Assembly: GCA_035995165.1 (NCBI GenBank)
Contig: DASYKU010000002.1
Span: 1 to 45,463, forward strand
Direction: 5' to 3'
Source: Mycobacteriales bacterium
Lineage (GTDB): Bacteria > Actinomycetota > Actinomycetes > Mycobacteriales > CADCTP01
DNA length: 45,463 nucleotides
Of the stretch, positions 1-45,463 are shown piece after piece. The position numbers were made by a program, and so were the translations under genes. The notes under the pieces were generated by a model, which was not told the origin of the DNA, did no database searches, and was given only the letters and a program-made list of their open reading frames with translations. The first letter of the stretch is position 1. Each line of letters starts with the position of its first letter.

Positions 1-3
1 CCA

Positions 4-375
4 GGGGGTGAAAGGTTTCGACTTCGGACGTCGAGACAGGGGAAGCGGGCCGAGGAAGGCAACGATGATCTCGTTAATCCACCCGTTGCAAACTACAAGC
101 GCCAACATCAGTTCGCGCTCTGAGGTCGCCCTCGCCGCTTAGGTGAGGTAGATCTCCGTCAGCCCGGGAGTGCTTCCGGCCCGGTTCCTGGCGTCAGCGA
201 GGAAGCTCACCTGGGTGATCGGTCGCGGATCGCCCAGGGACAACTCACAGCGACTGGGCCCGTCACACCGGCTTGCTCTGAAGACCGGTGGGGCCGAGTA
301 GAGACATCACGAGCTGCGCCCGGAGAAGCCCTGTCAAACCGCCGGAGGACGCGGGTTCGATTCCCGCCACCTCCA
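4..375 (+). ncRNA. ssrA: tmRNA (transfer-messenger RNA)
   Basis: The tmRNA rescues ribosomes stalled on broken mRNA and tags the nascent peptide for proteolysis. The 5' end GGGGGTG (4-10) pairs with CACCTCC (368-374) as a 7-bp acceptor stem with one G-U pair, and A375 is the discriminator. The next bases are CGA, so CCA is probably added post-transcriptionally. The 5' segment GTGAAAGGTTTCGACTTC and the T arm around GCGGGTTCGATTCCCGC (about 351-367) are hallmark tmRNA sequences. A resume codon GCA lies at 88-90. From it the tag reads ANYKRQHQFAL and stops at TGA 121-123, while the next frame ends in EVALAA with TAG at 140-142 (see findings). SmpB is not in the window. Identity is very secure; the exact ends are good to a few bases. 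Confidence 0.95.
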
Positions 376-378
376 CGA

Positions 379-757
379 GTGACCGGTGGCCCCTGCCCGC
401 GGAAAGCGCGGGCCAGGGGTCGCTCTCTTTGTCTGCCGCGGGGGCGACCCCCGCGGGCCCCGCGTTCCGTCTGGTGCGGTTCGAGTAGTGGTCCCGAAGC
501 TCCGCGAGTGACCGGCCCCCGTCGGCGGAAAGCGCGGGCCAGGGGCGCTCTCTTTGTCTGCCGCGGGGGCGACCCCCGCGGATCCCGCGTTCCGTCTGGT
601 GCGGTTCGTGTAGTGGTCCCGAGGGTCCGCGAGTGACCGGCCCCTGTCCGCGGAAAGCGCGGGCCAGGGGCCACTCTCTTTGTCTGCCGCGGGGGCGACC
701 CCCGCGGACCCCGCGTTCCGTCTGGTGCGGTTCGAGTAGTGGTCCCGAAGGTCCACA
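379..757. repeat. three tandem ~125-129 bp double-hairpin repeats
   Basis: Three near-identical copies begin at about 379, 508 and 633, each opening with GTGACCGG and ending near GTGGTCCCGAAG/G. Each copy has a first hairpin (arms CCCCTG..CCGCG and GCGCGGGCCAGGGG around GGAAA), the spacer CTCTCTTTGTCTG and a second hairpin CCGCGGGGG-CGA-CCCCCGCGG. Copies differ by a few substitutions and by small indels in the first arm. The array starts exactly at the tmRNA 3' end. I read it as a duplicated terminator-like cassette rather than coding DNA: the long open frames across it are repeated low-complexity shadows. Confidence 0.85.
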
Positions 758-771
758 CCCAGGCACCTAGG

Positions 772-839
772 CACCTCCTGTCCGCGAAGGCGGACAGGAG
801 GTGTTTCGTCTGTCTGCCGCGGGGGGCCGAGGCCCCGCG
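772..839. terminator. strong hairpin terminator after the repeat array
   Basis: A perfect 14-bp stem, CACCTCCTGTCCGC (772-785) with GCGGACAGGAGGTG (790-803) around GAAG, is followed by TTTCGTCTGTCTG. A second GC-rich hairpin (CGCGGGG near 818-825 with CCCCGCG at 833-839) follows. The linker GTCTGCCGCGGGG is the same as in the upstream repeats, so this is probably a fourth, diverged member of the family. It would end transcription from ssrA or insulate it from the next gene. Confidence 0.7.
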
Positions 840-1006
840 AACCCACGTCCCGGCGGCCCGCCGACCGATCGGGTCGCCGCGTATGCCGTGCTCTTCGGGT
901 CCGCCCGGGAGGCCGTCACCGCTTCGTCGACCGCCGGTCGGGCGAGCTCCTGGACAACGTCAACTCGCTCACCAGCAAGACCGGCGGTGCCCGAACCAGG
1001 CCCGGC
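840..1006. other. intergenic stretch, possible coding remnant
   Basis: No complete gene is visible. On the plus strand one frame reads AAYAVLFGSAREAVT and, after a one-base shift, the next reads RFVDRRSGELLDNVNSL. This has the feel of a frameshifted gene remnant, but I do not recognise a family. Chance open reading in GC-rich DNA is equally possible. Confidence 0.25.
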
Positions 1007-1381
1007 CTAGGGCAACGGGGAGGCGTCGCCGACCAGCCAGCGATGCCCGTACGGATCCCAGAAGGCGCCCTGCCGGTGCGGACCCCAGGGCGTCGCATGG
1101 TCGCGGACCGGGTCGTCGCAGACGGCGCCGGCGGCGACCGCGCGGGCGACGACCGCGTCCGGGTCGGCGGTGAAGACCTCGATCCGGGCCGTCGTCGTCC
1201 CGGCGGCGGACGGCGTGGACCACGCGTTGCCCTGCGGCGAGGCCAGGAAGAACGGGGCGCCGTCGACCGACAGCCCGACGACCGAGCCGAGGTCCCAGAG
1301 CACGGTGGCGCCGAGCGCGCGCCGATACCAGTCCGTGGCCGCCGCCGCGTCCGGCACCGCGAGCATGACTGAGATCCGCAT
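1007..1381 (-). CDS. glyoxalase/VOC (PhnB-like) family protein
   Basis: A 124-residue protein with a single vicinal-oxygen-chelate domain. It opens with the first beta strand of the VOC fold (SVMLAVPDAAAATDWYRRALGA), has the mid-domain RIEVFTADPDAVVARAVAAGA segment typical of PhnB/glyoxalase-like proteins, and ends in FWDPYGHRWLVGD, the characteristic second metal-side strand. Substrates vary widely in this family (bleomycin-binding, dioxygenase-like and isomerase-like members), so no reaction is assigned. The ATG (1379-1381) shares one base with the TGA of the upstream XRE gene (TGATG), so the two are translationally coupled and probably co-regulated. Confidence 0.85.
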   Translation of the reverse strand: MRISVMLAVPDAAAATDWYRRALGATVLWDLGSVVGLSVDGAPFFLASPQGNAWSTPSAAGTTTARIEVFTADPDAVVARAVAAGAVCDDPVRDHATPWGPHRQGAFWDPYGHRWLVGDASPLP

Positions 1382-1656
1382 CAGGGGATCGGGCGGCCTT
1401 CGACGTCGACGAACAGGTCGCCGATGGCGATGTTGAACGCCCCGGCCAGCCGCCAGAGGCCCAGTACGTTCAGGCCGCGCTGACCGCGCTCGACCTGGCC
1501 GATGAACGTGCGGTGCATCCCGGCCGCCTCGGCCAGTTGCTCTTGCGACCAGCCGCGGCTGACCCGGAGCAGCTTGATCCGCAGCCCGAACGCCTTCAGC
1601 CGGGCCCGGTCCTCCGGTCCCGCGGCACTCTCGGTCGCGTCGCTCTGCTCCGCCAT
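1381..1656 (-). CDS. XRE-family helix-turn-helix regulator
   Basis: A 91-residue DNA-binding protein consisting almost entirely of one HTH_XRE domain: LRIKLLRVSRGWSQEQLAEAAGMHRTFIGQVERGQRGL (about 25-62), with the SQEQLA and R-x-FIGQVERG helices well preserved. The ATG at 1656 is chosen because GGTGG lies just upstream and the domain needs no longer N-terminus; in-frame starts further upstream are possible. It probably regulates itself and the coupled VOC gene. A 35-bp interrupted palindrome lies upstream at 1715-1749. Confidence 0.85.
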   Translation of the reverse strand: MAEQSDATESAAGPEDRARLKAFGLRIKLLRVSRGWSQEQLAEAAGMHRTFIGQVERGQRGLNVLGLWRLAGAFNIAIGDLFVDVEGRPIP

Positions 1657-1714
1657 GTCACCACCGTCCGCTCCGCGTCCCGCAGACAGTAGGGACTGCA
1701 TCGCCTTCACTCCA

Positions 1715-1749
1715 CCGCAATGATGCATCACCGGGAAGCATCCTTGCGG
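1715..1749. promoter_or_regulatory. inverted repeat in the XRE/SBP divergent region
   Basis: CCGCAATGATGC (1715-1726) faces GCATCCTTGCGG (1738-1749): 11 of 12 positions pair around an 11-base spacer. Inside it lies the perfect palindrome TGATGCATCA (1721-1730). It sits between the divergent XRE and solute-binding protein genes. It is a good candidate operator for the XRE protein or part of a divergent promoter; function is inferred only. Confidence 0.5.
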
Positions 1750-1876
1750 CGCGGGGGTCCGATCAGCGGGCAGGTGCGGAGACGGACGGCCGAGGACGAT
1801 CTTGCTCAATGAGCAGCAGATGTGCATCATGAAAGCGCCATCTGTCATCACTCCCTCTCGTCCGAGGAGTCGCCTC

Positions 1877-3052
1877 ATGCTGCCCCGACATCGGTCCCGG
1901 TTCCTGCTCGCCGTCGCGCTGGCCGCCGCCCTCGCGGCCGGGTGCTCGACCGGCGGCCCGGCCGCGGGGGAGGGCGGTCAGTCGGCCGCGGCCGGCGACA
2001 ACAGCCTGCGCGGCATCTGCCCCGCCACCGTGGTCGTGCAGACGTCGTGGTTCACCCAGATCGAGCACTTCGCCGCGTACGAACTGCTCGGGCGCGGCTA
2101 CACGGTGGACCCGGCCCGCAAGCGGGTCACCGGCCCGCTGGTCTCGCACGGCGTCGACACCGGCGTCCGGATCGAGATCCGGGCCGGCGGTCCGGCCATC
2201 GGCTTCCAGCAGGTCTCGGCCCAGATGTACGCGGACCGCTCGATCACCCTCGGCATGATCCCGCTCGACGAGGCCATCCAGAACTCGAAGGACCAGCCGG
2301 TCACCGGCGTGATGACCCCGTACGACGTGGATCCGCTGGTGATCATGTGGGATCCGAAGACGCACCCGGACTTCGGCACGATCGCCGACATCGGCCAGAC
2401 CGACACCAGGGTCCTGTTCTTCAACGGCGAGCGGACCTACATGGACTACCTGCTCGGCACCGGCCAGCTGCGACAGTCGCAAGTGGACGGTTCGTACGAC
2501 GGGTCGCCGGCCCGGCTGGCCGCCAGCCGGGGTGCGATCGCGGTGCAGGGGTTCGCGACCAGCGAGCCCTGGAAGTGGGAGCACGAGGTGCCGGCCTGGG
2601 GCAAGCCGCTGACGTACCAGCTGGTGGCCGACTCCGGGTATCCCAACTACCGCAACCTGCTCGCGATCCGCTCCGGCGACAAGGGCGCGCTGGCCGGCTG
2701 CCTGCGGAAGCTGGTGCCGATGTTGCAGCGGGCGACGGTCGACTTCATGGCCCGGCCCGACCCTCTCATCCGGACGGTTCTGTCCATCGTGGACTCGACC
2801 CGGCAGCCGTACACGGACTCGGTGGACCGGTCCCGACACGCGGTCGACGTGATGCGGGACGAAGGCCTGGTCACCAACGGCCGTACGAAGATGCTCGGTG
2901 ACTTCGACCCGGCGCGGGTGCAGCGGCTGCTGGACATCGACGGCCCGATCTTCGCCGGCGAGCACAAGGCGCTGCGGCCCGGGCTGGTCGCGACCGACAT
3001 CGCCACCAACGAGTTCCTGGACCCGTCGATCAGCCTGCCGGCCCCGAGATGA
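1877..3052 (+). CDS. ABC-type substrate-binding lipoprotein (nitrate/taurine-like)
   Basis: A 391-residue exported lipoprotein. The N-terminus MLPRHRSRFLLAVALAAALAAGC is a lipoprotein signal with lipobox LAAGC; mature protein starts at Cys23. The ATG at 1877 is preceded by GAGGAG (1864-1869). The body (VVVQTSWFTQIEHFAAYELLG, then ADRSITLGMIPLDEA, VDPLVIMWDPKTHPDFGTIADI and GQLRQSQVDGSY) resembles periplasmic binding proteins of the nitrate/sulfonate/THI5-like type. No permease or ATPase gene is adjacent, so it is an orphan binding subunit or works with a distant transporter. Its stop overlaps the next ATG (ATGA), coupling it to a methyltransferase. Confidence 0.75.
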   Translation: MLPRHRSRFLLAVALAAALAAGCSTGGPAAGEGGQSAAAGDNSLRGICPATVVVQTSWFTQIEHFAAYELLGRGYTVDPARKRVTGPLVSHGVDTGVRIEIRAGGPAIGFQQVSAQMYADRSITLGMIPLDEAIQNSKDQPVTGVMTPYDVDPLVIMWDPKTHPDFGTIADIGQTDTRVLFFNGERTYMDYLLGTGQLRQSQVDGSYDGSPARLAASRGAIAVQGFATSEPWKWEHEVPAWGKPLTYQLVADSGYPNYRNLLAIRSGDKGALAGCLRKLVPMLQRATVDFMARPDPLIRTVLSIVDSTRQPYTDSVDRSRHAVDVMRDEGLVTNGRTKMLGDFDPARVQRLLDIDGPIFAGEHKALRPGLVATDIATNEFLDPSISLPAPR

Positions 3053-3753
3053 CCGGGCGGACCGTGATGCCCGCCGGGACGGACCCGCAGTCCTTCGATC
3101 ACCTGCCGGCTCGCTACGACCGGATCTCGGAACTGCTCGGCACGGACCTGCGGGCCTGGCTGCTGTTCCACCTGCCGGCCCGCGGCGGCCGCGCGGTCGA
3201 GCTCGGCTGCGGCACCGGCGTGCAGACCGCGATGCTGGCCGACCGGTACGACGAGGTGCTCGCCGTCGATCTCTCGGACCCCATGATCGAGTTCGCCCGC
3301 CGGCACCGGCCCCGGCCGAACGTCACGTACCGGCAGCAGGACCTGCGGACGGTCGAGCCGGCCGCGGACGGGCGGTTCGACCTGGTGTTCTCGGCGTACA
3401 CGCTGCACCACGTGGCCGAGCTGGAGTCGGCGCTGCACCGGATCCGCTCGCTGCTGCGGCCCGGCGGGCGGGCGTTGCTGGTGGACCTGGTCGACGACCG
3501 GTCGCCGGTGCCGCGGGCCTGGTTCCGCGGCCGGGCCTGGCGCACGTTCGGCGCCGACCTGCGCGGCCGGCGGCGACCGGTCGGGCCGGCGGTCGAGCTG
3601 CTGCGGCTGCAGCTCGACCGGGACTGGCTCGACCACCAGACGACGGACCGGCTGCGGACCGCCGACGACTGGGACGAGCACTGCCGGGCCGTCTTCCCCG
3701 GCGCCGTACTCGGCTCGCTCGACCGCGCCCGGACCGTGGCCTGGAGCCCATGA
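3049..3753 (+). CDS. class I SAM-dependent methyltransferase
   Basis: A 234-residue protein with the Rossmann SAM-binding core: motif I AVELGCGTGVQT (about 49-60), acidic end of beta2 VLAVDLSDPM, and motif IV/post-motif FDLVFSAYTLHHV followed by LRPGGRALLVDLVD. It belongs to the Methyltransf_11/25-like group; the substrate cannot be read from sequence. Its start overlaps the stop of the binding protein by four bases, an unusual pairing. It ends 50 bases before the znuA start. Confidence 0.85.
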   Translation: MTGRTVMPAGTDPQSFDHLPARYDRISELLGTDLRAWLLFHLPARGGRAVELGCGTGVQTAMLADRYDEVLAVDLSDPMIEFARRHRPRPNVTYRQQDLRTVEPAADGRFDLVFSAYTLHHVAELESALHRIRSLLRPGGRALLVDLVDDRSPVPRAWFRGRAWRTFGADLRGRRRPVGPAVELLRLQLDRDWLDHQTTDRLRTADDWDEHCRAVFPGAVLGSLDRARTVAWSP

Positions 3754-3766
3754 CACAACTCCGAAG

Positions 3767-3803
3767 ATGACAACGGTTTTCAACTTCGCTAGGTTGGGAG
3801 GCG
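3767..3803 (+). promoter_or_regulatory. Zur box and znu promoter
   Basis: TGACAACGGTTTTCA (3768-3782) fits the actinobacterial Zur operator TGAnAAnnnTTnTCA, with arms symmetrical at 12 of 15 positions. It overlaps a -35-like ATGACA (3767-3772). After 17 bases comes a -10-like TAGGTT (3790-3795), placing the transcription start at about 3802-3803, on the GTG of znuA. Zn-Zur bound here would block the promoter when zinc is plentiful. The box is convincing; promoter element assignment is inference. Confidence 0.8.
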
Positions 3804-4750
3804 TGAGAATCCGAGGGGTGGCCGTCGTCGTGGCGGCCGGGGCGCTCGCCCTGGCCGGCTGCGGCACGACGACCGGCAGCACCACCGGCAGCGCGGCGCG
3901 CCAGGACGGCGGCACGGCGATCGACGTCGTCGCCACGACCCCGGTCGTCGCCGACTTCGTCCGCAACGTCGGCGGCGGCCGGGTGCACGTCGACCAGATC
4001 CTCAAGCCCGGCCTCGACCCGCACGACTACGAGCCCTCGCCGGCCGACGTCCAGGCCATCGCCGACGCCGACGTCGTGGTCAAGAGCGGCGTCGGCCTGG
4101 AGCACTGGCTGGACGACACGGTCAGCTCGTCCGGGTACGGCGGCCAGGTCGTCGACAGCAGCCACGGCGTCACGATCCGGCCCGGCGACTCCGCGGACCC
4201 GATGGGCGATCCGCACATCTGGCACGACCCGGCCGACGCCTCGATCATGGTCGGCAACATCGCGGCCGCGCTGGAGAGCAAGGACCCGGCCGGCGCGGCC
4301 ACCTACCAGAAGAACGCCACCGCGTACCAGGCGCAGCTGGCGGCGCTGGACGCGCGCGACAAGGCCGAGATCGCCTCGATCCCGGCGGCCCAGCGACAGC
4401 TGGTGACCAACCACGACGCGTTCGGCTACTACTGCGCCCGGTACGGGATCACGTTCGTCGGCTCGATCATCCCGAGCTTCGACAGTTCGGCCGAGCTGTC
4501 CGGCAAGGAGCTGTCCGACCTGGTCACCAGGATCAAGCAGACCGGCGTGCGAGCCGTGTTCTCGGAGTCGTCGCTGCCGCCGAAGACCGCGCAGACGGTC
4601 GCCCAGGAGGCCGGCGTGCAGGTGGTCGGCGGCGAGGACTCGCTGTTCGCGGACGGGCTCGGGCCGGTCGGCTCGCCCGGCGGGACGTACCTGGGGGCCG
4701 AGCGGCACAACACCGACACGATCGTGAAGGCGCTGGGCGGGCGTGTCTGA
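3803..4750 (+). CDS. znuA: zinc ABC transporter substrate-binding lipoprotein ZnuA
   Basis: A 315-residue cluster A-I metal-binding protein that captures zinc outside the membrane for ZnuBC. Signal VRIRGVAVVVAAGALALAGC has lipobox LAGC (Cys20). Family metal ligands are visible at His74 (DPHDYEPSP), His138/His141 (PHIWHDP) and His204 (TNHDAFGYY), plus the late VVGGEDSLF segment. There is no long His-rich loop. An ATG 36 bases upstream lies inside the Zur box and is not used. GTG 3803 has GGAGG only one base away, too close for a standard ribosome site, which fits a leaderless transcript from the predicted start. It overlaps znuC by eight bases. The Zur box and the zur gene at the operon end argue for zinc rather than manganese. 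Confidence 0.92.
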   Translation: MRIRGVAVVVAAGALALAGCGTTTGSTTGSAARQDGGTAIDVVATTPVVADFVRNVGGGRVHVDQILKPGLDPHDYEPSPADVQAIADADVVVKSGVGLEHWLDDTVSSSGYGGQVVDSSHGVTIRPGDSADPMGDPHIWHDPADASIMVGNIAAALESKDPAGAATYQKNATAYQAQLAALDARDKAEIASIPAAQRQLVTNHDAFGYYCARYGITFVGSIIPSFDSSAELSGKELSDLVTRIKQTGVRAVFSESSLPPKTAQTVAQEAGVQVVGGEDSLFADGLGPVGSPGGTYLGAERHNTDTIVKALGGRV

Positions 4751-5498
4751 CGTCGCGCTGCGGTTCGAGCACGCCAGCCTCGCGTACGGCCGGGCGACCG
4801 TCGTCGAGGACGTCGACGGCATCGTCCACAGTGGACAGGCGGTCGCCCTGATCGGCCCGAACGGCGCGGGCAAGTCGACGCTGCTGCGCTCCGTGCTCGG
4901 GCTGGTGGACGTGGTCGGGGGCCGGGTCGAGGTGCTCGGCCGGGCGCCGGCCAAGGCCCGCCGCGAGGTCGCGTACGTCCCGCAGGTCGACACGCTCGAC
5001 GCCCAGTTCCCGATCTCGGTCGGCCAGGTCGTGCTGATGGGGCGGTACCGCGACGTCGGCTGGCTGCGCCGGCCCGGCGCGGCCGACAGGGCGATCGCGG
5101 CCGAGGCGCTGGCGCAGGTCGGGCTGGCCGACCGGAGCCGGGACCGGTTCGGCACGCTGTCCGGCGGGCAGCGGCAGCGGGTCCTGCTGGCCCGGGCGAT
5201 CGCCCAGCAGCCGCGGCTGCTGCTGCTGGACGAGCCGTTCAACGGGGTCGACGCGGTCAGCCAGCAGGCGCTGCTGCAGGCGCTCACGGCGCTGCAGGAG
5301 CAGGGCGCCGCGGTCGTCGTCTCCACCCACGACCTCGCGCTGGCCCACCTCGCCTGCGACGAGGTCTGCCTGCTCAACCGGCACCAGGTCGCGTTCGGGC
5401 CGACCGAGGCGACGCTGACCCCGGAGCTGCTGCGGGCCGCGTACGGGGGACAGGCGCTGGCCGTCAGCGGCGACGACGCGGTGATCGTGGCCCGGTGA
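4743..5498 (+). CDS. znuC: zinc ABC transporter ATP-binding protein ZnuC
   Basis: A 251-residue ABC ATPase that powers zinc import through the membrane subunits encoded downstream. Walker A is GPNGAGKST (38-46), Q-loop around YVPQ (78-81), signature LSGGQ (139-143), Walker B LLLLDEP (159-165) and H-loop STHD (His196). Starts at GTG 4743 inside the znuA end and its TGA overlaps the permease start (GTGATG), so translation is coupled. Length and motifs are normal for the ZnuC/MntB group. Confidence 0.93.
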   Translation: MSDVALRFEHASLAYGRATVVEDVDGIVHSGQAVALIGPNGAGKSTLLRSVLGLVDVVGGRVEVLGRAPAKARREVAYVPQVDTLDAQFPISVGQVVLMGRYRDVGWLRRPGAADRAIAAEALAQVGLADRSRDRFGTLSGGQRQRVLLARAIAQQPRLLLLDEPFNGVDAVSQQALLQALTALQEQGAAVVVSTHDLALAHLACDEVCLLNRHQVAFGPTEATLTPELLRAAYGGQALAVSGDDAVIVAR

Positions 5499-6343
5499 TG
5501 TCGTTCCTGCTCGATCCGTTCCACAGCGCGTTCATGCAGCGGGCGCTGCTGGAGGCGCTGCTGCTCGGGGTGGTCGCCGCGATCGTGAGCGTGTTCGTGG
5601 TGCTGCGCCGGCTGGCGTTCGTCTCCGACGTGCTCACCCACACCGTGTTCCCGGGCGTGGTGATCGGCTTCCTGGTCGCCGGCACCGGCGGGATCGTCTG
5701 GGGCGCGCTGGTCTTCGCGGTGCTGTCGGCGGTGCTGCTGACCGTGCTGGCGGCGCGGGCCCGGGTGACCGAGGACGCGTCGATGGCGATCGTGCTCACC
5801 GGGTTCTTCGCGTTCGGGGTGATCCTAGTGTCGCGGCGGGCCGGGTTCACCACCGACCTGACCGCGTTCCTGTTCGGGCGAATCCTCACCGTGGACCGCA
5901 CCCAGATCCTGGTCACGGCGGTGCTCGGCGCGATCGTGCTGCTGCTGCTCGGGCTGCTGGGCAAGGAGTTGCTGCTGCGGGCGTTCGACCCGGCCGGCGC
6001 CGAGGCCCGCGGCTACCGGGTGCTGCTGCTGGACCTCGTGCTCAACCTGGCCGTCGCGCTGGTGGTCGTGGCCGCCGTCCGGGCCGTGGGCACGGTGCTG
6101 GTCATCGCGCTGCTGGTGGTGCCGGGCGCGGCCGGCCGGCTGCTGTCCGACCGGCTGGCCGGGATCACGCTGGCCGCGATCGTGGTGGCCGCGCTCGGCG
6201 GCTGGCTCGGGCTCGTCGCGTCCTGGCAGGCCTCGGTCAACCACGGGCTGCGGCTGGCCTCCGGCGCCACCGTCGTCCTCGTCCTCGTCGTCCTGTACGG
6301 GCTGGCCGCCGGCGTCGCCGCCCTCCGGAAGGCCCGCGCATGA
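5498..6343 (+). CDS. znuB: zinc ABC transporter permease (first)
   Basis: An ABC-3 family membrane subunit of about 281 residues, with 8-9 hydrophobic segments. The LRRLAFVSDVLTHTVFPGVVIGFL segment (about 36-59) and the coupling region GKELLLRAFDPAGAEARGY (about 155) are typical. Translation can start at GTG 5495 or ATG 5498; both overlap the znuC stop. The reading frame ends at TGA 6341-6343 and overlaps a tiny ORF by ATGA. A second, clearly paralogous permease follows, so the pore may be a heterodimer. Confidence 0.9.
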   Translation: MSFLLDPFHSAFMQRALLEALLLGVVAAIVSVFVVLRRLAFVSDVLTHTVFPGVVIGFLVAGTGGIVWGALVFAVLSAVLLTVLAARARVTEDASMAIVLTGFFAFGVILVSRRAGFTTDLTAFLFGRILTVDRTQILVTAVLGAIVLLLLGLLGKELLLRAFDPAGAEARGYRVLLLDLVLNLAVALVVVAAVRAVGTVLVIALLVVPGAAGRLLSDRLAGITLAAIVVAALGGWLGLVASWQASVNHGLRLASGATVVLVLVVLYGLAAGVAALRKARA

Positions 6344-6417
6344 GCACGCGCGAGGGCTCGCAGCGCGTGCCGGGAGCGACGAGGGCCGACCGGCCGGAGT
6401 CCGAGGAGCGGGAGTGA
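6340..6417 (+). CDS. 25-codon small ORF linking the two permeases
   Basis: ATG 6340 overlaps the first permease stop (ATGA), and TGA 6415-6417 overlaps the GTG start of the second (GTGA). The peptide MSTREGSQRVPGATRADRPE.. is 25 residues, charged and hydrophilic, with no membrane segment. Its first third contains an 8-bp inverted repeat GCACGCGC (6344-6351)/GCGCGTGC (6363-6370). It may be a real microprotein or just a spacer kept open so that ribosomes run on to the next gene. No homologue is recognised. Confidence 0.4.
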   Translation: MSTREGSQRVPGATRADRPESEERE

Positions 6418-7301
6418 GCTTGTTCGCGGACGACTATGCGCGGCGCGCCTTGGTCGAGGCGGTGCTGGTGGGCGCGCTGTGCGGGCTGGTCGGCGTGCAC
6501 GTGGTGCTGCGGCGACTGTCGTTCTTCACGATGGCGATGACGCACGCGACGTTCCCGGGCGTGGTGCTCGCCGCGCTGGCCGGCGTGGACCTGCTGCTCG
6601 GCTCGGGCCTGTTCGGCATCCTGGTCGTGCTCGGGGTGGCCTGGCTGTCGCAGCGGCCGCGCAGCGACTCGACCGCCGCGGTCGGGGTGGTGCTCTCGGC
6701 CGGGTTCGCGCTCGGGGTCGCGCTGCTGTCGGCCCAGTCGGGGTTCAGCCGGGACCTCTCGGCGTACCTGGTCGGCTCGATCATCACGGTCCAGACCGGC
6801 GACCTGGTCAAGACCGCGCTGGTGCTGGTGGCGGTCGCGCTCACGCTGGCCGCGGTCGGCAAGGAGCTGGTGTTCGGGGCGTTCGACCGGGACGGGCTGG
6901 TCGCGGCCGGTTACCCGGCGGCCCGGCTCGACCTGCTCCTGCTGCTGCTGGTCGAGCTGACCGTGGTCACCTCGGTGCCCGCGGTCGGCACCGTGCAGGC
7001 GGTGGCGCTGGTGGTCGCGCCGGCCGCGGCGGCCCGGCTCTGGTGCGAGCGCATCGGGCCGACCACGATCGTCGCGGTCGGGCTGGGTATGGCCAGCGGC
7101 GTGGTCGGTCTCGCGGTCTCCCAGGCGTACGAGGTGGCGGCGGGGGCGGCGATCGTGCTGGCCGCGTGCGCGTTCTTCGTCCTGTCCGTACTGCTGGCGC
7201 CGCTGGTCCGGCAGCGTCCGGCGGCCGGTCCCGTGCCGGTCAACGCCGCCGGTGGCAACATAGGCATGCCTAACGCAGGCGGGAGGAACGTCGATGCCTG
7301 A
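6414..7301 (+). CDS. zinc ABC transporter permease (second)
   Basis: A 295-residue ABC-3 permease paralogous to the upstream one: VHVVLRRLSFFTMAMTHATFPGVVLAAL (about 24-51) and GKELVFGAFDRDGLVAAGYP (about 147) match the same family landmarks. GTG 6414 is preceded by GAGGAGCGGGAG. The last ~25 residues are hydrophilic and run over the zur start; zur ATG 7294 lies eight bases before this gene ends. With only one ATPase in the operon, the two permeases most likely form a heterodimer, or one is a spare. Confidence 0.9.
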   Translation: MSLFADDYARRALVEAVLVGALCGLVGVHVVLRRLSFFTMAMTHATFPGVVLAALAGVDLLLGSGLFGILVVLGVAWLSQRPRSDSTAAVGVVLSAGFALGVALLSAQSGFSRDLSAYLVGSIITVQTGDLVKTALVLVAVALTLAAVGKELVFGAFDRDGLVAAGYPAARLDLLLLLLVELTVVTSVPAVGTVQAVALVVAPAAAARLWCERIGPTTIVAVGLGMASGVVGLAVSQAYEVAAGAAIVLAACAFFVLSVLLAPLVRQRPAAGPVPVNAAGGNIGMPNAGGRNVDA

Positions 7302-7689
7302 GCAGAGGTCGACCCGGCAGGCCGCCGCGGTCCGGGAGGCGCTCGCCCGCCGCGAGGCGTTCACCAGTGCCCAGGACCTGCACGCGGAACTGCGCGGCAG
7401 CGGCGCGGCGGTCGGCCTGACCACCGTCTACCGGCACCTGCAGTCACTGGCCGACGCCGGCGCGGTCGACGTGCTGCGCAGCCCGGACGGCGAGTCGGTC
7501 TACCGGATCTGCGGCACCGGGCACCACCACCACCTGGTCTGCCGCGACTGCGGGCGGACCGTGGAGATCGAGGGCCGCGAGGTCGAGCGCTGGACCCGGC
7601 AGGTCGCCGAGGCCCAGGGGTTCGTCGACGTCGACCACACGATCGAGATCGTGGGCACCTGCGCCGACTGCCACCACCACCGCGGCTGA
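7294..7689 (+). CDS. zur: zinc uptake regulator Zur (Fur family)
   Basis: A 131-residue Fur-family repressor that senses zinc. The winged-helix domain spans 1-75 (TSAQDLHAELR, then GLTTVYRHLQSLADAGAVDVLR). The dimer and metal domain has HHHH (77-80), structural cysteines C83xxC86 (CRDC) and C123xxC126 (CADC), and a His-rich tail. The position at the end of the znu operon and the Zur box in front of znuA make zinc much more likely than iron. It is transcribed with its targets, so it should be autoregulated. It overlaps the second permease by eight bases. Confidence 0.93.
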   Translation: MPEQRSTRQAAAVREALARREAFTSAQDLHAELRGSGAAVGLTTVYRHLQSLADAGAVDVLRSPDGESVYRICGTGHHHHLVCRDCGRTVEIEGREVERWTRQVAEAQGFVDVDHTIEIVGTCADCHHHRG

Positions 7690-7695
7690 GCCGGG

Positions 7696-8700
7696 TCAGC
7701 TACCGAGGATCGCCGCGCTGACCAGGTAGACCAGCGCCGCCGCCACCGCCGCGGCCGGGATCGTCAGCACCCAGGCCGCCCCGATCGAGCGGGCCACGCC
7801 CCAGCGCACCGCGGACAGCCGCCGGGTCGCGCCGACGCCCATCACCGACGAGGTGATCACGTGCGTCGTCGACACCGGCACCGCGTACACGTACGCGGTG
7901 CCCAGCATGACCGCGCTCGCCACCGACTGCGCGGTCACGCCGTCGGCCGGGGTGAGGTGGATGATCCGCCGGCCCATCGTCCGCATGATCCGCCAGCCGC
8001 CCGAGTACGTCCCCGCGCTGATCGCCGCGGCCGAGGCCAGGATCACCCACAGCGGCACGTGGAACGCGGTCAGGTGCCCGGAGGTGACCAGCGCCAGCGT
8101 GATCACGCCCATCGTCTTCTGCGCGTCCTGCGTACCGTGCCCGAAGGCCATCAGGGCGGCCGAGCCGATCTGCGCGTGCCGGAAGCCGCGGTTGGCCCGG
8201 TGCGGGTTCGCCTTCCGGAACGCCCACAGCACCCCGACCATGGCCAGGTACGCCAGCCCGAAGCCGACCAGCGGCGAGAGCACCATCGGGACCACGACCT
8301 TGTCGAACACCCCGGACCACTGCACCGACCGGGACGCGGCGATGGCCGCGCCGACGAGCCCGCCGATCAGCGCGTGCGAGGACGAGGACGGCAGCCCGAA
8401 GTACCAGGTGAGCAGGTTCCAGGTGATCGCGCCGAGAAGGGCCGAGAAGACCACGACCAGGCCGCCGCGGCCGACCGGGGCGGCGATGATCCCGGCGCCG
8501 ACGGTGGCGGCGACCTTCGTCGAGACCAGCGCGCCGACGACGTTCATGATCGCGGCCAGGCCGAGCGCCGCCCGCGGGGTCAGCGCCTTGGTCGAGATCG
8601 TGGTGGCGATGGCGTTGGCCGAGTCGTGGAAGCCGTTGGTGTAGTCGAAGGCCAGCGCCACCAGGATGATGATGATCAGTCCGAGCGTCGCCGTGGACAC
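7696..8700 (-). CDS. pit: low-affinity inorganic phosphate transporter, Pit family
   Basis: A 334-residue PiT (PHO-4) integral membrane protein that moves metal-phosphate into the cell with protons. The N-terminal signature FDYTNGFHDSANAIATTISTKAL (about 18-40) and the repeat GHGTQDAQKTMGVI (about 200) are the two inverted PiT family motifs; WYFGLPSSSSHALIGGL is also diagnostic. About 9-10 hydrophobic segments. GTG 8700 follows directly on the TGA of the DUF47 gene, the usual two-gene arrangement. Confidence 0.93.
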   Translation of the reverse strand: MSTATLGLIIIILVALAFDYTNGFHDSANAIATTISTKALTPRAALGLAAIMNVVGALVSTKVAATVGAGIIAAPVGRGGLVVVFSALLGAITWNLLTWYFGLPSSSSHALIGGLVGAAIAASRSVQWSGVFDKVVVPMVLSPLVGFGLAYLAMVGVLWAFRKANPHRANRGFRHAQIGSAALMAFGHGTQDAQKTMGVITLALVTSGHLTAFHVPLWVILASAAAISAGTYSGGWRIMRTMGRRIIHLTPADGVTAQSVASAVMLGTAYVYAVPVSTTHVITSSVMGVGATRRLSAVRWGVARSIGAAWVLTIPAAAVAAALVYLVSAAILGS

Positions 8701-9318
8701 TCAGCTCTCCTTCACGGCGATCGTCTCGACGACGTTCGCCACGTGCTCGAACGCGTCGGCGGCATCCTCCAGGTCGTCCGCCACCTGCTTGAGCTTGAGC
8801 ACGGTCAGGGCCTCGTACGTGCCGGAGAACAGCCGGGACAGCAGCCCCCGGTAGACCTGGTCGGCCTCGTTCTCCAGCCGGTTGACCTCGATCCAGTACG
8901 GCGCGAGGTCCTTCATCGACACCAGCCGGCCCATCGCGTCGGCCGTGCACCGGGCCGCCCGCTGCAGCAGCTCGACCTGCCGCCCCATCTCCACCGGCAG
9001 CGTCTCCAGCTCGCTGAGCACGGCGAAGTCGGCCGCCGCCTCGATCGAGTCCATGACGTCGTCCAGCAGCGTGGCGAGCTGGTAGATGTCCTCGCGGTCG
9101 AACGGCGTGACGAAGGTGGAGTTCAGCGCGTGGATGACCCGGTGGGTCACCATGTCCCCGGCGTGCTCGTGGTCGCGCAGCTGCTTCGCGAGCCGCTCGC
9201 GGTTGGAGCTCACGTGTACGAACTCGGCCATCAGGTCGGTCGCCGACACGAGGTTCTGGGCCGCTTCGACGAACATCGGGAAGAAGCGGTCATCACGCGG
9301 CGTGATGTGAAAGGGCAC
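8701..9318 (-). CDS. DUF47/PhoU-like protein (Pit partner)
   Basis: A 205-residue all-helical PhoU-related protein of the DUF47 (TIGR00153-like) family. It contains ITPRDDRFFPMFVEAAQNLV at the start, DHEHAGDMVTHRVIHALNSTFVTPFDREDIYQLATLLDDVMDSIE in the middle and LENEADQVYRGLLSRLF later. The E/D-rich bundles are the proposed metal-binding surface. GTG 9318 is preferred because GGAG lies five bases upstream and the length fits; a TTG at 9351 would add 11 residues. It is co-transcribed with pit and probably modulates it. Confidence 0.9.
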   Translation of the reverse strand: MPFHITPRDDRFFPMFVEAAQNLVSATDLMAEFVHVSSNRERLAKQLRDHEHAGDMVTHRVIHALNSTFVTPFDREDIYQLATLLDDVMDSIEAAADFAVLSELETLPVEMGRQVELLQRAARCTADAMGRLVSMKDLAPYWIEVNRLENEADQVYRGLLSRLFSGTYEALTVLKLKQVADDLEDAADAFEHVANVVETIAVKES

Positions 9319-9378
9319 GTGTACTCCAGGTGTACGGCGGACGAACCGCAACGTACCCGGAGGAGTGCTCGAACTCCC

Positions 9379-10020
9379 TTAGTTGGTCTGCGACTGCGTC
9401 GGCACGCTGATGTGCTCCCACGCGGCGCGGGCACCGGCCTCGCCGACCCGGGTGACCATGATCAGCGTCATGATCCCGCCGATCAGCGTGAGCACGATGC
9501 CGACCAGCATCACCGGCATCTGCCAGCCCGGGCTGCCTTCCTCGGCCAGCTCCAGCCGGCCGGCGAAACCGGACCGCCGCGCCGGCACGACCCCGGACCG
9601 ACCGGTGGGAGAGCCGCCACCGGCCGGTACGGACACCCGGTGGCTGCCGGCCGCCCGGCGCCGGTTCCACGCGATCGCCGGCGGCACCAGCACCAGCAGG
9701 AGGCCGACGACCAGCAGGTAGACCCACTTCGGCAAGGCCTCGGCCAGGTCCATGTGCTTCTGCATGAGGCCGGCCTCGGTGACGTCGGCCGGGCCGAACC
9801 GGGCGCTCTGCCGGTTGTAGAGGTCCTGGCCGCTCGACACGGTGATCGGGACCAGGATCGCCGACACGATCGCGAGCAGACCCACGAGCACCCCGTACCG
9901 CCGGCGGGCCCAGGGCCAGAGCGCCACGATGATGCCGGTGATCGCGGCGGTCGGCAGCGCGACCACAGTCAAGTGCACGATCAGGGCGTGCGTCGGCAGG
10001 CCATGGAAAGTGTTCAGCAC
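9379..10020 (-). CDS. DUF2231 family membrane protein
   Basis: A 213-residue membrane protein. It opens with FHGLPTHALIVHLTVVALPTAAIT, the DUF2231 hallmark with conserved His residues, followed by helices around 44-62 and 98-116. A hydrophilic Gly/Ser/Arg linker (about 120-160) and a last hydrophobic segment MPVMLVGIVLTLIGGIMTLIMV complete it. Function is unknown; members often lie near redox and metal genes. It stands between the phosphate genes and the sigma factor on the same strand, with about 50 bases to each neighbour. Confidence 0.8.
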   Translation of the reverse strand: MLNTFHGLPTHALIVHLTVVALPTAAITGIIVALWPWARRRYGVLVGLLAIVSAILVPITVSSGQDLYNRQSARFGPADVTEAGLMQKHMDLAEALPKWVYLLVVGLLLVLVPPAIAWNRRRAAGSHRVSVPAGGGSPTGRSGVVPARRSGFAGRLELAEEGSPGWQMPVMLVGIVLTLIGGIMTLIMVTRVGEAGARAAWEHISVPTQSQTN

Positions 10021-10069
10021 CCTCGTCCCCTTCGGTCCTTGGTGATCACGCGGGTCCGGAAGGAACGGT

Positions 10070-10609
10070 TCAGCCTGTCCGGCCAGGCCGTTCGGACAGG
10101 CCGGCGACCAGGTCCTCGCGGGCGCGGGCGACCCGGGACCGGATCGTGCCGATCGGCACGCCGCAGACCTCGGCCGCCTCCGGGTAGCTGAGCCCGACCA
10201 GCTGGGTCAGCACGAACGCGTCGCGCCGGTCCGGGTGCAGCGCGCCGACCTGCCGGCGCAGCGCGACCCCGTCGGACAGGTCGCCGCCGGTGGGCGGGTC
10301 GGGCACGGTCGCGCCCGGGTCGATGCGGGGCCGCCGGCGGCGCTCGCGCACGGCGTCGGCGCAGGTCCGCCGGGCGATCGAGAGCAGCCAGGTCTTCGCC
10401 GCGGACCGCCCCTCGAACGAGGGCAGCGACCGGAACGCCCGCAGGTAGGCCTCCTGGGCCAGGTCCTGGGTCTCGCCGTGGTCGCCGAGGTGCGCGCACA
10501 GCCGCCACACGTCGGCCTGGGTGGACCGGACGAACCGGGCCGCGGCGGCCTGATCACCCTCACGGGCGGCCAGGGCCGCCTCGGTGATCTCATCGACCGG
10601 AATGTCCAC
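10070..10609 (-). CDS. ECF-type RNA polymerase sigma factor
   Basis: A 179-residue group IV sigma factor. Region 2 runs from about 13 to 82 (TQADVWRLCAHLGD, DLAQEAYLRAFRSLPSFEG, TWLLSIARRTCADAVR). Region 4 covers about 118-170 (HPDRRDAFVLTQLVGLSYPEAAEVCGVPIGTIRSRVARARED). There is no long C-terminal extension. GTG 10609 is the start used; it lies only 30 bases from the divergent membrane protein with a zinc-finger-like anti-sigma motif, which heads the copper cluster. The gene order resembles loci of SigC-like factors, but orthology cannot be proven by eye. Control of the copper genes is inference. Confidence 0.88.
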   Translation of the reverse strand: MDIPVDEITEAALAAREGDQAAAARFVRSTQADVWRLCAHLGDHGETQDLAQEAYLRAFRSLPSFEGRSAAKTWLLSIARRTCADAVRERRRRPRIDPGATVPDPPTGGDLSDGVALRRQVGALHPDRRDAFVLTQLVGLSYPEAAEVCGVPIGTIRSRVARAREDLVAGLSERPGRTG

Positions 10610-10639
10610 GGGAACCGTTCGCCTCTCCGAACCGACTGG

Positions 10640-11395
10640 ATGTACGTGGGCTGTGACCAGTATCGCGAAGCGCTCTCCGCCGAGCTCGACGGGGAGGCCC
10701 CTGGCGTCGCCGAGGAGGCGCTCTCCGCGCACCTTAGCGGCTGTTCCGACTGCCGTGGGTGGTTCGGGCGGGCTGCCCGGATCACCCGGTTGGCGCGGAT
10801 GGCGCCGGCCGAGCCGACCCCGGACCTGGTCCCGGCGGTGCTCGCCGCGCTGCCGGCGCTGACCGCGACCCGGCGCAAGGTGCTGGCCGTGTCGCGGGCC
10901 GCGCTGATCGTGGTCGCCTTCCTGCAGGCGCTGCTGGCCTGGTCCGGCGCGCTGACCGGGCAGGACGACATGGTCGCCGGGCACGTCGCGCGCGAGGTCG
11001 GGGCCTGGAACCTGGCCCTGGCCGTCGCGTTCCTCACCGTCGCCACCCGGCCCCGGGCCGCGGACGCGTTGCTGGCCCCGCTCGGGGTGTTCGTCGCGGT
11101 GGTCACGGTCTCGGCCGCCTCCGACGCGGCCGGGGGCGATCTCGCCCTCGGCCGGCTGTTCGCCCACCTGCTGGTCGCCACCGGGTTCGGTCTGCTGGTC
11201 ACGGTCGGCCGGGCCGCGCCGCCGCAGCCGGGCACCCCGGAGCGGACCCGGCCCCGCGGGCTGCCCTCCTCGTCGGACCGCGAACCCGTCCCGGGTCCGG
11301 TGCCGGATCTGTTGCCCGCCCTCAAGCTGGCCCCCTCGACCCCCCTGCTTAGGGCTGGCGATGCGGTGACTCTGGAGACAGGATCAGCAGCGTGA
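10640..11395 (+). CDS. zf-HC2 membrane protein, probable anti-sigma factor
   Basis: A 251-residue protein. N-terminal residues about 1-45 carry a zinc anti-sigma-type motif: CDQYREALSAELDGE and then HLSGCSDCRGW, i.e. His-x3-Cys-x2-Cys. Four hydrophobic segments follow (about 88-106, 127-145, 150-167 and 176-195), and the C-terminal tail is Pro-rich and hydrophilic. ATG 10640 is used; GTG 10646 is an alternative, and no clear ribosome site is visible, so the mRNA could be nearly leaderless. Its TGA overlaps the CopCD GTG (GTGA), making it the first gene of the copper operon. It presumably holds the divergent ECF sigma factor inactive at the membrane. Confidence 0.75.
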   Translation: MYVGCDQYREALSAELDGEAPGVAEEALSAHLSGCSDCRGWFGRAARITRLARMAPAEPTPDLVPAVLAALPALTATRRKVLAVSRAALIVVAFLQALLAWSGALTGQDDMVAGHVAREVGAWNLALAVAFLTVATRPRAADALLAPLGVFVAVVTVSAASDAAGGDLALGRLFAHLLVATGFGLLVTVGRAAPPQPGTPERTRPRGLPSSSDREPVPGPVPDLLPALKLAPSTPLLRAGDAVTLETGSAA

Positions 11396-13152
11396 CTGCC
11401 CTTTTAGCCGATTCCCACAGCCCGAAGGCCCGCAAGCGGCTCTTCGCCGTACTGGCCCTGCTCGGTGCCTGGGCCGTGCTCGCGATCAGCGGCGCGACCC
11501 CCGCGCTCGCGCACGCGACCGTGGCCGGCAGCGATCCCGCGGAGAGCTCCCGCCTGACCGCGGTCCCGGCCAAGGTCACGATGACCTTCTCCGAGGACGT
11601 CACGCTGGGCGGCGGCTACCTCAAGGTGGTCGACAACAAGGGCAACACGGTCAGCGACGGCAACGCGTCGATCAACAACCGCGACATCACCGTCAAGGTG
11701 AAGCCCGGGCTCGGGGACGGCAGCTACATCGTCAGCTACCGGATCACCTCGGCCGACTCGCACCCCATCGACGGGGCGTACGCGTTCGTGGTCGGGGACG
11801 GCCCGCTGGTCGAGGCGACCGGCTCGGTCTCCGGCGGCGGCACCGACGGGGTGGTCACCAAGGTCTTCGACGTCGCGCGCTTCATCGGCTTCCTGGGCAT
11901 CGTGCTGTTCGGCGGCCTGGCCTTCGTCGTGCTCTGCTGGCCCGCCGGGCGTACGGACCCGAGGGCCCGCAAGCTGATCTGGTACGGCTGGTGGGGCGCC
12001 ACGATCGGCGCCGTCCTCGGCCTGGTCCTCCAGGGGCCGTACGCGGCCGGCACCGGGTTGCTCGACCTGCTCAACTCGAGCCTGCTCAAGACCACCCTCG
12101 CCACCACGTACGGGCGGATGCTGTGCGGGCGGCTGGTGCTGCTCGGCGCGCTGGCCGTGCTCACCGTCCGGATGCTGCGGGAGCCCAGCCGGACCGCGGA
12201 GAAGTCCCGGGCCCGGGACGAGGACCTGGCCGCGATCTGCGGTCTCGGCGTGCTCGCGACGTACGGCGGGGTCGGCCACGCGGCGGCCGGCAGCGCGCCC
12301 ACCCTGGCGCTGCTGTCGGACACCAGCCACCTGGCCGCGGCGAGCGTCTGGATCGGCGGCCTGATCATCCTGGCCGCCTGCCTGCTGCCGCGGCGGCGGA
12401 CCGCGGAGCTGGCCGAGGCCCTGCCCCGGTATTCGAAGCTGGCGCTGGGCTGCGTGGCCGTGCTGACGATCACCGGCACCTACCAGGCCTGGCGGGAGGT
12501 CTGGCCGATCCCGGCGCTGTGGTCCACCAGCTACGGGCAGCTGCTGCTGGCCAAGATCATCGGCTTCCTGCTGATCGTCGCGGTGGCGTACTTCAGCCGC
12601 CAGGCCGTCAACCGGCGGTACGTGCGGCCGGTGGTGCATGCGCTGTCGGTGAAGGAGGAGGACGGCGCCGTCACCACGCTGCCGGAGCCCGAGGACCAGA
12701 GCGACGACGGCCGGATGGTGCGCCGGCTGCGCGCCTCGGTCGGAATCGAGCTGGTCCTGGGCATCGTCGTGCTGGCCGTCGCCGCGGTGCTGGTCTCCCA
12801 GGCCCCGGCCCGGACCACGTACGTCAAGCCGGTCCAGCAGACGGTCCGGCTCGCCTCCGGCGGCACCGCCCAGGTCACGCTGACCCCGGCCAAGGTCGGC
12901 CAGAACACGATGACGATCAGCGTCCTCGACACCGCCGGCAAGCCGGTGAACGCGCAGGCCGTCACCGCCACCGAGGCGCTGCCCTCCGCGCAGTACGGCC
13001 CACTGCCGATCCAGATGCAGAAGACCGGCACCGGGATCTACTCCTCCTCCGCGGTCGCGCTGACCAAGACCGGGGACTGGGAGATAGTCATCCGCGTGCA
13101 GATGTCCGAGTTCGATCGCGACGTGGCCCAGGTGAACGTGAAGGTCACCTAG
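11392..13152 (+). CDS. CopC-CopD fusion copper transport/resistance protein
   Basis: A 586-residue fusion. A signal peptide ends at ATPALA, leaving His41 as the mature N-terminus, the expected Cu(II) ligand of CopC. The CopC beta-barrel (41-135) also has Asp122/His124 (ADSHPIDGAY). The CopD-like part has about eight membrane helices (about 155-410), with VGHAAAGSAPTLALLSDTSHLAAASVWIGGL as its conserved core. A further helix at about 452-470 leads to an extracytoplasmic C-terminal domain (about 475-586) rich in beta strand. CopC binds copper outside; CopD is thought to pass it across the membrane. Translationally coupled to the anti-sigma candidate. Confidence 0.9.
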   Translation: MTALLADSHSPKARKRLFAVLALLGAWAVLAISGATPALAHATVAGSDPAESSRLTAVPAKVTMTFSEDVTLGGGYLKVVDNKGNTVSDGNASINNRDITVKVKPGLGDGSYIVSYRITSADSHPIDGAYAFVVGDGPLVEATGSVSGGGTDGVVTKVFDVARFIGFLGIVLFGGLAFVVLCWPAGRTDPRARKLIWYGWWGATIGAVLGLVLQGPYAAGTGLLDLLNSSLLKTTLATTYGRMLCGRLVLLGALAVLTVRMLREPSRTAEKSRARDEDLAAICGLGVLATYGGVGHAAAGSAPTLALLSDTSHLAAASVWIGGLIILAACLLPRRRTAELAEALPRYSKLALGCVAVLTITGTYQAWREVWPIPALWSTSYGQLLLAKIIGFLLIVAVAYFSRQAVNRRYVRPVVHALSVKEEDGAVTTLPEPEDQSDDGRMVRRLRASVGIELVLGIVVLAVAAVLVSQAPARTTYVKPVQQTVRLASGGTAQVTLTPAKVGQNTMTISVLDTAGKPVNAQAVTATEALPSAQYGPLPIQMQKTGTGIYSSSAVALTKTGDWEIVIRVQMSEFDRDVAQVNVKVT

Positions 13153-13178
13153 CTCCCACTTCCGTACCGGAATCTCAC

Positions 13179-13194
13179 CACCCGTCATCGGGTG
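13179..13194. other. small hairpin between copCD and ycnI
   Basis: CACCCG (13179-13184), TCAT loop, CGGGTG (13189-13194). The six-pair hairpin lies in the 70-base gap and lacks a T tract. It may be a processing or weak attenuation element, or chance. Confidence 0.3.
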
Positions 13195-13222
13195 ACCTCA
13201 CACCGTCCCGAAAGGACAGATC

Positions 13223-13978
13223 GTGTCCCGACCTGTGTTCAGGCTGCTCACCGTGGCCGCCGTGGCCGCCACCGCCGTCGGCCTGACCGCCCTGCCGGCC
13301 CTCGCCCACGTCACGGTCACCTCGCCCGGGGCGACCCAGGGCGGCTTCGGCGTGCTCACCTTCCGGATGCCCAACGAGGTCGACAAGGCCAACGCGACCG
13401 AGCTGAAGGTCCAGCTGCCGGCGGACGCGCCGCTGGCGTCGGTGGCGGTGCAGCCGATCGCGGGCTGGACGTACACGGTCACCACCGCGAAGCTGGCGAC
13501 CCCGCTGACCGACGACGACGGCAACAAGGTCACCGACTACCCGTCGGTCGTGGACTGGAAGGCGACCGCCGGCGGTATCAAGCCGGGGGAGTACCAGGAC
13601 TTCAATTTGTCCGTCGGCCCGCTGCCCAAGGCCGACCAGATGGTGTTCAAGGCCATCCAGAACTACAGCGACGGCACCACCGTGTCCTGGATCGAGCAGG
13701 CGGCGGCCGGCAGCACCGAGGAGCCCGAGCACCCGGCGCCGACGCTGACGCTGGCCGCGGCCGGGACCACGTCCACGTCGACTCCCGCCACCAGCACCCC
13801 GGCCGCGGCCGCGTCCGGTGACGACGCCAGCAAGAGCTCGGTCACCGGCGCGTACGTCGTCGGCGGCATCGGCCTGGTCGCCGGCCTCGCCGCGCTGGCG
13901 CTGGCTGCGACCGGTAGGAGGCGGCGGACTACCGTGGACGGGACCCGCAACCCCGTCTCCACGTCCACCGGAGCATAG
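13223..13978 (+). CDS. ycnI: YcnI-like copper-binding membrane protein (DUF1775)
   Basis: A 251-residue secreted, membrane-anchored protein. The signal peptide ends at LPALA, so His29 becomes the mature N-terminus of AHVTVTSPGATQGGFGVLTFRMPNE, the copper-binding edge of YcnI. The DUF1775 core (about 29-170) contains PIAGWTYTV, VDWKATAGGIKPGEYQDFNLSVGPLP and WIEQ. It is followed by a Thr/Ala/Ser-rich linker and a C-terminal helix (about 212-230) with an RRRR stop-transfer. GTG 13223 has AAAGGAC upstream. YcnI probably hands copper to neighbouring chaperones. Confidence 0.9.
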   Translation: MSRPVFRLLTVAAVAATAVGLTALPALAHVTVTSPGATQGGFGVLTFRMPNEVDKANATELKVQLPADAPLASVAVQPIAGWTYTVTTAKLATPLTDDDGNKVTDYPSVVDWKATAGGIKPGEYQDFNLSVGPLPKADQMVFKAIQNYSDGTTVSWIEQAAAGSTEEPEHPAPTLTLAAAGTTSTSTPATSTPAAAASGDDASKSSVTGAYVVGGIGLVAGLAALALAATGRRRRTTVDGTRNPVSTSTGA

Positions 13979-13988
13979 AGCCAGCCCA

Positions 13989-14588
13989 GTGAGCCTCCCC
14001 CCGACACCGACCCCGGCGCCGCCCGAGCAGCGGCCGCGCCGCCGGTCCGGGCTGCCGATGGGGTTCGTGGCGGCCGCGGTGGCCGTGCTCCTCGGGGTCG
14101 GCGGCCTCGTCGCCGGCGCCCGGGACCAGGCCGGGGAGACCGCGGCCGCGCCGGGCGGGGCCACCGCGGCCCCGCTCACCGTCAACGGCACCACGGTCGG
14201 GGACCTGACCATCGGGCAGGCGTACATCCGGCAGCCGGCCTCGCCGGACGTGGCCGCGGCGTACCTGACCGTGCAGAACAACGGCTCGACCGCGGACACG
14301 CTGAGCTCGGCGTACTGCGGGGCGGCGACGACGACCACCGTGCACGCCGACGCGGCCGCGATGGTCGCCGGTGCGGACGCGAAGTCCACGCCGCTGCAGG
14401 TGCCGGCCAACGCGACGGTCAGCCTGACGCCGGCCAAGGGCCACATCATGCTGGACAAGCTCACCGGCACCCTGCGGGCCGGGGACACGGTGAGCCTGCT
14501 GCTGCACTTCGACAAGGCCGGTCAGGTCCTGATCGACGTGCCGGTCATCTCGATCACCGCACCCGCGCCGGGAGGAGCCACATCGTGA
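13989..14588 (+). CDS. periplasmic copper chaperone PCu(A)C-like protein
   Basis: A 199-residue protein with a Pro-rich N-terminus, one membrane segment (about 24-43, MGFVAAAVAVLLGVGGLVAGA) and an extracytoplasmic PCu(A)C (DUF461) domain. The methionine/histidine site is recognisable: TTVHADAAAM, then VPANATVSLTPAKGHIMLDKL, giving the H...M...HxM pattern. This family delivers Cu(I) to the CuA centre of cytochrome oxidase with Sco proteins, and a Sco gene follows directly with a 4-base overlap (GTGA). GTG 13989 starts ten bases after ycnI. Confidence 0.85.
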   Translation: MSLPPTPTPAPPEQRPRRRSGLPMGFVAAAVAVLLGVGGLVAGARDQAGETAAAPGGATAAPLTVNGTTVGDLTIGQAYIRQPASPDVAAAYLTVQNNGSTADTLSSAYCGAATTTTVHADAAAMVAGADAKSTPLQVPANATVSLTPAKGHIMLDKLTGTLRAGDTVSLLLHFDKAGQVLIDVPVISITAPAPGGATS

Positions 14589-15217
14589 GGAAGCAGCTGG
14601 CAGCAGCTGCGGTGGTCGGACTGATCGCGTTGACCGGCTGCTCGACGTCGTCGATGGCGGCGTCCTCCGGTCCGGCGATCTCGGCCGAGCCGACCCAGGC
14701 CGGGACGTACCGGGGGCTGGAGCTGCAGCCGGCCCAGCCCCGGCCGACGTTCACGCTGACCGACACCACCGGGAAGTCGTACGACTTCGCGGCCCGGACA
14801 CGGGGGATGCCGACCCTGCTGTTCTTCGGCTACACGCACTGCCCGGACGTCTGCCCGACCACGATGGCCGACACCGCGGCCGCGCTGCGGGGCACGGCCG
14901 AGCCGCTGCGCAGCAAGGTCCAGGTCGTCTTCGTCACCACCGACCCGGCCCGCGACACCGGCAAGGTCCTCGCCGCCTGGCTGCGCAACTTCGACCCCGA
15001 CCTGCCGCTGAGGTTCGTCGGGCTGACCGGGACGCAGGCCCAGGTCGAGGCCGCCCAGGCCGCGGCCAAGGTCCAGGTCGCGAGCGAGAACGGGCAGACC
15101 CACTCGGCCGAGCAGCTGCTCTACGGCCCGGACGACTACGCCCGGGTCGCGTACGTGGCCGGCAGCAGCCCGGAGGACCTGCGGCACGACCTGCCGATCG
15201 TGGCGAGGGAGGGCTAG
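14585..15217 (+). CDS. Sco1/SenC family copper/thiol lipoprotein
   Basis: A 210-residue lipoprotein with lipobox LTGC (Cys19) and a thioredoxin-fold Sco domain. Copper ligands are all present: Cys86 and Cys90 in FFGYTHCPDVCP and His173 in NGQTHSAEQLLY. The VVFVTTDPARDT strand is typical. Sco proteins load copper into CuA of cytochrome c oxidase and reduce its cysteines. GTG 14585 overlaps the PCu(A)C stop. It ends four bases before the MauE-DsbA fusion. Confidence 0.92.
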   Translation: MRKQLAAAAVVGLIALTGCSTSSMAASSGPAISAEPTQAGTYRGLELQPAQPRPTFTLTDTTGKSYDFAARTRGMPTLLFFGYTHCPDVCPTTMADTAAALRGTAEPLRSKVQVVFVTTDPARDTGKVLAAWLRNFDPDLPLRFVGLTGTQAQVEAAQAAAKVQVASENGQTHSAEQLLYGPDDYARVAYVAGSSPEDLRHDLPIVAREG

Positions 15218-15221
15218 GCCG

Positions 15222-16430
15222 GTGCGGGTCTGGATCGCGACCGTGCTGCGGATCGCGCTGGCCGCGGTCTGGGCCGTCGTGGCGGTGGGCCGGCTCGGGG
15301 ACCCGGCGGCGTCGGTACGGGCGGTCCGGGCGTACCAGCTGCTGCCGGACGTGCTCGAGCGCGGCGTCGGCTACGGGCTGCCGTTCCTGGCGCTCGCGCT
15401 GGCCCTGCTCCTGCTGCTGGGGCTGGCGACCCGGGTCGCGGCGGTGGTCTCGGCCGCGGTGTTCGTGTTGTTCCTGGTCGCGCTCAGCTCGGTCGTCGCC
15501 CGCGGGCTGCGGATCGGATGCGGCTGCTTCGGCGGCGGTGGCACGGTGCCGGCCGGGCAGTCGACCGGCTATCCGGTCGAGATCGTCGTCGGCGTCGTGC
15601 TGCTGCTGGCCGCGGTGGCGCTGGTGCTGTGGCCGGCGACCCGGTTCGCGCTGGACGACCGGATCCGCGGGTGGGCCGCGGCCGCGCTGCCGGAGGTCCG
15701 GACCGGGCCGCGGCGGACCGCGGAGGCGCGTCGCCGGCAGGCCGAGCTGGCCCGCGCCCGCGACGCCCGGGCCCAGCGCCGGGTGACGCGGGCGGGCGTG
15801 CTCGCCGGCGTACTGCTCGTGCTCGTCACCGGGGCCGGGATCGGCGTACAGGTGGCCCGCGTGTCCGGGGACGACGGCCCGTCGCCGCAGGCGGTCAGCG
15901 TCGCCGACGGCGTCCAGTTCGGCCGGGACGGCGCCCGCGTCACCATCGAGGTGTACGAGGACACGCAGTGCAAGGTCTGCGTGACCTTCGAGCAGCAGAC
16001 CGACCCGCAGCTGCAGAGCTGGATGAAGTCGAGCACGGCCCGGGTGAAGTACTACGTGGTCGCCTTCCAGGACTCCGGGTCGACCACGAAGTACTCCTCC
16101 CGCGGGGCGGCGGCGCTCTACTGCGCGGCCGACGCCGGGGTGTTCCAGCAGTACCACTCGCTGGTCTTCGGCCAGCAGCCGACCGCGGCCGGGCTCAGCG
16201 ACGACCAGCTCGTCGCGCTCGGGCCGCAGGCCGGGATCCCGGCCGGGGCCGCGCAGAACACGTTCTCCGACTGCGTGACGTCGAAGAAGTACGCGGACTT
16301 CGTCTCGAAGATCAGCGACTCGGCGGACCAGGGCGGGATCCTCGCGGTGCCGACGGTCCTGGTCGACGGGCACCCGGTCTCCGACGTCTCCCTCGCCGGC
16401 GTCACCGCCGCCGTCGACAGCGCGCTCTGA
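15222..16430 (+). CDS. MauE/DoxX-like membrane domain fused to DsbA-like thioredoxin domain
   Basis: A 402-residue fusion. Residues 1-140 form a four-helix MauE/DoxX-like domain with the redox pair C100-x-C102 (IGCGCFGGGG). Residues 145-190 are an Arg/Ala-rich, probably helical cytoplasmic linker. A further helix at about 191-212 leads to an extracytoplasmic DsbA/Thioredoxin_4 domain (about 225-402) with C250KVC253 (EDTQCKVCVTFE) and a cis-Pro loop AVPTVLVDG. Such a pair would pass electrons or oxidising power across the membrane to thiols of secreted proteins, here plausibly the Sco and CuA cysteines. The two parts are more often separate genes. Confidence 0.82.
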   Translation: MRVWIATVLRIALAAVWAVVAVGRLGDPAASVRAVRAYQLLPDVLERGVGYGLPFLALALALLLLLGLATRVAAVVSAAVFVLFLVALSSVVARGLRIGCGCFGGGGTVPAGQSTGYPVEIVVGVVLLLAAVALVLWPATRFALDDRIRGWAAAALPEVRTGPRRTAEARRRQAELARARDARAQRRVTRAGVLAGVLLVLVTGAGIGVQVARVSGDDGPSPQAVSVADGVQFGRDGARVTIEVYEDTQCKVCVTFEQQTDPQLQSWMKSSTARVKYYVVAFQDSGSTTKYSSRGAAALYCAADAGVFQQYHSLVFGQQPTAAGLSDDQLVALGPQAGIPAGAAQNTFSDCVTSKKYADFVSKISDSADQGGILAVPTVLVDGHPVSDVSLAGVTAAVDSAL

Positions 16431-16434
16431 CGCT

Positions 16435-17757
16435 TCACACCATGCCGCGGAGGCGGGCGGCGGCGTGGGCGGCGTCGCGGGCCCGGTCGTCCTCGCCCCG
16501 CAGCGCCAGCAACCGCCCGTGGTGGTCGAGCACCTCGACCGCCACCGTACGAGCCTCGCGGTCGACCAGCGTGGCCGGGAACAACTGCTCGGCGACCCCG
16601 CCGGCCCACGCGGCCAGGTCCATCGCCAGCGCCGGATCGCGGTCGCCCTCGGCCCGGCGCGAGACGGCGAGCAGCACCGCGGCCCACGGCGGCCCGAGCG
16701 ACGGCAGCTGGTAGCGCAGCGCCTCCGACTCCAGCCGCGACGCGCCGGCCAGCAGCGCGTGCGCCTCCACCCCGAGCCGGGCCCCGCGTACCGGGTCCAG
16801 CGGCAGCAGCTGCGCGGCCGAGACCGCCAGGGTGCCGCCGAGCCGCGCGGCCGCGTCCGCCGACCGGGCGCCGTACCCGAGCGGGACCACCGCCCGGTCC
16901 ATCGGCACCACCAGCTCGACGTCCACCGCCGGCCGGACGACCGCGCGGTCGCCGATCCGCGGCGGCTGCCGCCCGAGCCGCTGCCGGGCCGCGTCCAGCG
17001 CGGTCGCCACGGTCACCGCGAGCATCGGTGGGTGGGTCGAGTTCTGCCGCTCGCCCAGCACGGTCGGCACCCCGCCGGGCAGCCCGCCGATCCGCCGGGT
17101 CACCGTGCCGGCCTGGTCGGCCAGGTCGCGCCGCCCGTGCGCGGTGTGCACGGCGATCGCGACCGTCAGCGCCCGGCGCAGCTGGGCGACGTCGGCGCCC
17201 CGCTCGCCCGGCTGGTTCAGGTAGAGCCGGACCGCGAGGTCGGCCGACCCCACCGCCAGGTCCGGGTCCCCGTACGCGGCCTGGACATCGGCGTTCGCGG
17301 CCAGCACCCGGGCCAGCTCCCGCTGCCGCGGGTCGTCGGGATCGTCCCCGGCCGTCTGCCGGTAGTGCAGCACCGCCGACTGCGCGTCCACGATCGCGGA
17401 CGCCCCCGCCCCGGCCAGCCCGTACGCGGTGGCCCGCCGGGCCTGCACGTCCGCGATCCGGTCCGCGACCGGCAACCGCCGCCCCGGCAGCCGCCCGTAC
17501 GCCTCCTCGGCCTCGTCCAGCGCCGCGACCGCCTCCTCGGGCCGGCCGGAGGACAGCAGCGAGTAGCCGAGGTCGTACAGGACCGGGCCGAGGGCCCGGT
17601 CATCGGTGCCGCGGACCGCCTCGGCCGCGGCCTCCTGAGCCTGCACCGCCGCGGCGAAGTCGCCGACCCGGGCGGCGTTGCGGCCGCGGCGGACCAGGCC
17701 GGCCTGGGGGGCGGAGTCGGCCGGGTCCCGTCGCCCGAACACGCCGCCACCCCGCAC
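16435..17757 (-). CDS. TPR-repeat protein of unknown role
   Basis: A 440-residue soluble, Ala/Arg-rich protein. The N-terminal half contains helical pairs with TPR character: RRGRNAARVGDFAAAVQAQEAAAEA, LYDLGYSLLSSGRPEEAVAALDEAEEAY, RRATAYGLAGAGASAIVDAQSAV. The C-terminal half has a small strand region (RAVVRPAVDVELVVPM) and more helices. No enzyme motif or membrane segment is seen. GTG 17757 is used; GTG 17742 is possible. It converges on the MauE-DsbA gene with a 4-base gap. Assignment beyond TPR scaffold is not possible. Confidence 0.7.
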   Translation of the reverse strand: MRGGGVFGRRDPADSAPQAGLVRRGRNAARVGDFAAAVQAQEAAAEAVRGTDDRALGPVLYDLGYSLLSSGRPEEAVAALDEAEEAYGRLPGRRLPVADRIADVQARRATAYGLAGAGASAIVDAQSAVLHYRQTAGDDPDDPRQRELARVLAANADVQAAYGDPDLAVGSADLAVRLYLNQPGERGADVAQLRRALTVAIAVHTAHGRRDLADQAGTVTRRIGGLPGGVPTVLGERQNSTHPPMLAVTVATALDAARQRLGRQPPRIGDRAVVRPAVDVELVVPMDRAVVPLGYGARSADAAARLGGTLAVSAAQLLPLDPVRGARLGVEAHALLAGASRLESEALRYQLPSLGPPWAAVLLAVSRRAEGDRDPALAMDLAAWAGGVAEQLFPATLVDREARTVAVEVLDHHGRLLALRGEDDRARDAAHAAARLRGMV

Positions 17758-17824
17758 AGGGAGATCCTTCCGGCATCCGGTCGTCGCAGGAATGCCCCGA
17801 CCGGGCGAGTAGCGTCGCGGATGA

Positions 17825-18862
17825 TCAGCGCTGGGTGAGCGCCTCGATCGCGGCGTCCGCGTCGGCCTCGGTGTTGTAGAGGTGGAACGCGACCCGCAGC
17901 GAGCCGTTGCGGATCGACGCCGTGATGCCGGCCGCCGCGAACCGCTCGGCCGCGTCCGGCCTGGTCAGGGACACGATCGCGGAGTCGCCCGGCGGCAGCC
18001 CGAGCCCGGTCCGGAACCGGTTGGCGAGCGCGACGTCGTGCGCGTGCACGGCCTGGATCCCGATCGACTCGACCACCGCCAGCGAGGCGGCCGTCCCGAC
18101 CCAGTCGAACCAGCCGGGGGAGACGTCGAAGCGGCGGGCGTCCTTGGCCAGCCGCAGCGGCAGGCCGTAGTAGGAATCGTCCGGCACCTCGCCCGCGAAC
18201 CATCCGGCGCTCAGCGGCACCACCCGCTCGGCCAGCTCCGGCCGGATCACCAGGAAGGCCGTCCCCCGCGGCGACATCAGCCACTTGTACGCCCCGCAGA
18301 CCAGCACGTCGGCGTTCCCGGCGTGGGTGGGCAGCCAGCCCACGGCCTGGGTCGCGTCGGCGATCGTGATCGCCCCGTACGCCCGGGCCTTCTTCGCGAC
18401 CGCGGACATGTCGGTGACCTGTCCGGTCGCGGACTGCACCACGCTGTATGCCACGGCGGTCACCCGCTCGTCGATCGCGTCGACGAGATCGCCCACCGGC
18501 ACCGCGACGACCTCCACCCCGCGGCCGGCGTGCACGAGGTAGGGGAAGACGTTCGAGGTGAACTCGATGTCCGGCACCAGCACCCGGGCGCCGTCGGGAA
18601 GCGCGGCCGCGACCAGCCCGACCAGCGCCGACACCGTCCCACCGATCGCCACGTCCGCGGTGTCCGCCCCGACCAGCCGCCCGAACGAATGCCGCGCCCG
18701 CTCGACGCTCTCTTCCCACACGCCGCGGTTGGTCCGCCCGCCCCGCCAGCCGTCCAGCACCAGCCGCAGTTCCCGCAGCGTCTGGTGCGGCGGCAGCCCG
18801 TACGTGGCCGTGTTCAGGTAGCCGGGCTCGGCGTCCCACAGCTCCGGGATCCGATGCGTCAC
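17825..18862 (-). CDS. class V PLP-dependent aminotransferase
   Basis: A 345-residue fold-type I PLP enzyme of the aminotransferase V / cysteine desulfurase-isopenicillin epimerase group. The PLP lysine is Lys193 in VCGAYKWLMSPRG; Asp169 (IADATQAVGW) binds the pyridine nitrogen; TVSALVGLVAAAL (76-88) is the phosphate-cup region. There is no desulfurase cysteine loop, so an amino-acid or epimerase-like role is as likely. GTG 18862 has GGGAG four bases upstream. It lies head-to-head with tRNA-Ala. Confidence 0.85.
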   Translation of the reverse strand: MTHRIPELWDAEPGYLNTATYGLPPHQTLRELRLVLDGWRGGRTNRGVWEESVERARHSFGRLVGADTADVAIGGTVSALVGLVAAALPDGARVLVPDIEFTSNVFPYLVHAGRGVEVVAVPVGDLVDAIDERVTAVAYSVVQSATGQVTDMSAVAKKARAYGAITIADATQAVGWLPTHAGNADVLVCGAYKWLMSPRGTAFLVIRPELAERVVPLSAGWFAGEVPDDSYYGLPLRLAKDARRFDVSPGWFDWVGTAASLAVVESIGIQAVHAHDVALANRFRTGLGLPPGDSAIVSLTRPDAAERFAAAGITASIRNGSLRVAFHLYNTEADADAAIEALTQR

Positions 18863-18927
18863 GACGCTCCCACCTCCCACCCGACAGTGCCTCCCCGCCA
18901 GCATGTACCATCGATCGTCGTACCAAG

Positions 18928-19000
18928 GGGCTGTGGCGCAGCTGGTAGCGCACCACACTGGCAGTGTGGGGGTCAGGGGTTCGAGTCCCCTCAGCTCCAC
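18928..19000 (+). tRNA. tRNA-Ala(GGC)
   Basis: A full 73-base cloverleaf: acceptor GGGGCTG (18928-18934) with CAGCTCC (18993-18999), D arm GCGCAGCTGGTAGCGC, anticodon stem CCACA/TGTGG around loop CTGGCAG (anticodon GGC, reads GCC/GCU alanine), T arm AGGGG-TTCGAGT-CCCCT and discriminator A19000. CCA is not encoded. It marks the left edge of a decayed mobile island. Confidence 0.96.
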
Positions 19001-19039
19001 CCTTGTGAGCAGGGCCGACGGACCGTCCGGCCAGCTCAG

Positions 19040-19310
19040 GCCGGGCGTTCGTTCGTTGACAGCACCAAGGTCCCAGGCGGTACGGACGATGCGGGCGACG
19101 TGCGCGGAGACGCCGACGCCGTCGAGCGCAACCCCGGACAGCCGGCGCTCACCGAGACCGAAGTCCTCGGCGGATTTGGTGGCGTACGTCGCCAGGTACG
19201 CCGCCACCCGCTCCGGAGTCAGTACGCGGTCGGTGCCGCCTCCGATTACCTGGACGTCGACTTGCTCACCGAACCGCAGCAGGTTCGGTTCGGATGCGCC
19301 GGCGGGTACA
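19040..19310 (-). pseudogene. fragment of an actinomycete ICE replication initiator (RepSA-like)
   Basis: On the minus strand the frame reads LLRFGEQVDVQVIGGGTDRV, then LTPERVAAYLATYATKSAED, FGLGERRLSGVALDG and VARIVRTAWDLG. The RVAAYLAKYATK-type motif and the following VxRxxRTxWxLG segment match the C-terminal part of replication initiators of pSAM2-like integrative elements. No start or N-terminal replication domain precedes it. Downstream the frame runs antisense through tRNA-Ala with no natural stop, so only a piece of about 85-90 codons survives. Its place next to a tRNA gene is what integration at tRNA-Ala would leave behind. Confidence 0.75.
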
Positions 19311-19318
19311 GGCTGGGC

Positions 19319-19600
19319 GTGACCGATCCCCGCCGGCCGCCCTCCCGGCCGCCGCTTCAGTACCGCATGTGGTGGCTGCAGGCGGTCATCGGCGTTGGTT
19401 TGCTGGTTGTCGCTGTCGGTTGGGCTACTACTCGTGAGCGCGACGATCGGCTGGTCCTGGCGATCGTCTGGAGCCTCCTGGGTCTGACTCAGCTCGGCAT
19501 GGGTCTCTATAACCGGCGACAGGGTCAGCTCGCAGAGGCAGGCCGGGCAGGTCCACGACTAGCCGGACCTGGTTTACGGCGCTCCATACGGCGTCGCTGA
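19319..19600 (+). CDS. small hypothetical membrane protein
   Basis: A 93-residue protein with two membrane segments (WWLQAVIGVGLLVVAVGWAT, about 16-37, and LVLAIVWSLLGLTQLGMGLY, about 46-65) and a hydrophilic Arg-rich tail. GTG 19319 is the assumed start; ATG 19367 would remove the N-terminus up to the first helix. No family recognised. It lies in the decayed tRNA-Ala island, antisense to the truncated VapC at its 3' end, and may be cargo. Confidence 0.5.
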   Translation: MTDPRRPPSRPPLQYRMWWLQAVIGVGLLVVAVGWATTRERDDRLVLAIVWSLLGLTQLGMGLYNRRQGQLAEAGRAGPRLAGPGLRRSIRRR

Positions 19601-19786
19601 GGCAATCGGGCCCACCGGCAGCGACGCCGGCGTAGAGGAGCTGCCACCTGTCCACTGCCACAGTTCGCCGACCGTCACGAAGGACACGAACCACACCGCG
19701 CCGGCGATGCGAGCCGTCAGCGCTGGGCTGAGACGGTCTCGCAGGATCCGCGACGCTACGTCCGTGTCCAGTACGACGTACCGCAC
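19574..19786 (-). pseudogene. truncated VapC-like PIN-domain toxin
   Basis: The first ~46 residues are a clear PIN-domain start: YVVLDTDVASRILRDR with the first catalytic Asp (LDTD), then VWFVSFVTVGELWQWT with the conserved Glu. After WQWT the reading turns into about 25 unrelated residues and stops; the later PIN acidic residues are missing. A nuclease of this kind needs about 130 residues, so it must be inactive. GTG 19786 begins two bases after the stop of the VapB-like gene. Confidence 0.7.
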
Positions 19787-19788
19787 GG

Positions 19789-19959
19789 TCAGGTGAGGTC
19801 GGCGTTGCGCTGCTCCCGGATGAAGACCAGGAACTCGTCCAGCTCCTCATCTGAAGTGAACGCGCCGTACGCCATCGAATGCGGGTCATCGATCGGCTTG
19901 GCGCCCTTGCGGCGCACCAGCTCCTCGGTCGGCACCTGTCCACGACGGCCAGGGAGCAT
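19789..19959 (-). CDS. VapB-like antitoxin, possibly N-terminally truncated
   Basis: Up to 56 residues, ending in PIDDPHSMAYGAFTSDEELD followed by EFLVFIREQRNADLT. The E/F/L-rich SDEELDEFLxFIRxxRxxDL tail is the toxin-wrapping part of small antitoxins found in front of PIN genes in actinobacteria. ATG 19959 has no ribosome site, an in-frame stop lies just upstream, and no DNA-binding domain is visible. The gene may be broken at its 5' end, or may start at GTG 19935. Its toxin is truncated. Confidence 0.5.
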   Translation of the reverse strand: MLPGRRGQVPTEELVRRKGAKPIDDPHSMAYGAFTSDEELDEFLVFIREQRNADLT

Positions 19960-20035
19960 GATCGGACGGGCCGCCCCACGTCACGCGTGCACGGACGCGG
20001 GTATCGCGGCACCTCCGGGTGACGGATCACTTCTG

Positions 20036-20088
20036 TACGGCTGCGCGAAGGGAAGATGTAGAAACTTCTCTTCGCGCAGCCGTATAGT
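20036..20088 (+). promoter_or_regulatory. 20-bp hairpin overlapping the promoter of the HTH gene
   Basis: TACGGCTGCGCGAAG (20036-20050) is the exact reverse complement of 20070-20084. The stem continues inward with one G-T pair and GAAG/CTTC, giving 20 pairs around a 9-base loop (20056-20064). A -10-like TATAGT (20083-20088) overlaps the right arm and is seven bases from the ATG at 20095, so the message may be leaderless. The palindrome is a likely autoregulatory operator for the downstream HTH protein. A transposon-end or MITE origin is the alternative. Confidence 0.65.
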
Positions 20089-20094
20089 TGTGCC

Positions 20095-21015
20095 ATGAGG
20101 AGCTCCGGCGTCAGGGACGTCAGCGTCAAGGAGGCGGCCAGCTGGCTCGGTGTCTCCGAACGGCGTGTGCAGGCCCTCATCGAGGCGGACCGTCTCTCCG
20201 CCCGCCGAGTGGGCCGATCATGGCTGATTCCCATCGCAGAGTTGCCGCGAGCGAGGTATCGCAGTCGCCCGTTGAGCCCTCGCATGGCGCAGGCGCTGCT
20301 TGACAGTCTGTCCGGCATACCAGTAAGCGTGTCTGCAAGCGAACGAGCGCGACTCCAAGGCAGGCTGGACGCCCTTCTCCAGGAAGGTGATCCCGCGAGC
20401 CTCCTCCGCTCATGGCTGGCTGCGGCGGCACCGCCGATCCGTCGATTCTTGGTGGCCCCGGCCGACCTCCAGGACTTGAGTGACGATTCGCGGGTCGTGC
20501 CGGCGGGCTTCAGCGACTCTCGATCGGGGATCGCCGTTGTCGGAGAGTTTGAGGGGTGGGTCGCAGCCGACAGTCTCGAGGGTCTCCAGCAGCAGTTCCT
20601 CCTGATCGAATCCTCGCAGTCAAACGTGTTCCTGCACGTGGCACCTGAACTCCCGGCTAGTCCGCTGCCGTTGGGATGGGTCCTGGCTGATTTGTCTGCT
20701 CACGGTGGCCCTCGGGAGTCGGCGGCCGTACGGAGGCTCTTGGCCGAACAGGTGATCGACCAGGTCCTTACTGGCCCTTCGAAGAGGCAGTCGGGCGCCA
20801 CGACGGGATCTGCGCCGCCCGAAGGGACCGGCGAAGCACGGGCAGCCAAGACGCAGGCAGCAGCGGCCAAGCACGCGATGCGAGCAGCCAAGGCGGAGGT
20901 GGCTGCCAAGCGAGCCCATGAGCGGGCGAAGGCCGCGCGATCACAAGCAAGGAAAGCGGAGCGAGCGGCGGCCAAGGCCCGGGTCGACGGAGCTCAAGGC
21001 GCGGACGTCACATGA
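20095..21015 (+). CDS. HTH (excisionase-type) protein, probable AbiEi-like antitoxin of a broken pair
   Basis: A 306-residue protein. Residues 8-50 are a MerR/excisionase-type helix-turn-helix (VSVKEAASWLGVSERRVQAL, then RRVGRSWLIPIAEL). The central part (about 115-225) has RRFLVAPADLQDLSDDSRVV, GFSDSRSGIAVVGEFEGWVA and PLGWVLADLSAHGGPRES, a pattern I associate with HTH proteins encoded next to AbiEii-type nucleotidyltransferases. The C-terminus (about 245-300) is an Ala/Lys/Arg-rich, probably coiled helix. Its TGA overlaps the ATG of the truncated nucleotidyltransferase (ATGA). It has fewer extreme GC third positions than its neighbours, as expected for acquired DNA. Intact as a reading frame; antitoxin role is inference. 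Confidence 0.6.
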   Translation: MRSSGVRDVSVKEAASWLGVSERRVQALIEADRLSARRVGRSWLIPIAELPRARYRSRPLSPRMAQALLDSLSGIPVSVSASERARLQGRLDALLQEGDPASLLRSWLAAAAPPIRRFLVAPADLQDLSDDSRVVPAGFSDSRSGIAVVGEFEGWVAADSLEGLQQQFLLIESSQSNVFLHVAPELPASPLPLGWVLADLSAHGGPRESAAVRRLLAEQVIDQVLTGPSKRQSGATTGSAPPEGTGEARAAKTQAAAAKHAMRAAKAEVAAKRAHERAKAARSQARKAERAAAKARVDGAQGADVT

Positions 21016-21194
21016 GCGGGCCGATTGTGCTTCCCCCTCTTGTGAAGGCCCATCGAGACGCATGGATCGCAATTCTGCAAGTCGCCCAGCGGCATCCCGA
21101 GCACTGGACGCTGGTGGGTGGCCAGATGGTGTTGCTGCACTGCTGGGAGCGTGGCCATGCACCATCGCGTCCCACTACGGACGGAGACGCTCAT
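21012..21194 (+). pseudogene. truncated nucleotidyltransferase (AbiEii-like toxin remnant)
   Basis: About 60 residues are preserved: LPPLVKAHRDAWIAILQVAQ, HWTLVGGQMVLLHCWERG and a TTDGDA motif. GGQMVxLHxxERG followed by R-x-T-x-D-x-D is the start of the nucleotidyltransferase fold used by AbiEii-type toxins (the catalytic Asp pair lies in DGD). Immediately after it the frame enters sequence belonging to the antisense epimerase fragment, and the remaining enzyme is missing. ATG 21012 overlaps the HTH gene stop. The toxin must be dead. Confidence 0.65.
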
Positions 21195-21361
21195 GCCGGC
21201 CCCGTCCCATTCGACCGCCCGGCGTCGCCCGGCCGACCGGCGCGGGCAGCCTCCGGCCGGCGGGCCGTCGTACGGACCGGGCAGCCGCGGCGGAGCAGTT
21301 CGGCGACGCACCAGCCGCCGATGTAGCCGGTGCCGCCGGTGACCAGCACGCGTCCTGACAT
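21191..21361 (-). pseudogene. truncated NAD-dependent epimerase/reductase
   Basis: The N-terminus MSGRVLVTGGTGYIGGWCVA and ELLRRGCPVRTTARRPEAAR is a perfect start of an extended SDR protein: GGTGYIGG is the GxxGxxG dinucleotide motif. After about 40 residues homology ends at the junction with the nucleotidyltransferase remnant and the frame stops at 21191. About 85% of the usual ~300 residues is missing. It is divergent from the TetR gene, whose operators overlap its promoter region, and was probably that regulator's original target. Confidence 0.75.
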
Positions 21362-21383
21362 GACGTGCTCCCTCCGGATAAAG

Positions 21384-21428
21384 TGGAGACCCCTCCATTA
21401 GTTGCAGCTCCGTACTGGAGGGGCTCCA
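21384..21428. promoter_or_regulatory. two TetR operator-like palindromes
   Basis: TGGAG-ACCC-CTCCA (21384-21397) and TGGAG-GGG-CTCCA (21416-21428) are perfect inverted repeats of the same half-site. They also pair with each other (GTGGAG..CCCCTCCA with TGGAGGGG-CTCCAC). They sit between the divergent epimerase fragment and the TetR gene, where a TetR repressor would act on both. Confidence 0.65.
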
Positions 21429-21453
21429 CGTAGTCGACGGTCGGAGGGTGCGG

Positions 21454-22005
21454 GTGAACGCACAGTGGAAGCGCTCGGACGCACGGGACAACCGTGTGCG
21501 GATCCTGGCCGCGGCCCGGGACGCGCTGGTCGAGGACGGCTCGGCGTCCCTGTCCGAGATCGCCCGGCGCGCCGAGGTCGGCATCGGCACGCTCTACCGC
21601 AACTTCCCGACCCGGGAGTCGCTGGTCCTCGAGGTCTACCGGGACGACCTGGACCGGCTGATCGCGCTGGCCCCGGAGCTGCTGCGGGAGCACCCGCCGC
21701 TCGACGCCCTGCAACGCTGGCTGGACGAGGTCGGCCACTACGCCCGGCTCAAGTACGGGATCTCGGAGATCGTCCACGCCGCGACCAACGGCGGCCTCGA
21801 CGACCCGGCCTACGACCCGTTCGTGGCGGCGATCGGCACGCTGCTCACCGCCGGCGCGAAGGCGGGGGAGCTCAAGCCCGGCCTCGACCCGGAGGACGTC
21901 CTGCTCCAGCTGAGCGTGCTCTGGCGCCTCGACCCCGCCCGCCACGGCCGCGACCGCACCGACCGCATCCTCCGTATGATCATCGACGGTCTGAAGCCCC
22001 ACTGA
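21454..22005 (+). CDS. TetR/AcrR family transcriptional repressor
   Basis: A 183-residue regulator. The N-terminal TetR HTH (about 10-57) reads DNRVRILAAARDALVEDGSA, LSEIARRAEVGIGTLYRNFP and TRESLVLEVY; the rest is the helical ligand/dimer domain. GTG 21454 is preferred (GGAGGG five bases upstream) over GTG 21448. Two matching palindromes lie upstream, and the divergent epimerase is broken, so the regulator may now have lost its main target. Confidence 0.9.
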   Translation: MNAQWKRSDARDNRVRILAAARDALVEDGSASLSEIARRAEVGIGTLYRNFPTRESLVLEVYRDDLDRLIALAPELLREHPPLDALQRWLDEVGHYARLKYGISEIVHAATNGGLDDPAYDPFVAAIGTLLTAGAKAGELKPGLDPEDVLLQLSVLWRLDPARHGRDRTDRILRMIIDGLKPH

Positions 22006-22034
22006 GCTTCCGGCCGCCCTGGCATGCTGTCGGC

Positions 22035-22490
22035 GTGGTGAAGCTGGGCGGCATGTTGCGGCGGGTTCTGTCGGGTCGTCCTGGGGGCAGGCCGGCGGTC
22101 CGCACCGCGCCGACGCGGGACCGGGCGCGGACGATCGTGTACGCGCCGCGACTCGACGGGGACGCGGATCCCGGCGAGGTGGTCTGGGCCTGGGTCCCGT
22201 ACGAGGAGAACGACGGGCGCGGCAAGGACCGGCCGCTGCTCGTGGTCGGCCGCAGCCACGGGCACCTGCTCGGCCTGATGCTGTCCAGCCAGCCGGACCA
22301 CCGCGGCGAGCAGAACTGGTTCCCGATCGGATCAGGACCCTGGGACGGCGAGTCCCGGCCGTCCTTCCTCCGCCTCGACCGCGTACTCGAGGTCCCCGAC
22401 CACGCCCTCCGCCGCGAAGGCGCGATCCTCGACCACGCCCGCTTCGACGGGGTCGCCCACGAACTCCGCACCCACTACGGCTGGAGCTGA
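22035..22490 (+). CDS. PemK/MazF-like family protein without adjacent antitoxin
   Basis: A 151-residue protein. After a basic N-terminus, residues about 47-150 follow the small PemK/MazF-type beta barrel seen in solitary actinobacterial members: GEVVWAWVPYEENDGRGKDR, PLLVVGRSHGHLLGLMLSS and RPSFLRLDRVLEV, ending in HYGW. MazF proteins are endoribonucleases, but solitary chromosomal copies like this are poorly characterised, and no antitoxin gene lies next to it. Starts at GTG 22035 or 22038. Confidence 0.65.
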   Translation: MVKLGGMLRRVLSGRPGGRPAVRTAPTRDRARTIVYAPRLDGDADPGEVVWAWVPYEENDGRGKDRPLLVVGRSHGHLLGLMLSSQPDHRGEQNWFPIGSGPWDGESRPSFLRLDRVLEVPDHALRREGAILDHARFDGVAHELRTHYGWS

Positions 22491-22492
22491 GC

Positions 22493-23359
22493 ATGCCGCC
22501 GGTGTCAGGACCTTCCCCGACGGGGTCAGCGTCGCGCAGCGCCGGGATCGCGGCCTTGTTCGACCGGGTGGCGGCGTCGTACGAGAACGTCGGGGTGCCG
22601 TGGTTCGCGCCGATCGGGGAGGCCCTCGTCCGGGCGGTCGCGCCGATCGGCGGCGAGCGTGCGCTCGATCTGGGGTGTGGGCGGGGTGCGGCGCTGTTCC
22701 CACTCGTCGCGGCGGTCGGGCCGGCCGGCCGGGTCACCGGCATCGACCTGTCCGCCGCGATGGTGGCCCGCACCGCCGCCGACGCCGGCGCCCGCGGTCT
22801 GTCCACAGTGGACCTGCACGTGATGGACGCGAGCGCGCCGGATCTCCCGCCCGAGTCGTACGACCTGGCGGTGTCGTCGCTGGTGATCTTCTTCCTGCCC
22901 GATCCGGGCGCGGCGCTGCGGTCCTGGCTGGAGCTGCTCGCACCCGGCGGCCGGCTCGGCATCTCGACGTTCGGACCCCGGGACCAGGCCTGGGTGGACC
23001 TCGACTCGGTGTTCCGGCCGTTCCTGCCCGCCCATCTCCTTGATCCCCGCACCAGCGGCGAGTCCGGCCCGTTCGCCAGCGACGCCGGGGTGGAGGACCT
23101 CCTCACCGCGGCCGGGTTCACCGGCGTCCGGACGGCCGGCCTGGAGGTCTCGGTGACCTTCCAGGACGCGGCGCAGTGGCGGACCTGGTCCCGCTCGCAC
23201 GGGCAGCGGGCGATGTGGGAGTCCGTCCCCGAAGCCGACCGGGACGAGGTCATGGACGCCGCGGCCGCCCACCTCGACGCCGCCCGCGGCCCGGACGGCC
23301 GCATCACCCTCACGCAGCAGGTCCGCCTCACCCTCGGCGAACGCGCCGTTCCTCAGTAG
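22493..23359 (+). CDS. class I SAM-dependent methyltransferase
   Basis: A 288-residue enzyme. SAM-binding motif I is ALDLGCGRGAAL (about 58-69), acidic beta2 end GRVTGIDLSAAM, then DLAVSSLVIFFLPDP and LLAPGGRLGISTFGP. An N-terminal extension FDRVAASYENVGVPWF is typical of the UbiE/Methyltransf_11 relatives. Substrate unknown. It starts three bases after the PemK-like gene. Confidence 0.85.
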   Translation: MPPVSGPSPTGSASRSAGIAALFDRVAASYENVGVPWFAPIGEALVRAVAPIGGERALDLGCGRGAALFPLVAAVGPAGRVTGIDLSAAMVARTAADAGARGLSTVDLHVMDASAPDLPPESYDLAVSSLVIFFLPDPGAALRSWLELLAPGGRLGISTFGPRDQAWVDLDSVFRPFLPAHLLDPRTSGESGPFASDAGVEDLLTAAGFTGVRTAGLEVSVTFQDAAQWRTWSRSHGQRAMWESVPEADRDEVMDAAAAHLDAARGPDGRITLTQQVRLTLGERAVPQ

Positions 23360-23393
23360 CGGAGCTCGCCCCACAGCCGGGGGTCCGGCCGGG

Positions 23394-23512
23394 TACGACA
23401 GCCCGACCCGGTCAACCGGGAGTACCGCCGCCTGTTCGGCGCGCCGCCCGGCCAGGACGCGGGGCGCCTGCGCGAGCGGACCGGCTCGGCCGACGCCCGG
23501 CACCGGCCGTGA
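23394..23512 (+). pseudogene. C-terminal remnant of an AraC-family regulator
   Basis: YDSPT (23394-23408) continues, after a one-base frame change, as NREYRRLFGAPPGQDAGRLR. That string is the end of the second AraC helix-turn-helix (consensus ..YDSPSQFSREYRRxFGAPPxxDxxRLR). Only about 35 codons remain, with a frameshift inside and no upstream domain. Ends at TGA 23510-23512. Confidence 0.55.
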
Positions 23513-23748
23513 CGGGGTATACCTGGGGCGTGTTGCTGCGGTGGTGGACCAAGATGACGTACATGCCGTGGTGGCGGCACCTGGTCGGGATCCCGACCGC
23601 GGTCGCCATCGGGATCGTCTGGTTCGTGGTCCTGCGGGGGAGCCCGTGGCCGCCGATCGTCGTGATCGGCCTCATCGTCGCCGGCTACCTCGGCCTCGCC
23701 GTCGCGAGCTACCGGGCCGGCCGCCGCCGGTCGCAGCGGGTGCTCTGA
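23509..23748 (+). CDS. small hypothetical membrane protein
   Basis: A 79-residue protein with two hydrophobic segments (HLVGIPTAVAIGIVWFVVL, about 24-42, and PPIVVIGLIVAGYLGLAVASY, about 48-68) and a basic tail RAGRRRSQR. GTG 23509 overlaps the AraC remnant stop; later starts such as GTG 23530 are possible. No family assigned. Confidence 0.55.
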   Translation: MTGYTWGVLLRWWTKMTYMPWWRHLVGIPTAVAIGIVWFVVLRGSPWPPIVVIGLIVAGYLGLAVASYRAGRRRSQRVL

Positions 23749-23750
23749 GC

Positions 23751-24323
23751 TCAGGCGGCCGGGTCCGGGAGGGTGGGGGCGTCGGTGGGATAGAGGCCGG
23801 CGACGAACCCGTAGACCTGGTCGCCGGCGCGCGGGATCTGGGCGAACCGGCGGGCGAGCTCCTGGACCTCGGCCCAGAACGCGCGGACGTCCTCGCGCGC
23901 GATCCGGGCGTGTACGAGCGTGCAGCGCAGGTCGTCGGCGGCGTGCGCGGCGGCGGACTCGGCGGTCGCCTCGGCCAGGCCGTTCATCCGGGCGACGACC
24001 TGCTTGTCCTCCTGGCGGTGCAGCGCGCCGACGTAGTAGGTACGGGCGACGCGGCCGTAGAAGCGCTCCTCGATGGCGCGGACCCGGCGGGTGCGGACGA
24101 TCTTGAGCAGGTGCGTCTCGACCAGCAGGTTCACGTGGTAGGCGATGGTGCTCTTGGGGCGGTCGACGGCCCGGGCCAGCTCGGTCACGGTCGCGGCCCG
24201 CTCCAGCATCAGGTCGAGCAGGGTGCCGCGCAGCGGGTCGGCCAGCGCCCGCAGCTGCTCGGGCGCCGTGACCACGAGCATCTCGTCGAGGCCGTAGTCG
24301 GGGATCTGCTCATTGACCGACAT
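23751..24323 (-). CDS. ArsR-type winged-helix transcriptional regulator
   Basis: A 190-residue regulator. The winged helix spans about 20-95: APEQLRALADPLRGTLLDLM, ATVTELARAVDRPKSTIAYH, VNLLVETHLLKIVRTRRVRA. The C-terminal helical part (about 110-180) has no obvious metal site. ATG 24323 is divergent from a dienelactone hydrolase 64 bases away, with direct repeats between them, so that gene is the probable target. Confidence 0.85.
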   Translation of the reverse strand: MSVNEQIPDYGLDEMLVVTAPEQLRALADPLRGTLLDLMLERAATVTELARAVDRPKSTIAYHVNLLVETHLLKIVRTRRVRAIEERFYGRVARTYYVGALHRQEDKQVVARMNGLAEATAESAAAHAADDLRCTLVHARIAREDVRAFWAEVQELARRFAQIPRAGDQVYGFVAGLYPTDAPTLPDPAA

Positions 24324-24326
24324 CTC

Positions 24327-24354
24327 TGGACCATTCTAGAGTTATGGACCGTTC
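24327..24354. promoter_or_regulatory. direct repeats in the ArsR/hydrolase divergent promoter
   Basis: TGGACCATTC (24327-24336) and TGGACCGTTC (24345-24354) are spaced exactly 18 bases start to start. The palindrome TCTAGA occurs between them (24335-24340) and again just before the hydrolase ATG. A plausible operator for the winged-helix protein; untested. Confidence 0.4.
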
Positions 24355-24387
24355 GACCAGCGTAGTCCGATGAGAGGGAGTCTAGAG

Positions 24388-24975
24388 ATGGCCGAAGTCC
24401 TGCTCTTCCACCACGTCCAGGGGCTCACCGAGGGGATGCGCGCGTTCGCCGACCAGCTGCGCGCGGGCGGGCACACCGTGCACACGCCGGACCTGTTCGA
24501 CGGGGCGCTGCCGCCGACCGTCGAGGACGGCATCAAGCAGGTCCAGAGCATCGGGGAGGAGACGCTCGGCGAGCGCGCGGACAAGATCGTCGCCGACCTG
24601 CCCGAGGGCCTGGTCTACGCCGGCTTCTCCTGGGGCGCGGCCACGGCGCAGCGGCTGACCCAGACCCGGCCCGGCGCCCGCGGCGCGCTGCTCTACGAGT
24701 CCTGCATCCCGCTGACCGGCGACTGGGCGTTCGGCCCGTGGCCGCAGGGCGTGCCGGTGCAGATCCACGGCATGGACGCCGACCCGATCTTCGCGCTGGA
24801 GGGCGACCTCGACGCGGCCAGGGAGCTCGTCTCGATCGTCGGCCCCGGGGCCGAGCTGTTCACCTACTCCGGCGACAAGCACCTGTTCTCCGACAGCTCG
24901 CTGCCCTCCTACGACGCGGACGCCGCGGCACAGGTGATCCAGCGCTCGCGGGAGTTCCTCGACCGGATCGGCTGA
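24388..24975 (+). CDS. dienelactone hydrolase family protein
   Basis: A 195-residue single-domain alpha/beta hydrolase. The nucleophile elbow is GFSWGAA (Ser81) rather than the Cys of classical dienelactone hydrolase; the acid is probably Asp130/Asp132 (HGMDADP) and the base His in SGDKHLFSD (about 174). It starts MAEVLLFHHVQGLTEGMRAF. ATG 24388 follows AGAGGGAG. Substrate not predictable. Confidence 0.85.
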   Translation: MAEVLLFHHVQGLTEGMRAFADQLRAGGHTVHTPDLFDGALPPTVEDGIKQVQSIGEETLGERADKIVADLPEGLVYAGFSWGAATAQRLTQTRPGARGALLYESCIPLTGDWAFGPWPQGVPVQIHGMDADPIFALEGDLDAARELVSIVGPGAELFTYSGDKHLFSDSSLPSYDADAAAQVIQRSREFLDRIG

Positions 24976-25039
24976 TCCGGGGCGACCGCTATCCTCCACG
25001 CTCGACCGGCATCGGGTCGGGTCGTACGAGGAGGCAAGG

Positions 25040-26410
25040 GTGGGCGACCGGCTGATCTTTCAGCTCGGCACCAACAACTGGCAGCGGGACGGGGAGTTCG
25101 CGCCGGGGTCCGGGATCCTGCACGAGGCGCACCACCACGCGTACAACGCCCTGCCGGGGATCCGGGCCTACTCGATGTACCCGTCGCGCCGGCAGCGGTT
25201 CCAGCAGGAGGACGTGCGCGTCTTCGAACTGGACCACGACATCCCGATCTGCGAGTCGATCTCGCCGGTGAGCAGCTACCGGTGGCACAGCATGAGCGAG
25301 GCCGAGGTCGCGGCGTACCGGCTGCGGCTGACCAACGCGGTCGCGGACTGGATCGACGAGATCGAGGCGCGGACCGGGGACACCTTCGAGCTCGCGATCG
25401 CGCACCACGCGTTCATGAACACGGTGGTGCTGCGGGACGTGAACCGGCGCCGGGTCGCCTCCGGGCGCAACCGCATGACGGTGGTGTGCTTCGCCCACGG
25501 CACCGAGCTGAAGATGTACGCCAACGAGCGCGCCGGCGACCAGCCGGAGGAGTTCCCGCTGCGGTTCCTGCCGTTCATGCAGCAGGAGAAGATCTTCGAC
25601 TACGCCGACCCGGACCACGGCGTGGACGTCGTCGCGGCCATCTCCGACGAGCAGATCGAGGCGTTCCTCGGGGTGTTCCCGGAGTTCCCGCGCGACCACG
25701 TGGTCCGCTCCCACAACGGCTACAACCAGGACGTCTTCCACAGGCTCCCCGGCACGTACGAGGACCGCGCACGGGTGCTGGCCGGGTTCACCACCCAGCC
25801 GGCGCTGGGCACCGGGCGGACGGCCCAGCCGGTCGTGCCGGCCGGTGGGTTCGACGCGGTGGTGATGTTCTGCGGGAAGTTCGCGGACTGGAAGCGGCTG
25901 GACGCGCTGCTGCGCGCGGCCGCGGTCTACGAGCAGCGGGAGGACCGCCGGATCCTCACGCTGGTCGTGGGTTCCGGGCCGATCGAGGCCCAGATCCAGA
26001 TGCAGGACCTGGCCGACGAGCTCGGGCTGCGCCGGACGTACTTCCTCGGGCCGCGCCCGCAGGACGAGCTGGCGGTGCTGTTCAACTGCGCCGACATCGG
26101 CTGCTTCCCGTCGTACCGGGAGCCGTTCGGGCTGGTGTTCATCGAGTGCATGGCCTGCGGGACGCCGGTGATCGGCGCCGACTCGGGCGGTCCGCGGGAC
26201 TTCGTCACCTCCGCGGTCGGCACGCTGGTGCCGGAGACCGACGACCGCGCGGCGCTGTCGGCGTCCCTGGCCGCGACGGTGGGTCAGGCGTTCGACGAGG
26301 ACTGGAAGAAGGTCAAGGGACCGGTCGCGGAGACGTACGCGCGGGAGAACTTCAGCGTCGTGTACCAGGTCTCCGAGCTGCTCGCCGCCATCAACCGCCT
26401 CACGGGCTGA
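25040..26410 (+). CDS. GT4-family glycosyltransferase
   Basis: A 456-residue retaining GT-B enzyme. The N-terminal domain includes the His-rich GILHEAHHHAYN and CFAHGTELKMY. The C-terminal Glycos_transf_1 domain (about 270-450) has VVMFCGKFADWKRLDALL, DIGCFPSYREPFGLVFIECM (the E-x7-E motif) and CGTPVIGADSGGP. It transfers a sugar from a nucleotide donor to an unknown acceptor. GTG 25040 is preceded by GAGGAGGCAAG. Cytoplasmic; no partner genes beside it. Confidence 0.88.
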   Translation: MGDRLIFQLGTNNWQRDGEFAPGSGILHEAHHHAYNALPGIRAYSMYPSRRQRFQQEDVRVFELDHDIPICESISPVSSYRWHSMSEAEVAAYRLRLTNAVADWIDEIEARTGDTFELAIAHHAFMNTVVLRDVNRRRVASGRNRMTVVCFAHGTELKMYANERAGDQPEEFPLRFLPFMQQEKIFDYADPDHGVDVVAAISDEQIEAFLGVFPEFPRDHVVRSHNGYNQDVFHRLPGTYEDRARVLAGFTTQPALGTGRTAQPVVPAGGFDAVVMFCGKFADWKRLDALLRAAAVYEQREDRRILTLVVGSGPIEAQIQMQDLADELGLRRTYFLGPRPQDELAVLFNCADIGCFPSYREPFGLVFIECMACGTPVIGADSGGPRDFVTSAVGTLVPETDDRAALSASLAATVGQAFDEDWKKVKGPVAETYARENFSVVYQVSELLAAINRLTG

Positions 26411-26481
26411 ACCCCGACGCCCCGGACCTTCGACCTCGCGCCGCGCGGACCGTGACCCGTGTCGTGCGGATGGGGACCGGG

Positions 26482-26682
26482 CTAGTCGGCGTCGGTGGCG
26501 GCGGGGGGCGTGACGGCGGCGAGGAGGCGGGTGGCGGCGTCGCGGACGGTCTGGCGTTCCTCGTCGGTCAGCTCGGCGGCGCGCTGCTCGACGACCCAGG
26601 CCGCGCGGGGCAGGTCGAGCACGATCCACGGGGTCAGCCGTTCGCCCGGCGACCACTCCAGTGACATGCGCTCCGGTTCCAT
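26482..26682 (-). CDS. small hypothetical protein
   Basis: A 66-residue acidic protein: MEPERMSLEWSPGERLTPWI, then LPRAAWVVEQRAAELTDEER. Predicted helical, with no membrane segment. Codon use looks coding (strong GC bias at third positions), but no family is recognised. The start has a weak ribosome site. Confidence 0.5.
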   Translation of the reverse strand: MEPERMSLEWSPGERLTPWIVLDLPRAAWVVEQRAAELTDEERQTVRDAATRLLAAVTPPAATDAD

Positions 26683-26945
26683 CGCCCGAGTGTGATCCAC
26701 CCGGACGTCCCGGTCGAGGGGCCGTACGGTCGGGCGGTGTCGACGGTGGGGTGGATCTGCCGGCCGAGGCGGTGAACACGGCGGTCGCGGGGGTGACGGA
26801 CTGGCGGCGGCCCTCGCAGCGGGAGACCGACCTGGGCGCTCGGGAGATCGCCGAGCTGGTGCCCGACCGGCGACGGCCGGGCAGCCGGTTGCGGCCGCGA
26901 CGGAGGCCTGGATCGCCCTGCCCACAGGAGATCTCGCCGAACTCC
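26683..26945. other. gene-free stretch
   Basis: No complete gene, RNA or terminator is convincing. A plus-strand frame reads VDLPAEAVNTAVAGVTDW and ETDLGAREIAELV, which could be a decayed gene, but it has neither start nor recognised family. Confidence 0.3.
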
Positions 26946-27806
26946 TCAGAGGGCGCGGTTGACCTCGGCGGCGAAGGCGACGAACGACTCCGGGTCGGGT
27001 TCGTCGGCGGTCGGCTGGAGGACGACCGTGTCGGCGCCGGCCTCGGCCCAGCGGGCCACCTGCTCGGCGACGGCGTCGGCCGATCCGACGGCGGCCCGGT
27101 CCACGGCGGACGGCCAGCCCCAGCGGGTCGCCTCGGCGTCCACACGCGACTGTCCATCCGGGCCGGTCGCGGCGACCAGGTAGACGGTGATCGGGTGCGG
27201 GCCGGTCCGGCCGGCGCGGCCCTCCTCGATGAGTGCGCGCGCCTCGGTGAGCGCGGCCGGGGTCGTGCCGCCGGTGAGGATCGTGCCGTCGGCGTGCGCG
27301 CCGGTCAGCCGCAGCGTGCGCGGCCCCTCGGCGCCGGCCAGGACGGGCGGGGCGGCGGCGGGCGGCCAGTCCAGCGCGACGTTCTCGAGCTGGACGTACC
27401 GGCCGGCGGTGGTGACCGGGCGGCCGGCCAGCAGTTCCCGCAGCGCATCCAGCTGCTCCCGCAGCAGCGTCAGCGGCGACCCGACGCGGGCGCCGACCTG
27501 ACCCATCCAGTCCTGGACGCCGTGCCCGACGCCGATCACCGGCCGGCCCGGGAACAGCCGGTGCAGCGTCGCCAGCTCCATCGCGGTGATCGCGACGTTG
27601 CGCAGCGGGACCGGCAGCAGCCCGACCCCGACCGCGAGCCGGTCGGTCCAGGCCAGCGCGGCCGCGGCGGCCGCGATGCCGCTCTCCCGGAAGCAGTCCT
27701 CCCAGAGCCAGAGCTGCGGGAGGCCGGCTTCGTCCGCCGCCGTCGCGACCGCGCGCAGCCGCTCGGGCGGGAACTGAGGCAGGAAAACGGCACCGACGGT
27801 CGTCAC
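26946..27806 (-). CDS. LLM-class (luciferase-like, probably F420-dependent) oxidoreductase
   Basis: A 286-residue TIM-barrel flavin or F420 oxidoreductase. Recognisable segments are VGAVFLPQFPPERLRAVATA, LPQLWLWEDCF, RLAVGVGLLPVPLRNVAITAMELATLHRLFPGR (strand and loop around the cofactor phosphate), PVIGVGHGVQDWM and HADGTILTG. The reaction is unknown; in actinobacteria most relatives use F420. GTG 27806 is the start. Confidence 0.85.
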   Translation of the reverse strand: MTTVGAVFLPQFPPERLRAVATAADEAGLPQLWLWEDCFRESGIAAAAAALAWTDRLAVGVGLLPVPLRNVAITAMELATLHRLFPGRPVIGVGHGVQDWMGQVGARVGSPLTLLREQLDALRELLAGRPVTTAGRYVQLENVALDWPPAAAPPVLAGAEGPRTLRLTGAHADGTILTGGTTPAALTEARALIEEGRAGRTGPHPITVYLVAATGPDGQSRVDAEATRWGWPSAVDRAAVGSADAVAEQVARWAEAGADTVVLQPTADEPDPESFVAFAAEVNRAL

Positions 27807-27813
27807 GACGGTC

Positions 27814-28074
27814 CTACACCCCGCTGGCTTCGGCCTGGGTGATGGCGTCCTGCAGCTGCGCCAGCAGCGCCCGGCCGGACTCGAGGTCGAGCTCCAGCGC
27901 GACCCGCGCGTCCAGGCCGAGGTCGTAGTTGGTGAAGTCGAGCAGCAGCGCGTGCTCGTCCCCGCTGTGGGTGGCGTGGTCGTAGCCGACCGTCGCCCGG
28001 GTCAGCGGGAACCAGCCGGCCTCGCCCTTGGCCATGCCGGTCATCGGATGGCTCACCGCGATCATCGTGCACAT
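27814..28074 (-). CDS. DUF6295-like small protein
   Basis: An 86-residue protein starting MCTMIAVSHPMTGMAKGEAG, then WFPLTRATVGYDHATHSGDEHALLLDFTNYD and a helical tail. The M-C-T start, GWFxLTxATVxxDHxxH and LxxDFxN patterns match small DUF6295 proteins as I know them; function is unknown. It shares an operon-like arrangement with the hydrolase 11 bases upstream. Confidence 0.65.
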   Translation of the reverse strand: MCTMIAVSHPMTGMAKGEAGWFPLTRATVGYDHATHSGDEHALLLDFTNYDLGLDARVALELDLESGRALLAQLQDAITQAEASGV

Positions 28075-28085
28075 GGTCGGCCTCC

Positions 28086-28853
28086 TCAGGCGTGGAGCTT
28101 GTCGGCGAAGAACCCGAAGATCCGGTTCCAGGCGTCCATCGCCTGCTCCTGCCGGTACATCGGGGTGTGGTAGTAGAAGAAGCCGTGGCCGGCGTCGTCG
28201 TACCGGTGGAACTCGTAGTCCTTGCCGGCCGCCTTGAGCCGCTCCTCGTGCACGTCGACCTGGTCCGCGGTCGGGCTCACGTCGTCGTTGCCGAACAGGC
28301 CCAGCAGCGGGACGGCCAGCTTCTCGGTGTGCTCGATCGGCGCGACCGGCCGGGCCGGGGTCGCGTCCTCGGGCGCGGCCACCACGCCGCCGCCCCAGAG
28401 GTCGATGACCGCGTCGAACCCGGGCACCGTCGAGGCGACGAGCACCGCGTGCCGGCCGCCGGAGCAGGTGCCGAGGATGCCGGTCTTGCCGTTGTGGGTC
28501 GGCTGCGTCTTCAGCCAGGCCAGCGCCGCGGCGCAGTCGGCGACCACGCTCTCGTCGTGGACACCGCCCTCGCTGCGGACCTTGGCGGTCACGTCGTCCG
28601 GGGTGCCGTGCCCGTACCGGCAGTAGAGGTCGGGGGCGATCACCTCGTAGCCGTGCCGGGCCAGCCGCTCGACGAACTCCTGGCTGAACTCGTCGAAGCC
28701 GGGCATGTGGTGCGCCAGCACCACGCCCGGGAACGGGCCGTCGCCGTCGGGCCGGGCGACGTACGCATGGATCTCGTCACCACCACCGCCCGGGAACGTC
28801 GTGATCCGGGCCGAGACACTGACCGGGCCGGCCGTCGAGAACGAATTCCACAT
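28086..28853 (-). CDS. dienelactone hydrolase family protein
   Basis: A 255-residue alpha/beta hydrolase with the classical Cys triad: Cys130 in ILGTCSGGRHA, Asp190/191 in GLFGNDDVSPT and His223 in DDAGHGFFYYH. ARPDGDGPFPGVVLAHHMPGF and YEVIAPDLYCRYG are family landmarks. It hydrolyses dienelactones or related esters in the cytoplasm. Length normal. It is followed closely by the DUF6295 gene. Confidence 0.92.
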   Translation of the reverse strand: MWNSFSTAGPVSVSARITTFPGGGGDEIHAYVARPDGDGPFPGVVLAHHMPGFDEFSQEFVERLARHGYEVIAPDLYCRYGHGTPDDVTAKVRSEGGVHDESVVADCAAALAWLKTQPTHNGKTGILGTCSGGRHAVLVASTVPGFDAVIDLWGGGVVAAPEDATPARPVAPIEHTEKLAVPLLGLFGNDDVSPTADQVDVHEERLKAAGKDYEFHRYDDAGHGFFYYHTPMYRQEQAMDAWNRIFGFFADKLHA

Positions 28854-28964
28854 CAGAATTCCAACCTCCGCATCGCGGCATCCTCTGCCGACGGCTCTTG
28901 GGTATCACAAGCCGGTACGGCGGCCGTGCCCGGGCGGTTCCGGATCGTCCACTCCGGACGGACG

Positions 28965-29345
28965 TCAGCGGTGGCCGGAGGGCAGCAGCATCACCAGGGC
29001 CATCAGCGGCAGCATGATCACGTGGCCGAGGGGGAGCAGCAAGGAGCCGGGCAGGACACCGGCCCAGTACGGCACGACCAGCGCGGCGAACGGCACGACC
29101 ATGGCCGCGCTCATCAGCGTGATGCCGCGCCGGCCGTGGCCGCGCACGGCCATCCAGCCGGCCATCGCGACGGTCATGTCGGTGGCCATGGCGAGGGCCA
29201 TGGTGTCCGGGCGGTCGGCGTACGCGGGCCAGACCGCCCGCCAGACCGGCGCCAGCGCGACCATCCCGACGGTCATCGCGACGATCATCTCCAGATAGTG
29301 CCCGGCGAACGCGAGGACCGGACGGCGGGCGGTGGTGACGTGCAT
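28965..29345 (-). CDS. hypothetical membrane protein
   Basis: A 126-residue, Met-rich membrane protein with about four helices (EMIVAMTVGMVALAPVW, ATDMTVAMAGWMAV, LMSAAMVVPFAALVVPYWA and GHVIMLPLMALVMLL). ATG 29345 has AGGAGG five bases upstream, better than the start nine codons earlier. Met/His-rich helices are reminiscent of metal or redox sensing, but no family is assigned. Confidence 0.65.
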   Translation of the reverse strand: MHVTTARRPVLAFAGHYLEMIVAMTVGMVALAPVWRAVWPAYADRPDTMALAMATDMTVAMAGWMAVRGHGRRGITLMSAAMVVPFAALVVPYWAGVLPGSLLLPLGHVIMLPLMALVMLLPSGHR

Positions 29346-29428
29346 GGCGACCTCCTGGTGACGTGTTGACACCGGAAGGGTCGGTCAGCCGGGGGTCCGG
29401 CCGGATCTGCCGAAGGTCATGGTCGTGG

Positions 29429-30091
29429 TCATGACTTCAGCAGCCCCAGCGCGGAGGCGCGCAGCGCGGCCTGGGTCCGGTCCCGCGCGCCCAGCTTGGC
29501 CAGCACGGTGCTGACGTGGTTCTTCACCGTGCCCTCGCTGAGGTGCAGCGCCCGGGCGATCTCGCGGTTGCTGCGGCCGCCGGCCAGCCCGCGCAGGACG
29601 TCCAGCTCCCGCTCGGTCAGCGGGTCGGCCAGCGGCTGCCGTACGGGCCCGGGCGGCTCCGGCATCGCGGCGACCCGGGCGACGAGCTTCGCCGCCACCG
29701 ACGGCGCCAGCACCGACTCGCCCCGGTCGGCGGCCTCGACCGCCTCGACCAGCCGCTGGGTGCTGGCGTCCTTGAGCAGGTAGCCGACCGCGCCGGCCCG
29801 CAGCGCCGGGAACACCTCGTCGTCGCCGTCGAACGTGGTCAGCGCCAGCACCCGGACGCCGGGGTGGTCGGCCCGCAACCGCCGGGTCGCGCCGACCCCG
29901 TCCAGCACGGGCATCCGCAGGTCCATCAGCACGACGTCGGGGGACAGGCGGGCGGTCGCGGCGACGGCCTCCTCGCCGTTCGCGGCCTCGCCGACGACCT
30001 CGATGCCGGCCTGGACGGTCAGCAGCGCGACCAGCGCCTCCCGGAACAGGGCCTGGTCGTCGGCGACGAGCACCCGGATCGGCCGGCTCAC
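29429..30091 (-). CDS. NarL/LuxR-type response regulator
   Basis: A 220-residue response regulator. Receiver domain 1-120: Asp11/Asp12, phospho-acceptor Asp57 (VVLMDLRMP), ALTTFDG and LLKD. A LuxR_C HTH follows (about 155-215): PLTERELDVLRGLAGGRSNR, EIARALHLSEGTVKNHVSTV. GTG 30091 overlaps the kinase stop (GTGA). Output genes are unknown. Confidence 0.95.
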   Translation of the reverse strand: MSRPIRVLVADDQALFREALVALLTVQAGIEVVGEAANGEEAVAATARLSPDVVLMDLRMPVLDGVGATRRLRADHPGVRVLALTTFDGDDEVFPALRAGAVGYLLKDASTQRLVEAVEAADRGESVLAPSVAAKLVARVAAMPEPPGPVRQPLADPLTERELDVLRGLAGGRSNREIARALHLSEGTVKNHVSTVLAKLGARDRTQAALRASALGLLKS

Positions 30092-31233
30092 CCGGGCAGC
30101 TCCACGGTCATCGTCACGCCCTCGCCCGGCCGCGACACCAGGCCGACGGTGCCGCCGAGGTGCCCGACCCGCTCCCGGACGCCGGTCAGCCCGTACCCGC
30201 CGGCGGGTAGCCCGGCGAGGCGGGTGGGCGGTTCGGCGACGCCGGTGGGCGGTTCGGCGACGCCGGCGGGCGGCTCGGCGAACCCGCGGCCGTCGTCCTC
30301 GACCCGCAGCCGGACGACGTCGGCGCGCGAGTAGTCCAGCAGCACCCGGGCGCGGCCGGCCCCGGCGTGCTTGCGCACGTTGGTCAGCGCCTCCTGGGTC
30401 GCGCGGTAGAGCGCCCGCTCGGCGTCGGCCGGCAGCGGCCGCGGCTCGCCCCGCACCTCCAGGTCGGCGGCCACGCCGGCGGACTCGGCCGTCAGCGCCG
30501 CCAGCGCGCCGGTCACCGTCTCCCACGGCTCCCGCAGCGCGGCCACCGACCGGCGTACGTCGGCCAGCGCCGCGCGGGCCTGGTCCTCGGCCTTGTCCAG
30601 CAGCTCGCCGGCCCGGTCCCGGTCGGCCGGCAGCACCGCCCGGGCCGCCCGGACCTGCATCTGCACGACGGTCAGGTGGTGCCCGAGCCCGTCGTGGATC
30701 TCCCGGGCCAGCCGGGTCCGCTCGGCCGCGGTGGCGACGTCCTCGGCCCGTTCCGCGTACGCGGTCAGCTGTTCGTTGGCCGCCGCCAGCGCGGTCCGGG
30801 CCCGCTGCACGTCGAGGTAGAGCGAGGCCAGCACGACCGCGAAGACGACCACGACCGTGGTGATCGTGGCCTCGCGCAGCCCGTCGGACCAGGACATGCC
30901 CACGTGCACCAGCGGAACCAGCGCCGCGACCACGATCGCCCACGGCCGCGGCAGCAGCAGCACGGCCTGGATCACGATCACCAGCAGCAGCAGGGTCGCG
31001 CCGGTCCCGGCCCGGGCCGCGTCGAAGAGCACGAACCCGAGCGCGAGCTGGACCGCGATGTACGCGACCGCGGCCGCCCGACCCCGCGACCGGACCCAGC
31101 GGAAGCCGAGCACGCACAGCAGTGCGACCAGGACCGCGAGCGGGACGGCCACCGCCGCCGGGGCCGGCCCGCTCGCCTCGACCACGACCACGAGCAGGGC
31201 GGCGCCGGTGAGCACGGCCAGCGCGCGGTTCAT
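30088..31233 (-). CDS. NarL-family sensor histidine kinase (HisKA_3)
   Basis: A 381-residue kinase with five or six N-terminal helices (about 5-140), a coiled linker, and the HisKA_3 box REIHDGLGHHLTV with phospho-His180. The HATPase domain has EALTNVRKHA (N box, 281-290), VEDDGRGF (312-319) and GYGLTGVRERV (347-357). Between the last two boxes lies an in-frame threefold 7-residue repeat AEPPxGV (about 319-339), encoded by three 21-bp units (30221-30283), lengthening the ATP lid. Coupled to the response regulator; autophosphorylation then transfer to its Asp57. Confidence 0.93.
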   Translation of the reverse strand: MNRALAVLTGAALLVVVVEASGPAPAAVAVPLAVLVALLCVLGFRWVRSRGRAAAVAYIAVQLALGFVLFDAARAGTGATLLLLVIVIQAVLLLPRPWAIVVAALVPLVHVGMSWSDGLREATITTVVVVFAVVLASLYLDVQRARTALAAANEQLTAYAERAEDVATAAERTRLAREIHDGLGHHLTVVQMQVRAARAVLPADRDRAGELLDKAEDQARAALADVRRSVAALREPWETVTGALAALTAESAGVAADLEVRGEPRPLPADAERALYRATQEALTNVRKHAGAGRARVLLDYSRADVVRLRVEDDGRGFAEPPAGVAEPPTGVAEPPTRLAGLPAGGYGLTGVRERVGHLGGTVGLVSRPGEGVTMTVELPG

Positions 31234-31277
31234 CCCGCCACTGTCGCGTCCGGCGCCGCCCTCGGCAACCGCCCGGG

Positions 31278-31694
31278 TCAGTCGGGGATCATCACCAGGC
31301 TCGCGGTCCCGCGCAGGCGCACGGCCTCGTACGTGTCCGGACCGGCCGGTCCGGCGATGGTGGTCGAGCTGATCCTGGTGATCCCGAGCGTACGGACGTG
31401 GGCGGAGGCGTGCGGCCCGTCCGTCCCGTCCGGCAGGACGATCTCCGGCACCAGCAGCGTGAACGTGGTGCTGCCGAAGTCCGGGATCGAGGACAGCGTC
31501 ACGGTCACCGTCCGGCCGAGCCCCTCGTTCTTCTCCTCGGTGACGTCCTCGTCGTGGAAGGTCATCGACGTCGCGTGGTGCTGGTAGAACAGCCGCGCGC
31601 GGCCCTTGCCCTCGATGACCGGGCCTGTCCCGCCCGGGTAGTAGGTGACGCGGATCCCGTCGCCGTGAAGCGCGATCTGGTTGGCACTGCTCAT
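31278..31694 (-). CDS. hypothetical protein
   Basis: A 138-residue soluble protein: NQIALHGDGIRVTYYPGGTG, RARLFYQHHATSMTFHDEDV, GRTVTVTLSSIPDFGSTTFT. It is predicted mostly beta strand, has no signal peptide, membrane segment or catalytic motif, and is one likely domain. Family not recognised. It lies 44 bases upstream of the kinase on the same strand, so it could be co-transcribed. Confidence 0.65.
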   Translation of the reverse strand: MSSANQIALHGDGIRVTYYPGGTGPVIEGKGRARLFYQHHATSMTFHDEDVTEEKNEGLGRTVTVTLSSIPDFGSTTFTLLVPEIVLPDGTDGPHASAHVRTLGITRISSTTIAGPAGPDTYEAVRLRGTASLVMIPD

Positions 31695-31837
31695 GTCGGA
31701 CTCCCCGTTCCGCAGAGGTGCTTACGCCCCGAGGAGTTGGCCGGATCCCGAGCGGATACAGATCTGAACCGCGGGGTGGGCGGGGGACGTGTCGGGGATG
31801 AGACCGGGTCGTCGACCCGGGCCGAGAGGAGTCGGTC

Positions 31838-32032
31838 GTGACCGAGGACGTGCAGAGCCCGCAGCAGAACCCGGATCCCGTCCGGAAGCCAGGAGGCAGC
31901 AGCCGTCGGCCGGTGGTGATCACGATCGTCGCCGTGGTCGTCGTGATCGGGCTGGTGGTGCTGCTGATCGCGCTGTTCGGCGGTGGCGGTGGCACCGGGA
32001 CCGGCGGTGGCGGCGGGGGATCCGGCTACTGA
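31838..32032 (+). CDS. small single-pass membrane protein with Gly-rich tail
   Basis: A 64-residue protein: hydrophilic N-terminus, one helix PVVITIVAVVVVIGLVVLLIALF (about 25-47) and a tail of mostly Gly (GGGGGTGTGGGGGGSGY). GTG 31838 follows GAGAGGAGTCG. A 7-bp hairpin CCGGGTC/GACCCGG lies just upstream (31804-31820). Function unknown. Confidence 0.6.
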   Translation: MTEDVQSPQQNPDPVRKPGGSSRRPVVITIVAVVVVIGLVVLLIALFGGGGGTGTGGGGGGSGY

Positions 32033-32088
32033 CCGGCCCGCACGGCCGGACACGGTAGGCGCGGCCGGGGGCCGGCGCCCCGGGCGGC

Positions 32089-32262
32089 TCAGGTGTTGAG
32101 GGCGCCGGCCCAGCGCCAGTCGCCGTCCGGGCCGAGGTACTCGACCCGGAACACCTCCGCCTCCTCGTACTCCTCGGCCGCGGCCAGCGCCGCCTCCCGG
32201 TCGGCGAACTCGTCCTCCTCGACCACGTCGCCCATCGCGTCGAGGAACCGGTAGCGGGTCAT
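32089..32262 (-). CDS. small acidic hypothetical protein
   Basis: A 57-residue protein, MTRYRFLDAMGDVVEEDEFA, AAEEYEEAEVFRVEYLGPDGDWRW, very acidic. Its ATG overlaps the stop of the large LuxR-type regulator (ATGA), so it is co-translated. No family recognised. Confidence 0.6.
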   Translation of the reverse strand: MTRYRFLDAMGDVVEEDEFADREAALAAAEEYEEAEVFRVEYLGPDGDWRWAGALNT

Positions 32263-35126
32263 GCCGGAACCGTACGGCCTGGCACCCCCAGCTCGGCCAG
32301 GTGCCGGACGGCCTCGGTCCGGGTCCGGCAGCCGAGCTTGACCAGGCTGTTCTGCACGTGCATCTCGACCGTGCGCGGCGACAGGAAGAGTTCGGTCGCG
32401 ATCTGCTTGCTGGTGCAGCCCATCGCGACGAGCCGCATGACCTCGGTCTCGCGGCCGGACAGTCCACCGGGGTTCGAGTGGGACCGCCGCCGGCCCGGCG
32501 CCTCGCCCAGCGCGGCCAGCTCGGCCGACACCGCGGCGCAGAAGTAGTCCGCGTGCAGCCGCTGCGCCCCGGACAACGCCGTCCGGAGCATCGCGACGGC
32601 CGCGGAACGGTCGCCGCCCCGGGCCAGCGCGACGCCGGCCCGGTGCTGCGCCTGCAGCGCGGCCACCGGCAGGTCGAGCGCGGCGAACTGGGTCGCCGCC
32701 GCGGTCAGCTCCGCCGCGGCGGTCGCCGGGTCGCCGTCGGCCAGCGCGGCCTCGCCGAGCGCGTGCGTGAGCGCGGCCCGGGCCTCGGGCTGGGCGGTCC
32801 GGCCGGCGATCGCGGCCAGCGCGGCCGCGCAGGCCCGCGTCTGCGGCCCGGCCCCGGCCGTGGCGAAGAACGTCGAGGCCCACTGCAGCACCGGGACCGT
32901 GTAGTGGCTCTCCTCGGTGCGGCGCCACCGATCCAGGATCGCGCCGGCGTGCCCGGCGGCGTCCCCGGGCCGGCCGGCCTGGTCGTCCAGCACGGCCAGG
33001 CCCCAGGCCGACAGCAGCTCCATCGGCACGAGCTCGGTCCGGGTCGCGATCGAGCGCGACTCCAGCAACCAGGGCCGGGCCCTGGCCGGGGCGCCGCGCA
33101 TCGCGTGCACCAGCCCGAGGATCCCGGCTGCGACGGCCCGCGGGTGCGGCGGCCCGTCGGTGTCGAGCACCTCACGGCAGATGTCGGCGGCGCGGTCCCA
33201 CTCCCCACAGGAGAACAGCACGGCGGTCACGCAGGCCCGGCAGAGGAGCCCGGCGCCGTCCTGGTCGTGCAGATCGCAGAACTGGTACGCCGAGGCGTAG
33301 GCGGTCCGGGCCGCCCGGTGGTCGCCGGAGTGCTCCAGCGCGTCGGCCAGCCGCTGGTAGATCTCGGCGGCCGGGCCGGTCAGCTCCGCGGCCAGAGCCC
33401 GGTCGAGCGCGGCCCGCACGATCCGGACACCCTCCGCGGTCCGGCCGGCCCGGGCGAGCAGGTTCCCGCGCTGGCCCTCGATGCGGACGGACAGGTCGGT
33501 CCGGTCGGCCGCGTCGGCGTCGCACCGGGCCAGGTCGAGCACGTCCAGCGCGGCCCGGAAGCTGGCGGCCGAGCGCAGGTGGTTCGCGGCGGCGAGCCGG
33601 TCGGCCGCGGACTCGGCCGGCAGCCCGGCCGCGACGAACGCGAGCGCGGCCGCCTCCCGGGCCGCGAGTGCGCGGTCCCACTGGCCGAGCAGCTCGTGCG
33701 CCAGCGCCAGTCGCCGGTACGCGCCGGCCCGGTCCGGCGGCGAGGCGCAGCCGTTCGCCAGCTCGGTCAGCAGCACGACGGACTCGGCGTGGTCGGAGCA
33801 CATCTCCGCGCACTGCGCCAGCCCGTCCACCACCGCGAGCCGGCCGGCGTCCTCGGCCGGCCAGAGGTCGAGCGCGGTGCGCAGCGCGCCGGCCGCGTCC
33901 CGGTACGCGTGCACCTGCCGGAAGCCGTCCGCCGCCGTCAGGAGTGCGGACCGGGCCCGGTCCAGCTCGTGCGCGGCCAGCAGGTGCGCGGCGACCAGTG
34001 CGGCCGGGGCACCGGCGGACTCGAGCCGGGCCGCGGCGGCCCGGTGCAGGGCGCGGCGGCGGGACCAGGGGATGTCGGCGTAGACGGCGTCGCGGGTCAG
34101 CGCGTGCCGGAACGAGGCCCGCCCGCCGGTGACGGCGGTGACGAGCCCACCCCCCGCCAACTCCTCCGGCCACCCGCCGCCCCCGCCGCCTCCGCCGGCC
34201 GGGCCGGCCGGGATGTCGGCCGCGCCGGGCGGGCCGGCCGCGATGTCGGCCATGCCGGCCGGGCCGGCCGCGATGTCGGCCGCGGTGCCGGACAGGGACA
34301 CGGACAGGGACACGGACAGGGCCAGGGCGAGGGCGGCGTCGGGGTCGAACTCGGTGCCGAGGACGGCCGCCGCCTCCAGGACCGGGAGGGATGCCGGGGA
34401 GAGCCGGCCGGTGCGCAGCAGCACCGCCTCCCGGATCCCGTCCGGCACGCCGGTGTCCCCGTCGGCCAGCGCCGCCGCCAGCTCCTCGACCGCGAACGGC
34501 ACCCCCTCGGCCCGGTCCGCGATCGCATCCGCGACCGCGGGACCGAGCTCCAGCCCGGCCAGCATCTCCCGGACCGCGACCCGGTCCAGCGGCGCCAGCG
34601 TGACCTCGGCCAGCAACCCCCGCCGCCGCAGCTCCGCCCGCATCCCGCGCAGCCGGTGCCCGCGCGGCAGCTCGTCGCTGCGGTAGCAGCCGACCAGCAG
34701 CACCGGCGACCCGCGCACTGCATCGGCCAGCGCCGGCAGCAGGTCGAGCGTGTCGTCGTCGGCCCACTGCAGGTCGTCCAGCACGACCACGGCCGGCCCG
34801 GACGCCAGGGCGGTCCGGACCGCGGCCGCGAGCCGGGAGCGGTCCAGCGGCCCGGCCGGCCCCAGCTCCGGAAGGACCGGCGCCAGCCCGGGGGACCGGT
34901 CGGTGCCCTGCCGCAGCACCTGGGCCAGCACGTCGTACGCCGCCGCCTTCCACTCCCCGGCCCGCCCCCGCAGGGCCGGGAAGCCGGAGACGACGCTGTC
35001 GACCAGGGTGGTCTTGCCGACCCCGGCCTCCCCCGAGACGAGCACGACCGGAGGCCGGTCGGCCGGGATCGCCAGCAGCAGCGCGCGCAGCGCCTCCTGG
35101 GGCGCGTCCCGGCCGACCAGCGTCAT
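32259..35126 (-). CDS. large ATP-binding LuxR-family regulator (LAL type)
   Basis: A 955-residue regulator. N-terminal AAA/NACHT-like ATPase: VGRDAPQEALRALLLAIPAD, Walker A SGEAGVGKTTL (about 29-39), Walker B AVVVLDDLQWAD. A central helical, TPR-like region spans about 400-880. The C-terminal LuxR HTH (about 890-940) reads GGLSGRETEVMRLVAMGCTS, KQIATELFLSPRTVEMHVQN. Inside the ATPase module is a low-complexity insert of S/V/L and 10-residue A-D-I-A-A-G-P repeats ending in polyglycine. LAL proteins usually activate nearby biosynthetic or catabolic genes; the ligand is unknown. ATG 35126 is used. Confidence 0.9.
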   Translation of the reverse strand: MTLVGRDAPQEALRALLLAIPADRPPVVLVSGEAGVGKTTLVDSVVSGFPALRGRAGEWKAAAYDVLAQVLRQGTDRSPGLAPVLPELGPAGPLDRSRLAAAVRTALASGPAVVVLDDLQWADDDTLDLLPALADAVRGSPVLLVGCYRSDELPRGHRLRGMRAELRRRGLLAEVTLAPLDRVAVREMLAGLELGPAVADAIADRAEGVPFAVEELAAALADGDTGVPDGIREAVLLRTGRLSPASLPVLEAAAVLGTEFDPDAALALALSVSLSVSLSGTAADIAAGPAGMADIAAGPPGAADIPAGPAGGGGGGGGWPEELAGGGLVTAVTGGRASFRHALTRDAVYADIPWSRRRALHRAAAARLESAGAPAALVAAHLLAAHELDRARSALLTAADGFRQVHAYRDAAGALRTALDLWPAEDAGRLAVVDGLAQCAEMCSDHAESVVLLTELANGCASPPDRAGAYRRLALAHELLGQWDRALAAREAAALAFVAAGLPAESAADRLAAANHLRSAASFRAALDVLDLARCDADAADRTDLSVRIEGQRGNLLARAGRTAEGVRIVRAALDRALAAELTGPAAEIYQRLADALEHSGDHRAARTAYASAYQFCDLHDQDGAGLLCRACVTAVLFSCGEWDRAADICREVLDTDGPPHPRAVAAGILGLVHAMRGAPARARPWLLESRSIATRTELVPMELLSAWGLAVLDDQAGRPGDAAGHAGAILDRWRRTEESHYTVPVLQWASTFFATAGAGPQTRACAAALAAIAGRTAQPEARAALTHALGEAALADGDPATAAAELTAAATQFAALDLPVAALQAQHRAGVALARGGDRSAAVAMLRTALSGAQRLHADYFCAAVSAELAALGEAPGRRRSHSNPGGLSGRETEVMRLVAMGCTSKQIATELFLSPRTVEMHVQNSLVKLGCRTRTEAVRHLAELGVPGRTVPA
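34201..34326. repeat. 30-bp and 12-bp tandem repeats inside the LAL gene
   Basis: Units of 30 bases opening GGGCCGGCCG begin at 34201, 34231 and 34261 (2.8 copies), then units of 12 bases GACAGGGACACG at 34291, 34303 and 34315 (the last partial). Both periods are multiples of three, so the protein stays in frame and gains a decapeptide repeat and SVSLSVSLS. Confidence 0.85.
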
Positions 35127-35149
35127 GCCGTCAGCTTCCCGCACCAGCG

Positions 35150-36208
35150 TCACGGGCGGGCTTCGAAGACCAGATTGAACGGGGTCTCGGCCGCCCGCCG
35201 GAACGAGGAGAACCCGGCCTCCCGGACCAGCGCCTCGATCGCGGCCTCGCCCGCCTGCGCGCCCAGCGCGTACCCGCCGTGCTGGGACTTGGCGTTGGGC
35301 AGGCAGAGGAACGTCGAGAAGTTGTAGTAGACCCGGCCGACCGGGTTGAGGTTGTCCGGCACCGCATCGCCCGCGGCCGGCTCGACGATCAGCCAGGTCC
35401 CGTCCGGGGCCAGCGACTGCCGGATGTGCGCGGCCGCCCCGGCCGGGTCGCCCATGTCGTGCAGGCAGTCGAACGTGGTGACCAGGTCGTAGCCGGAGCC
35501 GCTGAAGCCGGCCGCCGGGGTGACCTCGAACCCGGCCCGGTCGGCGACGCCCCCGTCGGCGGCCCGCTTGCGCGCGGTGTCGATGGAGCCGGCGTGGTAG
35601 TCGGAGCCGGTGAACCGCGAGACCGGGTACGCCTGCGCCATCAGCACCGTCGAGGCCCCCAGCCCGCAGCCGACGTCGGCGACGCTCGCGCCGGCGGTGA
35701 GCTTGCCGACCACGCCGTCCAGCGCGGGCAGCCACTCCGGGACGAGGTGCGCGGCGTACCCGGGGCGGAAGAACTGTTCGCAGCCGAGGAAGACGTCCGC
35801 GTCGTGCTCGTGCCAGCCGACCCCGTTGCCGGTCCGGAACGCCTCGGTGATCTGCGGCTCGGCCTTGAGCGCGCCGAGGGCGAAGGTGAACGCGCCGGGC
35901 GCGTGCACGGCCGCCGCCGGGTCGGCCAGCACGTACGCCTGCTCCGGCGTCAGCGAGTACGTGTGGGCGTCCGCGTCGTAGGTCACGTAGCCGGCCGCGG
36001 CCTGGCCGCGCAGCCACTCGGTGACGTAGCGGGCGTCGGTGCCGGTCCGCGTGGCCAGCTCGTCGCCGGTCGCCGGGCCGCCCGCGGCCAGCCCGCGGTA
36101 GAGGCCGGCCTTGTGACCGACGACCACGTTGCCGGCGGTCATCGTCGCGCCCAGGTCCCCGACGAACCGGTGCACGAAGTCCATGAGCTTGTCCTGGTCG
36201 AGCGCCAT
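35150..36208 (-). CDS. SAM-dependent methyltransferase with N-terminal winged helix (Rv2258c-like)
   Basis: A 352-residue protein. The N-terminal winged-helix dimer domain (about 10-90) reads GLYRGLAAGGPATGDELATR, DARYVTEWLRGQAAAGYV. The SAM core has ASVADVGCGLGASTVLMA (about 170-187), SRFTGSDYHAGS and DLVTTFDCLHDMGDP, then LAPDGTWLIVEP. ATG 36208 follows GAGGGGATCGAG. It resembles mycobacterial Rv2258c-type enzymes of unknown substrate. It ends just before the LAL regulator on the same strand. Confidence 0.88.
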   Translation of the reverse strand: MALDQDKLMDFVHRFVGDLGATMTAGNVVVGHKAGLYRGLAAGGPATGDELATRTGTDARYVTEWLRGQAAAGYVTYDADAHTYSLTPEQAYVLADPAAAVHAPGAFTFALGALKAEPQITEAFRTGNGVGWHEHDADVFLGCEQFFRPGYAAHLVPEWLPALDGVVGKLTAGASVADVGCGLGASTVLMAQAYPVSRFTGSDYHAGSIDTARKRAADGGVADRAGFEVTPAAGFSGSGYDLVTTFDCLHDMGDPAGAAAHIRQSLAPDGTWLIVEPAAGDAVPDNLNPVGRVYYNFSTFLCLPNAKSQHGGYALGAQAGEAAIEALVREAGFSSFRRAAETPFNLVFEARP

Positions 36209-36368
36209 CTCGATCCCCTCGTACGGGGAGTCCTCTGTGGACTCCCGACGCACTCGAACGTAGGGACGGCCGGGACGCGGAAACACCGTAGGACTACGGC
36301 ATTTACCAGCCCGCTGACGACCATGCGGATGATAGCTATGGTTCAGTCGAGGGGACGGAGACGGATCA

Positions 36369-36470
36369 TGACGGACCGAACGCGACCGCGCCCTTCGGCG
36401 GGCTGGCCGGCGCTGGTCGACGCGGCGGCCGAGCAGCTGCCCATCATCACCGAGGGCGCCTCGGACTCCG
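36369..36470 (+). pseudogene. orphan 5' gene fragment
   Basis: An ATG at 36369 with AGGGGACGGAG upstream begins MTDRTRPRPSAGWPALVDAA, AEQLPIITEGASDS. It looks like a genuine gene start (perhaps of an acyl-CoA dehydrogenase-like hydroxylase), but codon character fades after about 35 codons, where antisense sequence of another gene begins. The short palindrome ATAGCTAT (about 36331) lies in its promoter. Assignment is weak. Confidence 0.3.
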
Positions 36471-36483
36471 CGTCCTTCGACGA

Positions 36484-36624
36484 GGTGCAGCTCGGAGACG
36501 ATGCGGATCCGCTGGATGTTCGGCGTCCCGCCGGCGATGGCCCAGCCGTGCGCGTCCCGGTGCAGCCGCTCGATGCCGTACTCCTCGGTGTAGGCGCTGG
36601 TGCTGCCGGTGGCCGGGCGCTGAT
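36484..36624 (-). pseudogene. C-terminal fragment of an acyl-CoA dehydrogenase
   Basis: The minus-strand frame reads ATGSTSAYTEEYGIERLHRD, AHGWAIAGGTPNIQRIRIVSE. The G-x-ER-x-x-RD...IAGGTxxIQ-x-IRIxSE pattern is the end of the acyl-CoA dehydrogenase C-terminal helical domain, including the FAD-contacting GGT loop. No upstream catalytic part is present and it abuts an opposite-strand gene start, so it is a deletion scar. Confidence 0.5.
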
Positions 36625-36706
36625 CGCGCCGCGGGACGACGTCCGGCCCGAGCGGGGCCGGCGCTCGGCCGGCACCCTGGTGCCGGAGACGCCTTGGCGA
36701 GCCCGG

Positions 36707-37963
36707 CTATCGGGCCGCCGGGGACTCAGCCGACCGGGCCGCCGGGGACTCCGCCGATCGGGCCGGCGGGGTCGCCGGGGCGGTTCGGCGTTCGACGGCG
36801 CGGGAGACGCCGAGGACGGTCAGCCCACCGACACCCAGCAGGGCACCGACGACGGCCGGCGCGGTGTACCCGTACCCGGCGGCGAGGACGAGCCCGCCGA
36901 GGTACGCGCCGACCGCGTTGGCGATGTTCAGCGCGGCGTGGTTGCCGGCCGCGGCCAGCCCCTGCGCGTCCCCGGCCACGTCCATCAGCCGGGTCTGCAG
37001 CGCGGGCAGGGTGAGGGAGCCGCTGGCGCCGATGAGGAAGATCGTCACCCCGGCGGTGACCGGGTTGTGCACGGTGACGGTGAACAGCAGCAGCACCACG
37101 ATCGTGGCCGACATGCCGGTGACGATCGTGCCGACCACGAACCGGTCGGCGAGCCGGCCGCCGGCCTCGGTGCCGACGGTCATGCCCAGCCCGAACAACG
37201 CCAGCGCCAGCGGCACGGCCGACTCGGAGAAGCCCGAGAGCGTGGTCAGCGTGGGGGAGATGTAGCTGTAGACGGCGAAGAACCCGCCGAAGCCGACCGC
37301 GCCGACGGCCAGCGTGAGCAGCACCAGCGGGCGCCGCAGCGCGCCGAGCTCCCGGGCCGGGCTGGCGCCGTCCGCGGCCGGGACCGCCGGCACCGCCCGG
37401 GCGATCGCCGCCACCGCGACCGCCCCGATCACCGCCACCGCCCAGTACGTGCTGCGCCAGCCCAGGTGCTGCCCGAGCGTGGTCGCCAGCGGCACCCCGA
37501 CGATGTTGGCGACGGTCAGCCCGAGCATCACCCGGGCCACCGCCCGCCCGCGCCGCTCCGGCACCAGCTCGGCGGCCACGATCGAGGCGATCCCGAAGTA
37601 CGCGCCGTGCGGCAGCCCGCTGCCGAACCGGGCCAGCTCCAGCAGCCCGAAGCTCGGAGCCAGCGCGGACAGCCCGTTGCCGACCGCGAACGCGGCCATC
37701 AGCGCGAGCAGCAGCGCCTTGCGCGGCAGCCGGGCGCCGAGGACGGCCAGCAGCGGGGCGCCGACGACCACGCCCAGCGCGTACGCGGAGACGAGGTGGC
37801 CGCCGGTCGGGATGCTCGCGCCGAGGTCGCCGGTCACGTCCGGGAGCACGCCCATCGTCGCGAACTCGGTGGTGCCGATGCCGAACCCGCCCAGCGCCAG
37901 AGCGGCCAGGCTCCAGGCGGGCGTCCGGGTCCGGACCGGCGGGGCGGCGACGACGGTGCTCAC
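36707..37963 (-). CDS. MFS (DHA1, AraJ/Cmx-like) efflux transporter
   Basis: A 418-residue, 12-helix major facilitator. The first helix and loop, LAALALGGFGIGTTEFATMGVLPDV, then GAPLLAVLGARLPRKALLLALM (motif A region), HGAYFGIASIVAAELV and GVPLATTLGQHLGWRSTYWAV (motif C-like) fit arabinose-efflux/chloramphenicol-exporter relatives. Substrate not predictable. The tail carries two copies of ARSAESPA from a 24-bp tandem repeat (36711-36758). GTG 37963 faces a divergent methyltransferase at 38024. Confidence 0.9.
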   Translation of the reverse strand: MSTVVAAPPVRTRTPAWSLAALALGGFGIGTTEFATMGVLPDVTGDLGASIPTGGHLVSAYALGVVVGAPLLAVLGARLPRKALLLALMAAFAVGNGLSALAPSFGLLELARFGSGLPHGAYFGIASIVAAELVPERRGRAVARVMLGLTVANIVGVPLATTLGQHLGWRSTYWAVAVIGAVAVAAIARAVPAVPAADGASPARELGALRRPLVLLTLAVGAVGFGGFFAVYSYISPTLTTLSGFSESAVPLALALFGLGMTVGTEAGGRLADRFVVGTIVTGMSATIVVLLLFTVTVHNPVTAGVTIFLIGASGSLTLPALQTRLMDVAGDAQGLAAAGNHAALNIANAVGAYLGGLVLAAGYGYTAPAVVGALLGVGGLTVLGVSRAVERRTAPATPPARSAESPAARSAESPAAR

Positions 37964-38023
37964 TTCTGAATCGAACCAGTACGCCGCGACGGGATTCCCG
38001 GCGTCGGGGCAGACTGCCGGATC

Positions 38024-38749
38024 GTGACCTACGGAAACCCGTTCGTAGCCGCCGCCGACCGGTACGCGGCCGGGCGGCCCTACCACCACGCCCGGACGCT
38101 GGGCCGCGCGCTGGCCGGCCGGCGCCCGCGCTCCGCGCTCGACGTCGCCTGCGGCACCGGGCTGTCCACCCGCGGCCTGGCCGACCTCGGGATCCCCGCG
38201 GTCGGCACCGACCTGGTGCCGGCGATGGTGGCCCGGGCCCGCGCCGACACCGGCCTGCCGTACGCGGTCGCCTCGGCCGAGGCGCTGCCGGTCGCGTCCG
38301 GGTCGGTCGAGCTGGTCACGGTCAGCTCGGCGGTGCACTGGTTCGGCCGGGACCGGTTCCTGGCCGAGGTGGCCCGGGTGCTGCGGCCCGGCGGTCTTCT
38401 GCTGCTCTACGAGCACGCCGGGGCGCGTCCGGCGGATCCCGCGTACGTCGGCTGGGTCGGGGACACCTACCTGGTCCGGTACCCGGCGCCGCCGCGCGGG
38501 CCGATGGCGGCCGCCGTCGAGCCCGGGGAGCGGTTCGTGGTCGAGCGGTCCGAGCGCTGGCGCGACGAGGTGCCGTTCACCCTGGCCGGGCTGGTCGCCT
38601 ACCTGCTCTCCCAGACCAACCTGGTCGACGAGGACCCCGCGGTCGTGACGCCCTGGCTGCGGGCCGAGCTACGTCCCTTCTTCCCCGGGCAGGAGCCCGT
38701 GCCCTTCGCCTTCGACGCGGGCGCCCAGCTGCTGCGGCTCGTCGGCTGA
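38024..38749 (+). CDS. class I SAM-dependent methyltransferase
   Basis: A 241-residue Methyltransf_11 protein: ALDVACGTGLSTRGLADLG (motif I, about 38-56), AVGTDLVPAMVARARA, SVELVTVSSAVHWFGRDRFL and LRPGGLLLLYEHAG. N-terminus FVAAADRYAAGRPYHH is typical. GTG 38024 is divergent from the MFS gene. The last 81 bases overlap, tail to tail, with the GH65 gene. Confidence 0.85.
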   Translation: MTYGNPFVAAADRYAAGRPYHHARTLGRALAGRRPRSALDVACGTGLSTRGLADLGIPAVGTDLVPAMVARARADTGLPYAVASAEALPVASGSVELVTVSSAVHWFGRDRFLAEVARVLRPGGLLLLYEHAGARPADPAYVGWVGDTYLVRYPAPPRGPMAAAVEPGERFVVERSERWRDEVPFTLAGLVAYLLSQTNLVDEDPAVVTPWLRAELRPFFPGQEPVPFAFDAGAQLLRLVG

Positions 38750-41101
38750 GCCGCGGTGCAGCGGGGCCCGGCCGGGCGGCTGCTGCGGCGCGGGCAGCAG
38801 CGGCTCGCGCGGCTGCAGGTCCCGGGTGACCGGGGCGTCCACGGTCACGGTGAGGTCCTCGCCGGCGTGCCGGAAGGTCAGCGAGCCGCCGGTTCCGTCC
38901 CGCAGCGAGTACGTCACCTGCTCGGCCTCGACCTCGACGCCCAGGCGCATCCCGCGCCAGCGCAGCCCGAAGGCGAGCCGGCTGATCCCGGCCGGCAGCG
39001 CCGGGTCCAGCGCCAGCACGCCGCCGGAGACCCGCAGCCCGCCGAACCCGGACACCAGCGCGATCCAGGCCCCGGCCAGCGAGGCGATGTGCAGCCCGTC
39101 GCCGGTGTTGTCGTGCAGGTCCTGCAGGTCGACCAGCGCGGCCTCGTACGTGTAGTCGTGGGCCAGCTCCAGGTGCCCGACCTCGGCCGCGAGCACGGCC
39201 TGGATGCAGGCCGACAGCGAGGAGTCCCGGACCGTACGGCGCTCGTAGTAGTCGACGTTGCGGGCCTTGTCCTCGGCGCTGAACCGCTCGCCGAACCAGA
39301 GCATGGCCAGCACCAGGTCGGCCTGCTTGGTCACCTGCCTGCGGTAGAGATCGAAGTACGGCGCGTGCAGCAGCAGCGGGTACGTGCCGTTCGCGGCGAA
39401 GTCCCACTCCGGCAGCCGGGTGAAGCCGGCCGACTGCGGGTGCACCTTCAGCTCGTCGTCGTACGGGACGAACACCGCGTCGGCCGCGTCCCGCCAGGAC
39501 TTCGCCTCGGCCGCGTCGACCGTCAACGCCGCCCCGCGGTCCTGGTGCCGGTCGACGGCGTCGGCGGCGGCGAGCAGGTTCGCCGCCGCGGCCAGGTTCG
39601 TGTAGACGTTGTCCGGCACGATCGCCGTGTACTCGTCCGGCCCGGTCACGCCGACCACGTGCCAGCCGCCGTCGCGGGAGTGGTGGCCCAGCGACATCCA
39701 GAGCCGGGCCGTCTCGACCAGGATCTCCACGCCGCACTCGGCCTGCAGCGACTCGTCGCCGGTGACCGTCCGGTGCCGCTCGACCGCGGCGGCGATGTCC
39801 GCGTTGACGTGGAACGCGGCGGTGCCGGCCGGCCAGTAGCCCGAGCACTCGGCCCCGCCGATCGTCCGCCACGGGAACGCCGCCCCGGCCAGGTTCAGCG
39901 TGCCGGCCCGGCCCCGGGCCTGGTCCAGCGTGCTGTGCCGCCAGCGGATCGCGTCCGCGGACGCCTCCGGCACGGTGTGGTCCAGCACCGGCAGCACGTA
40001 CGCCTCGGTGTCCCAGAGGGTGTGCCCGTCGTAGCCGGGGCCGGTCAGGCCCTTGGCCGGGATGGCCCGCCGCTCGGTCCGGGCGCCGGCCTGCAGGACG
40101 TGGAACATGCCGAACCGGACGGCCTGCTGGAGCTCGGAGTCGCCGTCCACCTCGACGTCGCCGGCGTCCCAGAACCGGTCCAGGTAGTCCTTCTGCTCGG
40201 CCAGCAGGCCCTCGAAGCCGGAGAACCGGGCGCCGGTCAGCGCGCCCGCGACCTGGTCGAGCAGGGCCGGGCGGGAGCGCACGCTGGACCAGCCGTAGGC
40301 CAGCAGTTTCACCAGCCGCAGCCGCTCGCCCGGCTGCAGCACGCAGACCACGGTGGTGCGGGCCCGGTCCTCGCCGGCCGCGGTCTCCACGTCGACCCGG
40401 CCGGGCGCCTCGACCAGGTGGTCCATCCCGGCCGCCATCTGCAGGTCGCTGCGCCGGGTCCGGTGCACCAGGATCGCGCCGCGGTCGCGGACGTCCTGCT
40501 CCATCGCCTGCAGCGGCCGGTCCAGCACCGCGGCGACCCGGGGGTCCTCGTCGCGCATCTGCTGCGGCTGGGCCTCGTTGGCGACCAGTTCCGACTGCAC
40601 GATGACGCGGACGGGGCCGTCGACCGGCTCGACCACGTACTCGATCGCGGCGACGGCGCGCTGGGACAGCGAGACCAGCCGGGTGGAGCGGACCCGGACG
40701 CGGCGCCCGGCCGGCGAGCTCCAGTCCACGGTCCGGGTCAGCGTGCCGGCCCGCAGGTCGAGGACCCGCTCGTGGTCGTGCAGCTCGCCGTACCGGACGT
40801 CGAAGGGCTCGTCGTCGACCAGCAGCCGGATCAGCTTGCCGTTGGTGACGTTGACGACGGTCTGGCCGGACTCGGGGTAGCCGTACCCGGTCTCCGCGTA
40901 CGGCAGCGGGCGCAGCTCGTAGAAGGAGCCCAGGTACGTGCCGGGGATGCCGTGCGGCTCGCCCTCGTCGAGGTTGCCGCGCAGCCCGAGGTGGCCGTTG
41001 GACAGGGCGAACACCGACTCGCTGCGGGCCAGCCGGTCCAGATCCAGGTGGGTCTCGCGGATCCGCCAGGGCTCGACCGGGAACTGCGCGCGGTGGCTCA
41101 C
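38669..41101 (-). CDS. GH65 disaccharide phosphorylase (maltose/trehalose/kojibiose type)
   Basis: An 810-residue inverting phosphorylase that splits an alpha-glucosidic disaccharide with phosphate to glucose plus beta-glucose-1-phosphate. N-terminal beta-sandwich 1-290, then the (alpha/alpha)6 barrel: [20 protein letters not shown] (349-368), the general acid Glu490 in [19 protein letters not shown] (phosphate-side KQAD) and the C-terminal [13 protein letters not shown]. Which disaccharide cannot be told by eye. GTG 41101 overlaps the phosphoglucomutase stop (GTGA), which consumes its product. The last ~30 residues look like read-through into the antisense methyltransferase. Confidence 0.92.
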
Positions 41102-41805
41102 CGGAGCAGCTCTGCGAGGTCGCCGACCACGACGTCCGCGCCGTGCTCGCGCAGGTCCGCCGCGTGGCCGATCCGGTCGACCCCGATCACGCACCCGAAG
41201 TCGCCGGCCCGGCCGGCCTCCACCCCGGCGGTCGCGTCCTCGAAGACCGCGGCCTGCCGGGGCTCGACGCCGAGCCGCTCCGCGGCGGCCAGGAAGCTGT
41301 CCGGGGCGGGCTTGCCCGGCAGGTGCTCGGTGCCGTCGACGACCTCCTCGACGTACTCGTCCAGGCCGGTGACCGAGAGGACCTGCTTGGTGTTGGCGCT
41401 GGAGGAGACCACCGCGCGGCGCAGCCCGGCGTCGCGGGCGGCAGCCAGGTAGCGGCGGGAGCCGTCGAAGACCTCGACGCCGTCGCGGTCGATCGCGGCC
41501 AGCAGCAGGTCGTTCTTGCGGTTGCCGAGCCCGTGCACGGTCTCGGCGTCGGGCGGGTCGTCCGGGTCGCCGTCGGGCAGCGTGATCCCGCGGCTGTCCA
41601 GGAACGCCCGGACGCCGTCCGCGCGGGGCCGGCCGTCGACGTAGCGCGGGTAGTCGGCGTCCGGGTCGAACGGCGCCTGTCCGCGCTGCTTCAGGAAGCC
41701 GTCGAACATCTCGGTCCAGGCCTTGTTGTGCACGGCCGCGGTGTCGGTGAGGACGCCGTCCAGGTCGAACAGACAGGCGGTGACCTCGTCGGGTAGTCCC
41801 AGCAC
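41098..41805 (-). CDS. pgmB: beta-phosphoglucomutase (HAD family)
   Basis: A 235-residue HAD-superfamily enzyme converting beta-glucose-1-phosphate to glucose-6-phosphate. Motif I is [11 protein letters not shown] (nucleophile Asp14, acid/base Asp16); [12 protein letters not shown] is motif [20 protein letters not shown] has motif III Lys; [14 protein letters not shown] is motif IV. The substrate-specific cap includes [14 protein letters not shown]. It overlaps GH65 by four bases, so the two form one pathway module. Confidence 0.92.
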
Positions 41806-41883
41806 GAGGGTGATCCTCCCCCTAGGACGTCGGCCGTGCGCGAGGCCTCCGACCCACGCCGCGGTCTGGGCCGACCTCGACCG

Positions 41884-42693
41884 CTAGCCCCGGCGCTTCT
41901 CGGCCACCAGCGCGAACTTGCGGACCCGCCCGCTCCCGAGCCAGTCGCTCCAGAGCTGGTGCGCGGCGATCAGCTCGTGCACCGCCCGCGTCCCGACCTG
42001 GCCGGCGATCTCGGCCGCGTGGGCCCGGTACGACCCCAGCAGCGCCGCCGCCGTCGCCTGGTGCTCCTTCGTGTTCTCCTCCTGCCACGTGACGGTCAAC
42101 CCCACCTCGTCGAGCAGGGCGGTCAGCTCGGCCAGCTCGACGAGCCGGACGGTGTCGGCGTCGGGCATGTCGCCCTGTTCGGCCGGGGTCAGCGGCCGGC
42201 CCTCCTCGACCGTGCAGGCGAATCGGCCGCCCGGCAGCAGCGTCCTGGCGACGCCGGCCAGCAGCGTCCGCTTGTCGGGGAACGCGAGGATGGTCTCCAG
42301 CAGGAGCACGACGTCGACGCGGCTGTCCGGCAGCGGCGGGAGGTGCCGCTGCTCGAAGCGGCAGGACAGGTCGCCGGCGAGCCCGCGGGCGATCTCCACC
42401 GCGCTCGCGGAGCCGTCGACCCCGAGGTAGCGGCAGCCCAGCTCGGCCGTGATGAACCGGCCCGGCCCGGCGACACCGCAACACAGGTCGAGCACCTCGA
42501 CCCCGGGGCCGATGCCCGCCTGCAGGGCCAGCCGCAGGATCTCGTCGGCCCGCATGAAGCTCTCCTGGCCCACGTACTCGCCCGGCGGGTAGGCGGCGGC
42601 CCGGGCGCGCCCGAGCGCGGCGCGGAAGGGGCCGCGCTCGTCCTGTCTCACCACTGCGCCGCCGGCCTCCCGATTCGCTGCGAACGCAACCAC
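41884..42693 (-). CDS. class I SAM-dependent methyltransferase
   Basis: A protein of up to 269 residues. Core: GPGVEVLDLCCGVAGPGRFI (motif I, about 62-81), CRYLGVDGSASAVEIARG, VDVVLLLETILAFPDKRTLL and LLPGGRFACTVEEG. The motif-I Cys pair (DLCCG) is unusual but seen in arsenite/sarcosine-type relatives. The start is uncertain: GTG 42693 gives the longest form, GTG 42654 (VVRQDERG) is as likely. Substrate unknown. Confidence 0.82.
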   Translation of the reverse strand: MVAFAANREAGGAVVRQDERGPFRAALGRARAAAYPPGEYVGQESFMRADEILRLALQAGIGPGVEVLDLCCGVAGPGRFITAELGCRYLGVDGSASAVEIARGLAGDLSCRFEQRHLPPLPDSRVDVVLLLETILAFPDKRTLLAGVARTLLPGGRFACTVEEGRPLTPAEQGDMPDADTVRLVELAELTALLDEVGLTVTWQEENTKEHQATAAALLGSYRAHAAEIAGQVGTRAVHELIAAHQLWSDWLGSGRVRKFALVAEKRRG

Positions 42694-42776
42694 GGGCCGC
42701 CGCCGGACACGGTTCAGAGGGGTGATCCGTACGCGAAGGCCTGTACCGGACGTCCCCGGGTTCCTAAGGTGGCCCG

Positions 42777-43361
42777 GTGCCGACGACGCGTCGGGTGGTG
42801 GTCGCCGCCGCGCTAGTGCTGGCCTGCTCCGGGTGTGCGTCCGGCGCGGGCGGAAACGCGGCGCTCCCGACCCGGACCGCCGGCACCGAGCTGCCGCCGC
42901 GGACCTCCGCCACGGCCGCGCCCACGACGACGCCGAGCGCGACCGCCGACCAGGCCGACGTGCTGGCCGTCTACCGCGGCTGGTGGACCGCCCTGCAGAC
43001 CGCGTACGCGACGGGCGACGCCGACGACCCCGCCCTGGCCCGGTTCGCGGTCGACCCGATCCTCGGCGCGCAGCGGGCCAGCATCCGCAAGCTCGGCGCG
43101 GAGGGGATCGTGCAGCGGACGACGTTCACGCTGGAGCCGCGACTGCGTTACCGGACGGACGGCAACGCGGAGGTCGAGGACTGCATCAGAGGACCGGCCG
43201 GCACCTACTATGACGCCGCGACCGGGCGCCCGCGGGCCCCGCGCGGCTACCGCAACGACGTACCGACCGAGGACCGCCTGCTCACGACGCTGCAGAGACG
43301 AGGTGCCCAGTGGTACGTGGTGGCCACCACCGGCAAGGGCGAGTCCGAGGTCGCATGCTGA
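42777..43361 (+). CDS. secreted lipoprotein, function unknown
   Basis: A 194-residue lipoprotein: signal VPTTRRVVVAAALVLACSGC with lipobox (Cys20), a Thr/Pro/Ala linker to about 60, then a compact domain VLAVYRGWWTALQTAYATGD, VDPILGAQRASIRKLGAEGI and RLRYRTDGNAEVEDC, ending in WYVVATTGKGESEVAC. The form recalls NTF2/SnoaL-like lipoproteins, unproven. It overlaps the next gene by seven bases. Confidence 0.75.
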   Translation: MPTTRRVVVAAALVLACSGCASGAGGNAALPTRTAGTELPPRTSATAAPTTTPSATADQADVLAVYRGWWTALQTAYATGDADDPALARFAVDPILGAQRASIRKLGAEGIVQRTTFTLEPRLRYRTDGNAEVEDCIRGPAGTYYDAATGRPRAPRGYRNDVPTEDRLLTTLQRRGAQWYVVATTGKGESEVAC

Positions 43362-44251
43362 GGCGGACCGGGCTGGTCGTGGTCGCGGCGCTGCTCGCGA
43401 GCCTCGGCGGCACCGCGGCGTACGCGGACCCGAGCGTGATCGGCGACGGCGGCATCGTCGGCGACGGCGACTACATCGGCTCGGCCAACCCGGACGCGAG
43501 CGTGACCGCGACCGCCGGCGCCGCCCAGGACGATGCCTGCGCTCCGGTCGACGGCACGGTCAGCGCGGTCGACGCGGCCAACGCGCAGTCCCGGGCCGGA
43601 CAGGCGCCGACCGGTCCGGGCCGGTGGAAGTACGTCGTCTGCGCCGCGACCGCCGACGATGCCTTCGTGGTGGCCCGGCTCTACCCGCAGGTGGGCGAGG
43701 CGAAGGCGCACTGCGCGGTCGCCGCCGACGCCTGCGTGGTCGTCGCGGTCTGGTCGGCGCAGGACAAGAAGCCGCGCCAGCCGCAGAACCCGCCGTCCCG
43801 GCTCGGTGCGTTCGACCACTGGCTGGACTTCACCCCGGACCTGACCACCAGCCCGACCCACCAGGACGCGCTGGTCGCGCAGCTGCCGACCTGGGTCTGG
43901 GACCGCAACACGGCCGACGTCCGCGGCATCTGCCTGCCGATCTTCGGCGGCGTCTGCGGCTTCGCCGTCCGGCTCGGCACGACCTGGGAGACCGAGGGGA
44001 ACACGTTCTGCCGCAGCCCCGGCACCGAGTACCGCCCGGGCCGGGACGACCCGCGCTCGGCCTCCAGCTGCAGCTGGACCTACCAGGTCTCGGGCACGTA
44101 CGACGTCGAGGGCTGCAAGAACTGGCTGATCGTGGTCTGGCGGCTGCCCTGGGTGGTCCCGATCGTGTTCCCGCTGGAGCTCTGTCACACCGACCAGGTC
44201 GACGTGCAGGAGGCCCAGGTCCTCTCGTCCGGGGGCGGCGCGCCCAGGTAG
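43355..44251 (+). CDS. secreted Cys-containing protein, function unknown
   Basis: A 298-residue exported protein. Signal MLRRTGLVVVAALLASLGGT, cleavage probably after YADP. The mature part has about ten cysteines (DDACAP, YVVCAA, AHCAVAADAC, GICLP, GVCGF, TFCRS, SSCSW, EGCKN, LCHT), expected to form disulfides outside the cell, and Trp-rich strands such as WKYVVCAAT and WLIVVWRLPWVV. No family recognised. Co-translated with the lipoprotein, so the pair probably acts together at the cell surface. Confidence 0.7.
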   Translation: MLRRTGLVVVAALLASLGGTAAYADPSVIGDGGIVGDGDYIGSANPDASVTATAGAAQDDACAPVDGTVSAVDAANAQSRAGQAPTGPGRWKYVVCAATADDAFVVARLYPQVGEAKAHCAVAADACVVVAVWSAQDKKPRQPQNPPSRLGAFDHWLDFTPDLTTSPTHQDALVAQLPTWVWDRNTADVRGICLPIFGGVCGFAVRLGTTWETEGNTFCRSPGTEYRPGRDDPRSASSCSWTYQVSGTYDVEGCKNWLIVVWRLPWVVPIVFPLELCHTDQVDVQEAQVLSSGGGAPR

Positions 44252-44306
44252 AGAATGGGTAGGCAGTCCGTACTGGCGCGATCCGTCGTATCGGGAGGCC
44301 ACACCC

Positions 44307-45463
44307 ATGGATGCCGTCACCACGCCGCCGACCCCGGTCAACGAGCCCACCCGCGGCTACGCGCCGGGCAGCCCCGAACGGGCCGGGCTCGAGGCCCGGG
44401 TCAAGGAGCTGTCCGGCGAGCAGGTCGAGCTGACCTCGACCATCGGCGGCGCGCAGCGGATGGCCGGCGGCGAGCGGTACGAGGTGGTCCAGCCGCACCG
44501 GCACGCGGCCGTGCTCGGCACCAGCGCCCAGGCCACCCGCGAGGACGTCCGGGACGCGATCGACGCGGCCCTGGCGGCCGGCCCGGGCTGGCGCGCGCTG
44601 TCCTTCGACGACCGGGCCGCGGTGCTGCTGCGGGCGGCCGAGCTGCTCGCCGGCCCGTGGCGGGACACGATCACCGCGGCCACGATCCTGGGCCAGTCCA
44701 AGTCCAGCTACCAGGCCGAGATCGACGCCGCGGCCGAGTTCATCGACTTCCTGCGCTTCAACGTGCACTTCGGCCGGCGGATCCTGGCCGAGCAGCCGCA
44801 GTCGAGCCCGGGCGTCTGGAACCGGCTGGACCACCGCCCGCTGGAGGGCTTCGTCCTGGCGATCACGCCGTTCAACTTCACCGCGATCGCCGGCAACCTG
44901 CCGCTCGCGCCCGCGCTGATGGGCAACACCGTGGTGTGGAAGCCGTCGCCGACCCAGCAGGTCGCGGCGCACCACACGATGCGGATGCTGGAGGCGGCCG
45001 GGCTGCCGCCCGGGGTGATCAACCTGGTCACCGGCGACGGGCAGGCCGTCTCCGAGGTCGCGCTGGCCGACCGGCACCTGGCCGGCATCCACTTCACCGG
45101 GTCCACCGCCACGTTCCAGAAGATCTGGCACACCGTCGGCGGCAACCTCGGGTCGTACGCGGGATATCCGCGGCTGGTCGGCGAGACCGGCGGCAAGGAC
45201 TTCGTGATCGCGCACCCGAGCGCGGACCCGGCCGCGCTGGCCACCGGCCTGGTCCGGGGCGCGTTCGAGTACCAGGGGCAGAAGTGCTCGGCCGCCTCCC
45301 GGGCCTACCTGCCCCGCTCGCTCTGGGACGGCGGGCTGCGGGACCGGCTCGCGCAGACCACCGAGACGATCGAGTACGGCGACGTCACCGACCTGTCCGT
45401 GTTCGGCGGCGCGGTCATCGACCGGCGCTCGTACGACCGGCTGGCCGGGGTGCTGGGGCGGCT
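44307..45463 (+). CDS. pruA: delta-1-pyrroline-5-carboxylate dehydrogenase (partial, 5' part)
   Basis: The first 385 residues of an aldehyde dehydrogenase that oxidises glutamate semialdehyde to glutamate in proline breakdown. GFVLAITPFNFTAIAGNLPL (181-200), IHFTGSTATFQKIW (261-274), Glu293 in GETGGKD and the catalytic Cys327 in YQGQKCSAASRAY are all PruA-type. The PFNFTAI and QGQKCSA variants separate it from other ALDHs. ATG 44307 follows GGGAGG at eight bases. The window ends before the stop codon. Confidence 0.95.
   Translation, partial: MDAVTTPPTPVNEPTRGYAPGSPERAGLEARVKELSGEQVELTSTIGGAQRMAGGERYEVVQPHRHAAVLGTSAQATREDVRDAIDAALAAGPGWRALSFDDRAAVLLRAAELLAGPWRDTITAATILGQSKSSYQAEIDAAAEFIDFLRFNVHFGRRILAEQPQSSPGVWNRLDHRPLEGFVLAITPFNFTAIAGNLPLAPALMGNTVVWKPSPTQQVAAHHTMRMLEAAGLPPGVINLVTGDGQAVSEVALADRHLAGIHFTGSTATFQKIWHTVGGNLGSYAGYPRLVGETGGKDFVIAHPSADPAALATGLVRGAFEYQGQKCSAASRAYLPRSLWDGGLRDRLAQTTETIEYGDVTDLSVFGGAVIDRRSYDRLAGVLGR

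What the first reader, a model, noticed from the sequence alone, without database searches (positions are those of the whole stretch)
10070..16430. Copper/thiol operon headed by an anti-sigma candidate, sigma factor divergent
A zf-HC2 membrane protein is translationally coupled to CopC-CopD and followed by YcnI, PCu(A)C, Sco and a thiol-redox fusion, with the ECF sigma factor only 30 bases away on the other strand. Anti-sigma genes usually follow their sigma gene. Here the sensor is co-made with the copper proteins, suggesting ECF control of copper supply to cytochrome oxidase.
Basis: partly seen in the sequence, partly recalled or inferred. Interest (0 to 1): 0.5.

Follow-up and report, generated by a model that had tools for sequence, protein, structure and literature searches.

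The report
Copper-supply operon with its own brake
This bacterium keeps a gene switch (a sigma factor) next to an operon that handles copper for respiration, and the first gene of that operon looks like the membrane-bound brake of the switch; the same pair recurs in many related bacteria and may be the missing partner of a known copper-starvation switch.

Summary
The divergent ECF factor is SigC-like. The zf-HC2 protein has a class-I anti-sigma domain (profile hit RsiW, E 1.3e-6) and four membrane helices. In 150 genomes of the order both genes are present in 89, absent in 55, discordant in 6; in 83 of 89 they lie within 1 kb, and in six genomes they are one reading frame. A GGAAC-N16-18-CGAC site stands 6-8 bases before the anti-sigma start codon in 102 of 118 loci; it matches a published C. 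glutamicum sigma-C consensus. It precedes the sigma gene in 3 of 102 loci. Elsewhere such sites precede CtaG, YcnI, CopC, MauE and ScoE genes. Best reading: a SigC/anti-SigC pair whose brake belongs to the copper operon it controls, giving negative feedback on copper supply to respiration. Copper binding, sigma binding and induction are untested. ECF36 fusions to anti-sigma factors were already in print; the copper-operon wiring and the candidate sensor site are what I add.

The parts
10070..10609 (-). SigC-like ECF sigma factor (179 aa, GTG start)
   Evidence: Pfam r2/r4_2; NCBIfam best hits PRK12535 177 bits and SigC NF007231 158.5 bits, both under their cut-offs; PDB best hit M. tuberculosis SigC 2o7g, 88 bits
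10610..10615 (+). -35 element GGGAAC of the sigma-C-type promoter
   Evidence: GGAAC..CGAC site present in 104 of 118 loci; consensus cited in PMC5483222
10633..10638 (+). -10 element CGACTG, 7 bases before the start codon (leaderless transcript inferred); last base differs from the usual A
10646..11395 (+). anti-sigma factor candidate: C-H-C-C zinc-type anti-sigma domain, four predicted TM helices, tail (249 aa, GTG start)
   Evidence: zf-HC2, RsiW by profile, AlphaFold model pLDDT 85.6, invariant residues
11392..13152 (+). CopC-CopD fusion with FixH-like C-terminal part; GTGA overlap with the anti-sigma gene
13223..13978 (+). YcnI-type DUF1775 protein
   Evidence: 154 bits
13989..14588 (+). 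PCu(A)C copper chaperone
   Evidence: 75 bits
14585..15217 (+). SCO1/SenC oxidase copper-delivery protein
   Evidence: 99 bits
15222..16430 (+). MauE + Thioredoxin_4 fusion
   Evidence: 80 and 72 bits

Best explanation
A SigC-type (ECF36-like) sigma factor and its polytopic anti-sigma factor. The sigma gene is made without sigma-C control; the anti-sigma is the first, probably leaderless, gene of a copper-supply operon (CopCD import, YcnI, PCuAC, Sco, MauE-Trx) read from a sigma-C-type promoter. With copper in reserve the anti-sigma holds sigma at the membrane. When copper (or the oxidase that needs it) runs short, the membrane part lets sigma go, and sigma switches on copper import and delivery together with more of its own brake, which closes the response once copper returns. 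Shown by sequence: gene content, homology, pairing, fusions, promoter placement. Inferred: direction of response (starvation), leaderless start, release step, copper as ligand.
For: Anti-sigma domain: zf-HC2 and profile match to RsiW, profile positions 13-74, E 1.3e-6. Pairing: 89 both / 4 zf only / 2 sigma only / 55 neither of 150 genomes, Fisher 1.5e-33 without correction for kinship; 83 of 89 within 1 kb: 63 divergent, 10 convergent, 6 zf->sigma, 4 sigma->zf. Fusion in one frame in L061, L062, L063, L064, L066, L067. Named set: sigma within 1.2 kb in 69 of 80. Promoter: 104 of 118 loci, 100 shuffles mean 1.2, max 4; 102 of 118 at the start codon; matches sigma-C consensus GGGAACT / CGACTA as cited in PMC5483222 (passages). 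In front of the sigma gene in only 3 of 102 loci. Regulon: own-genome sites before CtaG and a second YcnI; in 16 other hand-picked genomes a strict pattern has 16 sites (reversed control 0): 10 at the zf-HC2 gene, 1 just upstream of it, 1 each at CopC, MauE, ScoE, 2 inside reading frames. Copper-scarcity role of SigC and no known anti-SigC: PMC7924339 (abstract and passages).
Against: No binding or expression data. Copper genes were found near the pair in 55 of 117 loci only. The own-genome start-codon pattern gave 20 sites against 7 for the reversed control, and many of the 20 appear to lie inside genes; a consensus pattern without a start codon (GGGAAC..CGACNA) showed no excess in the own genome, 11 against 13, and does not match the window's own site, which has CGACTG. 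At the strictest pattern 6 of 16 zf-positive genomes had no site. The window's own outer loop has only 2 His/Met in 17 residues. The same-genus genome G001 has neither gene. A review proposes conformational inhibition for M. tuberculosis SigC (PMC8999054).
Confidence: 0.75

Rival explanations
1. The sensor reads respiratory state (quinone redox, heme a or oxidase assembly), not copper itself; copper genes are one output.
For: C. [quoted passage not shown] The 4-TM part has VKOR-like bundles among its best structural alignments (Z 9.5, 9.0, 8.8), tied with unrelated bundles. cydA lies about 1.3 kb beyond the own-genome second YcnI gene. The window's outer loop has only 2 His/Met.
Against: Over 113 relatives the first outer loop is rich in His+Met (18% against 5% overall), as expected for a copper ligand; recognisable targets found here are mostly copper genes.
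Confidence: 0.3
2. The pair answers copper excess (CopC/CopD are named resistance proteins).
For: Pfam names; a copper-type P-type ATPase near 21 of 117 loci.
Against: SigC in M. tuberculosis serves copper scarcity (PMC7924339 abstract); YcnJ/YcnI of B. subtilis support growth under copper limitation (PMC13344008 passages); sigma-C-type sites precede CtaG and ScoE.
Confidence: 0.1
3. The zf-HC2 protein is a cytoplasmic thiol/redox sensor like RsrA, using its C-H-C-C site.
For: C3, H29, C33, C36 present in 113 of 113; weak RsrA model hit, 20.7 bits against cut-off 62.5; a MauE-thioredoxin fusion ends the operon.
Against: Conservation is as strong in the membrane part (Q94, E117, H174 in 113 of 113; D160 112; H113 111), which RsrA lacks (recalled).
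Confidence: 0.1
4. The zf-HC2 protein is not the anti-sigma of this sigma factor; adjacency is chance or shared operon history.
For: No interaction data.
Against: Four different relative arrangements keep adjacency, and six genomes fuse the two.
Confidence: 0.03

Closest known systems
Sigma factor C (SigC, group ECF36) of M. tuberculosis
   Same: Closest sigma homologue with a solved structure; copper acquisition role; targets include a nonribosomal peptide synthase (nrp) operon (PMC7924339 abstract), recalled to make a diisonitrile copper binder; here a ScoE gene stands behind a sigma-C-type site in G110
   Different: There monocistronic with no anti-SigC factor identified to date (PMC7924339 section 2.8); here paired with a membrane anti-sigma heading a copper operon
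Sigma-C of Corynebacterium glutamicum (Toyoda and Inui 2016, seen only as cited in PMC5483222)
   Same: Consensus GGGAACT / CGACTA in that paper's later text matches the conserved site (its introduction gives GGAAAC / CGACT)
   Different: Described for defects in aerobic respiration; no anti-sigma mentioned in the passages I saw
ECF36 members fused to anti-sigma factors (Mycolicibacter heraklionensis; sigC-Rv0093c fusion in the M. avium complex)
   Same: N-terminal extension with 3-4 TM helices (PMC8999054 passage); anti-sigma signature (PMC7563442 passage); such fusions seen here in six genomes
   Different: Here two separate, divergent genes, the anti-sigma in the copper operon; the review names a DUF2275 domain, while the window protein hit only zf-HC2 at E<=0.001
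RsiW/SigW and RsrA/SigR zinc-type class-I anti-sigma factors
   Same: Anti-sigma domain, HxxxCxxC plus N-terminal Cys
   Different: Four predicted TM helices with conserved polar residues instead of one TM plus outer domain (RsiW) or a soluble protein (RsrA) (recalled)
Bacillus subtilis ycnKJI copper-import operon
   Same: CopC-CopD plus YcnI import parts serving heme-copper oxidases (PMC13344008 passages)
   Different: Controlled by the YcnK repressor, not by a sigma/anti-sigma pair

Membership tests
ECF sigma factor | Sigma70 regions 2 and 4 only | tested here: met
SigC / ECF36 | Closest to SigC among known ECFs | tested here: met
   PDB best hit SigC, 88 bits against 73 for the next; in NCBIfam SigC is second, after the unnamed model PRK12535
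SigC / ECF36 | Score over NCBIfam SigC equivalog cut-off (219 bits) | tested here: not met
   158.5 bits: not filed as the SigC equivalog, only as SigC-like
SigC / ECF36 | Sigma-C promoter consensus at the likely target | tested here: met
   window -10 is CGACTG, one base off CGACTA
SigC / ECF36 | Membership by the ECF group model of Casas-Pastor 2021 | not testable with these tools
   model not at hand; paper not held
Class-I anti-sigma factor (ASDI) | Anti-sigma helix bundle homologous to a solved ASDI | tested here: met
   RsiW E 1.3e-6; helices 3-14, 23-32, 34-52, 62-68 in the model
Class-I anti-sigma factor (ASDI) | Gene linkage to one kind of ECF | tested here: met
Class-I anti-sigma factor (ASDI) | Binds and inhibits its sigma factor | not testable with these tools
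   no interaction assay
RsrA (mycothiol-system anti-SigR) | NCBIfam TIGR03988 cut-off 62.5 bits | tested here: not met
   20.7 bits
Copper sensor protein | Binds copper | not testable with these tools
   only conserved His/Glu/Asp and a His+Met-rich loop in relatives
VKOR-type membrane bundle | Significant fold match | tested here: inconclusive
   0 of 237 Foldseek matches at E<=0.001; VIA Z 9.5 tied with unrelated bundles

The most novel reading that the evidence does not exclude
The four-helix membrane part of the anti-sigma is itself a copper sensor: Q94, H113, E117, D160, H174 towards the outer ends of the helices plus a His/Met-rich loop hold copper, and loss of copper frees SigC. Because as a rule only the brake, not the sigma gene, carries the sigma-C promoter, the circuit is pure negative feedback with a leaderless brake mRNA. 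The same protein family (the Rv0093c-like part of mycobacterial fusions) would be the missing anti-SigC.
Probability: 0.45. Interest if true: 0.8.

Novelty: new variant of a known kind. Interest (0 to 1): 0.6.

Why it matters
A 2021 paper lists how copper deficiency is sensed, and the absence of an anti-SigC factor, as open questions (PMC7924339 section 2.8). This locus and its relatives name a candidate partner, its promoter, its start codon and five residues to mutate, in bacteria other than the pathogen. It also joins SigC-type factors to CopCD/YcnI copper import, oxidase copper delivery and a ScoE gene through one promoter type.

Tried and rejected
Chance adjacency: rejected. RsrA membership: rejected by score. 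Own-genome regulon by GGGAACN16-18CGACNA: no excess over the reversed pattern, 11 against 13, so only sites placed at a start codon were used afterwards. Fold searches gave no usable relative of the membrane part; the anti-sigma MucA (8z6g_C) appears only at E 1.9. Copper genes near other zf-HC2 loci of the own genome: none found in 6 of 6 controls with the tblastn queries used. Literature: ten searches listed no paper that I could see naming this protein as anti-SigC in a copper operon; only some listed papers were opened, by passages. Casas-Pastor 2021 and the 2018 C. glutamicum copper paper are not held, so their group notes are unread.

The 40 loci come from 39 of the 93 positive genomes, chosen by hand for spread; the genomes were also chosen by hand among positives. 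One search takes the 150 genomes to be the same draw (same handles, same total); misses not listed by name (G133, G109) are inferred from that, and and 70 score only part of the first-look candidates, so some misses may be false.
Full report
What is there. The window carries, on the plus strand, a zf-HC2 membrane protein followed by CopC-CopD, YcnI (DUF1775), PCuAC, SCO1 and a MauE-thioredoxin fusion, and on the minus strand an ECF sigma factor. The zf-HC2 and copCD genes overlap as GTGA; pcuAC and sco overlap the same way; the last two genes are 4 bases apart; copCD and ycnI are 70 bases apart.

Start codon. In relatives a bipartite site GGAAC-N-CGAC (mostly GGGAAC) stands at a fixed distance before the zf-HC2 gene: of 106 loci with an in-frame start after the site, the start codon follows the -10 hexamer after 7 bases in 90, 8 in 13, 6 in 2 and 4 in 1; the spacer is 17 in 103 and 16 in 3 (these counts include three duplicate loci and the window). 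In the window this puts the -35 at 10610-10615, the -10 at 10633-10638 and the start at GTG 10646, so the ATG at 10640 is part of the promoter. So short a distance implies a leaderless transcript; that is inferred, no 5' end was measured.

The site is not chance. Among 118 loci (duplicates removed, window included) 104 have GGAAC-N15-19-CGAC within 150 bases upstream of the called start, and 102 have it placed at the start codon; dinucleotide shuffles give a mean of 1.2 and a maximum of 4 of 118 in 100 rounds; the reverse strand has 5. The 14 without it include the six fused genes and loci with uncertain starts (L165 has a site but its start was called elsewhere); three others (L147, L158, L160) keep GGGAAC but not CGAC. 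PMC5483222 (passages) cites the C. glutamicum sigma-C consensus twice: GGAAAC / CGACT in its introduction and GGGAACT / CGACTA later; the second matches the site here. The window's own -10, CGACTG, differs in the last base from the commonest form, which ends in A in 83% of 87.

The sigma factor is SigC-like. Its best solved relative is M. tuberculosis SigC (2o7g, 88 bits; next 73). NCBIfam's SigC model scores 158.5 bits, under its cut-off of 219, and second to an unnamed model, so I do not call it the SigC equivalog.

The zf-HC2 protein is an anti-sigma candidate. A profile of 55 relatives finds RsiW, positions 13-74, E 1.3e-6. The AlphaFold model (mean pLDDT 85.6) has helices 3-14, 23-32, 34-52, 62-68 and four long helices 74-104, 109-134, 138-162, 168-190. 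C3, H29, C33, C36 are present in 113 of 113 sequences, the ligands of a zinc-type anti-sigma domain.

The pair belongs together. In 150 genomes of the order, 93 have the zf-HC2 protein and 91 a SigC-like factor at E <= 1e-25; taking both draws as the same 150 genomes, 89 have both, 4 only the first, 2 only the second, 55 neither (Fisher 1.5e-33, kinship not corrected). In 83 of the 89 the matched stretches are within 1 kb: 63 divergent, 10 convergent, 6 zf-to-sigma, 4 sigma-to-zf; 5 are 1-25 kb apart; 1 pair is on two contigs. The six zf-to-sigma cases are single reading frames of about 451-459 residues. Fusion of sigC to Rv0093c in the M. avium complex and of ECF36 members to anti-sigma factors is in print (PMC7563442 passage; PMC8999054 passages), so the pairing itself is not wholly new. 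In a second, named set the sigma gene is within 1.2 kb in 69 of 80 loci, 60 divergent and 9 in tandem; taxa include Modestobacter, Blastococcus, Geodermatophilus, Amycolatopsis, Saccharopolyspora, Nocardia, Plantactinospora and MAGs labelled Acidimicrobiaceae, Solirubrobacteraceae and Trebonia.

Who carries the promoter. The site stands in front of the anti-sigma gene, also in the nine tandem loci, and in front of the sigma gene in only 3 of 102 loci (L042, L076, L097). So as a rule only the brake is a target. This fits the statement that M. tuberculosis sigC is not autoregulated (PMC7924339 passages).

Copper link. CopCD, YcnI, PCuAC or Sco were found in 30 of 117 loci (flanks up to about 8 kb, some contigs shorter); adding CtaG and copper ATPase, 53; adding ScoE, 55; six other zf-HC2 loci of the own genome show none. 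Genome-wide, the start-codon-placed site occurs 20 times in the own genome (reversed control 7). Besides the window, one site precedes CtaG (PF09678, 176 bits) at a possible leaderless GTG, and one stands about 70 bases before the likely start of a second YcnI (PF07987, 159 bits); many others appear, by a crude codon-position measure, to lie inside genes. In four further genomes 41 sites (reversed controls 16) include the zf-HC2 gene in 4 of 4 and a MauE-like gene, judged by eye, in G112. With a stricter pattern, 16 genomes give 16 sites and no reversed-control site; 10 of the 16 genomes match; the sites are the zf-HC2 gene (10), a point just upstream of it (1), CopC (1, its frame is also open upstream), MauE (1), ScoE (1), and 2 inside reading frames. 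The ScoE match is strong (402 bits, E 1.9e-119), and a small ORF and a long NRPS-like ORF (by eye) lie beyond it, which fits the nrp operon reported as a SigC target; that ScoE makes isonitriles for copper binding is recalled.

Sensor. Q94, E117 and H174 are present in 113 of 113, D160 in 112, H113 in 111; by the helix limits, and taking the anti-sigma domain as cytoplasmic, all lie towards the outer ends. The first outer loop holds 18% His+Met against 5% in the whole proteins, and at least two such residues in 109 of 113; the window's own loop has just 2 of 17. I read this as a copper site; a heme or quinone site is the main rival. No distances were measured, because the model's coordinates are not readable here.

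Verdict. A sigma-C-type/anti-sigma pair in charge of copper supply, with the brake built into the copper operon: well supported by comparative evidence, untested at the bench.

Noticed in passing
7696-10020: Downstream of the sigma gene on the same strand lie a DUF2231-like protein (25.9 bits, just under its cut-off), PhoU-like DUF47 and a Pit-type phosphate transporter; DUF47 and Pit keep this place in L044, L045, L047, L138, L163, L166.
   Followed up: partly
13179-13194: Perfect 6-bp hairpin CACCCG-TCAT-CGGGTG in the copCD-ycnI gap, without a T run (read).
   Followed up: no
L190:10456-11817: cydA (PF01654, 417 bits) lies about 1.3 kb beyond the second YcnI gene of the own genome that has a sigma-C-type site.
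   Followed up: partly
L061-L064, L067: Fused zf-HC2/SigC genes lack the site in front of themselves, but a sigma-C-type site points the other way, in L061 towards a PPE-like gene by eye.
   Followed up: partly
L055, L056, L057: The zf-HC2 gene of three family-f8 genomes lies beside CbiM/CbiN/CbiO-like transporter genes (by eye) and near a CtaG protein (Pfam in L055).
   Followed up: no
L255 (G046): A second SigC-like gene in a genome of family f15 has next to it a CopC gene with a strict sigma-C-type site.
   Followed up: partly
G001: The only other genome of the genus held showed neither the zf-HC2 nor the SigC-like gene.
   Followed up: no
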